A stretch of DNA of 46,865 bases from a virus, in IMG/VR virus record IMGVR_UViG_3300029923_000033, positions 1 to 46,865 of that record; one strand, 5' to 3'. Shown piece by piece: positions 1 to 46,865 of the stretch. Every line of letters begins with the position of its first letter. The stretch's first letter is position 1. A model generated the notes under the pieces. The model had not been told where the DNA came from. It saw only the letters and a list, made by a program, of their open reading frames with translations, and searched no databases. A program made the translations under genes and the position numbers.

Positions 1-216
1 ACTGAACATTTCGACGGCTTATTCATCTGTGCGCCAAAGTCCCACTTTGACTTAACAGGCTTGTCAGAAAATGGCGTGTTTGGATTCCTGAATATCACGA
101 AGCAAGAAGTGAAAGACCCAATCGTTTTCAGGTATTGCAATGGCGGCGTACAAGTATTATCGAAATGGGGATTGGAAGCCAGCGACGAAGCTTTGTTGAA
201 TCCTATTGATAATTAG
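1..216 (+). CDS. Hypothetical protein, C-terminal part only
   Basis: An open frame enters from the left edge and ends at TAG 214-216, giving the last 71 residues of a longer protein. The tail reads like a compact soluble domain (…FDGLFICAPKSHFDL…, …VQVLSKWGLEASDEALL…). I do not recognise the family. The next gene starts 2 bp after the stop, so the two are probably co-transcribed. The true start lies outside the window. Confidence 0.75.
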   Translation, partial: TEHFDGLFICAPKSHFDLTGLSENGVFGFLNITKQEVKDPIVFRYCNGGVQVLSKWGLEASDEALLNPIDN

Positions 217-218
217 TC

Positions 219-614
219 ATGACAGACCTACTTCAAAACTTTTTCGATTCATCTGATCGAAACAGATGGATATACTTTACGCATATGAATGTATATGTTC
301 GAAAAAGTTGGCGTAACTATCATCATATTCAGTCAAGTTTGCATTATCAAACATGTCTGGATATTGCAACTGTCGATGTTGAAGAAGATTATCAACACAC
401 TGGACTTTTTAAGGAATTTCTAACACATGCTGAGAGTATTAATATTTTTCCGCTAATCATGGTCGAAAACGTTCATAATCCAGTGTTGCCAGAGTTCTTA
501 AAATCAGTTGGCTACGTTGAGTACAATAATTTTAGCTTTATTAAGTTCAATGATCACTGTAAGGAATATGATGATTGGCAAGCAATTATCGAATCTTTAA
601 AAGATAAACCATGA
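219..614 (+). CDS. GNAT-like acetyltransferase-fold protein
   Basis: A 131-residue protein. Its middle follows the GNAT pattern: a beta strand (LDIATVDVEEDYQHTGLF, about residues 47-64) leading into a loop where acetyl-CoA would bind, then ENVHNPVLPEFLKSVGY (about 83-99), which matches the strand 5/helix region ending in the familiar '…GY'. The usual R/QxxGxG/A loop is degenerate (DYQHTGLF), so activity is uncertain. The stop overlaps the RNA ligase start by 4 bp (ATGA), so the two are translationally coupled. Substrate is unknown. GNAT fold is inferred from pattern only. Confidence 0.55.
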   Translation: MTDLLQNFFDSSDRNRWIYFTHMNVYVRKSWRNYHHIQSSLHYQTCLDIATVDVEEDYQHTGLFKEFLTHAESINIFPLIMVENVHNPVLPEFLKSVGYVEYNNFSFIKFNDHCKEYDDWQAIIESLKDKP

Positions 615-1621
615 CAAGAGACGAATTCAGAGAAGGCGTGTTTGCCAGAGATAACCATAAATGTGTTATCTGTGGCAAACCTGCTATGGATGCGCATCAT
701 ATCTTAGAGCGAAGGCTGTTCGATAATGGCGGATATTTCTTCGACAATGGAGCATCTTTATGTTTCAATCATCATATTGAGGCTGAGCAAACTACGCTTA
801 GTTGTGACGAAATAAGATTGAAAGCTGGCATAACAAATATTGTAATTCCAGAGCATTTCTATGGCGATCAAACTTACGATAAGTGGGGTAATATTATTCT
901 ACCTACTGAACAACGTATTAAGGGTGAATTGTTTTACGATGAATCTGTTCAAAAAATATTGAAACAAGGTAACGTTTTAGACTTATTTCAAAAATATGTT
1001 AAGTATCAACGAACCTATCATTTACCTTGGAGTAACTTACTAAAGGATGATCGAATCATTAAGGACGATAGTAACTTTATAGGCAAGAGAGTAATAGCCA
1101 CTTTGAAAATGGATGGGGAAAACACTACCATGTATAACGACTACATTCATGCCAGATCATTGGAAAATGCTTCTCATGAGACAAGGAATTGGGTGAAAGG
1201 CTTATGGTCACAGATCGGTTACATGCTTGACGATAACATGCGAATTTGTGGCGAAAATCTTTATGCTCAACATTCCGTTAAATACGATAGTCTACCTTCA
1301 TATTTTATGATGTTCTCCATGTGGAGTGACAATACTTGCATGTGTTGGGATGAAACTGTTGAGTATTCAAAGATATTGGGTTTGGAATTAGTTCCAGTGA
1401 TTTACGATGGAATCTATAATAAGGATAAGATCATCGCAGCGTTTGAACCTCATAGGCTTACAAATGAGGGCTATGTGATCAGGATTGCCGATGAATTCAA
1501 TTATATTGATTTCAGAAGATCAATTGCCAAGTTCGTTAGACCTGAATTTAGACAAGCTGTCAACAATTCACATGGTCACTGGATTTCAAAAAAGATTGAG
1601 CCGAATGGTTTAAAGTTGTAA
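611..1621 (+). CDS. HNH nuclease domain fused to RNA ligase
   Basis: This 336-residue protein has two modules. Residues 18-55 form an HNH/zinc nuclease core: C18, C21, H29-H30, N46, C51 and H54-H55. Residues about 155-320 form a nucleotidyltransferase RNA ligase: motif I KMDGEN with nucleophile K166, motif III RICGENLYA (211-219), motif IV NEGYVIR (285-291) and motif V AKFVR (306-310). The ligase would adenylate K166 and seal RNA nicks with 3'-OH/5'-P ends. The HNH part could cut or simply bind nucleic acid. Fusion in one chain is seen directly; a cut-and-seal role on RNA is inference. It overlaps the upstream gene by 4 bp, and the next promoter overlaps its stop codon. Confidence 0.85.
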   Translation: MTRDEFREGVFARDNHKCVICGKPAMDAHHILERRLFDNGGYFFDNGASLCFNHHIEAEQTTLSCDEIRLKAGITNIVIPEHFYGDQTYDKWGNIILPTEQRIKGELFYDESVQKILKQGNVLDLFQKYVKYQRTYHLPWSNLLKDDRIIKDDSNFIGKRVIATLKMDGENTTMYNDYIHARSLENASHETRNWVKGLWSQIGYMLDDNMRICGENLYAQHSVKYDSLPSYFMMFSMWSDNTCMCWDETVEYSKILGLELVPVIYDGIYNKDKIIAAFEPHRLTNEGYVIRIADEFNYIDFRRSIAKFVRPEFRQAVNNSHGHWISKKIEPNGLKL

Positions 1622-1645
1622 CCTTTCATATTATTTTACGTATAA
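1616..1645 (+). promoter_or_regulatory. Early-type promoter
   Basis: TTGTAACC begins at 1616 and CGTATAA at 1639, the spacing shared by all 21 copies of this motif in the window. It overlaps the end of the RNA ligase gene and reads into the gene at 1660. Confidence 0.85.
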
Positions 1646-1659
1646 CTAAGAAAAAAGCT

Positions 1660-2010
1660 ATGAAAAAAATGCCTAAAGTTGGAGACGAAATATACATCGC
1701 AGGTGCGATATATGTATACAGAGGCGAGGATGATGTCGCTGGTGGTTTGGCAACAATTAGTGAGGTTGAAGTTAGTGATACCCTACCAGTTGGTCATATC
1801 AATAGAGTATTCGTTAAAGTTAAAGAAGTCCCATATAAATCATATAATTGGGACATTCTCGAAGAGAAACAAGAGCAGCTTGCAAAGGATTACGCTGGCA
1901 GAATAGCTCACCCAGACCCAGACTTGCGTCCTGAATTCAATGACGATAATGAAGGTTGGACGCAAGTCGTGCCGACCAATAGCGGATTTGGCGGAAGATA
2001 TCATCAATAA
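1660..2010 (+). CDS. Hypothetical protein, 116 aa
   Basis: Small acidic protein. The N-terminal half looks like a small beta barrel (VGDEIYIAGAIYVYRGEDD, then VGHINRVFVKVKEV), and the tail after residue 75 is polar and probably disordered. No family is recognised. An early-type promoter lies 15 bp upstream of ATG 1660; an in-frame ATG at 1672 is an alternative. The homing endonuclease gene follows after 35 bp carrying a late-type motif. Confidence 0.75.
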   Translation: MKKMPKVGDEIYIAGAIYVYRGEDDVAGGLATISEVEVSDTLPVGHINRVFVKVKEVPYKSYNWDILEEKQEQLAKDYAGRIAHPDPDLRPEFNDDNEGWTQVVPTNSGFGGRYHQ

Positions 2011-2023
2011 ATTTAAATCGTGT

Positions 2024-2032
2024 GTATTTATG
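2024..2032 (+). promoter_or_regulatory. Late-type promoter motif GTATTTATG
   Basis: The motif lies 22 bp before the start codon of the homing endonuclease at 2046. Six motif copies in the window precede lysis, tail, holin-like or homing genes, five of them at 22-27 bp. The late assignment is inferred from the genes served. Confidence 0.6.
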
Positions 2033-2045
2033 ATAAAATATCTAT

Positions 2046-2984
2046 ATGAATAATTACACAAATATACTAAAAATTTTAGAGGGCTGCTTATTAGGTGATG
2101 GACATTTAGAATTGCCGAAAAGGGGCATAAACGCATCTTTTAAATATTTATCCTCTTCAAAAGAGCACACTGAATATGTTCACTCATTTTTCAAAGAATA
2201 TTGTAGTGATAATTATCAAACAATAAAAAGAGGCGAATATTATGATAAAAGAACTAATAAAACATATGTCCATTATTATTTTAGAACCAAATCATTACCA
2301 TTTTTTACAGAACAACAAAAAAGGTTTTATATAAACAGAATTAAAATTGTTCCAAAGGATATAGATATTAATAATAATTCACTATTATTCTGGTTTATCG
2401 GTGATGGCGAGCTTGAAAGTAATATAGGCTTTGTGAAGTTGCATACGAATTCTTTCATAAAAAAAGACGTTGAATTTTTATGCGAAAAACTAAAAGACTT
2501 TAGTGCAAACTTATTACATAAAAAAGATGATCAATATCTAATACGAATACCCAGAAATAAGGTAAAGCATTTTTTGAACTTTATTGGCGAATGTCCTATA
2601 AATGACTATAAACATAAATGGGATTTCGTTGAGTATAAAAATAAAAATATTGAAATTAATGGCGTTAATCATTATTCCGAAATATATCCTTTAATAACAG
2701 CGGATTTTATTAAGGACGACGTCACAATATATGAACTATGTAAAAAATATGGCGTACCGATCAAAGCAATAAAGAATTATTTTGATACAAATGATATTAA
2801 ATGGAAACCGATAATTACAAAAAAGAAAATTTGTCAATATAATTTAAATGGTAAACTCATAAAAACTTGGAATTCAGGACAAGACATAAAAAGGGAATTG
2901 AAATTTAATGCGACAGGTATTTCAGAATGTTGTAGAGGACTTAGAAAAAAATATAAAAATTTTATTTGGAAATTTAACAATTAA
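2046..2984 (+). CDS. LAGLIDADG homing endonuclease with C-terminal NUMOD-like domain
   Basis: A 312-residue selfish endonuclease. Two LAGLIDADG-type helices are visible: ILEGCLLGDG (10-19) and LLFWFIGDG (about 113-121), each ending in the metal-binding acidic residue. The last 50 residues (QYNLNGKLIKTW…GISECCRGL…FIWKF) match NUMOD1-type DNA-binding modules. The gene is much richer in A+T than its neighbours and sits between an early gene and the Thg1-like gene with only 5 bp to the latter, as expected for a recent insertion. It is not inside an intron that I can see. Its own late-type motif lies 22 bp upstream. Confidence 0.88.
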   Translation: MNNYTNILKILEGCLLGDGHLELPKRGINASFKYLSSSKEHTEYVHSFFKEYCSDNYQTIKRGEYYDKRTNKTYVHYYFRTKSLPFFTEQQKRFYINRIKIVPKDIDINNNSLLFWFIGDGELESNIGFVKLHTNSFIKKDVEFLCEKLKDFSANLLHKKDDQYLIRIPRNKVKHFLNFIGECPINDYKHKWDFVEYKNKNIEINGVNHYSEIYPLITADFIKDDVTIYELCKKYGVPIKAIKNYFDTNDIKWKPIITKKKICQYNLNGKLIKTWNSGQDIKRELKFNATGISECCRGLRKKYKNFIWKFNN

Positions 2985-2989
2985 ATACA

Positions 2990-3829
2990 ATGGGAAACAA
3001 AAAAGATTCATTAGGAGACAGGATTAAATCCAACTACGAAAATAGAACAAGATATCTGTTGCCAAGACGCACATACACTATGATCAGAATTGATGGAAAA
3101 TGCTTTAGTGCTTACACCAAAGGACTTATCAGACCTTTTGATATGAAGTTGGTCAATGATATGGATGAAACTGCAATCTATCTTTGCAAGAATATTCAGG
3201 GTGCTAAACTTGCTTTCGTTCAATCTGATGAAATTACCATATTGGTAACAGACTTTGACAGTTTAACGTCTGATGCGTGGTTCGATGGAAACATTCAGAA
3301 GATTACAAGCATATCTGCAAGTCTCGCTACGGCTAAATTTAATCAGCTTAGGCTACAAGGCTTTTTTGCTAACTATAGCGATAAAATTGTTCAAGGTAAA
3401 ACGAACATAGATATTCAAATATCTGATGATTTAAAGGCTTTTAAACTTGCCACTTTCGACAGTAGGGTGTTTACATTACCAACAGCTACAGAGGTCTCAA
3501 ATGCTTTTATTTGGCGTCAAAATGACACTGTGCGTAACAGTATTAGCTCAGTTGCACAATCTCTATTCAGTCACAAGGAATTGATGAATGTAAATACGAA
3601 TCAAATGCAAGAAATGTGCTTTCAAAAAGGCGTGAACTGGAATGATTTTGACCTTAAATTAAAAAATGGTAGGGTTATCATGAAAGTCGAAGAAGAATTC
3701 GAAACACCATTTAAGGGTGCTGAATTTAAGCAGTCCAGTTTTACACGTAGTAAGTGGAAAAGTGTTGGCGCACCAACCTTTACTGCCGATCATTCATTTC
3801 TGGATGCGCTGATTCCAAAGAACGATTAA
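2990..3829 (+). CDS. tRNA(His) guanylyltransferase-like protein (Thg1 family)
   Basis: A 279-residue 3'-5' nucleotide polymerase homologue. The palm motifs are clear: RIDGKCFSAYTKG with metal ligand D35, and VQSDEITIL with D80 and E81. The middle (RQNDTVRNSISSVAQSLFS) matches the helical region of Thg1 proteins. Eukaryotic Thg1 adds G(-1) to tRNA-His; bacterial and archaeal Thg1-like proteins repair or edit tRNA 5' ends against a template. Given the tRNA-like locus at 13.7-17.8 kb, 5'-end repair is the likelier role here (inference). A perfect-stem terminator directly follows. Confidence 0.92.
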   Translation: MGNKKDSLGDRIKSNYENRTRYLLPRRTYTMIRIDGKCFSAYTKGLIRPFDMKLVNDMDETAIYLCKNIQGAKLAFVQSDEITILVTDFDSLTSDAWFDGNIQKITSISASLATAKFNQLRLQGFFANYSDKIVQGKTNIDIQISDDLKAFKLATFDSRVFTLPTATEVSNAFIWRQNDTVRNSISSVAQSLFSHKELMNVNTNQMQEMCFQKGVNWNDFDLKLKNGRVIMKVEEEFETPFKGAEFKQSSFTRSKWKSVGAPTFTADHSFLDALIPKND

Positions 3830-3875
3830 ATCTTTGTCGCAAATATAGTATCAATTTGCGACAAAGATTTCTTTT
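3828..3875 (+). terminator. Intrinsic terminator after the Thg1-like gene
   Basis: A perfect 17-bp stem (3828-3844 with 3854-3870) with a 9-nt loop is followed by CTTTTT. It starts at the stop codon of the Thg1-like gene. Confidence 0.92.
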
Positions 3876-3911
3876 TATATATTGCCTTACAAATGTTTAA
3901 CATAACAATTA

Positions 3912-4172
3912 ATGCCAAGAGGGGATCGCTTTATGACGTGTGATACAATTGAAAGATACGAAAATGGAATGCCTGTTTTTAAAAAGAAAAGAGCATTCAA
4001 CACACTAGAAGAAGCTATTAAGGAAGCTAAGAAAGTAAACTCTGGCGACCATATAATTCATAAAGTGGTCGCTTACAGATGCGAGTATTGTTTCAAGTTT
4101 CATTTAGGCAGAAATGGTCATGAGTTGACAGAGAAAGAACGCCTTAAATTTAAAAATGCAATAAAGAAATAA
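3912..4172 (+). CDS. Small zinc-ribbon-like protein, 86 aa
   Basis: Basic protein. RCEYCFKFHLGR (about residues 56-67) is a CxxC…H arrangement typical of many small phage proteins of unknown role; the remaining metal ligand may be H70. The middle (TLEEAIKEAKKVN) is a single helix. It is the first gene after a strong terminator but no early-type promoter motif was found in the 40 bp gap, so its transcription source is unclear. An alternative start is ATG 3933. Confidence 0.75.
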   Translation: MPRGDRFMTCDTIERYENGMPVFKKKRAFNTLEEAIKEAKKVNSGDHIIHKVVAYRCEYCFKFHLGRNGHELTEKERLKFKNAIKK

Positions 4173-4174
4173 TT

Positions 4175-4453
4175 ATGTCAATAGAGAAAATTAAAGAAGA
4201 TATCATTGCAATGAGCAAGGAATTCGACGAAAAGGATGGCTGCGTGACATGTGAATTAAGCATACACAAGGATTCTATTGATGATTTCGTTAAATTTGTA
4301 ACAGAAAACACTGATATTAAGCTAGGTAATTGGGTTTTATATGAATGCGAAACATGTGTCGGCTATCATGGTGAAGGCTATATCCATGCAAGCATTGAGT
4401 CAACTGGCTTCTTCAAATGGTTTAACCAGTCGCAATTAATTAAAATTGTGTAA
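4175..4453 (+). CDS. Hypothetical protein, 92 aa
   Basis: Small acidic protein starting 2 bp after the previous stop. Two paired CxxC-like positions (CVTCEL near residue 23 and CETCVGYH near residue 59) suggest metal binding or a disulphide. No family is recognised. The next promoter begins inside its last codons. Confidence 0.7.
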   Translation: MSIEKIKEDIIAMSKEFDEKDGCVTCELSIHKDSIDDFVKFVTENTDIKLGNWVLYECETCVGYHGEGYIHASIESTGFFKWFNQSQLIKIV

Positions 4454-4477
4454 CTTTTTCAGAGTTTAATCGTATAA
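4448..4477 (+). promoter_or_regulatory. Early-type promoter
   Basis: The -35-like box is GTGTAACT (one mismatch to TTGTAACC) and CGTATAA begins at 4471. The start codon at 4484 is only 13 bp after that C, so the mRNA leader must be nearly absent. This is the shortest leader among the 21 copies. Confidence 0.75.
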
Positions 4478-4483
4478 GAAAAT

Positions 4484-4960
4484 ATGAAAACAAACAGAAC
4501 ATCATCGGAATTTCAATTTGGCTTTTATGTCGGCGAGTATATCGTCCACAGGTTTCTGCCGACACTGGATATTTATTGTCAGGGTGCTACTACTCAGGTC
4601 ATAAAAGTTAATGACGAAGATAGAATTGAATATGAAAGGCTTGAAGGATTATATGCCGAAAAAATATGGGGTAATATGACTAATGAGTCATATGCATCAG
4701 AATTCTTGGCTTCAAGGAAATTTGGTCAGTCACTGCAAGAAAAGTATATGCCAGCTGAACTTATATGCTATTTGCAGCCTCTTACAATAGCAAACATCGA
4801 CGAATTTAAAAAAGGATTGAGGGATTCAATTTGGAATTCGGATGTTTCTTGCTATGATAGCCAACCAGAAAATGTAACAATATATGACGAGATCGGTACA
4901 AAGGGTCACGTGTTTTTTACAATAATTAAATTTAATTTAATCAAATACGATTATGAGTGA
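4484..4960 (+). CDS. Hypothetical protein, 158 aa
   Basis: Soluble mixed alpha/beta protein of unknown family, first in a three-gene chain with overlapping ends (4484, 4953, 5270). Notable stretches are FGFYVGEYIVHRFLPTLD near the start and a C-terminal strand-rich segment. The leader from the promoter is only a few nucleotides, so leaderless or near-leaderless initiation is implied. Confidence 0.75.
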   Translation: MKTNRTSSEFQFGFYVGEYIVHRFLPTLDIYCQGATTQVIKVNDEDRIEYERLEGLYAEKIWGNMTNESYASEFLASRKFGQSLQEKYMPAELICYLQPLTIANIDEFKKGLRDSIWNSDVSCYDSQPENVTIYDEIGTKGHVFFTIIKFNLIKYDYE

Positions 4961-5273
4961 CGAGAAGAAATTTGTCGAATCGGCAACAATAGCTCTGGAA
5001 AAATATAATGAGCTGAGGGATTTTAAAAGGAATCTTGAAGATGGTTTCGTATTTAAGATCAAGAAAAATCGATATTCCGATGAAAAACTATCATATATCT
5101 CAATGGAAGATGCTGTGATAGAAATAGCTAATGCAAATGAAGTGCTTATGAAAGATATTAAACGTTTAACTACGCAGAATGACGAATATTTTGCTGGAAA
5201 CGAAAAGTTGAAGGTTAAGTTGTCGAAAATGTCTATCTGGGAATTCATTAAATGGAGACGTAACATATTATGA
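4953..5273 (+). CDS. Hypothetical protein with C-terminal coiled coil, 106 aa
   Basis: Charged, mostly helical protein overlapping the upstream gene by 8 bp. Residues about 50-90 (MEDAVIEIANANEVLMKDIKRLTTQN…) have heptad-like hydrophobic spacing, suggesting a coiled coil. The end MSIWEFIKWRRNIL is amphipathic and basic. No family is recognised. Confidence 0.72.
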   Translation: MSDEKKFVESATIALEKYNELRDFKRNLEDGFVFKIKKNRYSDEKLSYISMEDAVIEIANANEVLMKDIKRLTTQNDEYFAGNEKLKVKLSKMSIWEFIKWRRNIL

Positions 5274-5638
5274 AAACAATAACTCTTAAATACGATTATA
5301 GTACGATTCTTGAAGACGTATTAAAAATCATTGAATACCCATGTTTGATCAGCATTATAAAAATGAATGATAATGACACTTATGATTATAAGCATGATTT
5401 TTACGCTGGAGCATGGGCACATGATTGTATTCGGGACGTAAAGGTTGCGTTATACCTCGACGATGACACTAAGAACCTAACAGACGGATTAGTAGTTATT
5501 AACGTTTTTGACGTGCCTGAATATGTTAAATATGTGACGAAGCAAGGCGGCGTCATTAGGTCTGACACTCGACATGCTTATTTCTCAGCGTCTGAGGCTG
5601 AGATTATTGACTATTATAAAAAAATAAGTGTAAAATAA
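5270..5638 (+). CDS. Hypothetical protein, 122 aa
   Basis: Starts in a 4-bp ATGA overlap with the upstream gene, so translation is coupled. Acidic, alternating beta and alpha segments (TITLKYDYSTILEDVLKII, VVINVFDVPEYVKYVTKQGGVIR). No family is recognised. A 115-bp gap follows. Confidence 0.72.
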   Translation: MKTITLKYDYSTILEDVLKIIEYPCLISIIKMNDNDTYDYKHDFYAGAWAHDCIRDVKVALYLDDDTKNLTDGLVVINVFDVPEYVKYVTKQGGVIRSDTRHAYFSASEAEIIDYYKKISVK

Positions 5639-5753
5639 TTAACATCTATGAAAATGGCACTATTTATATTAAATATGTGAAATGTGTGAATATTGAAGTA
5701 TTTTTAACATATTGTGATCAATAAATAAGTGAATGTGGTAAAAATATACCGTT
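5639..5753 (+). promoter_or_regulatory. Intergenic gap before membrane protein
   Basis: No early-type motif is present. A CTATTTATA at 5660-5668 resembles the late motif but lies 94 bp from the next start, and GTATTTTTA at 5698 is a poor match. I cannot assign a promoter with confidence. Confidence 0.3.
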
Positions 5754-6398
5754 ATGGCAAAATTAATTAGTGATAACTCAAGCAGTGAGCAAAAAAGAAG
5801 CCTTGCTAGAAAATTTATAGATGATATAGTTCATCACAGATTCCTAATTGTTGCATTAACAATTTATTTCGGAATCGCTTATGCTTTTATACCTCCACTG
5901 GTCAATCAACTGAAAGCATTAAAATCAATTAGCAAAAATTTATCTGGCGTAAACTATCATGCTGACAGACATAAGTCAATTAGTTTTGGGACTCATGAGT
6001 TTGCAGAACTAATACCATCAGATAGTATTCCTGATTTAATTAGATTGTTTAAAAAGGGCGACGATTTGGCAGATTATTGCGATGCTAACAACAGTCCCGA
6101 CATTGAAAGAGCAATTGGTAGTATGTGCCACTATCAAATAATATTCAAACGTGCCTCTAATATAAACTTCATATTAATTGCTCATGGTAATATTAACGTA
6201 TCATTCATTCCTAGTATTAAGTCTGGATATTTTACTGAAATTTTGACAAAAGATCGTGATAATTATTATAATACATTGAAAACAAGCACAGAAAAAATTG
6301 ATATCACAAACATTGGCATGGATAAGATCATCAACAACGATAAGATCATCAACAACGATAAGATCATCAACAACGATACAGTACAAACCATTAAATAA
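5754..6398 (+). CDS. Single-pass membrane protein with C-terminal tandem repeat
   Basis: 214 residues. A basic N-terminus is followed by one hydrophobic span (about 30-50, FLIVALTIYFGIAYAFIPPLV) and a soluble region that probably faces outward. The C-terminus contains the hexapeptide DKIINN three times, encoded by three exact copies of an 18-bp unit at 6321-6374. This could vary in number by slippage. No homology is recognised; it may be an inner-membrane phage protein. Confidence 0.75.
   Translation: MAKLISDNSSSEQKRSLARKFIDDIVHHRFLIVALTIYFGIAYAFIPPLVNQLKALKSISKNLSGVNYHADRHKSISFGTHEFAELIPSDSIPDLIRLFKKGDDLADYCDANNSPDIERAIGSMCHYQIIFKRASNINFILIAHGNINVSFIPSIKSGYFTEILTKDRDNYYNTLKTSTEKIDITNIGMDKIINNDKIINNDKIINNDTVQTIK
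6321..6374 (+). repeat. Three exact 18-bp tandem repeats in coding sequence
   Basis: The unit GATAAGATCATCAACAAC occurs at 6321, 6339 and 6357 and keeps the reading frame of the membrane protein gene. Confidence 0.97.
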
Positions 6399-6403
6399 AT
6401 AAT

Positions 6404-6601
6404 ATGTTAACAGAATTTAAATTTGATAAAGAAGATTTCGACAAAATCATTGAGCTTGAAATGATGCGTGAAACAGTCGAAAATAGTATCTTAAATCATC
6501 GAGCGAATATGTCTATCAAATACGGATATATTCATAACCAAGAAACAATGCCAAGTCCCAAGGGAGCACCATATTTTATGGCTGAACCGAGAGTAGAGTA
6601 A
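6404..6601 (+). CDS. Hypothetical protein, 65 aa
   Basis: Small helical acidic protein (FDKEDFDKIIELEMMRETVENSILNHRANM) starting 5 bp after the preceding stop and ending just before a combined terminator/promoter. No family is recognised. Confidence 0.65.
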   Translation: MLTEFKFDKEDFDKIIELEMMRETVENSILNHRANMSIKYGYIHNQETMPSPKGAPYFMAEPRVE

Positions 6602-6621
6602 AATCATCGTCAAAATAATTT

Positions 6622-6653
6622 AAAAAAGGTTGCATTAATTTGTAACCTTTTTT
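6622..6653 (+). terminator. Terminator overlapping the next promoter
   Basis: AAAAAAGGTT (6622-6631) pairs with AACCTTTTTT (6644-6653). The right arm and T-run are also the TTGTAACCTTTT part of the next promoter, so one segment serves both functions. Confidence 0.85.
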
Positions 6654-6669
6654 GTTTTTACACGTATAA
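6640..6669 (+). promoter_or_regulatory. Early-type promoter
   Basis: TTGTAACC at 6640 and CGTATAA at 6663, reading into the gene at 6687. The upstream box lies in the right arm of a terminator hairpin. Confidence 0.87.
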
Positions 6670-6686
6670 CACTAAAATTACTATAA

Positions 6687-6914
6687 ATGAAAACATTTAT
6701 TAAAACATTTTGGGCAGCATTTAAGGATGGTAAAATAACGATTGGCTTTACATGGCTATTCTTTTTTTGTGTATCGCTTACAGGTAAAACGCCGCACACA
6801 GTATTTGAGAATTTCTTAATAAGCGGCGCATTTTCAATAATTGGCTGCTCGATAATTATAATATTAATATTAACAGGCATATATCCCTCTAATCAACATG
6901 GAAAAAACAGGTAG
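6687..6914 (+). CDS. Two-span small membrane protein, 75 aa
   Basis: Two hydrophobic segments are visible: about 17-31 (KITIGFTWLFFFCVS) and about 41-65 (ENFLISGAFSIIGCSIIIILILTG). The short ends are polar. It overlaps the next gene by 17 bp. Function unknown; such proteins in phages are often inner-membrane modifiers. Confidence 0.7.
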   Translation: MKTFIKTFWAAFKDGKITIGFTWLFFFCVSLTGKTPHTVFENFLISGAFSIIGCSIIIILILTGIYPSNQHGKNR

Positions 6915-7158
6915 AAAAATACCGATAACAGCGGCTAAAGCTATTGCCAATAATTATGGCTATACGCAAGTGATTATACATGCCTTCGATGGCGAAACTG
7001 GAATTCAGAGTGTTGCCACTTTTGGTAAGACTCTCGACGATTGTAAAAATGCTGCGGATGGCGGTAATGTAATAAAAAGATTGATGGGTTGGCCCGAAGA
7101 AATGTGTCATGCCGTACCAGCAAGAAGAACTAAAAAACCAAAAAACGACGCACTATGA
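6898..7158 (+). CDS. Conserved small phage protein, 86 aa
   Basis: Contains the recurrent phage pattern VATFGKTLDDCKNAADGGNV followed by IKRLMGWPEE, which I have seen in unrelated phages in proteins of this length with no assigned function. The fold appears alpha/beta with an early strand (TQVIIHAFDGETGIQSVA). Its stop overlaps the next start by 4 bp. Confidence 0.8.
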   Translation: MEKTGRKIPITAAKAIANNYGYTQVIIHAFDGETGIQSVATFGKTLDDCKNAADGGNVIKRLMGWPEEMCHAVPARRTKKPKNDAL

Positions 7159-7460
7159 AAAATTCATCGTCACTCATTGCAACAAAATTCTTTATAATAC
7201 TGGCTTTTGTTATAGGCATTTATATGCAAGCGTGTAAGCCAGATACCAGAGTATATGCAGAGCCAATAAAAAAGAACCTACCAGTCGTAGACGGATATCA
7301 ACAATACGTATGTGTTATTGATAGTTGCGAATATTTAGTATCTGGGACTGGCAATTCTCACAACATATGCCATAAAGGTAATTGTAAATTCTGCGCCGAA
7401 CGTAGAAAAAAAGAACTTGTAACCTTATTAAATGAATTACGTATAACCAATAAAGAATAA
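7155..7460 (+). CDS. Putative lipoprotein with Cys-rich motif, 101 aa
   Basis: A hydrophobic N-terminal segment (about 8-25) ends in YMQAC, compatible with a lipobox whose Cys27 would be lipidated after signal peptidase II cleavage. The mature part holds CVIDSCEYL and CHKGNCKFCAERRKK, a Cys/His-rich motif common in small phage proteins. The two features could also mean a membrane-anchored zinc protein. The next promoter lies inside its last 45 bp. Confidence 0.7.
   Translation: MKNSSSLIATKFFIILAFVIGIYMQACKPDTRVYAEPIKKNLPVVDGYQQYVCVIDSCEYLVSGTGNSHNICHKGNCKFCAERRKKELVTLLNELRITNKE
7417..7446 (+). promoter_or_regulatory. Early-type promoter inside a gene end
   Basis: TTGTAACC at 7417 and CGTATAA at 7440, entirely within the coding sequence of the gene ending at 7460. 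It drives the gene at 7467. Confidence 0.82.
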
Positions 7461-7466
7461 TATACT

Positions 7467-7865
7467 ATGGAGAAGAAATTAACAACATTTGAAGAGGTTG
7501 CAAAGACAACTGAAAGGCAAATAGTTCAATCGTGTCTTGAAACGATAAGACTTGAATCTACAATTCCATTGTCTGAAATGATCGGCAGACTAACAGCAAT
7601 ATCAAATCGCATTGACTCAAAACAACTTGGCTTTGAGCCTCAATTACATTTCGATGAATACGCCAATCATGTCACTATATTGATTTCTAAGCATGAAACA
7701 GACGAATCCTTTAACAAACGTGTAGCAAAGCTGCTTACACAAATTAACGCCAAAGAAATGCGTGAAATGAATAAAGAGAAGCAAAATGCCGACCGCATTA
7801 GATTGAAACATGACCATTATCTGGAAATGAAGGCATGGGCATTACAATCTGGCTTACCATTATGA
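7467..7865 (+). CDS. Hypothetical protein, 132 aa
   Basis: Helix-strand-helix protein, with a long C-terminal charged helix (KRVAKLLTQINAKEMREMNKEKQNADRI split over about residues 86-115). No family is recognised. The stop overlaps the next start as ATGA. Confidence 0.72.
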   Translation: MEKKLTTFEEVAKTTERQIVQSCLETIRLESTIPLSEMIGRLTAISNRIDSKQLGFEPQLHFDEYANHVTILISKHETDESFNKRVAKLLTQINAKEMREMNKEKQNADRIRLKHDHYLEMKAWALQSGLPL

Positions 7866-8137
7866 AAACATTACATAACATACTTAGCTTAAAAACAGAT
7901 GTTACTTCTGATCACGGATTCAGACCGTTAAATTCGCCTCAATCACTCAATCACTGCGGCAATGGTATTTACAATATAATTGAGAATCCAAAAACCGATC
8001 TGGTAAGTACCGATATACTTAAATATATTGAGTTACTTGAAAACAATTCATTTGCTGGATGGACAGAAGACGAAGAAAAAGGCTATCGCACTGCTTGTGA
8101 ATCAATTGCTGAAAAAATTAAAAAGTTGAAGAAATGA
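7862..8137 (+). CDS. Hypothetical protein, 91 aa
   Basis: The start ATG 7862 is chosen over an upstream in-frame codon because it forms the ATGA overlap with the preceding stop, used repeatedly in this region. The protein starts MKTLHNILSLKTDV and ends in a charged helix (DEEKGYRTACESIAEKIKKL). No family is recognised. Confidence 0.72.
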   Translation: MKTLHNILSLKTDVTSDHGFRPLNSPQSLNHCGNGIYNIIENPKTDLVSTDILKYIELLENNSFAGWTEDEEKGYRTACESIAEKIKKLKK

Positions 8138-8400
8138 AATTAACATCGGTACAACAAAATATTATCTCAAAAATGAGAGAAGGCTATGAATTAGGTCATT
8201 TTCGTGGCGTTACAAAGTCATTCTACTCAATTCAAAAAGGCGGATGCGGAAAGGGTGGAGCAACTGTAAATATTACATTTCCGACATTTGCCGCACTTAG
8301 AAGTATGAATTTAATTCAGCCATTCGGAGTTAATACGTTTAGCCTTTCAAGATATGAACTATCTGAACTAGGTAAGACAGTTTTATTGAATTTGTTGTAA
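8134..8400 (+). CDS. Small winged-helix-like protein, 88 aa
   Basis: The pattern QQNIISKMREGYELG … FPTFAALRSMNLIQPF … YELSELGKTVL resembles compact winged-helix proteins in phages: a recognition helix (about 48-60) followed by a wing with Tyr-x-Leu-x-x-x-Gly. This suggests DNA binding, perhaps transcriptional control. ATGA overlap with the upstream gene. The next promoter starts within its stop region. Confidence 0.6.
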   Translation: MKLTSVQQNIISKMREGYELGHFRGVTKSFYSIQKGGCGKGGATVNITFPTFAALRSMNLIQPFGVNTFSLSRYELSELGKTVLLNLL

Positions 8401-8424
8401 CCTTTTTTATTTCTGTACGTATAA
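8395..8424 (+). promoter_or_regulatory. Early-type promoter
   Basis: TTGTAACC at 8395 and CGTATAA at 8418, followed by GTAATAAA. Drives the gene at 8443. Confidence 0.88.
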
Positions 8425-8442
8425 GTAATAAAGATATAAATC

Positions 8443-8673
8443 ATGAGACTATTCAACTGGCTTAAAAACTTAGGTAAATCAAAAAAGAAAGACGCTGATA
8501 CTGATCAAATATCTGGCTGTTATAACAGAAGCGCATGCAAATGCGGAAAACAGGGTTATTATGTCACCGTTTATAACGACCATAAATTAGCCAATGGATT
8601 TCCCTATACTGAAACTCTTTGTTTAGACTGTATGAAAGTACTTTGCGACAGAGGATGCGTGGTTGCCTTATGA
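8443..8673 (+). CDS. Small Cys-rich zinc-binding-like protein, 76 aa
   Basis: After a basic leader (LKNLGKSKKKD) the protein shows ACKCGKQGYYVTVYND … TLCLDCMKVLC, a CxC…CxxC pattern of a zinc ribbon. Role unknown. Its stop overlaps the next start (ATGA). Confidence 0.7.
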   Translation: MRLFNWLKNLGKSKKKDADTDQISGCYNRSACKCGKQGYYVTVYNDHKLANGFPYTETLCLDCMKVLCDRGCVVAL

Positions 8674-8858
8674 AAGACCTATATAAAATGTCTGGATTCA
8701 AATTTATCGGTATTGGCGGTATTAAATGCCCTTGTTGCGGCAATGGATTAACAAAGAAAGGTAGGCATAAAGCTACTAAGCATATGTTTTCGAGCCTAAG
8801 ACGATCTGTTTTAAAACGCTTAACATTTAAAGAAATTCGTGATGAAACAGATAATTAA
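8670..8858 (+). CDS. Small basic protein with CxxC, 62 aa
   Basis: The start at ATG 8670 is chosen for its ATGA overlap. KCPCCGNGL (about 20-28) is a half zinc knuckle; the rest is strongly basic (KKGRHKATKHMF, RRSVLKRL), suggesting nucleic-acid contact. The 17-bp overlap with the next gene continues the chain. Confidence 0.65.
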   Translation: MKDLYKMSGFKFIGIGGIKCPCCGNGLTKKGRHKATKHMFSSLRRSVLKRLTFKEIRDETDN

Positions 8859-9039
8859 ATACCATCTTGAATATAAACCAGTACTATCGTTTACACTCGT
8901 AGACGTGCCTGACGAGCCAGTTGTAATGGAAATGCAGCAATTCTTATTTAATTCAGATCAAATTGACAAAATAAATGCCCTTATAGCCGAAATGAATGAA
9001 TCATTAATGGCTGCGGCAATAATACCTTTAAAATATTAA
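8842..9039 (+). CDS. Hypothetical protein, 65 aa
   Basis: ATG 8842 is preferred to GTG 8839. An N-terminal beta hairpin (KQIIKYHLEYKPVLSFTLVDV) is followed by an acidic helix (QIDKINALIAEMNESLMAAA). No family is recognised. Confidence 0.65.
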   Translation: MKQIIKYHLEYKPVLSFTLVDVPDEPVVMEMQQFLFNSDQIDKINALIAEMNESLMAAAIIPLKY

Positions 9040-9043
9040 AAAA

Positions 9044-9481
9044 ATGATAAGAGAAGACAATTTACTATTTAGACTTGAATGTGAACGACGCATTCCGAAA
9101 TACATTAGAGTTGATGGCATTAGCTATAGGCTTCACTGTATTAAACAATTTCACATAATATCATACGTGGAATATGACGGCGAAAAAAACAACTATAATA
9201 AGCAATTGCCTAAGAGTTATTATCATAATCATGAAATGACGTCGTCAGAAGCTATTGATAAATTTATTAATAGGCTTCAATCAATTCACTATGAGGTGCT
9301 TGATGAAATTGTTTCGAGAGATAAAACATTCCTGAGAGAGCTTACAGAGCTTATCAACAAGTACAGCAAAGAGAATGATAGCAATACGCCTGATTACATT
9401 TTGGCTGAGTATATGATTAATGCTCTGAATGCCTTCAATATAGCAAAGAATACTATTGACGAACGTAATGCCAGAGGATAA
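9044..9481 (+). CDS. Conserved phage protein with SNTPDYILAEY motif, 145 aa
   Basis: The last 50 residues (FLRELTELINKYSKEN then SNTPDYILAEYMINALNAF) match a helical module found near the C-terminus of many small phage and prophage proteins of unknown function. The N-terminal part is beta-rich (RIPKYIRVDGISYRLHC). The stop/start junction with the next gene is TAATG. Confidence 0.8.
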   Translation: MIREDNLLFRLECERRIPKYIRVDGISYRLHCIKQFHIISYVEYDGEKNNYNKQLPKSYYHNHEMTSSEAIDKFINRLQSIHYEVLDEIVSRDKTFLRELTELINKYSKENDSNTPDYILAEYMINALNAFNIAKNTIDERNARG

Positions 9482-9693
9482 TGTCATATAAAAACAAAGA
9501 CGAACTACGCTTATTAAAAGGTAAAGTAGGTATATTTTATAATTATGGTAATGAGAAAGCCCTTGTTATTGGAAAGCTTAATAGTGTCACAGCTAATGGT
9601 AAATGTGAAAATGAGGACGATGTTTATTTTGATGAATTTGAACCGAAATCTAAAGAGCAATTACTAAAGTTGGTATATTTACTATTTAAATAA
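9481..9693 (+). CDS. Hypothetical protein, 70 aa
   Basis: Small beta-rich protein (LLKGKVGIFYNYGNEKALVIGKLNSV) followed by an acidic stretch (ENEDDVYFDEFEPK). It could be a small barrel. After it comes a weak 5-bp hairpin (CCGTT/AACGG, 9694-9708) and T-run, possibly a weak terminator. Confidence 0.68.
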   Translation: MSYKNKDELRLLKGKVGIFYNYGNEKALVIGKLNSVTANGKCENEDDVYFDEFEPKSKEQLLKLVYLLFK

Positions 9694-9731
9694 CCGTTGA
9701 GATAAACGGATAGTGCATACAAATTTTTTAA

Positions 9732-10268
9732 ATGCCGAGATTAAAGAAAACACCAGTAAAATCAAAAACAAAAGTAGTATCGTTAATTGAAATGGAAGAG
9801 TCTATTGCCAAAATGTTCGGCATTAGAACAAACATAATCGTACCAAATATCTCATGGGGTCTCAATGGCATGCATGAGTGTGATTTACTTATAGTTAGAC
9901 CATCAGGTTACGCTATAGAGGTTGAAATTAAGCGATCTAAGTCAGACCTTAAAGCCGATTTCAAAAAGAAACATGATCACTCTGACACAAGGATTCAAAA
10001 GTTTTATTATGCTTTACCAGAAGAATTACTGGCTACTTGCATTGAACTAATACCAGCTAGATGCGGAATTATTACGGTGTCTAAATTGAGAAGCACAGTG
10101 ATTGCAAAGATGCACAGAGACATACCAGCAGGTAAATGCCGAAAGCTTACAGATGATGAAATGTTTAAAGTGGCAAAATTGGGCGTAATGAGGGTATGGA
10201 ATCTTAAACGAAAGCTTGCCGTTGTGAATGATAAGCTTGATGAATTAAATTTTATTAAGATATTGTAA
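9732..10268 (+). CDS. MmcB-like PD-(D/E)xK nuclease-fold protein
   Basis: 178 residues. CDLLIVRPSGYAIEVEIKRSKSD contains the arrangement D…ExEIK (around residues 46-60) typical of restriction-endonuclease-like proteins of the MmcB type. The following KADFKKKH and FYYALPEELL also match that family. MmcB proteins are linked to DNA damage response in bacteria, but the phage role is unknown. There is no early-type promoter immediately upstream; it probably relies on read-through. Confidence 0.72.
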   Translation: MPRLKKTPVKSKTKVVSLIEMEESIAKMFGIRTNIIVPNISWGLNGMHECDLLIVRPSGYAIEVEIKRSKSDLKADFKKKHDHSDTRIQKFYYALPEELLATCIELIPARCGIITVSKLRSTVIAKMHRDIPAGKCRKLTDDEMFKVAKLGVMRVWNLKRKLAVVNDKLDELNFIKIL

Positions 10269-10292
10269 CCTTTTGAGAGTTTTAACGTATAA
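10263..10292 (+). promoter_or_regulatory. Early-type promoter
   Basis: TTGTAACC at 10263 overlaps the stop of the MmcB-like gene; CGTATAA at 10286. Drives 10316 and the gene at 10539. Confidence 0.87.
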
Positions 10293-10315
10293 CATTGAAA
10301 CAAATATAATAAAAT

Positions 10316-10531
10316 ATGAAAAATTCAATTACTTTAAATGCTGTAGAAATACAGTCTGGTTTATCAAGGGTTAAGTTAGCCGAAGGTCTAATTTCACAAT
10401 TACCTGTAAATCATGATAGTAGAAACACATGGTTATTAAACTATGGTACGAGCTTAAAGGCTACTCAAATGCGAATAGAGAGGGATTTAGGGTTTGACTT
10501 GGAAACCGAAAGTTGCGAAATCACAAAATAA
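10316..10531 (+). CDS. Hypothetical protein, 71 aa
   Basis: Compact helical protein (VEIQSGLSRVKLAEGLISQLP … LNYGTSLKATQMRIERDLGF). The VEIQSGLSRVKLAEGLI segment could be a helix-turn-helix, but this is weak. It sits 7 bp before the glutathionylspermidine-synthase-like gene. Confidence 0.7.
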   Translation: MKNSITLNAVEIQSGLSRVKLAEGLISQLPVNHDSRNTWLLNYGTSLKATQMRIERDLGFDLETESCEITK

Positions 10532-10538
10532 GTATTAA

Positions 10539-11672
10539 ATGAAACGAATTAGCATTGATCCACGTGTAGATTACATAAAGAAACTGGAAGCAATTTCCTT
10601 TAATTTTCACTCTCTAGGCGGAGTATATTGGGATGAATCAGCTTACTATGCATTTAACATGCGACAGGTTGACGAGCTTGAAAAGGCTACCAATGACTTA
10701 TATGAAATGATGCTTACTGCCGTTCAATATGTTATTGACAATAAGCTTTACAAAAAACTACGCATTGACAGCACTTTGATTCCATTGATTGAGCAGTCAT
10801 GGGAAGATGAACATCCTAGCGTATATGGTCGTTTTGACTTTGGCTACGATGGTATTAATGCACCAAAAATGCTTGAATTCAATGCAGATACGCCAACGTC
10901 ATTATACGAAGGCTCTGTTGTTCAATGGCATTGGATGCAAGAAGTCTTCAAAGACAAAGATCAGTTTAACTCGATTCATGAAAAATTGATTGAGTATTGG
11001 AAAAGTTGCTTAAGCTATTTTGCCGATGAAACTGTATACTTTACATCTGCCGACACAATCGAAGACTTTACAACTGTTGAGTATCTTCGTGACACATGTT
11101 CACAAGCTGGCTTAAGTACGAAATTCATTGACATTAAGGACATTGGATGGGACAATGATAACGAAATTTTTGTTGATCTGGATGGTAACAATATCGTGAA
11201 TATCTTTAAGCTTTATCCTTGGGAATGGCTGATCGACGAAGAATTTGGTAAAAATATTTTGGTCGAGAGTGAAAATACCATTTGGTTCGAGCCAGCTTGG
11301 AAATCAATTTTGAGTAATAAAGGAATTTTGCCTATCTTATGGCAGTTGTTTCCCAATCATCCAAATCTATTGCCAGCATATTTCGATTCTTCTCATGGTA
11401 TGAGAGATTACGTTGAGAAGCCAATTTACTCACGTGAAGGTGCAAATGTAACAATCTATCGTGAAGGCACTATCGTTGAGTCAACAGATGGCGATTACGG
11501 CGACGAAGGGTTTATCTATCAGGAATTCTATCAGTTACCATGTTTCAATGGTAATTATCCAATCATTGGAAGTTGGGTTATCGGCGGAGAAAGTGCTGGA
11601 ATGGGAATTAGAGAATGTAAAACCCTTATCACGGATAACCAAAGCAGATTTTTACCTCACGTCATAATTTAA
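10539..11672 (+). CDS. Glutathionylspermidine synthase-like ATP-grasp enzyme
   Basis: 377 residues. The family pattern is clear: YWDESAYYAF (30-39), GRFDFGYDG, LEFNADTPTSL, then VQWHWMQEV, and near the C-terminus KPIYSREGANV and a closing GGESAGMGIREC. Members join glutathione to spermidine or act on related amine/peptide substrates using ATP. There is no amidase domain, so it resembles the synthase-only branch of bacterial genomes and large phages. Its substrate here cannot be read from sequence; modification of a peptide, polyamine or cell-wall component are all possible. Confidence 0.88.
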   Translation: MKRISIDPRVDYIKKLEAISFNFHSLGGVYWDESAYYAFNMRQVDELEKATNDLYEMMLTAVQYVIDNKLYKKLRIDSTLIPLIEQSWEDEHPSVYGRFDFGYDGINAPKMLEFNADTPTSLYEGSVVQWHWMQEVFKDKDQFNSIHEKLIEYWKSCLSYFADETVYFTSADTIEDFTTVEYLRDTCSQAGLSTKFIDIKDIGWDNDNEIFVDLDGNNIVNIFKLYPWEWLIDEEFGKNILVESENTIWFEPAWKSILSNKGILPILWQLFPNHPNLLPAYFDSSHGMRDYVEKPIYSREGANVTIYREGTIVESTDGDYGDEGFIYQEFYQLPCFNGNYPIIGSWVIGGESAGMGIRECKTLITDNQSRFLPHVII

Positions 11673-11677
11673 TCGTC

Positions 11678-12037
11678 ATGAGAATTAAAGTTACAGCGAG
11701 TAATATTGCCGATATCCAGAAATATCTTGGCAAGCATCTTATATTTACCAACATGATTGTTCTTTTTGACAATCTGGTATTTGAAAAGGTCGAAAAAAAA
11801 GGTAAAATATTGGGTTTTATACCTGATAACACTATCGAATACGTGATAACAAATTTAAATGTTACGTATTATGATCATATCGAAGGCGGATTATGCAGTG
11901 GAATGGCAAATCGTGATTTTTTAGAAAAGCTATTATTCTACTATGACTTCGACGATAGAAGAAAAGACTATCTGAAAATGGTATGTCAATTTGAAGCTTT
12001 TAACAAATTAAAACAAAATTCATGTCAAAAAAAGTAA
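11678..12037 (+). CDS. Hypothetical protein, paralogue 1 of a tandem pair
   Basis: 119 residues. It aligns over most of its length with the next protein: (Y/I)xGK(H/R)xxxxxxIxxF … IEYVITNLNVTYY versus YLIELTASYVV, then LLFYYDFDDRRKDYLKM versus LFFLDLDACRKKYLKF. The two genes overlap by 16 bp and probably arose by tandem duplication. Function unknown. Confidence 0.75.
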   Translation: MRIKVTASNIADIQKYLGKHLIFTNMIVLFDNLVFEKVEKKGKILGFIPDNTIEYVITNLNVTYYDHIEGGLCSGMANRDFLEKLLFYYDFDDRRKDYLKMVCQFEAFNKLKQNSCQKK

Positions 12038-12369
12038 CTGATAAACAATTTGAAGCATTAAATGCTATCATTGGCAAACGAATTTTGATTGGCGATTTCA
12101 TATACGTCTTTACAAAACCTGTATATGAATTAGTATCTGAAAGACAAGGTTTCCTACGCCAATTCAATCTGCAAAGGTATCTTATTGAGCTTACAGCATC
12201 TTATGTTGTTCGATCTGATGGTAGCACTATAGAAGATCAGTCTCTTAGCGATTCATCATTAAAAATGTTATTTTTTCTCGACTTGGATGCTTGCCGTAAA
12301 AAGTACTTGAAATTCGAAACGCAATATATGGCAATGGAAAAGCAATTTAATGCCTTAAATCAAAAATAA
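12022..12369 (+). CDS. Hypothetical protein, paralogue 2 of a tandem pair
   Basis: 115 residues, related to the upstream protein. The pair shares a beta-rich N-terminal half and a C-terminal helix with the pattern FxxDxxxRKxYLKxxxQ(F/Y)xA. Sequence divergence is high, so the duplication is old or selection is relaxed. Function unknown. Confidence 0.75.
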   Translation: MSKKVTDKQFEALNAIIGKRILIGDFIYVFTKPVYELVSERQGFLRQFNLQRYLIELTASYVVRSDGSTIEDQSLSDSSLKMLFFLDLDACRKKYLKFETQYMAMEKQFNALNQK

Positions 12370-12379
12370 TCGCATTAAT

Positions 12380-12409
12380 TTGTAACATTTTAAAAGTTAT
12401 ATCGTATAA
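12380..12409 (+). promoter_or_regulatory. Early-type promoter
   Basis: TTGTAACA at 12380 and CGTATAA at 12403; drives the lipoprotein pair. GCATTAA directly precedes the box, as at the terminator/promoter fusions, but the left stem arm is missing. Confidence 0.85.
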
Positions 12410-12433
12410 TTATTAAATTAAAACAAATAAAGT

Positions 12434-12790
12434 ATGAAACGATTTTTATTTATCGTGAGCTTGATGATTGCATTCGTCGCTTGCGAAGATCAGAAGCCTC
12501 TTGAAGGAGCACAAATGGTACGTGATGTTAAATCATCAATTTTTACGACGGTTCAAACAAGGCACATTTCGGGCTTTGATATTCGTACCACAACCGATAC
12601 CATTCATAATGAACAGGGTATGGTTGTGAAAATTATCTCGCATCTTGACACAATTCCTCAAATGGGCATCACTAAAGACACTTTGAATACAGGTCGAAAG
12701 TATGTTGATGCCGAAGGCGATGAATACGAAAAAGACACGGTTATTGTGCATCCTAGGGATTATCAAATGTATATCTCTGTAAAAAATTAA
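12434..12790 (+). CDS. Putative lipoprotein, 118 aa
   Basis: Signal peptide MKRFLFIVSLMIAFVAC ends in a lipobox-like FVAC with Cys17, then an acidic mature domain (EDQKPLEG…). Acidic residues right after the Cys are typical of exported surface lipoproteins in Bacteroidota, so surface display is possible. The mature region has strands (FDIRTTTDTIHNE, VVKIISHLDT). No family is recognised. A partner lipoprotein gene begins 3 bp later. Confidence 0.78.
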   Translation: MKRFLFIVSLMIAFVACEDQKPLEGAQMVRDVKSSIFTTVQTRHISGFDIRTTTDTIHNEQGMVVKIISHLDTIPQMGITKDTLNTGRKYVDAEGDEYEKDTVIVHPRDYQMYISVKN

Positions 12791-12793
12791 AGG

Positions 12794-13174
12794 ATGAAAA
12801 AGAGTAAAGTAATTACTATTGGCTTGTTAGCTTTGTCCATTGCGGCTTGCACAAGTCACGAAAAGAAACAACGTCAAACAGTTAATGAACAAGGACAACC
12901 TGTTTATTATGTTGACAATGGACAAGGTTATCAGCATGGTGGTATATCGCCTTTCTGGATTTTCTACGCATATCATATGGGTTCTATGGGCAGAGTTAGT
13001 TCTTACCCTACTTATGTTCATCGTAGCAGCGGAAGAAATGGCTCATACCATATGACCTCAAATGGTCAACGATCAACGTTTTCAAGGTCAACATCTGTTT
13101 CGAGAAGCGGTATTGCAAAAAGTGGAATATCTCGTGGCGGATTTGGAAGCTCTGGACACTCGGCTACATCATAG
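12794..13174 (+). CDS. Putative lipoprotein, Ser/Gly-rich, 126 aa
   Basis: Signal peptide with lipobox SIAAC (Cys19). The mature chain holds an aromatic patch (SPFWIFYAYHMGSMG) followed by a Ser/Gly/Arg-rich low-complexity tail to the end (RSTFSRSTSVSRSG…). The tail resembles small phage proteins of the cell envelope. With its neighbour it could alter the host surface, for example in superinfection exclusion (inference). Confidence 0.78.
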   Translation: MKKSKVITIGLLALSIAACTSHEKKQRQTVNEQGQPVYYVDNGQGYQHGGISPFWIFYAYHMGSMGRVSSYPTYVHRSSGRNGSYHMTSNGQRSTFSRSTSVSRSGIAKSGISRGGFGSSGHSATS

Positions 13175-13180
13175 TCTGAT

Positions 13181-13211
13181 AAAAAAGGTTGCATTATTTG
13201 TAACCTTTTTT
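13181..13211 (+). terminator. Terminator overlapping the next promoter
   Basis: AAAAAAGGTT (13181-13190) pairs with AACCTTTTTT (13202-13211). The right arm is shared with the TTGTAACC box of the next promoter, as at 6622 and 23078. Confidence 0.87.
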
Positions 13212-13227
13212 AAAATACAACGTATAA
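13198..13227 (+). promoter_or_regulatory. Early-type promoter
   Basis: TTGTAACC at 13198 and CGTATAA at 13221. Its position shows that the following gene starts at ATG 13251 rather than at any upstream in-frame codon. Confidence 0.88.
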
Positions 13228-13250
13228 GTAATAAATTAAAACATTATATC

Positions 13251-13688
13251 ATGTCAGTAAAAATTCAGATCAACAGTGTTGAAGCACTTGAAAGACTTAT
13301 CGGTGGAAACACTGAAATCGAAATCGAATTAAGACAATCAGTCGTTGAAAATTTTATGAAAAAGCATATCAATGCAATTGCCAACAGCAAGGTGTCGGCG
13401 GCAGTTACCAAAGACGTTTTGGCTGAATTGATTGTTCCAGCAAAAGATTACAGAAGTTCTGAATCACTTACTGCAAAAGCCAAAGACTTGTTACACAATA
13501 CAATCGATTACCAATTCAAAACAATTTTGAACGAAGCACTTGATAAATATTTGACAGATACTGGAATTGATACACTTATTAAAGAAAAGGCTTCTTACAT
13601 TGCTGAAACTTTAACAAACGCCAGAATTGACGAAAGATTTGACAGACAAGTTGACGCTGAAATAAAAAAGAGATTAGGCTTGAAATAA
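13251..13688 (+). CDS. Hypothetical helical protein, 145 aa
   Basis: The frame is open further upstream, but the promoter and terminator fix the start at ATG 13251 (MSVKIQINSVEALERL). The protein has one strand then long charged helices, some repeated in character (TDTGIDTLIKEKASYIAETL, ARIDERFDRQVDAEIKKRL). This suggests a coiled-coil structural or scaffold-like role. No family is recognised. It is the last gene before the RNA locus. Confidence 0.75.
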   Translation: MSVKIQINSVEALERLIGGNTEIEIELRQSVVENFMKKHINAIANSKVSAAVTKDVLAELIVPAKDYRSSESLTAKAKDLLHNTIDYQFKTILNEALDKYLTDTGIDTLIKEKASYIAETLTNARIDERFDRQVDAEIKKRLGLK

Positions 13689-13698
13689 TTGCTTATTT

Positions 13699-13728
13699 TT
13701 GTAACCTTTTCAAAGTTTCAACGTATAA
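13699..13728 (+). promoter_or_regulatory. Early-type promoter of the RNA locus
   Basis: TTGTAACC at 13699 and CGTATAA at 13722. The first RNA element begins at 13763, with a boxA-like sequence between. Confidence 0.87.
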
Positions 13729-13739
13729 GTAGAAAATAA

Positions 13740-13750
13740 GTTCATTAAAA
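13740..13750 (+). promoter_or_regulatory. boxA-like element
   Basis: GTTCATTAAAA resembles the boxA antitermination signal of rRNA leaders (GCTCTTTAA core). Related copies occur at 14297, 15086 and 16315, each before noncoding RNA. Confidence 0.45.
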
Positions 13751-13762
13751 CATTTAAGATAT

Positions 13763-13838
13763 GGCGGATTTTAGCTCAGTTCGGTAGAGCAGCCCAGCAA
13801 GGCAGGTCACTGGTTCGAATCCTTTACGTCCGCCGCCA
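13763..13838 (+). tRNA. Degenerate tRNA-like RNA A
   Basis: GGCGGA (13763-13768) pairs with TCCGCC (13829-13834), followed by GCCA, which could be discriminator plus CCA. A D-arm GCTC/GAGC and a T-loop TTCGAAT are present. The T-stem is poor, and two extra nucleotides sit on each side of the acceptor. The anticodon plus variable region is 17 nt rather than 22 and cannot form a 5-bp stem with a 7-nt loop, so no anticodon can be assigned. It is either a decayed gene or a deliberate tRNA mimic. Confidence 0.6.
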
Positions 13839-13843
13839 CATTC

Positions 13844-13857
13844 GCATGGGAACATGC
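13844..13857 (+). ncRNA. GGAA-tetraloop hairpin in spacer
   Basis: GCATG-GGAA-CATGC. A related hairpin with a 7-bp stem lies at 14928-14945 in a homologous spacer. It may be an RNA processing or stability element between two tRNA-like units. Confidence 0.6.
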
Positions 13858-13915
13858 AAGTTATCCATAATAAAGCTGTAATAACATATGATAAAAGCAG
13901 TATAAAAGTGGATAT

Positions 13916-13989
13916 GCGAGATAGCTCAGGTCTGGTAAGAGCGTGCCCACACATGTGGGCAAGGTCAGGTGTTCAAATCATCTTCTCGC
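13916..13989 (+). tRNA. tRNA-like RNA B with closed anticodon hairpin
   Basis: Six acceptor pairs (GCGAGA/TCTCGC), a D-arm (GCTC/GAGC), a good T-arm (AGGTG/CATCT with loop TTCAAAT) and a downstream ACA are present. Where the anticodon arm should be there is a 7-bp GC-rich hairpin, TGCCCAC (13944-13950) with GTGGGCA (13955-13961), leaving only a 4-nt loop. The flanking pair at position 1-72 is T/T. It cannot decode in the normal way as written. Confidence 0.65.
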
Positions 13990-14010
13990 TACAAATTAAA
14001 ATTAAAAATA

Positions 14011-14292
14011 ATGGAAAAATATGAAGCTGGCAATACTCAGCCTGAGTTTATAGCTCTAAGAGAACAGATTTGCAATTCGTTGGCGAATTTAAATGACAAT
14101 TTAAGTACGATTAATAGTAGAATTGATCTTCTAAATTTTAATCCTATTATAAAAGAGCCACGTTGCGAGGAAGAAGCTGATAAAGGCAAAGGTACAAGTG
14201 CTATTGATAATCTCCAATACATTCTCGATGAAATCGACAGACTTATTGTCCTTACAAATACTTCGAGAACAAATATTTGTAGATTTATCTAA
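14011..14292 (+). CDS. Hypothetical protein within RNA locus, 93 aa
   Basis: ATG 14011 follows an A-rich stretch right after RNA B, and is preferred to an in-frame GTG inside that RNA. The protein is helical (LREQICNSLANLNDNLSTINSRIDLL) with an acidic middle and a second helix (AIDNLQYILDEIDRLIVL), probably an oligomeric coiled coil. No family is recognised. Confidence 0.7.
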   Translation: MEKYEAGNTQPEFIALREQICNSLANLNDNLSTINSRIDLLNFNPIIKEPRCEEEADKGKGTSAIDNLQYILDEIDRLIVLTNTSRTNICRFI

Positions 14293-14296
14293 TAAA

Positions 14297-14308
14297 GTTC
14301 ATTGAAAA
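14297..14308 (+). promoter_or_regulatory. boxA-like element
   Basis: GTTCATTGAAAA lies just after the stop of the gene at 14011 and before a 550-nt noncoding stretch. Confidence 0.45.
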
Positions 14309-14577
14309 TATTGTGAAAAGCGGCATCCGATTTTAGCGGCTGTGCGAGTCACATTAAGGCGGTAAACATGATTTAACATGTTGTAATTTATTACGGTTAT
14401 CCTACTGCCTTCGAAAATAAACTCTTTTGCTAAAAGCAAAACGACAGTATAAGTTACCTAAAGGTCAGTGTATAGACTGACGATTCAAGGGGTTTGGCGC
14501 AACCAGACTCAATCAAAACTTAGTAGCCTTAACATGGCTATGTACTGAGATCATGCAAAGATCGTGTTTTGTGGATA
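14309..14577 (+). ncRNA. Noncoding stretch with branched structures
   Basis: A 9-bp helix (14356-14364 with 14403-14411, one G-T pair) encloses two hairpins, AACATG/CATGTT and GTAA/TTAC, a cloverleaf-like fold of 56 nt. Downstream are further hairpins: TTTTGC/GCAAAA, GTCAGT/ACTGAC, GGTT/AACC and TAGCC/GGCTA. No open reading frame of note is present. The density of perfect stems is far above the rest of the window. Function unknown. Confidence 0.55.
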
Positions 14578-14645
14578 GATGGTATGGCACTTGAAAAAAT
14601 GCCGCTGTTAGCCATTACGTGATCGGTTAGATTCCGATTACCATT
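14578..14645 (+). tRNA. tRNA-like RNA X, 68 nt
   Basis: GATGGTA pairs with TACCATT, and directly stacked on it is a perfect T-arm ATCGG-TTAGATT-CCGAT. A D-like arm GGCA/TGCC has a 10-nt loop. The remaining region contains CTGTTAG, which looks like an Asn (GTT) loop, but the flanking sequence cannot form the stem. The anticodon plus variable region is 17 nt, 5 short of normal, as in RNAs A and D. Confidence 0.5.
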
Positions 14646-14669
14646 TCCTTGCAAGAACAAAAGAGATAG

Positions 14670-14738
14670 AAAAGGTTCTGAGGCTCAAACCTCATTGAAG
14701 TCGACGGATGATATGAGGACTTAATCTCAGACCTTTTT
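14670..14738 (+). terminator. Large hairpin with T-run, possible terminator
   Basis: AAAAGG plus TCTGAG (14670-14682, one bulged T) pair with CTCAGA plus CCTTTT (14726-14737), followed by T and G. A nested hairpin TGAGG/CCTCA lies inside. It may end transcription after RNA X, or be processed. If it terminates, boxA-type antitermination would be needed to reach the RNAs downstream. Confidence 0.45.
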
Positions 14739-14844
14739 GTTAAAATATTCGCAGGTATATCACGATACGTGCAAATTTGCTCTTTTATGACCAATGTCTA
14801 ATAACGTGATTGACGACAATAGGCTTAAAGAGTGTACAAAGGAA

Positions 14845-14912
14845 GTACCGTAGCTCAGTTGGATAGAGCGTCTTCTAACGAGGAAGGTCATAGGTTCGAA
14901 CCCTGTCGGTAT
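14845..14912 (+). tRNA. tRNA-like RNA C with 4-nt anticodon loop
   Basis: GTACCG/CGGTAT gives six acceptor pairs. The D-arm GCTC/GAGC and T-arm ATAGG/CCTGT with loop TTCGAAC are canonical. The anticodon region folds best as TCTTC-TAAC-GAGGA, a 5-bp stem with a 4-nt loop, three nucleotides short of a normal loop. Reading it as Arg (ACG) would need A at position 33 instead of U and would leave only a 2-nt variable region. The pair at position 1-72 is A/A. Length 68 nt before the 3' AACA. Confidence 0.65.
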
Positions 14913-14927
14913 AACAATTATGATACC

Positions 14928-14945
14928 TTGCATAGGAATATGCAA
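14928..14945 (+). ncRNA. GGAA-tetraloop hairpin in homologous spacer
   Basis: TTGCATA-GGAA-TATGCAA, matching the hairpin at 13844. Both spacers continue with similar A-rich sequence containing repeated TAATAA/AATAAAA before the next tRNA. Confidence 0.62.
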
Positions 14946-15000
14946 ATTGCTTATAATAAAAACGTAATAAGCTAGAATAAAAGCGTAATAAAAATGAGTA

Positions 15001-15076
15001 TGTGGAATAGCTTAGTCTGGGCTAAAGCACTACATTGATACTGTAGAGATCGTTGGCTCAAATCCAACTTCCGCAA
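15001..15076 (+). tRNA. tRNA-Ile (GAT)
   Basis: All arms form: acceptor TGTGGAA/TTCCGCA (one T-G pair), D-arm GCTT/AAGC, anticodon arm CTACA/TGTAG with loop TTGATAC (anticodon GAT, U at 33), T-arm GTTGG/CCAAC. The T-loop CTCAAAT departs from the usual TTC start. CCA is not encoded (ACTA follows). This is the only clearly conventional tRNA in the locus. Confidence 0.87.
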
Positions 15077-15085
15077 CTAAAAGAA

Positions 15086-15097
15086 GTTCTTTGAAAA
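15086..15097 (+). promoter_or_regulatory. boxA-like element
   Basis: GTTCTTTGAAAA is the best match in the locus to the antitermination/leader motif found before Bacteroidota 16S rRNA. It lies 10 nt after tRNA-Ile and before noncoding RNA. Confidence 0.5.
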
Positions 15098-15280
15098 TAA
15101 ACGCCTAAGAGTGTGAGAGGAAGAAGCCAACGGTAAGACGGTCAACTCACAAATCTCTGCTCTATGGTGTGTTTTATTGTGAATTAAAAACAGGCGTAGT
15201 ATCATAAAGGCATCTATGTATGTCACGCATAGACTTATCGCCGATTGTCAATTTGATACAGTTCACAAAAATATAACAAA
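15098..15280 (+). ncRNA. Noncoding stretch with nested helices
   Basis: TGTGAG (15112-15117) pairs with CTCACA (15146-15151). Then GTGAA (15179-15183) pairs with TTCAC (15262-15266), enclosing GTATC/GATAC (15199-15203 and 15255-15259) and a 6-bp hairpin TCTATG/CATAGA (15213-15218 and 15228-15233). No gene is seen. The nesting suggests a defined RNA of about 90 nt. It matches no RNA family I know. Confidence 0.5.
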
Positions 15281-15355
15281 GAGTGCCACATAAAGTCCCC
15301 GATGTCTTGGGGATCGACGGCATAAGTGGTTTAGCGACTCAAAAGTTCGGCACTC
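15281..15355 (+). ncRNA. tRNA-sized RNA Y closed by a 7-bp helix
   Basis: GAGTGCC (15281-15287) pairs perfectly with GGCACTC (15349-15355), enclosing 61 nt with hairpin TCCCC/GGGGA and an irregular T-arm-like end. The size equals a tRNA but there is no D-arm or anticodon arm. A GGGGATCGACGG segment resembles the 5' part of tmRNA, but no tag reading frame follows. Confidence 0.45.
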
Positions 15356-15425
15356 ACGGAATTTGTAACCGTATTTTAAGGACTAAAATTATGTCAAGAC
15401 TGACGTGGGAAAGACCTCAAAAATT

Positions 15426-15493
15426 GGCTAGATAGTTCAAGTTGGATAGAACGTCTGGATCGAGAAAGTCGCAGGTTCGAACCCTGCCTAGCC
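15426..15493 (+). tRNA. tRNA-like RNA D, 68 nt, no anticodon loop
   Basis: GGCTAG/CTAGCC acceptor, D-arm GTTC/GAAC and perfect T-arm GCAGG-TTCGAAC-CCTGC are present. Between position 26 and the T-stem only 17 nt remain; the best local fold is TCT/AGA with a 6-nt loop GGATCG, so no anticodon loop can form. AGCA follows. Same length and same 5-nt deficit as RNA X. Confidence 0.65.
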
Positions 15494-15517
15494 AGCAAAT
15501 TTAAAATTCTTACAGTC

Positions 15518-15787
15518 ATGGGAAAAGCATTAATTGCTATATTAGTTATTATATTTTTATATGTTGGTCTACATAGATATGAACAAATTCAGAACTATGA
15601 GGCAAAAGTAAAAACATACAATACAATTGTCGTACTTAATGATTCAATAAGAAACGAAATTGCTGCTGGTAAGGCTTATTATAATTATCTTATTTATAAA
15701 AGAGAAGTTATAAGAGAATGCAACAGACGTAATGTCGAATTGGACATGGACGCAATTGACTTAGCATACGAGCAATTAAAAAAATAA
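15518..15787 (+). CDS. Small membrane-anchored protein, 89 aa
   Basis: An N-terminal hydrophobic segment (ALIAILVIIFLYVGL, about 4-18) is followed by a long helix (RYEQIQNYEAKVKTYNTIVVLNDSIRN) and a charged tail. It is probably anchored in the inner membrane with a periplasmic or cytoplasmic coiled coil. It is embedded in the RNA locus. No family is recognised. Confidence 0.7.
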   Translation: MGKALIAILVIIFLYVGLHRYEQIQNYEAKVKTYNTIVVLNDSIRNEIAAGKAYYNYLIYKREVIRECNRRNVELDMDAIDLAYEQLKK

Positions 15788-15790
15788 TAT

Positions 15791-15916
15791 ATGGGACACT
15801 ATTGCGATTATTACGATTTTTACAGTGAGAGAGATCAGATTTTAAAAATGCGTAGAGAGAAAAAGCACAAGGTATCCTGTGCGATAGGTCATTCAAAACG
15901 TAAAAAGAAACGTTAA
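15791..15916 (+). CDS. Very small basic protein, 41 aa
   Basis: MGHYCDYYDFYSERDQIL starts an aromatic, acidic N-terminus; the C-terminus is very basic (CAIGHSKRKKKR). ATG 15791 lies 3 bp after the previous stop in an A-rich context. The charge split suggests RNA or ribosome binding. The gene is short but the position and composition support it. Confidence 0.55.
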   Translation: MGHYCDYYDFYSERDQILKMRREKKHKVSCAIGHSKRKKKR

Positions 15917-16314
15917 AATATGAACGTGGTTTCATAAGGTGTTTTTCAATCGTATACAGGTTGAGAGCATTGAGGGGAGTTTTAAGAGTGAAAGTATAGG
16001 AAGATCGATTAATTCCTAATGATAGCGATTAATAGCGGCTCGTTGCCGCACATGTTTCACCATGAGGGCTTTTGAGGGTATGCATACTTTCTTAAGTTAT
16101 TGACTGCCAAGTCTAAAACGCTGAGATATCTAAGGCGATGCGGATTATAGTCTCTAAAACTCAACAGAATAAAGATAAGTTCAGTTCTGCTTAAGGTAAA
16201 TAGTAACATGCGTAGTATGTTAAAGGTCAATACCGAGATCGTTATTTGCTGAGAGTTCAGGCACTGCCAGAAGGTAGGTTAGCCAAATTATGACTTGGTA
16301 AGTCAGACCAGAAA
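15917..16314 (+). ncRNA. Noncoding stretch with helix-closed RNA
   Basis: GAAAGTAT (15990-15997) pairs with ATACTTTC (16084-16091), closing a 102-nt element with inner hairpins AGGAA/TTCCT and GCGGC/GCCGC. Downstream are TAACAT/ATGTTA (16204-16222) and GACTT/AAGTC with a 3-nt loop near 16291. No reading frame of note was seen. It may hold several small RNAs. Confidence 0.5.
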
Positions 16315-16326
16315 TGTTCTTTAAAG
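16315..16326 (+). promoter_or_regulatory. boxA-like element
   Basis: TGTTCTTTAAAG, close to the boxA consensus, lies 4 bp before tRNA-like RNA Z. Confidence 0.48.
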
Positions 16327-16329
16327 GTT

Positions 16330-16406
16330 TGCGATGTGGTTCGTAGTGCTATAGTGGAATGTAAAACTGCATAAGTCAGCTTGTCGGTGAAAATCCGATC
16401 ATCGCA
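16330..16406 (+). tRNA. tRNA-like RNA Z, possible Cys ancestry
   Basis: TGCGATG/CATCGCA pairs perfectly (two further pairs extend it outward) and stacks directly on GTCGG-TGAAAAT-CCGAT, a T-arm of normal size. The D-stem GTTC/GAAT has an overlong 14-nt loop. A CTGCATA segment resembles a Cys (GCA) loop, but the local stem is only ACT/AGT, with 5 nt between. Decoding is doubtful. Confidence 0.5.
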
Positions 16407-16438
16407 AATCTTTTTTTAATTTTTAAGTACGTAATATC

Positions 16439-16624
16439 ATGGGAAGAACACTAGAAGACTTTGACAAATTCACTACACAAGACTTATTCGACGAAATCCT
16501 TAGCATGGAGAAAGGCGATCTGTATGATGGTTGTAGTAGCAAAGGCTTACAGCGTGAACAAAATGCCGCAAAAAAAGTGTTCGGAGAACGAATGCAAAAA
16601 TTAGGATTTGATTGGATTTTATAA
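16439..16624 (+). CDS. Hypothetical protein, 61 aa
   Basis: Small helical protein (MGRTLEDFDKFTTQDLFDEIL … EQNAAKKVFGERMQKLGFDWIL). ATG 16439 follows an AT-rich stretch. No family is recognised. The next gene starts 8 bp after the stop. Confidence 0.65.
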   Translation: MGRTLEDFDKFTTQDLFDEILSMEKGDLYDGCSSKGLQREQNAAKKVFGERMQKLGFDWIL

Positions 16625-16632
16625 AATTAAAG

Positions 16633-16887
16633 ATGAAGAAAAACACAATATTTATAATTATAATGCTTGCTCTATGTCTTGCTGTCGCAGCATATTCCGC
16701 TTACAGCGTATCAAGTAGTTATGATAGAATGATTTTAGCTATTGACAAGGCATCTAACGATGCATATGTTCAAGGTTTGGTTGACGGTATGAACTTTAAA
16801 AACATAAATGATACGTCAAAAATCAATTACAGATATAAATTGGTCTTAGTGGGGGATTCCATTCTAAAGCCAATCAAAAAAAAATAA
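16633..16887 (+). CDS. Signal-anchored small protein, 84 aa
   Basis: ATG 16633 (MKKNTIFIIIMLALCLAVAA) is chosen because it gives a typical basic-hydrophobic signal anchor; the frame also opens 21 bp upstream. The remainder is a short polar domain ending in basic residues. No family is recognised. Confidence 0.7.
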   Translation: MKKNTIFIIIMLALCLAVAAYSAYSVSSSYDRMILAIDKASNDAYVQGLVDGMNFKNINDTSKINYRYKLVLVGDSILKPIKKK

Positions 16888-16898
16888 GAACACCACTC

Positions 16899-16989
16899 GG
16901 CTGACGTTTGGGTTCGATTAATAGCTGATGAAGTATCAGGGTTGTTAGAACCATGATGAAATATGGGAATTTACTTTGAGTAGTCGGCT
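16899..16989 (+). ncRNA. Cloverleaf-like noncoding RNA
   Basis: GGCTGAC (16899-16905) pairs with GTCGGCT (16983-16989), enclosing three hairpins: CTGAT/ATCAG, GGTT/AACC and CCAT/ATGG. A T-rich run follows. It fills the gap between a stop codon and the next promoter and could double as a terminator. Confidence 0.45.
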
Positions 16990-17005
16990 ATTTTTATTGT
17001 ATTTT

Positions 17006-17035
17006 TTGTAACAAATTTTAATTTGTAACGTATAA
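17006..17035 (+). promoter_or_regulatory. Early-type promoter of second RNA unit
   Basis: TTGTAACA at 17006 and CGTATAA at 17029. RNA E starts 16 bp after that C, so its 5' end is close to the predicted transcription start. Confidence 0.86.
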
Positions 17036-17044
17036 GTAATAAAT

Positions 17045-17179
17045 GGCGGAATAGCGAAATTGGTACACGTTATATTTGGACTATGGGCGATGTTTAACGA
17101 TAAGACAAACTCTAAATTCCATTTATAAGCTCAGACTTATCGCTTACGAGTGCTACTGGTTCGAGTCCAGTTTCTGCCA
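17045..17179 (+). tRNA. Leu-type tRNA with about 50-nt insertion
   Basis: GGCGGAA/TTCTGCC acceptor, a Leu-style D-loop (GCGAAATTGGTACACG) and a perfect T-arm ACTGG-TTCGAGT-CCAGT are present, then ACA. The total is 135 nt against about 85 for tRNA-Leu. The anticodon stem TTATA can pair either with TATGG at once (loop TTTGGAC) or with TATAA at 17124-17128, which would leave a 49-nt intron-like insert. An inner pairing CGATAAG/CTTATCG also exists. The anticodon after removal cannot be read with confidence. Confidence 0.6.
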
Positions 17180-17252
17180 CAGGTCGGGTAATGCCCGAAT
17201 GAACTTTGGAGTGCGAGGTAGCCAAAGCCAGATCGAAAAAATGCTCGCCCAT

Positions 17253-17331
17253 GTCGATTTAGCTCAGTCTGGTAGAGCAGCGTAAATCCTACAACGGTGG
17301 TTGGTCGGAAGTTCGAATCTTCCATTCGGCA
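17253..17331 (+). tRNA. tRNA-like RNA F with enlarged anticodon region
   Basis: GTCGATT/ATTCGGC acceptor (one T/T mismatch), D-arm GCTC/GAGC with GG in the loop, perfect T-arm GGAAG-TTCGAAT-CTTCC, and a following ACA. The anticodon plus variable region is 27 nt, 5 more than normal, and no 5-bp/7-nt arm is found; the best hairpin is CAAC/GTTG with loop GGTG. The flanks suggest an ordinary tRNA in which the centre has changed. Confidence 0.6.
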
Positions 17332-17418
17332 CAATGCAGTATTCTCCGAAAGGAACGAGCATTAATAGTAACATCGCCAGCGAGGTTCGCACTAAAGCTT
17401 TAGCAACTGGCATTTTAT
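17332..17418 (+). ncRNA. Noncoding spacer with three-way junction
   Basis: GCCAG (17376-17380) pairs with CTGGC (17407-17411), enclosing hairpins CGA/TCG and CTAAA/TTTAG. No gene is present. Confidence 0.45.
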
Positions 17419-17620
17419 GGAGTTATGCGACAGGGATTTGTCGCACCTATTTATAGGATTGTAATGACCTGTTTATAGGATGGCAATGATGCAGAAAAGA
17501 ATTATTGAGTAGTAACATTTAGCTGATGTTACGATTCAACCGATCTGTAATCATAAATAAAAATAGCAATTGCGCAGTTGCTTATTTTAGCCTTTGGGTT
17601 CGACTCCCTTTAGCTTCACA
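17419..17620 (+). ncRNA. Interrupted tRNA-like RNA, about 200 nt
   Basis: GGAGTTA (17419-17425) pairs with TAGCTTC (17611-17617, two G-T pairs), followed by ACA. Just before is a T-loop TTCGACT on a weak stem GGG/CCC. A 6-bp hairpin GCGACA/TGTCGC follows the 5' acceptor strand. Between lie a 22-nt tandem repeat, a 7-bp hairpin GTAACAT/ATGTTAC and a CTGTAAT segment resembling a Tyr (GTA) loop. It may be a class II tRNA broken by insertions, or an unrelated structured RNA. Confidence 0.45.
17446..17489 (+). repeat. 22-bp tandem repeat
   Basis: Two copies (17446-17467 and 17468-17489), 19 of 22 positions identical. Each contains a CCTA/TAGG-type hairpin. Confidence 0.9.
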
Positions 17621-17623
17621 TTA

Positions 17624-17785
17624 GGAGAGGCGGCTCATAAAAATCTGGAAAATCCAGATGCTGAAAAGTATAAAAAATTCTTCTCCGCACAGTACATGAG
17701 GTATAATTGTTCGCTGTATATGGCTTAAGTAACATATATGGAATCGTCTTAAAAAATGAGCAAGGCTGAGACATACCTCTCCACA
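17624..17785 (+). ncRNA. Helix-closed RNA G with 3' ACA
   Basis: GGAGAGG (17624-17630) pairs perfectly with CCTCTCC (17776-17782), then ACA as in several tRNA-like units. Inside is a hairpin TCTGGA-AAA-TCCAGA. There is no T-arm, so tRNA ancestry (Ser-like acceptor) is only a guess. Confidence 0.42.
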
Positions 17786-17792
17786 TTAATAC

Positions 17793-17834
17793 ACCTTCCA
17801 TGCCTCTCTAAGATGCACACTTGGAAGGTTTTTT
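17793..17834 (+). terminator. Terminator of the RNA locus
   Basis: ACCTTCCA (17793-17800) pairs with TGGAAGGT (17822-17829), followed by a run of T. It closes the RNA locus before protein genes resume. Confidence 0.82.
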
Positions 17835-17852
17835 CTTTAAAAATACATTGTT

Positions 17853-18056
17853 ATGGAAATTTATTTTGTTTTTGATCTTGTAGCATTTTTCGCATTCCTT
17901 ATATGTACAATCGTAAGCTTCGGAATGTCTGATCTTTACTCTGATATCTGTGAAAAGAAATGTTGGCATAATTATGGAATGTTCTATGGAGTGATGACTG
18001 TTATATGTTTACTTGTTTTAGTATTGTTAATAATCATCGGAATAAAGACAGCATAA
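17853..18056 (+). CDS. Two-span small membrane protein, 67 aa
   Basis: Hydrophobic spans at about 6-23 (FDLVAFFAFLICTIVSFG) and about 44-65 (YGVMTVICLLVLVLLIIIGI), joined by a short loop with two Cys residues. Function unknown. It starts 19 bp after the RNA-locus terminator with no early-type motif between, so it may be read by partial read-through. Confidence 0.7.
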   Translation: MEIYFVFDLVAFFAFLICTIVSFGMSDLYSDICEKKCWHNYGMFYGVMTVICLLVLVLLIIIGIKTA

Positions 18057-18057
18057 A

Positions 18058-18087
18058 TTGTAACAAATGCAATTTTCCAACGTATAA
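18058..18087 (+). promoter_or_regulatory. Early-type promoter
   Basis: TTGTAACA at 18058 and CGTATAA at 18081. The start codon at 18094 is 13 bp from that C, giving a very short leader. Confidence 0.85.
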
Positions 18088-18093
18088 GCAAGT

Positions 18094-18381
18094 ATGAATC
18101 AAAAATTAGATCGATTATTAAAGGGTGAGACATTCACTACAAACGAAAAGGGTAATTCAATGTCGCCTCTCATTAAGTCTGGTCAGGATCATATACTTGC
18201 GCCTGTTAAACTAGAAGAACTCGTTAATGGCGATATTGTTTATTGCAAAGTAAGGGGTAATTTTTATACGCATCTAGTAAAGGCAATCAGCAAAGAAAGA
18301 GGTGTCTTAATTGGCAATAATCGGGGTAATATCAATGGATGGACTAAACAAGTCTACGGTAAAGTAATTAAAATAATTTAA
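18094..18381 (+). CDS. S24/S26-type serine peptidase-like protein, 95 aa
   Basis: GNSMSPLIKSGQ carries the nucleophile serine (S22) of the LexA/signal-peptidase fold, and HLVKAIS (K63) sits about 40 residues later where the general-base lysine is expected. The end WTKQVYGKVIKII forms the closing strand of that fold. It has no DNA-binding or membrane domain, so it is a stand-alone peptidase domain. It could process a phage or host protein, or mimic a LexA-type domain; the substrate is unknown. Confidence 0.75.
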   Translation: MNQKLDRLLKGETFTTNEKGNSMSPLIKSGQDHILAPVKLEELVNGDIVYCKVRGNFYTHLVKAISKERGVLIGNNRGNINGWTKQVYGKVIKII

Positions 18382-18391
18382 ATAGTATAGT

Positions 18392-18574
18392 ATGAAGGTG
18401 ATTAATAAAACTGAAACCATTATGAACATAATGGATGCCATTAAAAGCGAAAACTCTGATGGCGTGAATCTGGAAAAGCTGGCTGAAAAGCTTAAAAACC
18501 CTACAGATGAATTTATTTTGAATATGGCAACTTATTACAATGCCGTAATTGTTTACGAAGACAAAACTGTATAA
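18392..18574 (+). CDS. Hypothetical protein, 60 aa
   Basis: Small helical acidic protein (ETIMNIMDAIKSENSDGVNLEKLAEKLK). The next start lies 1 bp after its stop. No family is recognised. Confidence 0.62.
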   Translation: MKVINKTETIMNIMDAIKSENSDGVNLEKLAEKLKNPTDEFILNMATYYNAVIVYEDKTV

Positions 18575-18575
18575 C

Positions 18576-19067
18576 ATGAATTGTATTGAGAAATTCTTAG
18601 AATGGCTTCCCTTCTCATTTGAGTCTGAAATGAAGCGTATTGACAAAAGCTTTATTAAGATAATGAATGATAGAACTGCTAACTTGGACTATGATGCGAT
18701 GGCAAAAAGCTATCAGTCAGATAAATCGGAAAGCGAAAAGCCTATTGCTGATATTTTGGTAGATATCATGAATAAACCATGTGAGATTAAAAAACAAGAC
18801 AATGGCGTTGTTGTGTATCTTTGGCGACCAGATTCCTTTGAATTCGTTTTGGTAATGCTCGACGAAATCAGTAAACGTATGGGTAGACCCTCGAAAATTG
18901 ATATGAAGGCTTACATGAATGATGTTATTCCTACGAAATATTACTCATATGATTGGCATAAAACACTGCCAATTATGTCACTTACATGCCTTTGTAGCGA
19001 AGTGTCAAAAAAACACCATGATCGCATGGACGTCATACTTATTGTCACGAACAATATAAACATCTAA
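18576..19067 (+). CDS. Hypothetical protein, 163 aa
   Basis: Start ATG 18576 (MNCIEKFLEWLPFSFESEM) lies just after the upstream stop. Mostly helical with a strand pair (IKKQDNGVVVYLWRPDSFEFVLVML). Cys residues at several positions do not form a clear motif. No family is recognised. Confidence 0.7.
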   Translation: MNCIEKFLEWLPFSFESEMKRIDKSFIKIMNDRTANLDYDAMAKSYQSDKSESEKPIADILVDIMNKPCEIKKQDNGVVVYLWRPDSFEFVLVMLDEISKRMGRPSKIDMKAYMNDVIPTKYYSYDWHKTLPIMSLTCLCSEVSKKHHDRMDVILIVTNNINI

Positions 19068-19070
19068 GCC

Positions 19071-19388
19071 ATGTTACATAGTAATACATTGGGTTCGGTG
19101 ACTAAATATCCTGTCTTGGAAGCTTTAACAACTAAGTTACAGGAATTGAATGACAACCAAAGAATTTATATCGTAAGCTTATTAAATAGGTTTGATCTTG
19201 TGATTAAAAACGCCCGAAAGATCGAAGATTTCCAATTCAGAAATTACATTTTAACTTTAGTCCGAAAGGATTATCTTGAAAAAATTGACGAATTCATGGT
19301 AAAATATGACAATAAGTCTATGACATACTTGAAGTGCTTCATGATAGCTAGAATAAGAAATGAGATTATTCCAGATACTTTTAAGTAA
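19071..19388 (+). CDS. Hypothetical protein, 105 aa
   Basis: All-helical protein (VLEALTTKLQELNDNQRIYIVSLLNRFDLVI … YLEKIDEFMVKYDNKSMTYLKCFMIARIRNEII). It resembles small helical adaptor proteins, but no family is recognised. The next promoter follows its stop. Confidence 0.7.
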   Translation: MLHSNTLGSVTKYPVLEALTTKLQELNDNQRIYIVSLLNRFDLVIKNARKIEDFQFRNYILTLVRKDYLEKIDEFMVKYDNKSMTYLKCFMIARIRNEIIPDTFK

Positions 19389-19392
19389 ATTG

Positions 19393-19422
19393 TTGTAACC
19401 TTTTTATTACAAGTACGTATAA
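19393..19422 (+). promoter_or_regulatory. Early-type promoter
   Basis: TTGTAACC at 19393 and CGTATAA at 19416; drives the secreted protein gene at 19437. Confidence 0.88.
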
Positions 19423-19436
19423 GTAAATAAAAACAA

Positions 19437-19892
19437 ATGAAAACAAGACTCTATCTGATCGTAATTATTTTACTCATGGCTATTCAAAGCGTTGATGCAG
19501 TGAATACAAAACCTTTACAATGCGTACTCACTGAGAAATACGGCATGTATGAAAAGGCTGAAACTGATACCGATGGCTATACGTCATACATATGGGAGAC
19601 TTCTCTGAATGACTTCTCAAAGGGAATGATCGAGACTATTAGTAAATATGTTGGCGATTTGCCCTACAATAAAGTAATCGGAAGATACTATGGCGACGCA
19701 ATCCCAGCTGTTGCTGATATTGTTGAGTGGGAAAGTCAAACAATCTATGTCTCAATGGTTAAAGTTTACGGTAAGTTAGAGGTTGATGGCACTAATTTTG
19801 AAGTAATGAGTCTAAGCGTAATCATAAAAAATAAGAATGGTAAGCTTAACTCAAAAAATCAACACACAGTACAAGAAAGATTACGTCCTTAA
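19437..19892 (+). CDS. Secreted protein, 151 aa
   Basis: Signal peptide MKTRLYLIVIILLMAIQSVDA with a likely cleavage after A21. The mature domain is alpha/beta (SYIWETSLNDFSKGMIETISKYVGD, TIYVSMVKVYGKLEVDG) and acts in the periplasm or outside the cell. It resembles no family I know. Early expression of an exported protein suggests envelope modification. Confidence 0.72.
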   Translation: MKTRLYLIVIILLMAIQSVDAVNTKPLQCVLTEKYGMYEKAETDTDGYTSYIWETSLNDFSKGMIETISKYVGDLPYNKVIGRYYGDAIPAVADIVEWESQTIYVSMVKVYGKLEVDGTNFEVMSLSVIIKNKNGKLNSKNQHTVQERLRP

Positions 19893-19917
19893 TTTATAAA
19901 CGAATACAAATAAAAAC

Positions 19918-20133
19918 ATGATATTTCAAATTTATTTTACTCTGGTTCTTTTAGCCTTTGCCACTAGACTAATGGCTGATACAAACACTGATCATGATAT
20001 TCTCAATCATATTGAAAGGCATCCTAAATGGAAAATGGTTTCAAATATCGCTGGATGGACGTTATTTGCGTTAGCTGTGATAGCATTCCTGTATTTCATA
20101 TGGTGCTTTCCGAAACCATCATATATTCTATAA
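19918..20133 (+). CDS. Two-span small membrane protein, 71 aa
   Basis: A hydrophobic N-terminus (IFQIYFTLVLLAFATRLMA) could be a signal or span; a second span is about 43-64 (IAGWTLFALAVIAFLYFIWCF). The loop is acidic. Function unknown. Confidence 0.68.
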   Translation: MIFQIYFTLVLLAFATRLMADTNTDHDILNHIERHPKWKMVSNIAGWTLFALAVIAFLYFIWCFPKPSYIL

Positions 20134-20149
20134 CCAAGAAATTAATACA

Positions 20150-20404
20150 ATGGAAAAGAGAAATTTAACAATTACTGTAACTGGAAATGCTGGTTCAGGT
20201 AAGTCACACCTTTTATACCTGCTTAAAGGGTTTCTACGTGACAATGGCTTCGATGTGAACCATCATGTAGGTCATGACTTTGACTCTGAAATAGGCTTCG
20301 ATTGGTGCGTTGACACTAATTTCAACAAAGCTGTCGAAGCATTGAGAGCAAATACGACTATAACGATTAACGAGGTTCAAACAGCACGTGAGCCTGTAAA
20401 ATAA
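20150..20404 (+). CDS. Small P-loop protein, 84 aa
   Basis: A Walker A motif GNAGSGKSHLLYLL (residues 12-25) follows a first strand (LTITVTG). The chain ends after about one more strand-helix unit, too short for a full NTPase; no Walker B is visible. Similar short P-loop proteins recur in phages. It may bind a nucleotide or act as part of a complex. Confidence 0.8.
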   Translation: MEKRNLTITVTGNAGSGKSHLLYLLKGFLRDNGFDVNHHVGHDFDSEIGFDWCVDTNFNKAVEALRANTTITINEVQTAREPVK

Positions 20405-20409
20405 GCACT

Positions 20410-20598
20410 ATGCACGAAATTACAATTGAGGAACTGAAAAATGGTAATACCATTTTTGTAAAGAAATTTGGCACAGATATGACTGTAGCCGAAATAACCA
20501 AATTGCCAAACAAAAGCTATGAAATAACTTTTGAAAATGGCGATACAATGATCTGTAAACCACGTACTAAACTGGAATTACATGTTGGAAGTAATTAA
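20410..20598 (+). CDS. Hypothetical protein, 62 aa
   Basis: Beta-rich small protein (EITIEELKNGNTIFVKKFGTDMTVAEI … YEITFENGDTMICKPRTKLEL), likely a compact barrel. It overlaps the next gene by 17 bp. Confidence 0.66.
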   Translation: MHEITIEELKNGNTIFVKKFGTDMTVAEITKLPNKSYEITFENGDTMICKPRTKLELHVGSN

Positions 20599-21127
20599 AA
20601 TAGGCGAAGCAGAAATAATCTTACAGGATTACGAATTCGGTAAAGGTAAAATAATAATTGCTGCACCTGATTGCAATTTCTCGTATCAATGGGGTGCTAT
20701 GAATAACAATATTAGAGGATTTTTACTATCTAGTAACACTGATTACATTGTGAGGGCACTTAGCAACTCCAATGATAGAGGCGTATTTGATGCTAAAGCG
20801 ACCTTAAAGGCTGTTAGACATTATATCCGAAAAGAAATGTTTCATGAGTTGCCTTGGTACAAATGGCGTGAAGCACAAAAAGAACTTCGATCAGAATTCA
20901 AACGGATTGAAAGCGATTGCGAAGACGAAAGAGAATTTGTCGATAGAATGCAGCGAATTAAAGATATTTGCTTTGACATTGATGATCATAGAGAAGAAAG
21001 AGATTTTAAAGAAACCATTGGGGCATTTTGTGATGAACCTTGGAATTTTATCTGCAAAGGCGATTCGTATGAAACGAATTATTTAAAAAAATTATTTCCA
21101 TTATTACAAAAAGAGTTGAAAAGATGA
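20582..21127 (+). CDS. Hypothetical protein, 181 aa
   Basis: The N-terminal half is beta-rich (EAEIILQDYEFGKGKIIIAAPD … SYQWGAMNNNIRGFLL); the C-terminal half is a long charged helical region with two Cys. The SYQWGAM…IRGFLLSSNTDYIVRAL pattern recalls small conserved phage proteins. Function unknown. ATGA overlap with the next gene. Confidence 0.73.
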   Translation: MLEVIKIGEAEIILQDYEFGKGKIIIAAPDCNFSYQWGAMNNNIRGFLLSSNTDYIVRALSNSNDRGVFDAKATLKAVRHYIRKEMFHELPWYKWREAQKELRSEFKRIESDCEDEREFVDRMQRIKDICFDIDDHREERDFKETIGAFCDEPWNFICKGDSYETNYLKKLFPLLQKELKR

Positions 21128-21375
21128 AGCTATTCATAACAGATTTTGCTGACCCTAGTGTTGGCTTGTTTCAAGCATCTTATGATGTAGTGTGCCCTTT
21201 TGAAAAAGAAGACGTTCATGCTTTGTCATTCTTCAAAGAGGAAATCAAAAAAATATACTCGGAATTTGCCGAAGGAAAAGTAGTCGCAGAGTATGACTTT
21301 GAAAGGCTTGATCGAAATGAAAGCGAAATACCAGAAGAAATTGAACATGACACATATGGCGTTATCGAAGATTGA
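21124..21375 (+). CDS. Hypothetical protein, 83 aa
   Basis: Small acidic protein with an N-terminal strand (MKLFITDFADPSVGLFQASYDVV) and a charged C-terminus. ATGA overlap upstream. The next gene begins inside its last codons. Confidence 0.67.
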   Translation: MKLFITDFADPSVGLFQASYDVVCPFEKEDVHALSFFKEEIKKIYSEFAEGKVVAEYDFERLDRNESEIPEEIEHDTYGVIED

Positions 21376-21685
21376 CGAAGAATATGTTCTGGAAAGAATA
21401 AAAAATGAATTCTGGATTGATCGTTACGGTGCATGTCATTATTACACTGGAACACTTGAAGATGCGTATCAAGTCACGTCCTTTCATTTCAATATTGCTA
21501 GAAACCTCTATCCAACAGTTAAATATCCTGACGATGTACTAACGAGATTAGGATGGATTGCCGTTGGTTCGGGTTCTTATAAGCCTGAGATTTGTAAAAG
21601 TCCCACTGATAGTCAATGCCGCACAATGCGTAAATTGGGACATTGCTCAATTACATTATATAATGGAACAGAATTAATGCTATAA
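21356..21685 (+). CDS. Hypothetical protein, 109 aa
   Basis: Start ATG 21356 (MALSKIDEEYVLERI) is preferred; ATG 21347 and further upstream codons would overlap the previous gene more deeply. Aromatic-rich middle (DRYGACHYYTGTLEDAYQVTSFHFNIARNLYP) and a C-terminal basic segment. No family is recognised. Confidence 0.66.
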   Translation: MALSKIDEEYVLERIKNEFWIDRYGACHYYTGTLEDAYQVTSFHFNIARNLYPTVKYPDDVLTRLGWIAVGSGSYKPEICKSPTDSQCRTMRKLGHCSITLYNGTELML

Positions 21686-21687
21686 TT

Positions 21688-21840
21688 ATGCAAGAGATTT
21701 ACATGGAAGTAACACTCCAATATATGTTTGCTATTGGTAAAATGGCTGACGCACAAGCACTTGTTGACAAATCAACCCAACATGTGCTTGAAACAGTGAG
21801 TTATATTAAGATGAAGCCAGAAAATGAGCCGACCAATTAA
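21688..21840 (+). CDS. Hypothetical protein, 50 aa
   Basis: MQEIYMEVTLQYMFAIGKM then a helix (DAQALVDKSTQHVLETVSYIK). It starts 2 bp after the previous stop and overlaps the next gene by 17 bp, as other pairs do here. Short but well placed. Confidence 0.55.
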   Translation: MQEIYMEVTLQYMFAIGKMADAQALVDKSTQHVLETVSYIKMKPENEPTN

Positions 21841-22021
21841 AGATACGCCTATATTATATGGCGAAGATGCCCGAAGTTTCATTTATAACCATGAGCATGC
21901 TGTAAAGCTTCCAATTGAGGTTCGTGAAAGAATGCAAAAAAATTATGAAAAAATTTGTAATCTTTCCAATGGCGGCAACCTCTCTGGAAATACTTGTCAA
22001 CAGACGGTTATACAATCGTAA
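21824..22021 (+). CDS. Hypothetical protein, 65 aa
   Basis: Starts MSRPIKDTPILYGEDARSF, a pattern met in small phage proteins (RPIKDTPxLxGxDAxxF). The middle helix (LPIEVRERMQKNYEKICNL) is charged. It is the last gene before the lysis unit. Function unknown. Confidence 0.7.
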   Translation: MSRPIKDTPILYGEDARSFIYNHEHAVKLPIEVRERMQKNYEKICNLSNGGNLSGNTCQQTVIQS

Positions 22022-22047
22022 GTGGATTACATGGACTAATAAAATTC

Positions 22048-22081
22048 ATAGTAGTATTTATGTGAAAAATAAACTACTATG
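22048..22081 (+). promoter_or_regulatory. Hairpin covering lysozyme start and late promoter
   Basis: ATAGTAGT (22048-22055) and TTAT (22058-22061) pair with ATAA (22069-22072) and ACTACTAT (22073-22080), a 12-bp stem with a 2-nt bulge and 7-nt loop. The start codon 22079-22081 is in the 3' arm and the late motif in the 5' arm. Confidence 0.7.
22054..22062 (+). promoter_or_regulatory. Late-type promoter motif GTATTTATG
   Basis: Lies 25 bp before the lysozyme start codon, within the 5' arm of the hairpin described above. Confidence 0.68.
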
Positions 22082-22603
22082 GAACAAAAAATAAGCGATC
22101 TTGGAGTTAACTTGATAAAGCACTACGAGCAATTAAATGATGGCGACTTACAAGCAATAGGACTACAACCAAAGCCAGATGTAAGTGGATATATGACAAT
22201 TGGTTATGGTCGTGTTTTAATTAGACCACAAGGCGGATATATAAAAACAATTGCGGACGTTGCCAAATATTTTCCTCAATATCTTACAATTGACGAACCA
22301 CAGGCAGCGCAATATCTTAAAGAGGATTGCGATAGATTTGAAGACAGCATCAATTCACTTGACTTACAACTAAGTCAAGGTCAATTTGACGCACTCGTTT
22401 CATTCGCATTTAATGTTGGGTTTGGTGCTTTAAAGGGATCAACCCTATTAAAAAGAATTAAAGGCATTGTTAGCACACCTTCAATTGAGGTCTGCTTTGG
22501 AATGTGGAATAAGTCTGCTGGCGTTGCTTACAGAGGTCTTACTTTTCGTCGCCAATCAGAATCTTTGCTGTATAGTACTGGCGTACTTAAATTTTTCAAT
22601 TAA
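22079..22603 (+). CDS. T4-type lysozyme (endolysin, GH24)
   Basis: 174 residues. Catalytic triad positions match T4 lysozyme: E17 (NLIKHYEQL), D34 and T40 (DVSGYMTIGYGR), the last two spaced 6 apart as in T4; an extra 8 residues separate E17 and D34. DALVSFAFNVGFGALKGSTLL and the C-terminal FRRQSESLL also fit the family. It cleaves the glycan strand of peptidoglycan at the end of infection. No signal peptide, so a holin is needed; the gene at 43807 is a candidate. Transcription appears late, and translation from read-through mRNA may be blocked by the start hairpin. Confidence 0.92.
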   Translation: MEQKISDLGVNLIKHYEQLNDGDLQAIGLQPKPDVSGYMTIGYGRVLIRPQGGYIKTIADVAKYFPQYLTIDEPQAAQYLKEDCDRFEDSINSLDLQLSQGQFDALVSFAFNVGFGALKGSTLLKRIKGIVSTPSIEVCFGMWNKSAGVAYRGLTFRRQSESLLYSTGVLKFFN

Positions 22604-22604
22604 G

Positions 22605-23057
22605 ATGAAAAAAGAAACTAAGAGAGAAGTATCAAATATAGCTAAGAGGCTTAATGAGATACTTGATACGTATAACCCATCATCGGCTACGCCGCCACCA
22701 TCGTCAATGGCTGGGGGAACAACATTAGTACCCGATGAAACTGGCAATCATCCTCAAATGCGCACAGACGAGCAAACAGCACCGTTACCGCCACAAGTGA
22801 ACGCAGCATCAACAACGCCACCAACCACTGCTCAAAGTGCTCCTATGGCATCGGACGTAAGGACATTGCAAAAAGCAACTTCCAATGCCAATACTGTTAA
22901 TAATGCTAGCAAGCGTATTAATACTGCAACGGAGTTTCCACAAGCATTTAAGCTATGGTTTGGCTCTTTAGGATATAAGCCAGAGAATCCAGCTATTTCA
23001 ATCATGCGTGTGAGATTAGAAATTGAAAAAGCCATGCGTGAAATGGGATATAAATAA
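22605..23057 (+). CDS. Pro/Thr-rich late protein, 150 aa
   Basis: Start ATG 22605 lies 1 bp after the lysozyme stop. An N-terminal basic helix, then a long Pro/Thr/Ala-rich linker (about 28-95) and a C-terminal helical domain (FKLWFGSLGYKPENPAIS … RLEIEKAMREMGYK). Co-transcription with lysozyme suggests a structural or lysis role. No family is recognised. Confidence 0.72.
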   Translation: MKKETKREVSNIAKRLNEILDTYNPSSATPPPSSMAGGTTLVPDETGNHPQMRTDEQTAPLPPQVNAASTTPPTTAQSAPMASDVRTLQKATSNANTVNNASKRINTATEFPQAFKLWFGSLGYKPENPAISIMRVRLEIEKAMREMGYK

Positions 23058-23077
23058 TAAGATATTCAATGAGTTAT

Positions 23078-23107
23078 AAAAAGGTTGCATTAATTTGTAA
23101 CCTTTTT
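23078..23107 (+). terminator. Terminator overlapping the next promoter
   Basis: AAAAAGGTT (23078-23086) pairs with AACCTTTTT (23099-23107), sharing its right arm with the promoter box. Third copy of this fused element. Confidence 0.86.
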
Positions 23108-23124
23108 TTGTTTTACACGTATAA
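23095..23124 (+). promoter_or_regulatory. Early-type promoter
   Basis: TTGTAACC at 23095 and CGTATAA at 23118. It restarts early transcription after the lysis genes. Confidence 0.88.
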
Positions 23125-23144
23125 GCTAAAAACAATTAACAACT

Positions 23145-23414
23145 ATGGAAAAGGAAATGAAATATTTGGTTGGTGAGTTTCAGATAACTGGCAATAATCA
23201 GATTAACGTCGATCTGGTATGTAAAGATTGGGGACATTTATGGGTAATCCTTCAACATGAGGATACCTATAGGCTGGTAAAGTATGTTCGTAAAGATTCA
23301 CAAAACACAGCCCTAAAGACTGACATATCACAGATACAGGCACTCGAAATAATTAAGAAATTGAATTTAACAGGAAGCGAAACATTTTTACGCTGTTCAA
23401 CAGCTTGGAGGTAA
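23145..23414 (+). CDS. Hypothetical protein, 89 aa
   Basis: Beta-rich N-terminal part (KYLVGEFQITGNNQINVDLVCKDWGHLWVIL) and a C-terminal helix (DISQIQALEIIKKLNLTG). The strand order is compatible with a small barrel. No family is recognised. Confidence 0.7.
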   Translation: MEKEMKYLVGEFQITGNNQINVDLVCKDWGHLWVILQHEDTYRLVKYVRKDSQNTALKTDISQIQALEIIKKLNLTGSETFLRCSTAWR

Positions 23415-23418
23415 TATT

Positions 23419-23661
23419 ATGAATAAGAACGAAGCATATCAGGAAATGAAGAAAGGTAATGCTGTTAAAGGCGAGTACTATACCGATGAAGAATACGCAT
23501 TCATTAATGCAGAAGGCAAAATCGAAACAGAAGAAGGCTGCGTTCATGGCGGCAGATTCGATGAATTCTGGGATAGAATACAGGTAGAGGAAGGCTGGTC
23601 ATTATATACAGGTGTAAGGAATCCTGTTACGCCAAGAAAGAAATTCAACATTTTTAATTAA
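23419..23661 (+). CDS. Small protein resembling Tad2/DUF2829 type, 80 aa
   Basis: NEAYQEMKKGNAVKGEYYTD … EYAFINAEGKIETEEG … FDEFWDRIQVEEGWSLY follows the layout of short phage proteins with an initial EAxxxMKxGxxV segment and a closing W. Some members (Tad2) bind the Thoeris signal molecule. The match is by pattern only and could be coincidental. It lies between an early gene and a homing endonuclease. Confidence 0.5.
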   Translation: MNKNEAYQEMKKGNAVKGEYYTDEEYAFINAEGKIETEEGCVHGGRFDEFWDRIQVEEGWSLYTGVRNPVTPRKKFNIFN

Positions 23662-23686
23662 TTGGCGGATTTTGACTATGCGCACA

Positions 23687-23695
23687 GTATTTATA
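23687..23695 (+). promoter_or_regulatory. Late-type promoter motif GTATTTATA
   Basis: Lies 23 bp before the start codon of the second homing endonuclease (23710). Confidence 0.6.
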
Positions 23696-23709
23696 ATGAA
23701 AATAATTAA

Positions 23710-24543
23710 ATGAAAGAAAAATATAAAAATGAATTGAAAATTATAGATACTCAAGAAAAAGCATATCTACTTGGTTTTATGTATGGTGATGGAACTATTA
23801 GCACATATACTGAAATAAATGGTAGAATAAGACACCTATCAAGAATATCTATATGTATTGATGATAAGGATATGCTTTTACAACTGTTAAGCATATTTCC
23901 ATATTTTAATGTTGGGTATTTTGATTTTTCAAAATACAATTTAAATAGCAAGAAACAAATTTCATTGTCAAAATCATCAAAAGAATTATACAATGATCTT
24001 CTCTCGAACGGCTTATTTCCAAGAAAATCGTATGAAAATGCTTGTAAGCTAAAATTACCTGATATTAATCAATTGTTAATACCACATTTTATTAGAGGCT
24101 TTTTTGATGCTGATGGTAGCGTATATATTCCAACACGTAGAAGAAATTTATTAACAATGGAATTCAGTTCTGTATCGATGGAATTACTTGAAAGCCTTAA
24201 TATATATTTAAAATCAAAAAATATTAATTGCTGGAAGATTAACACCAAGCATCCAAGCAAGGGTAGGCAAACATGCCATGCACTAGTATTCAATAAAACT
24301 GCTGAAATTCAAAAATTAATTGACCTAATGTATAAGGATTCGATCATATTTTTAAAGAGAAAAAAAGAAAAATGTATTCTCTACAAGCCTGTTGATAAGG
24401 TCGGCGATAGAAATATGACTTGCAAATTTTGCGGTAGTAATAGAGTGCAAAAAAATGGAACTAGAGGCGACTCAACAAGATTTATTTGCGATGATTGTAT
24501 GAAAGGATTTTCAATAAAAACTGTAACCTTTTTAAATAAATAA
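23710..24543 (+). CDS. LAGLIDADG endonuclease with C-terminal zinc ribbon
   Basis: 277 residues. LAGLIDADG helices at AYLLGFMYGDG (about 18-28) and FIRGFFDADG (about 129-138). The C-terminus is an unusual addition: CKFCGSNRVQKNGTRG … RFICDDC, a zinc ribbon like those at the start of IS1/transposase-type proteins. It is AT-rich compared with its neighbours. The early promoter of the next gene overlaps the last 23 bp of this gene, so the element seems to have inserted just before it without harming it. Confidence 0.88.
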   Translation: MKEKYKNELKIIDTQEKAYLLGFMYGDGTISTYTEINGRIRHLSRISICIDDKDMLLQLLSIFPYFNVGYFDFSKYNLNSKKQISLSKSSKELYNDLLSNGLFPRKSYENACKLKLPDINQLLIPHFIRGFFDADGSVYIPTRRRNLLTMEFSSVSMELLESLNIYLKSKNINCWKINTKHPSKGRQTCHALVFNKTAEIQKLIDLMYKDSIIFLKRKKEKCILYKPVDKVGDRNMTCKFCGSNRVQKNGTRGDSTRFICDDCMKGFSIKTVTFLNK

Positions 24544-24550
24544 CGTATAA
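24521..24550 (+). promoter_or_regulatory. Early-type promoter within endonuclease end
   Basis: CTGTAACC at 24521 (first base differs) and CGTATAA at 24544. Drives the rIIA-like gene at 24582. Confidence 0.83.
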
Positions 24551-24581
24551 GCATATATAAACAATTAAAATAAAAATAAAA

Positions 24582-26837
24582 ATGATAATTGACACAATTT
24601 TAAATGACGCCGAGATAGTCGAAACTAATAACAGTTCCGCAAGAGAAATGCGTATTAGTGATAATGCTGCTCAAATTTTCTTTAAAATGTTTACAAAGAA
24701 CACCTATTCCAATCCGATTGGTAGTATTGTTCGTGAAATCACTAGTAATTGTTTTGATAGTCATATTGAAGCAAATGTCGTGAAACCTATTTTACTTCGA
24801 AGAGGAACCGATTCTCATACAAGAATGGAATATATTTCATTTATTGATTTTGGCGTAGGCATGTCGCCAGATAGAATTAAAAATGTTTATGAGGTATTAT
24901 TTACGAGCACAAAGCAAAATGATAACACGCAGATAGGCGGATTTGGGCTGGGGTCGAAAAGTTGTCTGGCTTACTACAGACAAGTAGGTGACAGAGTTAC
25001 CGAACAGGATAACAGTTTCTTCGTTATCACGATTTACGATTCAAAAAAATATACATATTGCATCTATGAAGGCCCTAAAACCCCTCTTATCAATCTGATG
25101 CATGTTGAAGAATGTCTTGAAGGTAATGGTACGGAAGTTCGTATCCCTGTCTTAGGTAAAGATATGTATAAATTCGAAACTGAGATTGTTAAACAATTAT
25201 ATTATTTCGATAGCATAATCTTCGAAGGCTTTGAAAATTACAAAATCACCAACGAGTTCAATGTACTACGAGGCAAAAACTTTGTATATAGAGGATCACA
25301 TTATTCAGATACCATGCACATATGTTTAGGAAAAGTAGCATATCCTATTAATTATGATGTTCTTGAACTCGATTCATCTAATTACAGTCTACCGATTGCT
25401 ATTAAGCTTGAAATTGGCGATGTCAATGTCATAACCTCACGTGAAGCCATTGACTATTCGGAAGCCACTATTAAATTGTTGGTGAAAAAGATGAATGAAG
25501 CTAAGGCTGAAATCGAGACTTTAATTTCTGCACAATATGATAATGTCGTAACGCTTAAAGATTATTTTAACTACAAAGCGAACTTTGGCAAGCTGTATTT
25601 GCCAAATAACATGGAAATGGACTTTGGTAACCTGTATAAAATAGCTAATATTAAGTTAAACAATTTCGTACATGGTGATATACCAATGATTTCAGATAGA
25701 TTGATGTTCAATAATCTATACAGAACAACATTGTATGGTAAAAAAGTAGGCGATCGTAATAAAGGTATATATTTTGATGGTGCTTATTCTCAATTAGGTC
25801 AGGACAATTTGTATTTAACTGGCAATGCTTACAGACGAAAAGTGCTTAAACATCAGTATATTCGGAGCAAACATGAAACGAATTATCTAATCAGTGCAAA
25901 TCCGTATTCCAAAACTGTAAATTCATTTGCTGAAATATTTAATGTTGAACGTTCAGAACTTTCAAGAACCGACGATCAGGGCGATGTTCAAATGTCTGAA
26001 ATGTACATTAAAATGCTTGCTATGGTTGAAGCATATCAGGAAATTGTTGAGGAACAAATTCCTAAATATGAGGACATTGTTGTACCTGAAACATTCAAAA
26101 CTACCAGATTATATTCGGTAGACAAAGAAAACATTACAATATCAATGGTTTACAGGTATGATGTTGTTAACAGAGTTACAATGAAATTCACTGAACTCGC
26201 TAAGTTCAAAGGTACGATTATCTATACGGACTTTGAGAAGATCAATATATTGAAACGTGCAAGCGACGTATTTGAAGACTTATTTTCGCCTAGAACTGAG
26301 GTTACAAGGAGTTACGATAAACGCAGCGGTTTTTACGACAGCAAGAACAAAGCGAAAGTAATGTTTATCATGGTGTCGAAAGCCAACATGAAAAGACTTA
26401 AACAATTAAGGGACATTTGTGATGTGGATGATATATACAGCAGACTGTTTTATCGTAAAGCAGATTTAGTTCAGAATAGTTATCATATTGGTAGAATCTT
26501 TGTACAATATTCCTCGCTTGATCCATTTTACAGGTCGGAAGACTTTAAAAGTATCTTTCCCGAAATCGGTGCTAAACTGACTGAGTTGACGAATTTTTTG
26601 CATCTGAACCAAACGAAGCAACTCTTTAAGACTACTTCGGAATTAACACTTGAAAGATTCTTTAAAATAGACAAGGATAAACAACCTGCTAAGATTATGA
26701 AATATTTTAAAACGATCACGAAGATTGACGAGATATGTAAAAAGTATAGTCATATCTTCCAATTCATTAATATTCCAAATAATTACGGAAGCAACCCAGA
26801 GTTCTCCAAATTCATAAAATCGATTATAAAAATATAG
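24582..26837 (+). CDS. rIIA: rIIA-like GHKL-ATPase-fold protein
   Basis: 751 residues, close to T4 RIIA (about 725). The N-terminal GHKL-type ATP-binding fold is visible: REITSNCFDSHIEA with E52, N56 and D59, then IDFGVGMSPDR (88-98) and a GGFGLGSKSCLAY glycine loop (119-131). The remainder is long and divergent. RIIA with RIIB protects T4 from exclusion by lambda RexAB and associates with the membrane and replication complex. The gene is directly followed by an rIIB-like gene with its own promoter, as in many myoviruses. Confidence 0.85.
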   Translation: MIIDTILNDAEIVETNNSSAREMRISDNAAQIFFKMFTKNTYSNPIGSIVREITSNCFDSHIEANVVKPILLRRGTDSHTRMEYISFIDFGVGMSPDRIKNVYEVLFTSTKQNDNTQIGGFGLGSKSCLAYYRQVGDRVTEQDNSFFVITIYDSKKYTYCIYEGPKTPLINLMHVEECLEGNGTEVRIPVLGKDMYKFETEIVKQLYYFDSIIFEGFENYKITNEFNVLRGKNFVYRGSHYSDTMHICLGKVAYPINYDVLELDSSNYSLPIAIKLEIGDVNVITSREAIDYSEATIKLLVKKMNEAKAEIETLISAQYDNVVTLKDYFNYKANFGKLYLPNNMEMDFGNLYKIANIKLNNFVHGDIPMISDRLMFNNLYRTTLYGKKVGDRNKGIYFDGAYSQLGQDNLYLTGNAYRRKVLKHQYIRSKHETNYLISANPYSKTVNSFAEIFNVERSELSRTDDQGDVQMSEMYIKMLAMVEAYQEIVEEQIPKYEDIVVPETFKTTRLYSVDKENITISMVYRYDVVNRVTMKFTELAKFKGTIIYTDFEKINILKRASDVFEDLFSPRTEVTRSYDKRSGFYDSKNKAKVMFIMVSKANMKRLKQLRDICDVDDIYSRLFYRKADLVQNSYHIGRIFVQYSSLDPFYRSEDFKSIFPEIGAKLTELTNFLHLNQTKQLFKTTSELTLERFFKIDKDKQPAKIMKYFKTITKIDEICKKYSHIFQFINIPNNYGSNPEFSKFIKSIIKI

Positions 26838-26854
26838 GAAATAATCGACGGTTT

Positions 26855-26884
26855 TTGTAACAAAAATAAAGTATTAACGTATAA
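26855..26884 (+). promoter_or_regulatory. Early-type promoter
   Basis: TTGTAACA at 26855 and CGTATAA at 26878, between rIIA- and rIIB-like genes. Confidence 0.86.
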
Positions 26885-26906
26885 GTAATAAATCAATACG
26901 ATTCAA

Positions 26907-28244
26907 ATGAATATATTAAACGCAATTAAAATCGGAAACATTATCAATCTGTCTGTTAATGGTATCTTGGAGAAAAAGATTTGTGCTTCGAGTGAAGAAG
27001 CTAAGAGCATTTTTGCCATGATCTTAAAGACAAAGGCTGATCCGACAGACCTGAATGTAAAGAACCTTTATTTGTTTCTTAATAACAAGGTTCGAGAAGT
27101 CATTGTCGCTGGCTTCGAATGCGATCTTATCGACGGAAACATCTACCTTGAAGGCTTTAATACGCCAGTTCCAAATGCAATTCTTGACGTAGTTAAGGAC
27201 TATCATGAGAATGAATTTCCTTACGATGTAATCGTAAGCTTCTGGAAATTGTTGATGATCAATCCTGACGAAAAGGTTCGCAAATCTTTGTTCGACTTCA
27301 TCAGCAAATTCAATTTGGTCTTGACCAATCATGGCTATTTCTTAGCGTACAAAGCAGTAAAGCTTTATGTTGACCCTAAACCAGTCGCCGAAGCTAAAAA
27401 GATTGCAGCAAAAGCCGAAGCTGATCGCTTAACAACTGATCAAGCACAATTGGATTTAAGCATTGCCGCAAATCAGTCAAATAGCTTAACTGAACTTGAA
27501 AAGCTTGTTGTAAGTGAATTCAACAAAGTGAAAAACGTTTGGAAATGTGCTCCAAAGAATTACACTGTTTATACTACCGATGTTGACGGCAAGTTTCACG
27601 CTACCGAAACAAAGACAATTGATAAATGGGATTTGTCCGCCAAAAAAGTCACTAAAGTAGGTTGCCTTAAAAGACTGTTTGAAGACATTCCAGTACAGAT
27701 CAATGTACCAGTCGCTGCTCCAGTTGTAGTTGAGGCTATCGAAGCACCTGTTGAAGTTGTTGAACCTACGATCATCTATACTGACAAACGTACTGGTACA
27801 TTCCAGATCATTTTAGGTCAGCCTGTTCATATGGACAGAAAAAAATGCGATGGCGACCCGAATCAGGATTGTAGCTATGGTCTACATGTTGGAAGTACTC
27901 AATATGTTGAGATCTTTGCAGGTGCGACCGATACAGTTCTGTTATGCTTGGTGAACCCAGCGCATGTTGTAGCTGTGCCAACCTCAGATTCAAGTAAAAT
28001 GAGGGTTTCAGAATACTTCCCAATCAGTGTTATCAGTCGTACAGGCACTAAAATCAATGCAATTGAGCCTTCATTTTTCGAAAGTGATTACATTGAATAT
28101 GAAAAAGCCGAATTAAATGACATGGTTGCAAAAATTCTCAAAGAACAAAAGCCAATCGAGGATTCTCTGAAATCTAAGACTGATAAAAGACCTTTAGCAG
28201 ATATGCTGAAAATTATCCAAACACGTATAATTGATTTAAAATAA
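26907..28244 (+). CDS. rIIB: rIIB-like protein
   Basis: 445 residues. FISKFNLVLTNHGYFLAYKAVK (about 131-152) is the conserved core of phage RIIB-like proteins, and CSYGLHVGSTQYVEIF (about 323-338) is a second recurring block in this family. A helical Ala/Lys/Glu-rich linker and a Val/Pro-rich stretch (PVQINVPVAAPVVVEAIEAP) sit between. It is expected to act with RIIA. It is larger than T4 RIIB (312), mainly through the linker. Confidence 0.82.
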   Translation: MNILNAIKIGNIINLSVNGILEKKICASSEEAKSIFAMILKTKADPTDLNVKNLYLFLNNKVREVIVAGFECDLIDGNIYLEGFNTPVPNAILDVVKDYHENEFPYDVIVSFWKLLMINPDEKVRKSLFDFISKFNLVLTNHGYFLAYKAVKLYVDPKPVAEAKKIAAKAEADRLTTDQAQLDLSIAANQSNSLTELEKLVVSEFNKVKNVWKCAPKNYTVYTTDVDGKFHATETKTIDKWDLSAKKVTKVGCLKRLFEDIPVQINVPVAAPVVVEAIEAPVEVVEPTIIYTDKRTGTFQIILGQPVHMDRKKCDGDPNQDCSYGLHVGSTQYVEIFAGATDTVLLCLVNPAHVVAVPTSDSSKMRVSEYFPISVISRTGTKINAIEPSFFESDYIEYEKAELNDMVAKILKEQKPIEDSLKSKTDKRPLADMLKIIQTRIIDLK

Positions 28245-28253
28245 GAAAATACA

Positions 28254-28556
28254 ATGTCCAAAAAAAGGAAATGCGCAGCCGATTATCGTATCGACTATAA
28301 GAGTGCTGTTGATACTCTAGCTTATGTTGAGAGTAAGATCAGGGAACGTCTTTACGACTTGGCTTCGGCTAATCCCGAAGTGCCTATCATGACAGCAGTT
28401 AACGGTGACACACTTAACAAAGCTAAATCGCTCGTTAATAAGTATTACATTGAAACGCTGAATATTGAAACTCAGTTTTATTTCATTGAACTCATTGAAA
28501 AGTTTAACGCTGACTTGATTGGTAAGCAATTGGAAATCGATTTCTCAAAAATTTAA
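28254..28556 (+). CDS. Hypothetical protein, 100 aa
   Basis: Basic N-terminus, then helices (YKSAVDTLAYVESKIRERLYDLA … SLVNKYYIETLNIETQFYFIELIEKF). It begins 9 bp after rIIB and is followed by a gene 4 bp later, so it likely shares the rIIB transcript. No family is recognised. Confidence 0.68.
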   Translation: MSKKRKCAADYRIDYKSAVDTLAYVESKIRERLYDLASANPEVPIMTAVNGDTLNKAKSLVNKYYIETLNIETQFYFIELIEKFNADLIGKQLEIDFSKI

Positions 28557-28560
28557 GTAA

Positions 28561-28842
28561 ATGAAAAACGAAAAAGCGCAAATCAGTTCCTTTAGGACTT
28601 TACCTAAAGGAACTATATTTTACTCACTTGATGGTCACAGTACCGTTATATACGATAAGGACATTGTGGTAAAAATGTTGAACGATAATACCCACACCGC
28701 AAATGGTAGAGTGCAAAAACTTAACTTTGACATGTACACATATGTTCCGACATTGTCCGATGATATTGAAGAACCTGATCTATGTTTTGACTACGATCAA
28801 TCATTACCTTACACTTTGCCAACTTCAATCTTTGTGCGATGA
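28561..28842 (+). CDS. Hypothetical protein, 93 aa
   Basis: Strand-rich protein (LPKGTIFYSLDGHSTVIYDKDIVVKML … YDQSLPYTLPTSIFVR) with an acidic loop. Its stop overlaps the macrodomain start (ATGA). Confidence 0.68.
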   Translation: MKNEKAQISSFRTLPKGTIFYSLDGHSTVIYDKDIVVKMLNDNTHTANGRVQKLNFDMYTYVPTLSDDIEEPDLCFDYDQSLPYTLPTSIFVR

Positions 28843-29279
28843 TTAAATATGTAAAAGGCGACGCCACGCAACCAATTGGCGAAGGCGGAAAATTGATTAT
28901 TCATTGCTGTAACGATGAAATAAAATGGGGGGCTGGTTTCGTTCTTGCTCTTAGTAAACGATGGAAACAGCCAGAAGCAATGTTCAGAGCTTTAAAAAAT
29001 CCTGTTCTTGGCGATGTTCAATTCGTTCCAGTTGAGCCAAACATAATCGTTGTAAACATGATTGGTCAGCATGGCATCAAAGCATTGCCAAATGATAGCC
29101 CAATTAGGTATGACGCAATCAACACAGCATTGAAAAAAGTAAATGCTTATGCCATAAAATACAGATACACAGTACATTGCCCACGTTTTGGCGCAGGTTT
29201 AGCTGGTGGGAATTGGAATGTAATTGAAGCTTTGATAAATGCAAACATTACCGTTGATGTGACTGTTTATGACTTCTAA
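28839..29279 (+). CDS. Macrodomain protein (ADP-ribose binding)
   Basis: 146 residues, a complete macrodomain: KGDATQPIGEGGKLIIHCCND (5-25), WGAGFVLALSKRW (30-42), VVNMIGQHG (71-79), SPIRYDAINTALKKV and CPRFGAGLAGGNW. Macrodomains bind or hydrolyse ADP-ribose groups. In phages related proteins can reverse host ADP-ribosylation or clear NAD-derived signals, but which applies here is not visible. Starts by ATGA overlap. Confidence 0.9.
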   Translation: MIKYVKGDATQPIGEGGKLIIHCCNDEIKWGAGFVLALSKRWKQPEAMFRALKNPVLGDVQFVPVEPNIIVVNMIGQHGIKALPNDSPIRYDAINTALKKVNAYAIKYRYTVHCPRFGAGLAGGNWNVIEALINANITVDVTVYDF

Positions 29280-29289
29280 AAAGGCTACA

Positions 29290-29679
29290 ATGACCGTTCG
29301 GTATGGTATATACGGCGGAGACATAATGTACCTATCAATAAATATCTTCACTGGTAGGGACAGCAATAAGGCTTACGATAAGCATGTGGTCGAATCATTT
29401 AATTCGGGTAACTTTGTTGTGGACTGGTATAATGCTATCAATTATGCTGCTAGACATATAAATGAATATGATATAACATATTCTGATGGTATTAAAGACT
29501 TCTTAAATTTATCCGAATTATATGAAGAAGTCTTTTTGAAAAATTATAATGGCACTTGGCAGCTAACTAATTTAAAACCAGTTGATTCTGAAAAGTATTT
29601 TGGGTTGTACATTGAAAAGGGCAATTCTTCTCAGTCATGGGAAGAATATAGAAACTATTGCAAAAATTATCAAGACTAA
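29290..29679 (+). CDS. Hypothetical protein, 129 aa
   Basis: ATG 29290 (MTVRYGIYGGDIMYLSINIF) follows an A-rich stretch; an in-frame ATG 29269 would overlap the macrodomain gene. The middle (NFVVDWYNAINYAARHINEYDI) is helical. Acidic overall. No family is recognised. Confidence 0.65.
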   Translation: MTVRYGIYGGDIMYLSINIFTGRDSNKAYDKHVVESFNSGNFVVDWYNAINYAARHINEYDITYSDGIKDFLNLSELYEEVFLKNYNGTWQLTNLKPVDSEKYFGLYIEKGNSSQSWEEYRNYCKNYQD

Positions 29680-29718
29680 AGTTAATTAAATATTTATATA
29701 CAAAAATTGTATTTTGTT

Positions 29719-30135
29719 ATGAGCATACCTGACACATTTTTACAAATCGATCTCAATCTTCCTGACAACACCGAAAAATTGTCGGAAGCAGAGGTAAAAA
29801 TCGAAAAATTCAAAGAAAGATTAGCTAAATTGCAAAGCACTGGCGAAATTAGCAATCAAACTCATGAGCCGCTTTATGATGAAACAGTGTTAATGCTTGA
29901 TTATCTGGGAAGATTATCAAAGCCTGTCTTCGGAGTTGAGGATATTATCGAATCCGTGTACTTCAAAGAATACATTGCCGAGCCAAATAAAGTAAAAAGA
30001 CTTTGGTACGAGCATTATGAGTACGTACATCATCCGTACACTATTCTAAAAAAACGGTGTTATACGATTCTCGAAGACCTTGACGACGAGTTTTTCAGAG
30101 TAAACCATTGCTTTCCGAGCAACTATTACTTATAA
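29719..30135 (+). CDS. Hypothetical helical protein, 138 aa
   Basis: Start ATG 29719 is chosen; the frame also contains an upstream TTG. The protein (MSIPDTFLQIDLNLPDNTEKL … EAEVKIEKFKERLAKLQ) begins with a coiled-coil helix, then acidic helices. An ATATTTATA at 29690 resembles the late motif with the first base changed, so late expression is possible. The MazG-like gene follows after 3 bp. Confidence 0.68.
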   Translation: MSIPDTFLQIDLNLPDNTEKLSEAEVKIEKFKERLAKLQSTGEISNQTHEPLYDETVLMLDYLGRLSKPVFGVEDIIESVYFKEYIAEPNKVKRLWYEHYEYVHHPYTILKKRCYTILEDLDDEFFRVNHCFPSNYYL

Positions 30136-30138
30136 GCC

Positions 30139-30462
30139 ATGAAAAAGCTAATAAGGGATAAGATAGTCAGGTACTATAAGGAAAGCGAATTTGAGCATAT
30201 AACAAGTCAGGAAGAATTGAATAAATTCTATGCTTTAAAAGTTTATGAGGAACTTGACGAAATCCAGCGATCAGATCATAAAGACGTTACCGAATTCGCT
30301 GATCTTATTCAAGTAGCTATATCGTTTGCAAATGCAAATGGATTCACGTTACCCATAGTAATGACTGCGGTGCAAAAAAAGGCTGATGAAAAAGGTGAGT
30401 TTAGCGATATAGCATTGCTAAATCTAAACCCAAACAATCCCAGCAACAAGGTTTATAGATAA
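30139..30462 (+). CDS. MazG-like NTP pyrophosphohydrolase
   Basis: 107 residues. MKKLIRDKI at the start, YEELDEIQ (E38 and E41) and TEFADLIQVA (E52 and D55) give the ExxE…ExxD metal site of MazG-type enzymes, which hydrolyse (d)NTPs or house-cleaning nucleotides. The closing QKKADEKGEF also fits. In phages such enzymes may lower alarmones or purge aberrant nucleotides; the substrate here is unknown. A strong terminator follows. Confidence 0.85.
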   Translation: MKKLIRDKIVRYYKESEFEHITSQEELNKFYALKVYEELDEIQRSDHKDVTEFADLIQVAISFANANGFTLPIVMTAVQKKADEKGEFSDIALLNLNPNNPSNKVYR

Positions 30463-30468
30463 ATTACG

Positions 30469-30509
30469 ATGCCTGAAAGTGCAATATATAACACTTTCAG
30501 GCATTTTTT
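30469..30509 (+). terminator. Intrinsic terminator
   Basis: A 13-bp perfect stem (30469-30481 with 30492-30504) with a 10-nt loop and a T-run ends the operon. Confidence 0.93.
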
Positions 30510-30537
30510 GCTCATTATTGCCAGAATTGTTGTATAA

Positions 30538-30555
30538 TGTGCAATATATTGCACA
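30538..30555. repeat. 18-bp perfect palindrome
   Basis: TGTGCAATATATTGCACA is fully self-complementary with no spacer. It could be a binding site for a dimeric protein. The loop of the terminator just upstream carries a related GTGCAATATA. Confidence 0.9.
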
Positions 30556-30602
30556 AAAACGCTATATTTTGTCGTAAATAGCCAACATATTAGCAAATAT
30601 TA

Positions 30603-30676
30603 TCGCATGAAAAATCATACTATAAGTCTAAATAGGCTAGTTTTGTATGATTTTTCATGCGAAAACTAGCCTATTT
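30603..30676. repeat. Two interlocked perfect inverted repeats
   Basis: The arm 30603-30620 pairs with 30645-30662 over 18 bp; the arm 30630-30644 pairs with 30662-30676 over 15 bp. Arms alternate (A, B, A', B'), so the two stems cannot both form as plain hairpins: they exclude each other or form a pseudoknot. The surrounding 300 bp hold no gene. Confidence 0.9.
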
Positions 30677-30706
30677 CGCATCTTTCAGAAAAAAAAGTAA
30701 GTATAT

Positions 30707-30736
30707 TTGTAACAAAAACAATTTTTGTTCGTATAA
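30707..30736 (+). promoter_or_regulatory. Early-type promoter
   Basis: TTGTAACA at 30707 and CGTATAA at 30730, downstream of the interlocked repeats. Confidence 0.86.
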
Positions 30737-30759
30737 GTATAATAATAAAGACGTAAAAT

Positions 30760-31209
30760 ATGGTAAAAAAAACAATGATGCTGATCGCAATTATAATGGC
30801 AATTTCGCTACTTAGCGGATTTGTAGTGGCAAATAAGTCATCCACAGGCGAAGGAAATGAACTTACATTGATGAATGTCTACAATGAACTATGCAGACTT
30901 GACGTAAAGGATAAAAACATCGTCATGGCGCAAGTAAGACTGGAAACAGGACATTTAAAAAAAATATCACATAAAAATAACTTATTTGGTTTTAAAGGAC
31001 TCAATGGAAAATACAGAACTTATCCAACATGGCAGACCAGCGTTGAAGCGTTTAAAGTATGGCAAGATAAGTATTTCGTGAGTGGAAGCTACATAGATTT
31101 TATAATAAAAAAGAAATATGCTGATAACATGCATGCATATATTATAAATCTAAAAAAAATAATGAAAAAGTATAACAAAGTCAACGAAAGCTATGAGCTT
31201 ATAAATTGA
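30760..31209 (+). CDS. Glucosaminidase-like secreted muralytic protein
   Basis: 149 residues. A hydrophobic N-terminal segment (MLIAIIMAISLLSGFVVA, 7-24) is a signal or membrane anchor. The rest matches GH73-type glucosaminidases: IVMAQVRLETGHL with E62 as likely catalytic acid, NNLFGFKG, and TYPTWQTSVEAFKVWQDKY. It could cleave peptidoglycan from the outside. Early-type promoter control and export suggest host-wall remodelling rather than simple lysis. Confidence 0.78.
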   Translation: MVKKTMMLIAIIMAISLLSGFVVANKSSTGEGNELTLMNVYNELCRLDVKDKNIVMAQVRLETGHLKKISHKNNLFGFKGLNGKYRTYPTWQTSVEAFKVWQDKYFVSGSYIDFIIKKKYADNMHAYIINLKKIMKKYNKVNESYELIN

Positions 31210-31243
31210 TGTTATAGCATTTTAAACTCGAAAAACATAGAAA

Positions 31244-31504
31244 ATGAAAGATACGCACTCCAAAATTATTCAGATATTATCTGAATTCTTAGAAAAAAAC
31301 CCTGAACAAAGGTTCGGACAAGCACTTTTTAATTTAAACATTAATCAGCATAAATACGATATATCGTCAATTATTAATCCGTCAGAGGTAAGCTATCAAA
31401 TGCGAGACATTTACAATGACAGTGATAAATGCATGGCGGATAGAGTTAATGAATCTGGAAGTATTTTTAACTTAGAATCAGCACAAGATGTCACAATCCA
31501 TTGA
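31244..31504 (+). CDS. Small conserved phage protein, 86 aa
   Basis: KIIQILSEFLEKNPEQRFGQALFNLNIN (about 7-34) is a motif I know from small phage proteins of unknown role. The rest is acidic. It overlaps the next gene by 17 bp. Confidence 0.75.
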   Translation: MKDTHSKIIQILSEFLEKNPEQRFGQALFNLNINQHKYDISSIINPSEVSYQMRDIYNDSDKCMADRVNESGSIFNLESAQDVTIH

Positions 31505-31760
31505 ATTTACAATAGAGTATGTAGTCCTAAACTCGCAGGGCAGAGTTATAAAGGATGGTGAAATTATAGTGAAGCACAAAGCAACCAAATTCGAGGCTCA
31601 ATGCTCATTAGAGATATATTTACAAAAGAAGTACCCTGAGTTCAAGTCCATGATCGTTAATAAATGCACTGAATCTAGTCCATTTATGGGCTTATTTAAC
31701 GATATATTTGGCAAAAATAAGAATAATCCCTTTGGAGGATCAAATCCATTTAAATTTTAG
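31488..31760 (+). CDS. Hypothetical protein, 90 aa
   Basis: Beta sheet-like N-terminal part (IEFTIEYVVLNSQGRVIKDGEIIVK), a helix with basic residues and a Gly/Asn/Phe-rich C-terminal tail (FGKNKNNPFGGSNPFKF). Possibly virion-associated. Starts inside the upstream gene. Confidence 0.66.
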   Translation: MSQSIEFTIEYVVLNSQGRVIKDGEIIVKHKATKFEAQCSLEIYLQKKYPEFKSMIVNKCTESSPFMGLFNDIFGKNKNNPFGGSNPFKF

Positions 31761-31765
31761 TACTC

Positions 31766-32194
31766 ATGATTTTAAAACTTGACACCGTAGCTAAGACCAT
31801 TCAAATTGATGGCACTGTAAACGCTTATGAATTACTCAAAGCATTGAAGGTAATGCTTCCAGAAGGCTTGTGGAAGGAATTTAACATATTTCAAAAGCCA
31901 ACTGAATACATTTATAATCCTGTCTATCCGTCGTATCCCGTTTATCCGTATACGTCGCCATATATTTGGAATCCAAATAGTCCTGTGGTAACATTACCTT
32001 GGCTATATACTGGCGGAACTTGTAATGATACTGTTACTTGTAATGGTACAGTGACTAGTTCCAGTTCGAATTATACAATTGGTATGGATGCTGCTGTTAC
32101 TGGAAATAATGCCACCATTAATATTCTTAAAAAAAGCATTTTGAATGAAGGCGTATACGAAATTGTTTTAATGCCTGAAAACGAAACTAAATAA
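31766..32194 (+). CDS. Tyr/Pro-rich protein, 142 aa
   Basis: An N-terminal alpha/beta stretch (residues 1-45) is followed by a Tyr/Pro-rich segment (YNPVYPSYPVYPYTSPYIW, about 50-68) and a Thr/Ser/Asn-rich tail with four Cys-Asn repeats (CNDTVTCNGTV). Composition suggests a structural or adhesive protein. No family is recognised. No early motif lies before the next gene. Confidence 0.66.
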   Translation: MILKLDTVAKTIQIDGTVNAYELLKALKVMLPEGLWKEFNIFQKPTEYIYNPVYPSYPVYPYTSPYIWNPNSPVVTLPWLYTGGTCNDTVTCNGTVTSSSSNYTIGMDAAVTGNNATINILKKSILNEGVYEIVLMPENETK

Positions 32195-32202
32195 TTTTAC
32201 GA

Positions 32203-32211
32203 GTATTTATC
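32203..32211 (+). promoter_or_regulatory. Late-type promoter motif GTATTTATC
   Basis: It forms the 5' end of the hairpin at 32204-32243, before the third homing endonuclease gene. Confidence 0.6.
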
Positions 32212-32243
32212 ATTGTGGGGATAAAGCCTTACAATGATAAATA
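32204..32243 (+). promoter_or_regulatory. Hairpin covering endonuclease start
   Basis: A 13-bp perfect stem (32204-32216 with 32231-32243) has a 14-nt loop. Its last base is the A of ATG 32243, so the start codon is masked in any transcript that reads through from upstream. Confidence 0.75.
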
Positions 32244-33115
32244 TGAAAAGTACCACACATGATGAATTTGCAAAAATGCTGCATGATCATAATTCTGAAC
32301 TTACAATTATGTCTAAATTTACAGGATTACGCAATAAAATTATAGTAAAAGACATTGACAATATTACATATAATGTCGTAGCTAATAGTTTACTGATTAA
32401 TATTCAACCGAGAATAGTTTCAGCTATTAATAGAATAGAGGCTTTTAATATAAAAATGCATAAAATATTTCCAAATCTACGCATAATCGACGAATATATA
32501 GCAGGTAATGTGAAAATGCGGATTATTGATGATTTAGGCATTGAATATTTCGTTAAGCCTGAAAGTGTTTTATTGGGACGTTATCCATCTATTGAAACAG
32601 CGATAGATAAAAATAAAGCATTTGCGTTAAAAGCAAGGGTAATTCATGGCGACAGATATGACTATAGCCAAAGCATTTATTTTAGAGATAAGGTAAAACT
32701 TAAGATAATTTGCAAAGATCATGGCGCATTCGAACAGCAGCCAAATGCTCACATAAAATGCAAAGCTGGGTGTCCAGTTTGTAACATTGCAAGAGGGTGG
32801 AGTAAAACTCAATGGCTTAATTATGGTAAGGACAAAGATTGTTTAGTTTATATTATTAAATGCTTTAATAATGATGAAGAATTTATTAAAATCGGAATGA
32901 CAACTCAAACAACAAAAAAGCGATTTAATGATATTAGAAGTATGCCATATAATTACGAAGTCATTAAAGAGCATTTGTGTTCAGCAGAAGAAGCTTGGAG
33001 TTTAGAGAAGGAATATCATCAAAAATTCAAAGAATATAAATATTTGCCAAAAATAACATTTCATGGAATACAAGAATGCTTTAATATTAACACACTTAAA
33101 AATTTTAATTTATGA
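32243..33115 (+). CDS. Homing endonuclease-like protein, GIY-YIG/T5orf172 type
   Basis: 290 residues from ATG 32243, chosen because it sits right after the hairpin; ATG 32234 is in-frame too. The N-terminal half has repeated DNA-binding-like modules and a zinc segment (YDYSQSIYFRDKVKLKIICKDHGAF … GCPVC). The C-terminal part (LVYIIKCFNNDEEFIKIGMT … KKRFNDI … EKEYHQKF) matches GIY-YIG/T5orf172 nucleases. It is a third mobile endonuclease. ATGA overlap with the DHH gene downstream. Confidence 0.8.
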   Translation: MKSTTHDEFAKMLHDHNSELTIMSKFTGLRNKIIVKDIDNITYNVVANSLLINIQPRIVSAINRIEAFNIKMHKIFPNLRIIDEYIAGNVKMRIIDDLGIEYFVKPESVLLGRYPSIETAIDKNKAFALKARVIHGDRYDYSQSIYFRDKVKLKIICKDHGAFEQQPNAHIKCKAGCPVCNIARGWSKTQWLNYGKDKDCLVYIIKCFNNDEEFIKIGMTTQTTKKRFNDIRSMPYNYEVIKEHLCSAEEAWSLEKEYHQKFKEYKYLPKITFHGIQECFNINTLKNFNL

Positions 33116-33963
33116 TTATAGTTTACCACCGAAAGGATAATGATGGCTTCTGCAGTGCCGCCATTATTAGAAAAAAATATCCCGATGCCGAATTTATTGG
33201 CTGGAATTATGGCGACGAGTGTAAACAATTTCTTGACTTCATTGACGAAGAAATAATTGTCGTAGACATTTCATTTCCGATGAATATAATGTATAATATT
33301 GCTAGCCGCAATAAGCTTACATGGATTGATCATCACGCATCGAAAATTGCGGACTATATTGCTTTCGAGCATTCTTTTGATAATAATATTAATGTTGTTC
33401 TTGAAGTTGGTAGAGCCGCTTGCGAATTGACATGGGAATATATCTTCCCAGATAAAATGATGCCAGCATCTGTTGAATATCTTGGAATGTATGATACATG
33501 GCGTGGATACGGCTCAGACGAATGGAATCATAATACATTGCCATTTGAATATGGTATGAGATCGATTTGCTCAAGTCTTGAAACATTTCCGAAATTTATT
33601 CTCAATTATGATGAAGACGGTGCTATTGATAGCATAATTAATAATGGCAGAATCGTAATTGGCTACCAAAATGTTGTCGATTCAAAACTATGTTCAGCAA
33701 ATTCATTTATACGCAGTTTTAAAGGTTATAGAGCACTTTGTTTAAATGTTCCTTACATTGACTCGAATACAATGCAAAGTGTTTTTAACGCCTCTGAACA
33801 CGATTTAATGCTATCATTTGTTTATACTGGTAAACATTGGAGTTGTAGTCTGCGTAGCGTCGGAGATTTAGATGTTAGTGCTATTGCTAAATCAATGGGC
33901 GGCGGTGGACATAAAAATGCCGCTGGATTCGAAGTTAAAAGCTTTGAGGACATCTTTGACTAA
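33112..33963 (+). CDS. DHH/DHHA1 phosphoesterase
   Basis: 283 residues. Metal-binding motifs are YHRKDNDGF (D9 and D11), VVDISFP (D52) and WIDHHAS (D73-H74-H75); the DHHA1 part ends in SMGGGGHKNAAGF. The layout matches NrnA/oligoribonuclease-like enzymes that cleave nanoRNA, pAp or cyclic dinucleotides. In a phage it may recycle nucleotides or remove a host immune signal; neither can be decided from sequence. Confidence 0.88.
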   Translation: MIIVYHRKDNDGFCSAAIIRKKYPDAEFIGWNYGDECKQFLDFIDEEIIVVDISFPMNIMYNIASRNKLTWIDHHASKIADYIAFEHSFDNNINVVLEVGRAACELTWEYIFPDKMMPASVEYLGMYDTWRGYGSDEWNHNTLPFEYGMRSICSSLETFPKFILNYDEDGAIDSIINNGRIVIGYQNVVDSKLCSANSFIRSFKGYRALCLNVPYIDSNTMQSVFNASEHDLMLSFVYTGKHWSCSLRSVGDLDVSAIAKSMGGGGHKNAAGFEVKSFEDIFD

Positions 33964-33985
33964 CTAAATACTAGAAATATTTTTT

Positions 33986-34024
33986 AAAATCGCCAATCGG
34001 ATTAATTTCGGTTGGCGATTTTGC
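33986..34024 (+). terminator. Intrinsic terminator
   Basis: An 11-bp perfect stem (33986-33996 with 34012-34022) ends in a short T-run; the late motif follows 10 bp later. Confidence 0.85.
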
Positions 34025-34033
34025 TTTATATTC

Positions 34034-34042
34034 GTATTTATG
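34034..34042 (+). promoter_or_regulatory. Late-type promoter motif GTATTTATG
   Basis: Lies 24 bp before ATG 34058. TATTTAT and ATAAATA (34035-34050) form a 7-bp palindrome. The in-frame ATG at 34040 lies in the motif itself, so 34058 is the real start. Confidence 0.66.
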
Positions 34043-34057
34043 TATAAATATTTTACT

Positions 34058-34297
34058 ATGTCAAATCTATCCGAATCAACATTCATTAGTTATGAGCCAG
34101 TCAAACTGATTGACGAAGTATCAACACAGCTTTATTATATTGGAACATCAAATTTTGGAAATGCATCAAATTCAGCTGTATGGAAAATAAAAAAAATTGA
34201 GAAAATTGGCAACGTGTGGAGTCTTGCTGCATATCCTGACGGAAATCAAGATTATAAATTCGTTTGGGATGAAAGAGGAAATTATAACTATATTTAA
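34058..34297 (+). CDS. Small late protein, 79 aa
   Basis: Start MSNLSESTFISYEPVKLIDE follows the late motif. Beta-rich with an aromatic C-terminus (WSLAAYPDGNQDYKFVWDERGNYNY), as expected for a virion or tail-associated protein. It begins the tail fibre transcript, 12 bp before the fibre gene. No family is recognised. Confidence 0.7.
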   Translation: MSNLSESTFISYEPVKLIDEVSTQLYYIGTSNFGNASNSAVWKIKKIEKIGNVWSLAAYPDGNQDYKFVWDERGNYNYI

Positions 34298-34309
34298 TAC
34301 CAATTAAAA

Positions 34310-37300
34310 ATGGCAAAACTAACCACAGACTTATTAACAGGCGTTCAATTCTTATTGAATATTGATTTACCTGTAAGCGGTTCGTCAATAATCGAAACCG
34401 ATCCGACCGTTCCAAATTATATTAAGCAAATATCATCAGGTGATATTGCTAACTGGAATTCTAAACAGCCTGCTGGAAATTATCAGTCGGCTTCGGGATT
34501 TACTGCCCATGCTACTGACTTAAATATTCATTATGCTCAGTCTGGCATCACTATAACTGAAAGTCAGGTAACTAATCTATCTACAGATTTAGCGAATAGA
34601 TCACTAACAGGACACACTCATTCACAATATTTAACGACCGAAAATGACCCGACAGTACCTGATAATGTTAAGGCTATAACTACTGGCGATACAGCTAACT
34701 GGAATTCTAAACAGCCTGCTGGCGATTATGTGCTTACGCCTACTTTTACAGGACATACTAGCGATTTGACAATTCACTATCAGCAATCTGGTATAACTAT
34801 TACCGAAAATCAGGTGACTAATCTTGTTAACGATTTAGCTGGCAAGTCATCTACTGGACATACACATACTGGCGTATATCAGCCTATTGGAGCATATTTA
34901 GTCACTGCTGATATTGCTGGCAAAGAAGACTCTAGCAATAAAGTGACAATTATAACATCAGGTTCTACAAATACTCAATACCCAAGTGCTAAGCTTCTTT
35001 ATGATCAATTAGCAACTAAACAGCCAACAGGGGCTTATTTAACGTCATTCACTGAAACCGATCCCACTGTTCCAGCTAATGTTAAGGCAATAACTACAGG
35101 CGACACCACCAACTGGAATTCAAAGCAAGCTTCTGGCGATTATGTGCTTACGCCTACATTTACAGGACATACCGCCAATGCTACTATACACTATGCACAG
35201 TCTGGTATAACTATTACCGAAAGTCAAGTGACAAACCTTGTTAATGACTTAGCTGGTAAGTCATCTACAGGGCATACGCATACAGGCGTTTATCAGCCTG
35301 TTGGCAGTTATTTAGTCGCTGCTGATATTACAGGCAAAGAAGATAGTTCTAACAAAGTAACAATTATAACATCAGGTTCTACTAACACTCAATATCCAAG
35401 TGCTAAATTGCTTTATGACCAATTAGCAACCAAACAGCCAACAGGAGCTTATTTATTGCCTGCTGATATTACAGGTAAAATGAATTTAAATCAAGCTAGC
35501 CGCCAGACAATTATAAATGGCGCACCCACATTCAGCGAAGGCTTGACATTAGGAACTAATCCAACAGGAACAACTTTTGAAGCAGGTAAAATTTATTATG
35601 ATGCCCCTAATAAAACTTTGGGAATTTGCATTGATACTGATGTTACAATACAATTAGGTCAGGAGGAACTTGTTTTATGTTATAACAATACTGGCGCAGA
35701 TATTCCTAACGGTATGATGGTATACCCAACAGGCGCAAATGGCGATATGCCTACGATAGCTTTAGCTAGAGCTGATAACACTGTTTTAGGATCATTCCTA
35801 GACATTGGTATGACTACACAGGTTATACCGAATGGACAAAGTGGATTTGTTACAAACAGAGGAATTGTTCATAACATAGATACGTCTGCTTTTGTTGCTG
35901 GCGATACATTATATCTTAGCACATCTGTTTGGGGTGGCGTAACCAAAGTGCCGCCTACCAGCATTGACGACTTCTTGGTAAAAGTAGGTGTGGCATTAAT
36001 GATAAGTCCAACTGTAGGTTCAATATATGTTAGACAAATTCTAAATAATAGAATAACTGACCTTGTTGATGTTGCCATTGATACGCCTATCGTTGATCAA
36101 ACTTTAGTATGGAATGGCTTGAACTGGATCAACAAAAACTTGGCATCAGTAAATGCTGGTATTGGAGTTAATTTCTATCTTGATGATACTCAGATTATAA
36201 CAGGCGGAACGCAATCAGTCGCATTACATACACTATCAAAAGTGCCAGTAACAACAACCGAAGTTATTGATCAGGTCACGCTTGTAACAGGAAATTTAAC
36301 ACAAATATTAGACAGATACTTGTATGACGTGGCATTGGGCGGAACGCAAATAGACGCTGGCGCATGGGGTTTTAACACATACTGTATGGTCAATAACTCT
36401 GGAGGTATTGCCACAATTCCTGTGACAATGCGTAAAGTTGTTGCTGGTACAGGCACTGTGACGATTACAGGCACTGGAACATCAAGAACAGCCACAGTAT
36501 CAGGCGGAACGCCATTTGTTGCTGGCGACGTAAATGCAAATATGACGCTTTCTGGTCTACTTAGAACTTCAACTGCTATATTTAGAATCATTGCTTATAC
36601 CAGTACTTCTGTAGTTACTGTTGAGACATTGACAACATATGTTAATGAGGCTAATGTCGCATACAGCAATCATAAATTTTTATTTACTGATAATATAACC
36701 GAAATTAATCAAACAACTGTTGGCTTAACCACAACAAATTCATTTCAGCCTGCTTTTAGCATAAATGCTACTGATAAATTGGGCGTGACTTATTATGGTC
36801 AGAGTGACACAAATAACAGAACTGTTACACTTTATCATAATGGAACAACCCATTATACTAATTTCACGACGCCTTTAGTTATTAGACATAATGACTTATC
36901 TGGATTACAAGGCGGTACGTCAACAGAAAGATACCATGTACCAGCCGCTACTGCAACGTTGCTAGCTGCTTTAACATCAACTTCTGATGAATTAAATGCG
37001 TTGCATGGCATTCCATCGGGCTTAACCGCCACTGAATTAGGATATGTTGATGGCGTAACATCGTCTATTCAAACGCAATTAAATGCTAAACTCGGTAAAG
37101 TTAGAACTACATATTCTATAACAGGCGCAACGACCTTATCATCAACGCATGCAGGTGCAACCATTGAATGTAACGGAACATTTGCACTAACATTGGGTAA
37201 TGCTACGCAGCAGGGCACAATTATTGATATTGTAAATGTTGGCACTGGTATTATTACATTGGCAGCGTCTACAACGATTTTGAGTAGAGATGGACTATTA

Positions 37301-39190
37301 ACATTGAGCAAGCAGTATTCTAAAGTAACTGCTTATCATCAAGGATCGAATATATGGATCATATATGATATATTACCATCTGAATTAATTTATTTATCAG
37401 GAACTACCTCAAATGTTCAAACTCAATTAAATGCTAAATTATCAGCTACTAATAACAAGTTGATACCATCAGATTTCGTGTGGACAGGCACATTAACAGG
37501 CTCGAATCTAACATGGGTTATAACATACAGTCATACAATTAGTGGAAATGTTACGATTCCATCTGGTGTAACTCTCGTCTTTATGGGTGGATCATTAAAT
37601 GGCATCACAACGTTAACAGGTACTAATACAAAAATAATTGCTGATGACGCCAATATCATTTCAGCAACAACAATTGATGGAACATGGTATTCTGATCATG
37701 TATGGTTTAAATGGTTTGGGGCAAAGGGCGATGCTGTCACCGATGATTATGTTAAAGGTCAGCAATTACTAGATTGGGCTTATTCTAATCACTCTATGAA
37801 AGTTTACATGGGTGTCGGACGTTTTAATGTGACTGCAAGCGGTTTCACAATAAAAACTGACTTTGAAGGCGAAGGCAATAGAACGTATGGATACAATAGT
37901 GAGATATATAATCGTACAACCGCAGGCTATGGCGTAAAAATTGCTGAAAGATATATAGCATTGGCAAACTTCACTGTATATGGCAATGCAACAGCAAATT
38001 ACGGTGTTGGTGCAACCTGTGGAGACGGCGTTCTGTTCGATGGCACAATTTATACAGGAATTCAATATGTCACGCTAAGAAATGTTGTATCTATTAGAAA
38101 TTCTTATGGATTTAGATTCACAGGCGGCGCATGGTTAATAAATATTTATGATAGCTATGCGATTGAAAATCTTTACGACGGATTCAATTGCGATAGTGCT
38201 GAAAGTGCCCCGACAAATACAGGTCAAAAAAATGATATAAACTACTACTCTTGCACATCAACAGGTAATGGACGTAATGGTTGGACTATTTGGGGTATGA
38301 GCTTACATTTTTATGGTTGTGACGCCGAATTAAATTATGGTTCTGGTGTTGATATTACAAGTGTCTTATCTCCAAACAGAACCTTTGATGTTGACAATTA
38401 CAATACATTAATAAGTGGCATGCATTTCGAAGGAAATGGTCGTGGATCAATCCACGTTGCTGCTGGTATTTATAATGGACATTATTTCTACTGTAGAGGT
38501 TTGATTGTTGAAGGCTGCTATTCATATGAGGATACCGCTTTATTTAAAGGAGGCTGGGTTAATTCAATATTATTTGAATCTTATGGTAGTGTAAACGAAG
38601 GAACTGGAGCAATTAGAACGATTAGAATTGAAAAAAATACATTTACAGGCTCACATGCTGTTTATTGTAATTTCAACGGTTTATTAGATGCTCAATCGTC
38701 AATAGACTTGCCAACAGATACTCATTATGTTGGATTCGGTAGAGCAGCGAATCCTAATCAGTATAGAACGCTTGTTGTTTCAGGGTATTTTTATGCTAAA
38801 GGTGTTACATGGACAAACGTTTTACGTTCTGAAACTGTTGCCACTGGAACAGTTGTGGCATTTCCATTAACGCTTCCAACAAACTGTAACATACAGCAAT
38901 ACAAGATTTGGGTTCAAACAGACGCCACCAATTATACGGTGACATTCAATACCATTTCAAGGGATGCTCTAGCTGGTATTGGTGCTTATAGTAATTCATT
39001 AATATATTCAGATGCAATCACTGGAAACTCTGGAAGCAAATTAGTGAATTCATCAACAACAGGAAATTATACAGCATCAAATCGTGTTGTTGAGGCAAGT
39101 AATGATATGTATCTCACAATTACCATAACCATCATAACGCCAGGCACATACCTATACTTAGGCAATCCTGTTATATTGTATAAACCTTAA
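34310..39190 (+). CDS. Tail fibre/tailspike with beta-helix region
   Basis: 1626 residues. The N-terminal third contains modules built on DPTVPNYIKQI/DPTVPDNVKAITTG, NWNSKQ and GHTHTGVYQP, typical of phage tail fibres; a ~400-bp block is duplicated (about 34790-35041 and 35200-35457). The middle has QTQLNAKL repeats. From about residue 1130, WFKWFGAKGDAVTDD starts a pectate-lyase-like right-handed beta-helix rich in short strands, as in depolymerase tailspikes. It binds and may degrade host surface polysaccharide. It lies under late-type control. Confidence 0.9.
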   Translation: MAKLTTDLLTGVQFLLNIDLPVSGSSIIETDPTVPNYIKQISSGDIANWNSKQPAGNYQSASGFTAHATDLNIHYAQSGITITESQVTNLSTDLANRSLTGHTHSQYLTTENDPTVPDNVKAITTGDTANWNSKQPAGDYVLTPTFTGHTSDLTIHYQQSGITITENQVTNLVNDLAGKSSTGHTHTGVYQPIGAYLVTADIAGKEDSSNKVTIITSGSTNTQYPSAKLLYDQLATKQPTGAYLTSFTETDPTVPANVKAITTGDTTNWNSKQASGDYVLTPTFTGHTANATIHYAQSGITITESQVTNLVNDLAGKSSTGHTHTGVYQPVGSYLVAADITGKEDSSNKVTIITSGSTNTQYPSAKLLYDQLATKQPTGAYLLPADITGKMNLNQASRQTIINGAPTFSEGLTLGTNPTGTTFEAGKIYYDAPNKTLGICIDTDVTIQLGQEELVLCYNNTGADIPNGMMVYPTGANGDMPTIALARADNTVLGSFLDIGMTTQVIPNGQSGFVTNRGIVHNIDTSAFVAGDTLYLSTSVWGGVTKVPPTSIDDFLVKVGVALMISPTVGSIYVRQILNNRITDLVDVAIDTPIVDQTLVWNGLNWINKNLASVNAGIGVNFYLDDTQIITGGTQSVALHTLSKVPVTTTEVIDQVTLVTGNLTQILDRYLYDVALGGTQIDAGAWGFNTYCMVNNSGGIATIPVTMRKVVAGTGTVTITGTGTSRTATVSGGTPFVAGDVNANMTLSGLLRTSTAIFRIIAYTSTSVVTVETLTTYVNEANVAYSNHKFLFTDNITEINQTTVGLTTTNSFQPAFSINATDKLGVTYYGQSDTNNRTVTLYHNGTTHYTNFTTPLVIRHNDLSGLQGGTSTERYHVPAATATLLAALTSTSDELNALHGIPSGLTATELGYVDGVTSSIQTQLNAKLGKVRTTYSITGATTLSSTHAGATIECNGTFALTLGNATQQGTIIDIVNVGTGIITLAASTTILSRDGLLTLSKQYSKVTAYHQGSNIWIIYDILPSELIYLSGTTSNVQTQLNAKLSATNNKLIPSDFVWTGTLTGSNLTWVITYSHTISGNVTIPSGVTLVFMGGSLNGITTLTGTNTKIIADDANIISATTIDGTWYSDHVWFKWFGAKGDAVTDDYVKGQQLLDWAYSNHSMKVYMGVGRFNVTASGFTIKTDFEGEGNRTYGYNSEIYNRTTAGYGVKIAERYIALANFTVYGNATANYGVGATCGDGVLFDGTIYTGIQYVTLRNVVSIRNSYGFRFTGGAWLINIYDSYAIENLYDGFNCDSAESAPTNTGQKNDINYYSCTSTGNGRNGWTIWGMSLHFYGCDAELNYGSGVDITSVLSPNRTFDVDNYNTLISGMHFEGNGRGSIHVAAGIYNGHYFYCRGLIVEGCYSYEDTALFKGGWVNSILFESYGSVNEGTGAIRTIRIEKNTFTGSHAVYCNFNGLLDAQSSIDLPTDTHYVGFGRAANPNQYRTLVVSGYFYAKGVTWTNVLRSETVATGTVVAFPLTLPTNCNIQQYKIWVQTDATNYTVTFNTISRDALAGIGAYSNSLIYSDAITGNSGSKLVNSSTTGNYTASNRVVEASNDMYLTITITIITPGTYLYLGNPVILYKP

Positions 39191-39203
39191 GTCTTATCAC
39201 TAT

Positions 39204-39240
39204 AAAAATCCGTAAATTAGAAATGATTTACGGATTTTTT
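39204..39240 (+). terminator. Intrinsic terminator after tail fibre
   Basis: A 14-bp perfect stem (39204-39217 with 39226-39239) with an 8-nt loop and T-run. Confidence 0.92.
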
Positions 39241-39259
39241 ATTTAATAACTATCAAAAT

Positions 39260-39289
39260 CTGTAACAAACAAAAAGTTTGCTCGTATAA
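39260..39289 (+). promoter_or_regulatory. Early-type promoter
   Basis: CTGTAACA at 39260 (first base differs) and CGTATAA at 39283. Confidence 0.83.
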
Positions 39290-39310
39290 GCGAGAAAATA
39301 ATACGAACGA

Positions 39311-40195
39311 ATGACAGATTTAGAAGTTATTAACAAATTGCTTGCTTCGAAAAAGCCAAGCGATATTTTTGAGGCTGATTGGAAGAAAACATACATTACG
39401 TATTCCAAGCTAATTCATCCAGACTATAGTTCATTATCCAAAGCAAGCGAAGCAATGGCAATCCTCAACGGTTATAAGGATTTAAAGGAAAATGGCGCAG
39501 AGTATGAGGATGAAGCTGGTAAGTTTCGTGTCTTTGACGATAAGATAGTCTACGCAGTGACTGCGGCGAATAAAGCTTTAATCACCGCTTCGTACAATAA
39601 CTATCGAATCTTCAAACAAAAAACAGATGCTGCTTCAAAGAACTTTCAGAAATACATGCCTGAAAGCATGGAATTAACTGCCGATAAACTTACCGTACAT
39701 TTATTGAATCGAGCAGTACCTCTTACAAATCAAAAATTGTCACAAGAGCATGTTAATTGGATATTCAGCAGACTGTTTGAATACTCATTATATATTCAAA
39801 GTCAAGGTTATTCCCATTTAGGCTTTAATCCGACATCTGTATTCGTCGTGCCAGTTAATCATGGCATTATATGCACGACTTTTTATCACATGGCAAAACT
39901 GGACGGCAAAGCTAAGACAATTTCAGCAAAATACAAAATGTGGTATCCAGCAACGCTTTTTACAAAGAAAATTGCGACAGATGATATTGATCTCGAATTA
40001 GCAAAGAAGATATCCTTATACTTGCTTGGCGACAAATCAGCCGCTGGTATGAAGCTAAAGACTGATAACTCCATTCACAAGGAGATATTAAGTTTCCTGA
40101 TCACAAAACACGAATGCTCTTTAGATACCTATGCCAAGTACAGGGAACTATTGAAGAAGCATTTTCCGCCAAAATTTTTTGATTTGAATTTGTAA
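39311..40195 (+). CDS. J-domain protein with kinase-like C-terminal lobe
   Basis: 294 residues. An N-terminal J-domain-like helix pair carries WKKTYITYSKLIHPDYS with the HPD tripeptide at 36-38, needed to stimulate Hsp70/DnaK. Residues about 145-245 resemble the C-lobe of protein kinases (IFSRLFEYSLYIQSQGYSHLGFNPTSVFV … YPATLF … DIDLELAKKISLYLLG), but the catalytic HRD Asp is replaced (HLGFNP). It may be an inactive kinase fold. It is followed by a small protein and a vWA protein with its own promoter. Confidence 0.6.
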   Translation: MTDLEVINKLLASKKPSDIFEADWKKTYITYSKLIHPDYSSLSKASEAMAILNGYKDLKENGAEYEDEAGKFRVFDDKIVYAVTAANKALITASYNNYRIFKQKTDAASKNFQKYMPESMELTADKLTVHLLNRAVPLTNQKLSQEHVNWIFSRLFEYSLYIQSQGYSHLGFNPTSVFVVPVNHGIICTTFYHMAKLDGKAKTISAKYKMWYPATLFTKKIATDDIDLELAKKISLYLLGDKSAAGMKLKTDNSIHKEILSFLITKHECSLDTYAKYRELLKKHFPPKFFDLNL

Positions 40196-40211
40196 AAATA
40201 ATTGCAAAATT

Positions 40212-40241
40212 TTGTAACATTTTTAAAGTTCATACGTATAA
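40212..40241 (+). promoter_or_regulatory. Early-type promoter
   Basis: TTGTAACA at 40212 and CGTATAA at 40235; drives the small protein at 40294 and the vWA gene. Confidence 0.86.
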
Positions 40242-40293
40242 GTTATTTTAAGTATCAATATAAACATCAATTTTTAATTTAAATTTTATTATC

Positions 40294-40419
40294 ATGGGAA
40301 ATCCAGTACATTCAGAATTCAAGTCTTTCGAAGAGGAAGCAGCAGCATCAGAAAATGCAACAGTGGTAGCACCAGCAGAAGAAGTTGCTAACGTTGTAAC
40401 ACCTGAGCCAGAAGCATAA
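40294..40419 (+). CDS. Acidic Ala-rich protein, 41 aa
   Basis: MGNPVHSEFKSFEEEAAASE continues with Ala, Val, Glu and Pro. ATG 40294 follows a long A/T-rich leader, and the stop overlaps the next start as TAATG, showing tight coupling with the vWA gene. It may be a chaperone-like or regulatory partner of the vWA protein. Confidence 0.7.
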   Translation: MGNPVHSEFKSFEEEAAASENATVVAPAEEVANVVTPEPEA

Positions 40420-41342
40420 TGGGCGGTGGAAAATGGACGGAAGATGCGTTTGCAACCATAAGCGCATCCAAAAGAGGTAAATCGGCTTCGGAAATCTTCG
40501 CAAGCGAAGAATCAGTTGATATGACCCCAAAGATTCTTGTTGACAAGAACAGAGAATCAAGGGATAGCGACGAGCATCCAGAATCTTTAGCCGTAATGGT
40601 ATTTGTCGATGTTACAGGCAGCATGGGAATGGTTCCTGAAAATATCGTAAAAAACAATCTTGGTGGACTGATGAACACCATCATCGACAATGGCATCAAA
40701 GACCCACAGGTCATGTTTGGAGCAATTGGAGATCATATCAGCGACGACTCTCCGCTTCAATTAGGTCAATTTGAATCAGAGACAACTTTGATTGACAGCT
40801 GGCTTACAAAAATGTACATCGAAAGAGGCGGTGGCGGTGGTAATCACGAAAGCTACCTGTTAGCTTGGCTTACTGCTGGAAGGCACACTTCGATTGACTG
40901 TTTCGAAAAAAGAAGCGTAAAAGGTTTCTTATTCACAATCGGCGACGAACGTAGCTGGACTGAAATCAATTCTAATTATCTGAAAAAGGTAATGGGGTAT
41001 ACTCAATCCGAAGACGTTACTGACGTACAGTTGCTTGCAGAAGCACAGCGAATGTATAATGTATACCACATTCATGTAAATGAAACTGGTTACAGAAACG
41101 ACTCGCTCGTATTCAACTACTGGAAAGATTTGATGGGACAGAATTTCATTGTTCTTGAAGACTACACCACGATTTGCGAAACTATCGCCACCGTTATTGC
41201 CATGCAGAATGGTATTGACATGGAAAAAGTAACTAGCAAATTTAGTGCAAAAACATCCAGCACAGTTACCAATGCTTTAATGGTATTGTCTAAATCAGGC
41301 GATTCTATTTCAAAGAACGATACAGGGGTTATTGAACTATAA
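40419..41342 (+). CDS. vWA-domain protein
   Basis: 307 residues. A MIDAS-type metal site is visible: DVTGSMG (D64, T66, S68), GDH at about D105 and a Gly-rich loop before NHESYLLAWL (about 137-151). The last 50 residues are Ser/Thr-rich. vWA proteins in bacteria often work with a kinase-like or ATPase partner, here perhaps the J-domain/kinase-like protein upstream. Starts by TAATG overlap. Confidence 0.8.
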   Translation: MGGGKWTEDAFATISASKRGKSASEIFASEESVDMTPKILVDKNRESRDSDEHPESLAVMVFVDVTGSMGMVPENIVKNNLGGLMNTIIDNGIKDPQVMFGAIGDHISDDSPLQLGQFESETTLIDSWLTKMYIERGGGGGNHESYLLAWLTAGRHTSIDCFEKRSVKGFLFTIGDERSWTEINSNYLKKVMGYTQSEDVTDVQLLAEAQRMYNVYHIHVNETGYRNDSLVFNYWKDLMGQNFIVLEDYTTICETIATVIAMQNGIDMEKVTSKFSAKTSSTVTNALMVLSKSGDSISKNDTGVIEL

Positions 41343-41358
41343 CAACTGACACGAATAT

Positions 41359-41394
41359 AAAAGGCGATGATATTAAATTATTATCGCCTTTTTT
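41359..41394 (+). terminator. Intrinsic terminator abutting a promoter
   Basis: A 10-bp stem (41359-41368 with 41383-41392) has a T-run that runs directly into TTGTAACC of the next promoter. Confidence 0.88.
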
Positions 41395-41422
41395 GTAACC
41401 TTTTATATTTTATACCGTATAA
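41393..41422 (+). promoter_or_regulatory. Early-type promoter
   Basis: TTGTAACC at 41393 and CGTATAA at 41416. Drives 41441 and the adenylosuccinate synthetase gene. Confidence 0.86.
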
Positions 41423-41440
41423 ATTATAAACAATCACAAT

Positions 41441-41956
41441 ATGAATAACGGAAAAGACTATAGTGACGAAGACAAGCAAGCTTCAAAAGACTTCGGCGAC
41501 ACAGGCATCAATTATGGTAACGAGATCAGTTTAGCATATGACTACAATTGTCGTAAAATAGAAGCGGATGCCGAGGCAGAAACAGCGTTGGCTGAGTTCG
41601 AAGCTGAAATGAGATATGTGCAAAGAGGTATTGTTCGAAAAAATAATGCCGCTGTAATGTTTGTCAAAGATAATATCTCATATGATTTCGATCTAATTGA
41701 ATTAGACGATCTTGATTGGCAACATATCGGATATGTTGAAGTCGAAGAAACTGACGAAAAGGAATCAGGATATTCGGACTATAAATTTTACTATGAAAAG
41801 GGTGATCGTAAGTTAAAATATATGCGTCAGGACGATGAAGGCGACTATCATAACTTAGTATGGCAAACCGTAGGATATCTCGGTGACGATTACTCAGGCT
41901 ATTTGCTTTTTCCATTAAAAGATGGAAGATACTGGAAAATATTGTATTCTTGTTAA
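41441..41956 (+). CDS. Acidic hypothetical protein, 171 aa
   Basis: Acidic N-terminal region followed by beta-rich segments (VMFVKDNISYDFDLIELDDLD … YKFYYEKGDRKLKYMRQD … SGYLLFPLKDGRYWKILYSC). No family is recognised. It precedes purA by 20 bp on the same transcript. Confidence 0.7.
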   Translation: MNNGKDYSDEDKQASKDFGDTGINYGNEISLAYDYNCRKIEADAEAETALAEFEAEMRYVQRGIVRKNNAAVMFVKDNISYDFDLIELDDLDWQHIGYVEVEETDEKESGYSDYKFYYEKGDRKLKYMRQDDEGDYHNLVWQTVGYLGDDYSGYLLFPLKDGRYWKILYSC

Positions 41957-41976
41957 TTAACTGTAAAAAATAATAT

Positions 41977-43137
41977 ATGGAAGCTAGTGTTGTAGTCGGG
42001 CTAGGATATGGCGACGAGGGTAAGGGAAGCATGGTTAATTTCCTTTGTAAAAAATATTATAAAAAGCCGCTAGTGGTCAGGTACTCTAGCGGCCACCAAG
42101 TAGGACATACTGTTGTCGAAGGTGATAAAAGACATGTCTTTTCAAATTTCGGCTCAGGAACGCTATCAAATGCGCCTACATACTGGTCTGAATACTGTAC
42201 CGTCAATCCTTCCGCAATAAGATCAGAGGGGAAAGCACTAGCGGCATTGAAAGTGTTTCCGACATTATACATAAACGACAACGCTATGATCACAACGCCA
42301 TATGATATATTAAAAAATCGTATGGTTGAAACAAAAAACAGGCATGGAAGTGTTGGCGTTGGGTTTGGCACGACGATTCAAAGAAATGAGGATCATTTCA
42401 AATTATATGCCAGAGACTTACGTTACCCAAAGGTGTTCGAAGCCAAATTAAAACAAATTAGCGACGTTTACTATAAAGAAACTTTTAAAGAATATCCAGC
42501 AGATTACATCGAAAAGCATATTGCCAATTTTAAGGCTGATTGTAAGCACATTCTACATGAATGCATGTTTTCTTCAAGTCTTTGGGAAGTTCTTGAACAT
42601 GGGTACTATAAACATATTATATTTGAAGGTAATCAGGGTATCATGCTTGATCAAGACTTTGGGTTCTTTCCGAATGTTACCAGAGGTAGTACCACTTCAA
42701 AAAATGCTTTTGAGTTGATGAAGTCAATTAAGATGAATCCTAGTAATGCTGACGTTTATTATATAACACGTGCTTATGCTACTCGTCACGGTAATGGCGA
42801 ATTGGCTAATGAAGGCATGCCCACATCATATATCAAAGACAATCCGCTTGAAACGAATGTATTAGGCGAATTTCAAGGACATTTCAGAAAAGCACCACTT
42901 GATTTAGAAACATTAAAGTATGCAATGTCTTGTGATAAAACTTTCAATCAGAATGGAACGTCAATGCTGGCTGTAACATGTCTTGACCAAATTCCAGAAA
43001 GAATACCGATCATAAATGGCGATAAGATTGATTTATTATATCCATCACAAATCGGCTCAATTCTGAATATTAGTCCGCAAAACATCTTGGTGAGCAATTC
43101 AGACAAAGGACTATTTGTAAATCCAATTGAACTATGA
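41977..43137 (+). CDS. purA: Adenylosuccinate synthetase-like enzyme
   Basis: 386 residues, shorter than E. coli PurA (about 430). The signature is clear: LGYGDEGKG with D13 as general base, SSGHQVGHTVV with H44, EGNQGIMLDQDFGFFPNVT (217-235) and RAYATRHGNG (265-274). The enzyme joins aspartate to IMP with NTP energy on the way to AMP. The TKLD-type base-reading motif of PurA reads AVTCLD (332-337), so the lysine that contacts guanine is missing. The Asp is retained, which argues for IMP rather than dGMP as substrate. It follows an acidic hypothetical gene. Confidence 0.9.
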   Translation: MEASVVVGLGYGDEGKGSMVNFLCKKYYKKPLVVRYSSGHQVGHTVVEGDKRHVFSNFGSGTLSNAPTYWSEYCTVNPSAIRSEGKALAALKVFPTLYINDNAMITTPYDILKNRMVETKNRHGSVGVGFGTTIQRNEDHFKLYARDLRYPKVFEAKLKQISDVYYKETFKEYPADYIEKHIANFKADCKHILHECMFSSSLWEVLEHGYYKHIIFEGNQGIMLDQDFGFFPNVTRGSTTSKNAFELMKSIKMNPSNADVYYITRAYATRHGNGELANEGMPTSYIKDNPLETNVLGEFQGHFRKAPLDLETLKYAMSCDKTFNQNGTSMLAVTCLDQIPERIPIINGDKIDLLYPSQIGSILNISPQNILVSNSDKGLFVNPIEL

Positions 43138-43493
43138 TAAACGTTGCTTATAAAATTGTTGAGAAACAGCCAGATGGCTCTTACAAGTTTTTATTTTATA
43201 ACAGAAGAAAAACTTTTGGGTTTGGGAACGTTCTTATAGCCGAAAAGAAATGGGGTTATGATGGCTATAATACCGATGGCTCAAAAAAGCTTTATATGAC
43301 AGGTATTCATGTGATAGAAACACTTGAACTGTGCTTGAAGTATCTGAAACGCTTTAAAAGAACTGACAATAAAGCAATTGTTTTTTGTGAAGTTGAAGCT
43401 GTGCGTAGGAAGCCACGTAGTCGATATGGTGTTATGCTTGCCGACAGTGCTGTTGTGCTTTCGGAAGTATTTATTCCATATGAGCAGAAGTAG
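43134..43493 (+). CDS. Hypothetical protein, 119 aa
   Basis: ATGA overlap with purA. Beta-rich (VAYKIVEKQPDGSYKFLFYN, VIFCEVEAV) and basic. The C-terminal RRKPRSRYGVMLADSAVVL could bind nucleic acid. Not recognised. Confidence 0.68.
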   Translation: MINVAYKIVEKQPDGSYKFLFYNRRKTFGFGNVLIAEKKWGYDGYNTDGSKKLYMTGIHVIETLELCLKYLKRFKRTDNKAIVFCEVEAVRRKPRSRYGVMLADSAVVLSEVFIPYEQK

Positions 43494-43704
43494 AAAAAAG
43501 ACACCGATTGAAAGGCATGCTGGGGATTCACAAAAAGAGAGTAAACAGCAGTGTAATAGAATTTTTCGACGTGTCAGTAAAATCAATATTGGCATGGACA
43601 GCGACCCTTTGTTTAATAAAAATGAAGCGTTAGATGAATATAGCATGAGTGGTGATGGTAAACGCTATGTTAAAGACGTATGTGAAAGACATATGAGGAA
43701 GTAA
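43480..43704 (+). CDS. Conserved basic phage protein (SRSRKKTPI type), 74 aa
   Basis: Start ATG 43480 gives MSRSRKKTPIERHAGDSQKE, a beginning that recurs in small basic phage proteins of unknown function, so this start is preferred to the longer open frame upstream. KKTPI and the C-terminal RYVKDVCERHMRK suggest nucleic acid or ribosome contact. It overlaps the upstream gene by 14 bp. Confidence 0.78.
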   Translation: MSRSRKKTPIERHAGDSQKESKQQCNRIFRRVSKINIGMDSDPLFNKNEALDEYSMSGDGKRYVKDVCERHMRK

Positions 43705-43768
43705 ATATTTTACATATGTGTATAATTGTCATAATGATCAAATAAAATCCTTATCCCAAGTTGTTTTT

Positions 43769-43805
43769 GTTAATTTTCTGTATTTATACTAAACGGTAAA
43801 TTAAT
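43769..43805 (+). promoter_or_regulatory. Hairpin flanking late promoter and start
   Basis: GTTAATTT (43769-43776) pairs with AAATTAAT (43798-43805, one G-T pair). The late motif lies in the loop and the start codon 43807 follows 1 nt after the stem. Confidence 0.5.
43780..43788 (+). promoter_or_regulatory. Late-type promoter motif GTATTTATA
   Basis: Lies 27 bp before the start codon of the holin-like gene. Confidence 0.64.
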
Positions 43806-43806
43806 C

Positions 43807-44082
43807 ATGGCAGCAGCAGATACTCTAAACAAAAATGTCCAAGTACCGATTTGGGCAATCGGTACAATAATGACAATTTTAATTGCATTATTTTCGTTTA
43901 CTTATAGTTTTAGCAAGGAATTCAGTAAGGTGGCAACGCAAATCGAATTAAATACTGTTGATATTAGATATTTACAGCAAACCAAAACTGATAAGGAAAC
44001 AATTTTCACAATTGTTAATACGTTAGAACGCATCGAAACTAAATTGGATAATCATATTGCGCAGTCCGCAAGTAGATATTAA
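43807..44082 (+). CDS. Membrane-anchored coiled-coil protein, holin candidate
   Basis: 91 residues. One hydrophobic span at about 14-34 (WAIGTIMTILIALFSFTYSF) and a C-terminal helical segment with heptad-like spacing (LQQTKTDKETIFTIVNTLERIETKLDNHIAQ). The size, topology and late-type promoter fit a holin or another lysis-timing protein, possibly acting with the T4-type lysozyme at 22079. There is no direct sequence match to a named holin family. A terminator follows. Confidence 0.6.
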   Translation: MAAADTLNKNVQVPIWAIGTIMTILIALFSFTYSFSKEFSKVATQIELNTVDIRYLQQTKTDKETIFTIVNTLERIETKLDNHIAQSASRY

Positions 44083-44106
44083 TCAATAATCAATGCTTAA
44101 TATTAT

Positions 44107-44139
44107 AGCGAAGTATCTAAAAAATACTTCGCTTTTTTT
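44107..44139 (+). terminator. Intrinsic terminator abutting a promoter
   Basis: A 10-bp stem (44107-44116 with 44124-44133) has a T-run leading straight into TTGTAACA. Confidence 0.9.
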
Positions 44140-44167
44140 GTAACAAAAAATCAAAACCACCGTATAA
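44138..44167 (+). promoter_or_regulatory. Early-type promoter
   Basis: TTGTAACA at 44138 and CGTATAA at 44161, followed by a small palindrome TCTGGA-TAT-TCCAGA (44180-44194) in the leader. Confidence 0.86.
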
Positions 44168-44179
44168 GTAATAAATTCG

Positions 44180-44194
44180 TCTGGATATTCCAGA
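44180..44194. repeat. Small palindrome TCTGGA-N3-TCCAGA
   Basis: It lies in the leader between the promoter and the start codon. A copy with the reverse-complement spacer is at 44647-44661 and another at 17644-17658. Confidence 0.85.
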
Positions 44195-44211
44195 TGTGTA
44201 AAATAATTTAT

Positions 44212-44583
44212 ATGGGCTATTTAACAACAATCACTATTTACAATGACGGCTGTGATCAAATTACAAAAAATCCAAAAGAATTTGCGGAAAAAGTAGAAAA
44301 GGCTTGCATGGGCGTGTATACCAGAAATGATGGAAATGAAAATTCATTCGGTCTAGGCAATCACAGCAATTTAGTCACAGTTCAAGATCCTAGGCATATG
44401 GACGATAATACGATATACATGCACATGGGAAATACTGTATGCGAAATGAATGCGTATTCCATGCGTACAACACATCTGATGGTCAATTCGCCCGCTTTCT
44501 TTGACAAAATGTTAAAAGAAATGGAATTTCAGGTCAAAAAGTTAAAACAGCGAAAAAAGGAGTATTATGTCGCAAAGAAATAA
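44212..44583 (+). CDS. Hypothetical protein, 123 aa
   Basis: ATG 44212 (MGYLTTITIYNDGCDQI) follows an A/T-rich stretch and is preferred to ATG 44194, which overlaps the palindrome. A His/Met-rich middle (DPRHMDDNTIYMHMGNTVCEMNAYSMRTTHL) could bind metal. The C-terminus is a long basic helix. It overlaps the next gene by 17 bp. Confidence 0.68.
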   Translation: MGYLTTITIYNDGCDQITKNPKEFAEKVEKACMGVYTRNDGNENSFGLGNHSNLVTVQDPRHMDDNTIYMHMGNTVCEMNAYSMRTTHLMVNSPAFFDKMLKEMEFQVKKLKQRKKEYYVAKK

Positions 44584-44797
44584 TGCGAAAAATTCGATGT
44601 GTCCTGTCGTAACCGTCATGTCATGCAAGGTCGGCGGCGTTTATAGTCTGGAATATCCAGACGGATGCGACAATTGCGAAATGCTTAATTGGTGGGTTGC
44701 ATTTAAAACTGAAAAGGAATGTAATGACACATGGATTAAACAAAATCAAGATAATATCGAAGCAGTCGAAGAATACTATAAAAAATATACCATATGA
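44567..44797 (+). CDS. Small Cys-rich protein, 76 aa
   Basis: Contains CPVVTVMSCKVGGVYSLEYP and CDNCEMLNWW, suggesting metal binding. It is one of the few genes with a possible Shine-Dalgarno (AAGGAG) in place, although that stretch also encodes the upstream protein. Overlaps genes on both sides. Confidence 0.66.
   Translation: MSQRNNAKNSMCPVVTVMSCKVGGVYSLEYPDGCDNCEMLNWWVAFKTEKECNDTWIKQNQDNIEAVEEYYKKYTI
44647..44661. repeat. Small palindrome TCTGGA-N3-TCCAGA, second copy
   Basis: The exact reverse complement of the 15-bp element at 44180-44194, here within a coding sequence. Confidence 0.85.
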
Positions 44798-45027
44798 TTG
44801 AAATCATTAAGAATGACTGCCGATGGTGTAAGCATTTAAAAAGAGAAGAGGACGGCGCATGGGGTGAATCGATGTATTTTTGGTATGAATGTGAATCAAC
44901 ATCATATCATAATTTGAGGTCATTTCCATTCGCCGCTACCAAGTGCAAAAAATTTGAGCAATCTGAATATTACACGAAAAAAACATATAGCTATGACGGA
45001 AAAAGATATAATTTCGGCGTATTGTAA
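44794..45027 (+). CDS. Small Cys-rich protein, 77 aa
   Basis: NDCRWCKHLKREED … YFWYECES … FPFAATKCKKFEQ has four Cys in a zinc-knuckle-like order (CxxC…C…C). The pattern recurs in small phage proteins with unknown function. ATGA overlap upstream. Confidence 0.7.
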   Translation: MIEIIKNDCRWCKHLKREEDGAWGESMYFWYECESTSYHNLRSFPFAATKCKKFEQSEYYTKKTYSYDGKRYNFGVL

Positions 45028-45307
45028 GATCAGGACGATTGATCAAACAATTCCCGATGAAGTTTTAGACTTCATGAAAGAGGCTGCTATCGAAAAGCTT
45101 GTTAAAGCCGATCAAGACGATGCAAACTGGATTCCATATAGTTTCAACATATTGGCATCACGCCCAAAGGTGTCTGGCAAATATTTTGTCTGTCGTAAAG
45201 ATGGTAAAGTACATTGGGAAACATGGAACGGTAGTGGATGGGCTTACAATGAAGCATCTATTAAGTATTGGAAAGACATTAAAATGCCCACAAACTTTAA
45301 ACATTAA
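44993..45307 (+). CDS. DUF551-like small protein, 104 aa
   Basis: Start ATG 44993 (MTEKDIISAYCKIRTIDQTI). The C-terminal part SRPKVSGKYFVCRKDGKVHWE … WAYNEASIKYWKDIKMP matches the DUF551 pattern of phage proteins (P-x-xG-xY-xV … YW). Function unknown. Overlaps the upstream gene by 35 bp. Confidence 0.68.
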   Translation: MTEKDIISAYCKIRTIDQTIPDEVLDFMKEAAIEKLVKADQDDANWIPYSFNILASRPKVSGKYFVCRKDGKVHWETWNGSGWAYNEASIKYWKDIKMPTNFKH

Positions 45308-45308
45308 T

Positions 45309-45950
45309 ATGAAAAATTTTGAAATTGAATCCATAGGGTACAAGTTTAGGTTTAATTCTACTGAAAAAATCTTGTACTATAAAATGACAATGGAATCTGT
45401 TGAGTATTTGGTGACAAAAAGAGACTTATTTTGGTATTGTGCTAAATGGCTTGCGTCAAATGAAATGAAATTTATCGAATTTGACATTTACGAACTTGCC
45501 GAGATCGCAAGAAAAATGTTTAGAATAGTGCCTAGTGATATCTTTTTAGGCGATAATGACGAACTCTCATTTTTCACACAGCATGCAATCGATGCTCCGA
45601 ATAAAAAGACAAAATCAAAACGTAAAAACAAAACATATACGGCGAATGAAATCACAAAAATTCTTGATATATGTCAAGAATTTGATATCCTATACGACAA
45701 AGGTGTTTATAAGCCAATCACGCAAGAAATGGCTGATTTTGCTGATGAATCTGAATATACTCTGGGTGTGCTTGATGATTTGGTTGGTTATGAAATAATG
45801 GTTTATAACGACGGTTTTCATAAAACCGATGGTCAAATGGTTGGGTACGATTTCACGCTGAAAAGTCCCAAGGGTAAAATTACAGAATTCTCAACTGACA
45901 TGTGTTTAATGGTTGGCTGGAATTATTGTGATGAATTAAAGATTAATTAA
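45309..45950 (+). CDS. Hypothetical protein, 213 aa
   Basis: Start ATG 45309 (MKNFEIESIGYKFRFNSTEK) is chosen because it lies just after the upstream stop; the frame is open further upstream but overlaps that gene. Beta-rich N-terminus, a basic linker (KKTKSKRKNK, about 98-107) and an acidic C-terminal domain ending with CLMVGWNYCDELKIN. Not recognised. Confidence 0.68.
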   Translation: MKNFEIESIGYKFRFNSTEKILYYKMTMESVEYLVTKRDLFWYCAKWLASNEMKFIEFDIYELAEIARKMFRIVPSDIFLGDNDELSFFTQHAIDAPNKKTKSKRKNKTYTANEITKILDICQEFDILYDKGVYKPITQEMADFADESEYTLGVLDDLVGYEIMVYNDGFHKTDGQMVGYDFTLKSPKGKITEFSTDMCLMVGWNYCDELKIN

Positions 45951-45951
45951 C

Positions 45952-46155
45952 ATGAGGCGACCAGAAATAATAGAAGCTGAAATCATAGCATTAAAAGCAG
46001 AACTGATTATGTCTCAAGTATTTTATAAAGTTAAGCCACAGGATGAATCTTTAAGAATATCTGATTGGGTTCGTAATAACAGCAACGGTCATTTCATAGG
46101 CAGAACATATTTTAGGGATCACATGGAAAAACTTGTGTGGGAAGAAGACGATTAA
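45952..46155 (+). CDS. Hypothetical protein, 67 aa
   Basis: MRRPEIIEAEIIALKAELIM begins with a basic-acidic helix, then an aromatic basic stretch (SDWVRNNSNGHFIGRTYFRD). It starts 1 bp after the previous stop and ends just before the promoter of rtcB. Not recognised. Confidence 0.66.
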   Translation: MRRPEIIEAEIIALKAELIMSQVFYKVKPQDESLRISDWVRNNSNGHFIGRTYFRDHMEKLVWEEDD

Positions 46156-46165
46156 TTGATTATTT

Positions 46166-46195
46166 TTGTAACCTTTTAATTTTCTTAACGTATAA
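46166..46195 (+). promoter_or_regulatory. Early-type promoter
   Basis: TTGTAACC at 46166 and CGTATAA at 46189, followed by the rtcB gene at 46222. Confidence 0.88.
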
Positions 46196-46221
46196 GTAAG
46201 TAACAATTAAAAAATTACAAA

Positions 46222-46865
46222 ATGTTTGATTTAAAAGGAAAATACGCAGATGCGATTCTGTACTTGGAAACATACGAAGATGGCTTGTTTGAACAAATCT
46301 ATCCTATCATCAATTCCTACGTGTCCAGAGGTTTAAAGGTACGTATCATGCCAGATGCTCATATTGGTAAAGGAATCTGTATTGGTTTCACTATGGAGTT
46401 GGGTCAATATCTAAATCCTGCTTTTTGTGGCGTGGATATTGGATGCGGAATGTTGGCTGGACGATTTAAAGCCAACGAAGTATTGGATTTAGCTTTGATT
46501 GACGAGAAAATCAAGAAAATAGTTCCTATGGGATTTAATGTTCATGCTGGTGCTAAGTCAAAGAAAATTCCTTACGGCGAAGTTCAGGAATTGGCTAATG
46601 CATTCGCTGAAAAGTATAACGAGAAATTCGGAACTTCTTATGTTGCGCCTTCTTACAATGAAAAATGGCTAAAGGATAAACTAAAGACCATTGGTATGGA
46701 TGCTGAAAAGTTATTCAAGTCAATCGGTACACTTGGAGGCGGCAACCATTTCATCGAATTAGGATATGACGAAGAATCTAAGGATAACTGGATAACAGTT
46801 CACTGCGGTTCGAGAAACTTAGGCGTTAAGGTATGCGAATACTGGCTGAAAAGAGCTAAAACTCA
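46222..46865 (+). CDS. rtcB: RtcB-type RNA ligase, N-terminal part
   Basis: 214 residues are in the window and the gene runs past the right edge. MPDAHIGKG (43-51, D45, H47), VDIGCGM with metal-binding C75, SIGTLGGGNHF with N175-H176, and TVHCGSRNLG with H194 all match RtcB. RtcB joins RNA 2',3'-cyclic phosphate or 3'-phosphate ends to 5'-OH ends using GTP and Mn2+. With the HNH-RNA ligase and Thg1-like enzyme it can reverse the tRNA cuts made by host anticodon nucleases (inference). Confidence 0.93.
   Translation, partial: MFDLKGKYADAILYLETYEDGLFEQIYPIINSYVSRGLKVRIMPDAHIGKGICIGFTMELGQYLNPAFCGVDIGCGMLAGRFKANEVLDLALIDEKIKKIVPMGFNVHAGAKSKKIPYGEVQELANAFAEKYNEKFGTSYVAPSYNEKWLKDKLKTIGMDAEKLFKSIGTLGGGNHFIELGYDEESKDNWITVHCGSRNLGVKVCEYWLKRAKT

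What the first reader, a model, noticed from the sequence alone, without database searches (positions are those of the whole stretch)
13699..17834. A 4-kb RNA locus with a string of tRNA-like and other helix-closed RNAs
The window is about 95% coding elsewhere, yet here more than half is noncoding and very rich in perfect stems. Ten or more elements are closed by 6-9-bp helices (13763, 13916, 14356, 14578, 14845, 15001, 15281, 15426, 15990, 16330, 16899, 17045, 17253, 17419, 17624), with six small proteins between them. Two promoters and one strong terminator frame it. I know of no described phage system with this layout. Structures are seen in sequence; a common function is inference.
Basis: partly seen in the sequence, partly recalled or inferred. 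Interest (0 to 1): 0.88.

Follow-up and report, generated by a model that had tools for sequence, protein, structure and literature searches.

The report
Phage array of non-decoding tRNA-like RNAs
A large bacterial virus carries a 4-kb operon of small structured RNAs, most shaped like tRNAs but with the codon-reading arm shortened, replaced or removed, and ending in a match to a known toxin-neutralising RNA; such RNAs probably bind or distract host proteins rather than help translation.

Summary
Between 13696 and 17838 lie two phage-promoter transcription units, about three quarters noncoding. They carry one normal tRNA-Ile and seven further RNAs with tRNA acceptor, D and T arms. None of those seven has a canonical anticodon arm, whereas 122 of 146 tRNAs of related phages pass the same test. 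Further structured RNAs follow: a 200-nt RNA closed by a tRNA-type acceptor stem plus T-arm, a 92-nt RNA, and others. The last hairpin is an abiF-RNA match above Rfam's cut-off, without any AbiF gene. A sister phage (L013) keeps much of the array. Helices predicted in one phage survive double substitutions in the other far more often than in coding controls (46:16 versus 151:223, p=8e-7). Related jumbo phages carry tRNA scaffolds with 50-230-nt inserts in place of the anticodon arm. In the sister phage, one such insert holds a repeat that also occurs alone just downstream of a Ro60 gene. I read the locus as an operon of non-decoding, tRNA-scaffolded RNAs, probably ligands or decoys, partly counter-defence. 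Function is inferred. Limits: only two genomes share this array, and both are fragments.

The parts
13696..13728 (+). phage promoter P1 (TTTTTGTAAC-N16-CGTATAA), start of transcription unit 1
   Evidence: 6 copies in window, 0 expected in shuffles
13764..13834 (+). tRNA-like A: acceptor (6/7), D arm, T arm (3/5 pairs); anticodon arm cut to 3 bp + 6-nt loop; L013 ortholog has 3 bp + GAAA loop
   Evidence: tRNA CM 28.5 bits, just under cut-off; ortholog L013:1492-1560 at 40.1 bits
13915..13991 (+). tRNA-like B: D and T arms intact; anticodon hairpin 5 bp + 6-nt loop (or 6-7 bp + tetraloop)
   Evidence: ARAGORN '???'
14011..14292 (+). small ORF, 93 aa, no Pfam match
14297..14307 (+). boxA-like antitermination motif GTTCATTGAAA (1 mismatch)
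   Evidence: function inferred
14354..14412 (+). element C: 9-bp closed miniature cloverleaf, z=-4.0
   Evidence: no relative found
14578..14648 (+). tRNA-like D: 7-bp acceptor, D arm, T arm (loop TTAGATT), no anticodon arm
   Evidence: no Rfam hit
14844..14915 (+). tRNA-like E, closest to tRNA-Arg(ACG); 7-nt anticodon loop TAACGAG lacks U33
   Evidence: tRNA CM 39.8 bits; similar to phage tRNA-Arg
15001..15077 (+). F: normal tRNA-Ile(GAT)
   Evidence: 61.5 bits, ARAGORN Ile
15086..15096 (+). boxA-like GTTCTTTGAAA (exact)
   Evidence: L013 has two exact copies at 1587 and 3040
15176..15267 (+). 92-nt RNA, 100% identical in L013 although its flanks are unrelated; GTGAA/TTCAC stem and a possible GGCG/CGCC x GTATCA/TGATAC pseudoknot
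   Evidence: no match in genomes, phages or plasmids; pseudoknot read by eye
15279..15357 (+). element G: 7-bp closed RNA, z=-3.4
   Evidence: no relative found
15425..15495 (+). tRNA-like H: perfect acceptor, D and T arms; anticodon arm cut to 3 bp + 6-nt loop
   Evidence: tRNA CM 35.7 bits
15518..15787 (+). small ORF, 89 aa, one hydrophobic N-terminal stretch by eye
15791..15916 (+). small ORF, 41 aa, basic; similar ORF in L013 (read by eye)
15921..16062 (+). element I: tRNA-like 3' end with encoded CCA; T-arm-like hairpin and acceptor-like helix also in L013; overlapping 8-bp helix 15990-15997/16084-16091 identical in L013
   Evidence: helix partly read by eye
16096..16330 (+). highly conserved structured block (about 90% identity to L013), function unknown
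16316..16326 (+). boxA-like GTTCTTTAAAG (1 mismatch)
16328..16418 (+). element J: 9-bp acceptor-like stem + T-arm-like hairpin, then TCTTTTTTT; insert length differs in L013
16439..16624 (+). small ORF, 61 aa, 95% identical in L013
16633..16887 (+). small ORF, 84 aa, hydrophobic N-terminus
16917..16998 (+). element K: hairpin with covarying stem (ATAGCTGA/TCGGCTAT vs ATAGTTGA/TTGACTAT) and T-run; probable end of unit 1
   Evidence: z=-3.8
17003..17035 (+). phage promoter P2, start of transcription unit 2
17045..17179 (+). tRNA-like L (Leu-like scaffold): long insert replaces the anticodon arm; its apical ~35 nt are conserved while the supporting stem changes
   Evidence: tRNA CM 31.6 bits; L013:4206-4338
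17253..17332 (+). tRNA-like M: acceptor (6/7), D and T arms kept; anticodon region non-canonical (28 nt; 39 nt in L013)
   Evidence: tRNA CM 41.8 bits; L013:4411-4501 at 45.0 bits
17419..17618 (+). element N: 7-bp acceptor stem + T-arm enclosing about 170 nt of conserved multibranch RNA
   Evidence: z=-4.8; 52 consensus pairs, 3 double compensations
17622..17690 (+). element O: helix-closed hairpin, covarying in L013
17794..17838 (+). abiF RNA motif (RF03085) with T-run: orphan antitoxin-type RNA and terminator of unit 2
   Evidence: 38.1 bits, cut-off 37; 40.5 bits in L013; no Abi_2 gene in 47 related records

Best explanation
The locus is a two-unit phage operon for stable noncoding RNAs. 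Shown: most carry the acceptor, D and T arms of a tRNA but no usable anticodon arm; the arm is cut to a stub or replaced by another RNA. Pairing in this scaffold is kept between two phages despite substitutions. The last RNA is an orphan abiF-type RNA. Inferred: host tRNA-processing enzymes cut the transcript and finish the ends, giving abundant RNAs that cannot decode. They serve as protein ligands or decoys: for enzymes or toxins acting on the tRNA acceptor or elbow, and, for the abiF RNA, the AbiF toxin. The boxA-like sites would keep the polymerase on the untranslated transcript.
For: None of 7 tRNA-likes has a 5-bp + U33 anticodon arm, versus 122/146 (133/146 at a looser threshold) control tRNAs from relatives, while acceptor, D and T arms score 6-7/7, 4/4 and mostly 5/5. 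Structures predicted from one phage hold in the other: double changes compensated 46:16 versus 151:223 in coding controls, p=8e-7; one direction only 25:6, p=3e-5. In L the apical insert is conserved while the stem below it changes. Relatives carry tRNA scaffolds with inserts of 50-230 nt; in L136 two copies share the same scaffold ends but hold different inserts of 78 and 51 nt. In the sister phage a repeat found downstream of a Ro60 gene also sits inside a tRNA scaffold. abiF RNA over cut-off in both phages and no AbiF gene. A published abiF RNA neutralises its toxin in trans (PMC12373285). Phage-specific promoters head both units.
Against: No expression, processing or binding data. Only two genomes share this array, and elements B, C, D, E, G and H have no ortholog in hand. 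The abiF match is one bit above the cut-off and doubles as a terminator. The overall folding energy is unremarkable. The phage genome is incomplete, so canonical tRNAs elsewhere cannot be excluded. The decoy role is inferred from shape and precedent.
Confidence: 0.5

Rival explanations
1. Decaying tRNA genes: the phage once had a normal tRNA array, as its relatives do, and these are pseudogenes caught while losing function.
For: Relatives have 20-50 ordinary tRNAs; element E still resembles tRNA-Arg; A has a weak T stem.
Against: Loss falls on the anticodon arm in 7 of 7 while the other arms stay paired, partly through compensated changes. A and M keep their scaffolds in both phages. Inserts are conserved.
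Confidence: 0.15
2. Intron-bearing tRNA precursors: the inserts are introns removed by a phage nuclease and the phage RNA ligase, giving normal tRNAs.
For: The phage encodes an HNH-RNA ligase fusion and a Thg1-like enzyme; inserts sit where tRNA introns sit.
Against: A, D and H have only 18 nt between D and T arms, too short for any anticodon arm plus intron. No group I or II intron was found by Rfam. The ligase was not found in the flanks of relatives that have inserts.
Confidence: 0.1
3. Y-RNA-like RNAs for a phage Ro60 protein: the tRNA-shaped part mimics the tRNA module of bacterial Y RNAs.
For: The sister phage encodes Ro60/TROVE followed by Y-like repeats, one inside a tRNA scaffold.
Against: The repeat motif is absent from the window and from the L013 RNA locus. 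YrlA matches stay far under the cut-off. No Ro60 gene in the 61.8-kb contig of this phage.
Confidence: 0.12
4. Unusual but working tRNAs: phage tRNAs with altered anticodon loops that escape anticodon nucleases yet still decode.
For: E keeps a 5-bp stem and 7-nt loop; B has a 6-nt loop. Anticodon-nuclease defence against phages is well known (own knowledge).
Against: A, D, H, L and M have no arm that could reach the codon; E lacks U33.
Confidence: 0.08

Closest known systems
Phage tRNA arrays (RF00005)
   Same: Acceptor, D and T arms; clustered in a jumbo phage; related phages have ordinary arrays, some near the same marker gene
   Different: Anticodon arm stubbed or replaced in 7 of 8; interleaved with other structured RNAs
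abiF RNA / AbiF system (RF03085; PMC12373285)
   Same: Conserved core GCCUCUC..GAUGC.CA and closing stem, over the Rfam cut-off in both phages
   Different: No AbiF gene in the phage records searched; single copy; also the operon terminator
Pseudo-ToxI of phage PhiTE (PMC3475682)
   Same: Phage noncoding RNA resembling a bacterial RNA antitoxin, as a way past toxin-based defence
   Different: Different toxin family; function not tested here
Engineered tRNA scaffold (PMC3753655)
   Same: tRNA acceptor, D and T arms with another RNA in the anticodon position
   Different: That is a laboratory construct; here the design seems natural, in an operon
tmRNA (RF00023)
   Same: N, I and J join a tRNA-type acceptor/T domain to a large RNA
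   Different: No match over cut-off in this phage or its sister; no tag reading frame recognised
GOLLD and ROOL phage RNAs (PMC12286853)
   Same: Structured phage RNAs near tRNA islands; a related phage (L020) has a GOLLD with a tRNA-like segment
   Different: No GOLLD or ROOL match in the window

Membership tests
tRNA (decoding) | acceptor, D and T arms in cloverleaf order | tested here: met
tRNA (decoding) | 5-bp anticodon stem, 7-nt loop with U33 | tested here: not met
   0 of 7, tRNA-Ile F excepted
tRNA (decoding) | aminoacylation and ribosome use | not testable with these tools
   needs experiment
abiF RNA RF03085 | score over Rfam gathering cut-off | tested here: met
   38.1 and 40.5 bits, cut-off 37
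abiF RNA RF03085 | association with an AbiF/Abi_2 gene | tested here: not met
   no PF07751 in 47 related records
tmRNA | score over cut-off | tested here: not met
   no tmRNA over cut-off in G001 or G002
bacterial Y RNA (YrlA) | score over cut-off | tested here: not met
   18.7 bits against 69
bacterial Y RNA (YrlA) | Ro60 partner gene nearby | tested here: inconclusive
   absent from the 61.8-kb contig; present in the sister phage, away from this locus
GOLLD/ROOL | score over cut-off | tested here: not met
group I/II intron | Rfam intron match in or around the tRNA-likes | tested here: not met

The most novel reading that the evidence does not exclude
Jumbo phages have naturally evolved the 'tRNA scaffold': they present diverse functional RNAs in place of the anticodon arm of a tRNA body, and this locus is an operon of such RNAs used, with an orphan AbiF antitoxin RNA, against host defences.
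Probability: 0.3. Interest if true: 0.88.

Novelty: new variant of a known kind. Interest (0 to 1): 0.72.

Why it matters
Phage tRNAs are usually explained by codon usage or by replacing tRNAs cut by defence nucleases. RNAs that keep the tRNA body but cannot decode point to another use of the fold, as a processed, stable platform or decoy. Many 'odd' tRNA calls in large phage genomes, usually dropped by tRNA finders, could then be looked at again. The orphan abiF RNA gives a directly testable counter-defence case against a toxin family linked to the origin of Cas13.

Tried and rejected
Rfam at relaxed threshold: no intron, riboswitch or large ornate RNA. The 92-nt RNA searched in 85,000 bacterial and archaeal genomes (20-nt exact core), in phages and plasmids, and in viral contigs: found only in the two phages. 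Profile searches of each conserved element in the relatives gave only ordinary tRNAs or nothing. Element N as tmRNA: the tmRNA model matches only the T-arm tail (10.5 bits). Y-RNA motif: absent from the window. Co-occurrence of the HNH-RNA ligase with Thg1 or with insert-bearing scaffolds: not found in the flanks in hand. Global folding energy and closing helices as evidence on their own: too weak. A genome-contig search for relatives of the marker gene 18094 found none. Structure prediction of proteins was not used, since the question is about RNA.
Full report
WHAT THE WINDOW IS. The window is an IMG/VR viral contig of 46,865 bases. Another metagenome contig, IMGVR_UViG_3300037280_000106 (61,797 bases), matches it over 16907-38241 at 100% and carries the same tRNA-likes of the locus. 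Its coding genes include rIIA/rIIB-like proteins, a Thg1-like enzyme (2990-3829), an HNH-RNA ligase fusion (611-1621) and a glutathionylspermidine-synthase-like protein. A small S24-like gene at 18094-18381 has 47 relatives, many in contigs of 100-360 kb, and DNA matches to 635- and 735-kb phage records. So this is a fragment of a jumbo phage. A Bacteroidota host is my inference and was not tested.

THE OBSERVATION. Inside 13699-17834 only 23% is coding by a codon model, against 77-82% outside. Rfam finds six tRNA hits (one just below cut-off) and one abiF RNA, all in the locus. Two copies of the phage promoter head two transcription units, at 13696 and 17003. Unit 1 ends near hairpin K with its T-run, unit 2 at the abiF hairpin with its T-run. 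Four plus-strand near-matches to a boxA-type antitermination motif lie in unit 1 (13740, 14297, 15086, 16316). The motif's role is my knowledge and inference. Closing helices alone are only mildly in excess and the mean folding z-score is ordinary, though single elements stand out (N -4.8, C -4.0, K -3.8, B and G -3.4, abiF -3.1, O -3.0).

CONSERVATION. One divergent relative with the same array was found: L013, contig IMGVR_UViG_3300025140_000080 (95.8 kb). Its marker gene is 84% identical at the protein level, and shared coding DNA outside the locus is 70-78% identical. It shares 15176-15267 (92 nt, 100% identical), 15844-16421, 16439-16628, 17036-17684 and 17785-17838. I predicted structures from each phage alone and asked what the other phage does at those pairs. 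Where both bases differ, 46 pairs remain and 16 break; in coding alignments of the same two phages it is 151 and 223 (Fisher p=8e-7). Using only window-derived structures it is 25 to 6 (p=3e-5). The coding control was cut in 120-nt pieces, and the two directions are not independent. Elements B, C, D, E, G and H are not in the alignable part, so they rest on fold or model alone.

THE tRNA-LIKE RNAs. Apart from the normal tRNA-Ile (15001-15077), seven elements (A, B, D, E, H, L, M) have acceptor, D and T arms but none has a 5-bp anticodon stem with a 7-nt loop and U33. The same script finds that arm in 122 of 146 ARAGORN tRNAs of eight related loci, or 133 with one mismatch allowed. A and H have a 3-bp stub with 6-nt loop; the L013 ortholog of A has 3 bp and a GAAA loop. 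D has no recognisable arm. B has a 6-nt loop. E keeps stem and loop length but lacks U33. M has 28 nt (39 in L013, where the script does find a 5-bp hairpin with U33 inside the longer insert). L has an 83-nt region whose apical part is nearly unchanged between phages while the stem below it is rewritten. N joins a 7-bp acceptor stem and T-arm to about 170 nt of multibranch RNA, with three double compensations including the first acceptor pair.

THE SAME DESIGN ELSEWHERE. Scanning tRNA-rich regions of related phages gave insert-bearing scaffolds in several: L038 (3825, 4330, 4998), L136 (5899, 6160, 6491), L126, L132, L128, L125, L123 and L122. This descriptor has some false hits: shuffled sequence gave 0-4 per set, and several long, A+T-rich hits in the list lie in coding-like sequence. 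The named cases were chosen by eye for good tRNA consensus. In L136 two copies have the same scaffold ends with different inserts of 78 and 51 nt. In the sister phage a Ro60/TROVE gene is followed by copies of a repeat with core GGCGTTCG-N5-GTTACTTC. One copy sits in the anticodon position of a tRNA scaffold that scores 42.6 bits with a 64-nt insert. This shows an RNA unit that exists alone also being carried by a tRNA scaffold; that it binds Ro60 is inferred. The motif is absent from the window locus.

THE abiF RNA. The last hairpin of unit 2 scores 38.1 bits (cut-off 37) and its L013 ortholog 40.5. No AbiF-type gene (PF07751) was found in 47 related phage records. In Clostridioides difficile the abiF RNA neutralises the AbiF toxin in cis and in trans, and a Prevotellaceae AbiF structure with its RNA exists (PMC12373285). 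A phage carrying the antitoxin RNA without the toxin would parallel phage PhiTE's pseudo-ToxI (PMC3475682). This is a hypothesis; the score margin is small.

MECHANISM. Most likely the operon makes long untranslated transcripts. Host RNase P, RNase Z or exonucleases and the CCA enzyme then mature the tRNA-shaped parts (own knowledge of tRNA processing). The products cannot decode. They would act through the tRNA body (occupying proteins that bind the acceptor or elbow) or through the RNA in place of the anticodon arm. The laboratory tRNA scaffold works in this way (PMC3753655). Which proteins are bound is unknown.

RIVALS. Pseudogene decay explains loss of anticodon arms but not their uniform loss together with maintained scaffolds. 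Introns cannot apply to A, D and H. Y RNAs fit the sister phage's Ro60 locus but not this one by motif. Altered but working tRNAs could apply to E and perhaps B.

LIMITS. Two genomes, both fragments; no expression data; ordinary tRNAs may lie elsewhere in this phage. My literature search covered open-access text only and found no description of such arrays, which is weak evidence of novelty.

Noticed in passing
L137:1649-3614 (sister phage G002:C1:54648-56613): Ro60/TROVE gene followed by copies of a Y-RNA-like repeat (core GGCGTTCG-N5-GTTACTTC), one of them inside a tRNA scaffold scoring 42.6 bits.
   Followed up: partly
window 611-1621: Protein with an N-terminal HNH-like domain and a C-terminal RNA ligase domain (motif KMDGEN), next to a LAGLIDADG gene and a Thg1-like gene (2990-3829).
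   Followed up: partly
G037, G009, G058, G042, G051, G049, G018, G056, G048: Nine of 16 related phage records carry a tmRNA above the Rfam cut-off (best 140.9 bits).
   Followed up: no
L020:5957-6421: GOLLD RNA (180.5 bits) with a tRNA-like segment inside it (6028-6097), in a related phage with 32 tRNAs.
   Followed up: no
L040:14076-14154 and 14300-14378; L020:11808-11886; L041:17924-18014: A family of tRNA-like RNAs in which an anticodon-like hairpin (loops CTTCTAA, CTTCGAA) directly follows GTAGCCGAG and a conserved TAAYTGGAGCTGAAAA lies where the variable region should be; perhaps D-arm-less tRNA-Arg.
   Followed up: partly
window 13844-13929 and 14930-15015: Two 86-nt spacers, 72% alike, each between a tRNA-like and the next, starting with a GGAA-tetraloop hairpin whose stem differs by a compensated pair (GCATG/CATGC, GCATA/TATGC).
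   Followed up: no
window 17445-17488: 22-nt tandem duplication inside element N (ACCTATTTATAGGATTGTAATG); only one copy in L013.
   Followed up: no
L013:3239-3544: DUF4326 gene inserted in the sister's RNA locus and absent from the window's.
   Followed up: no
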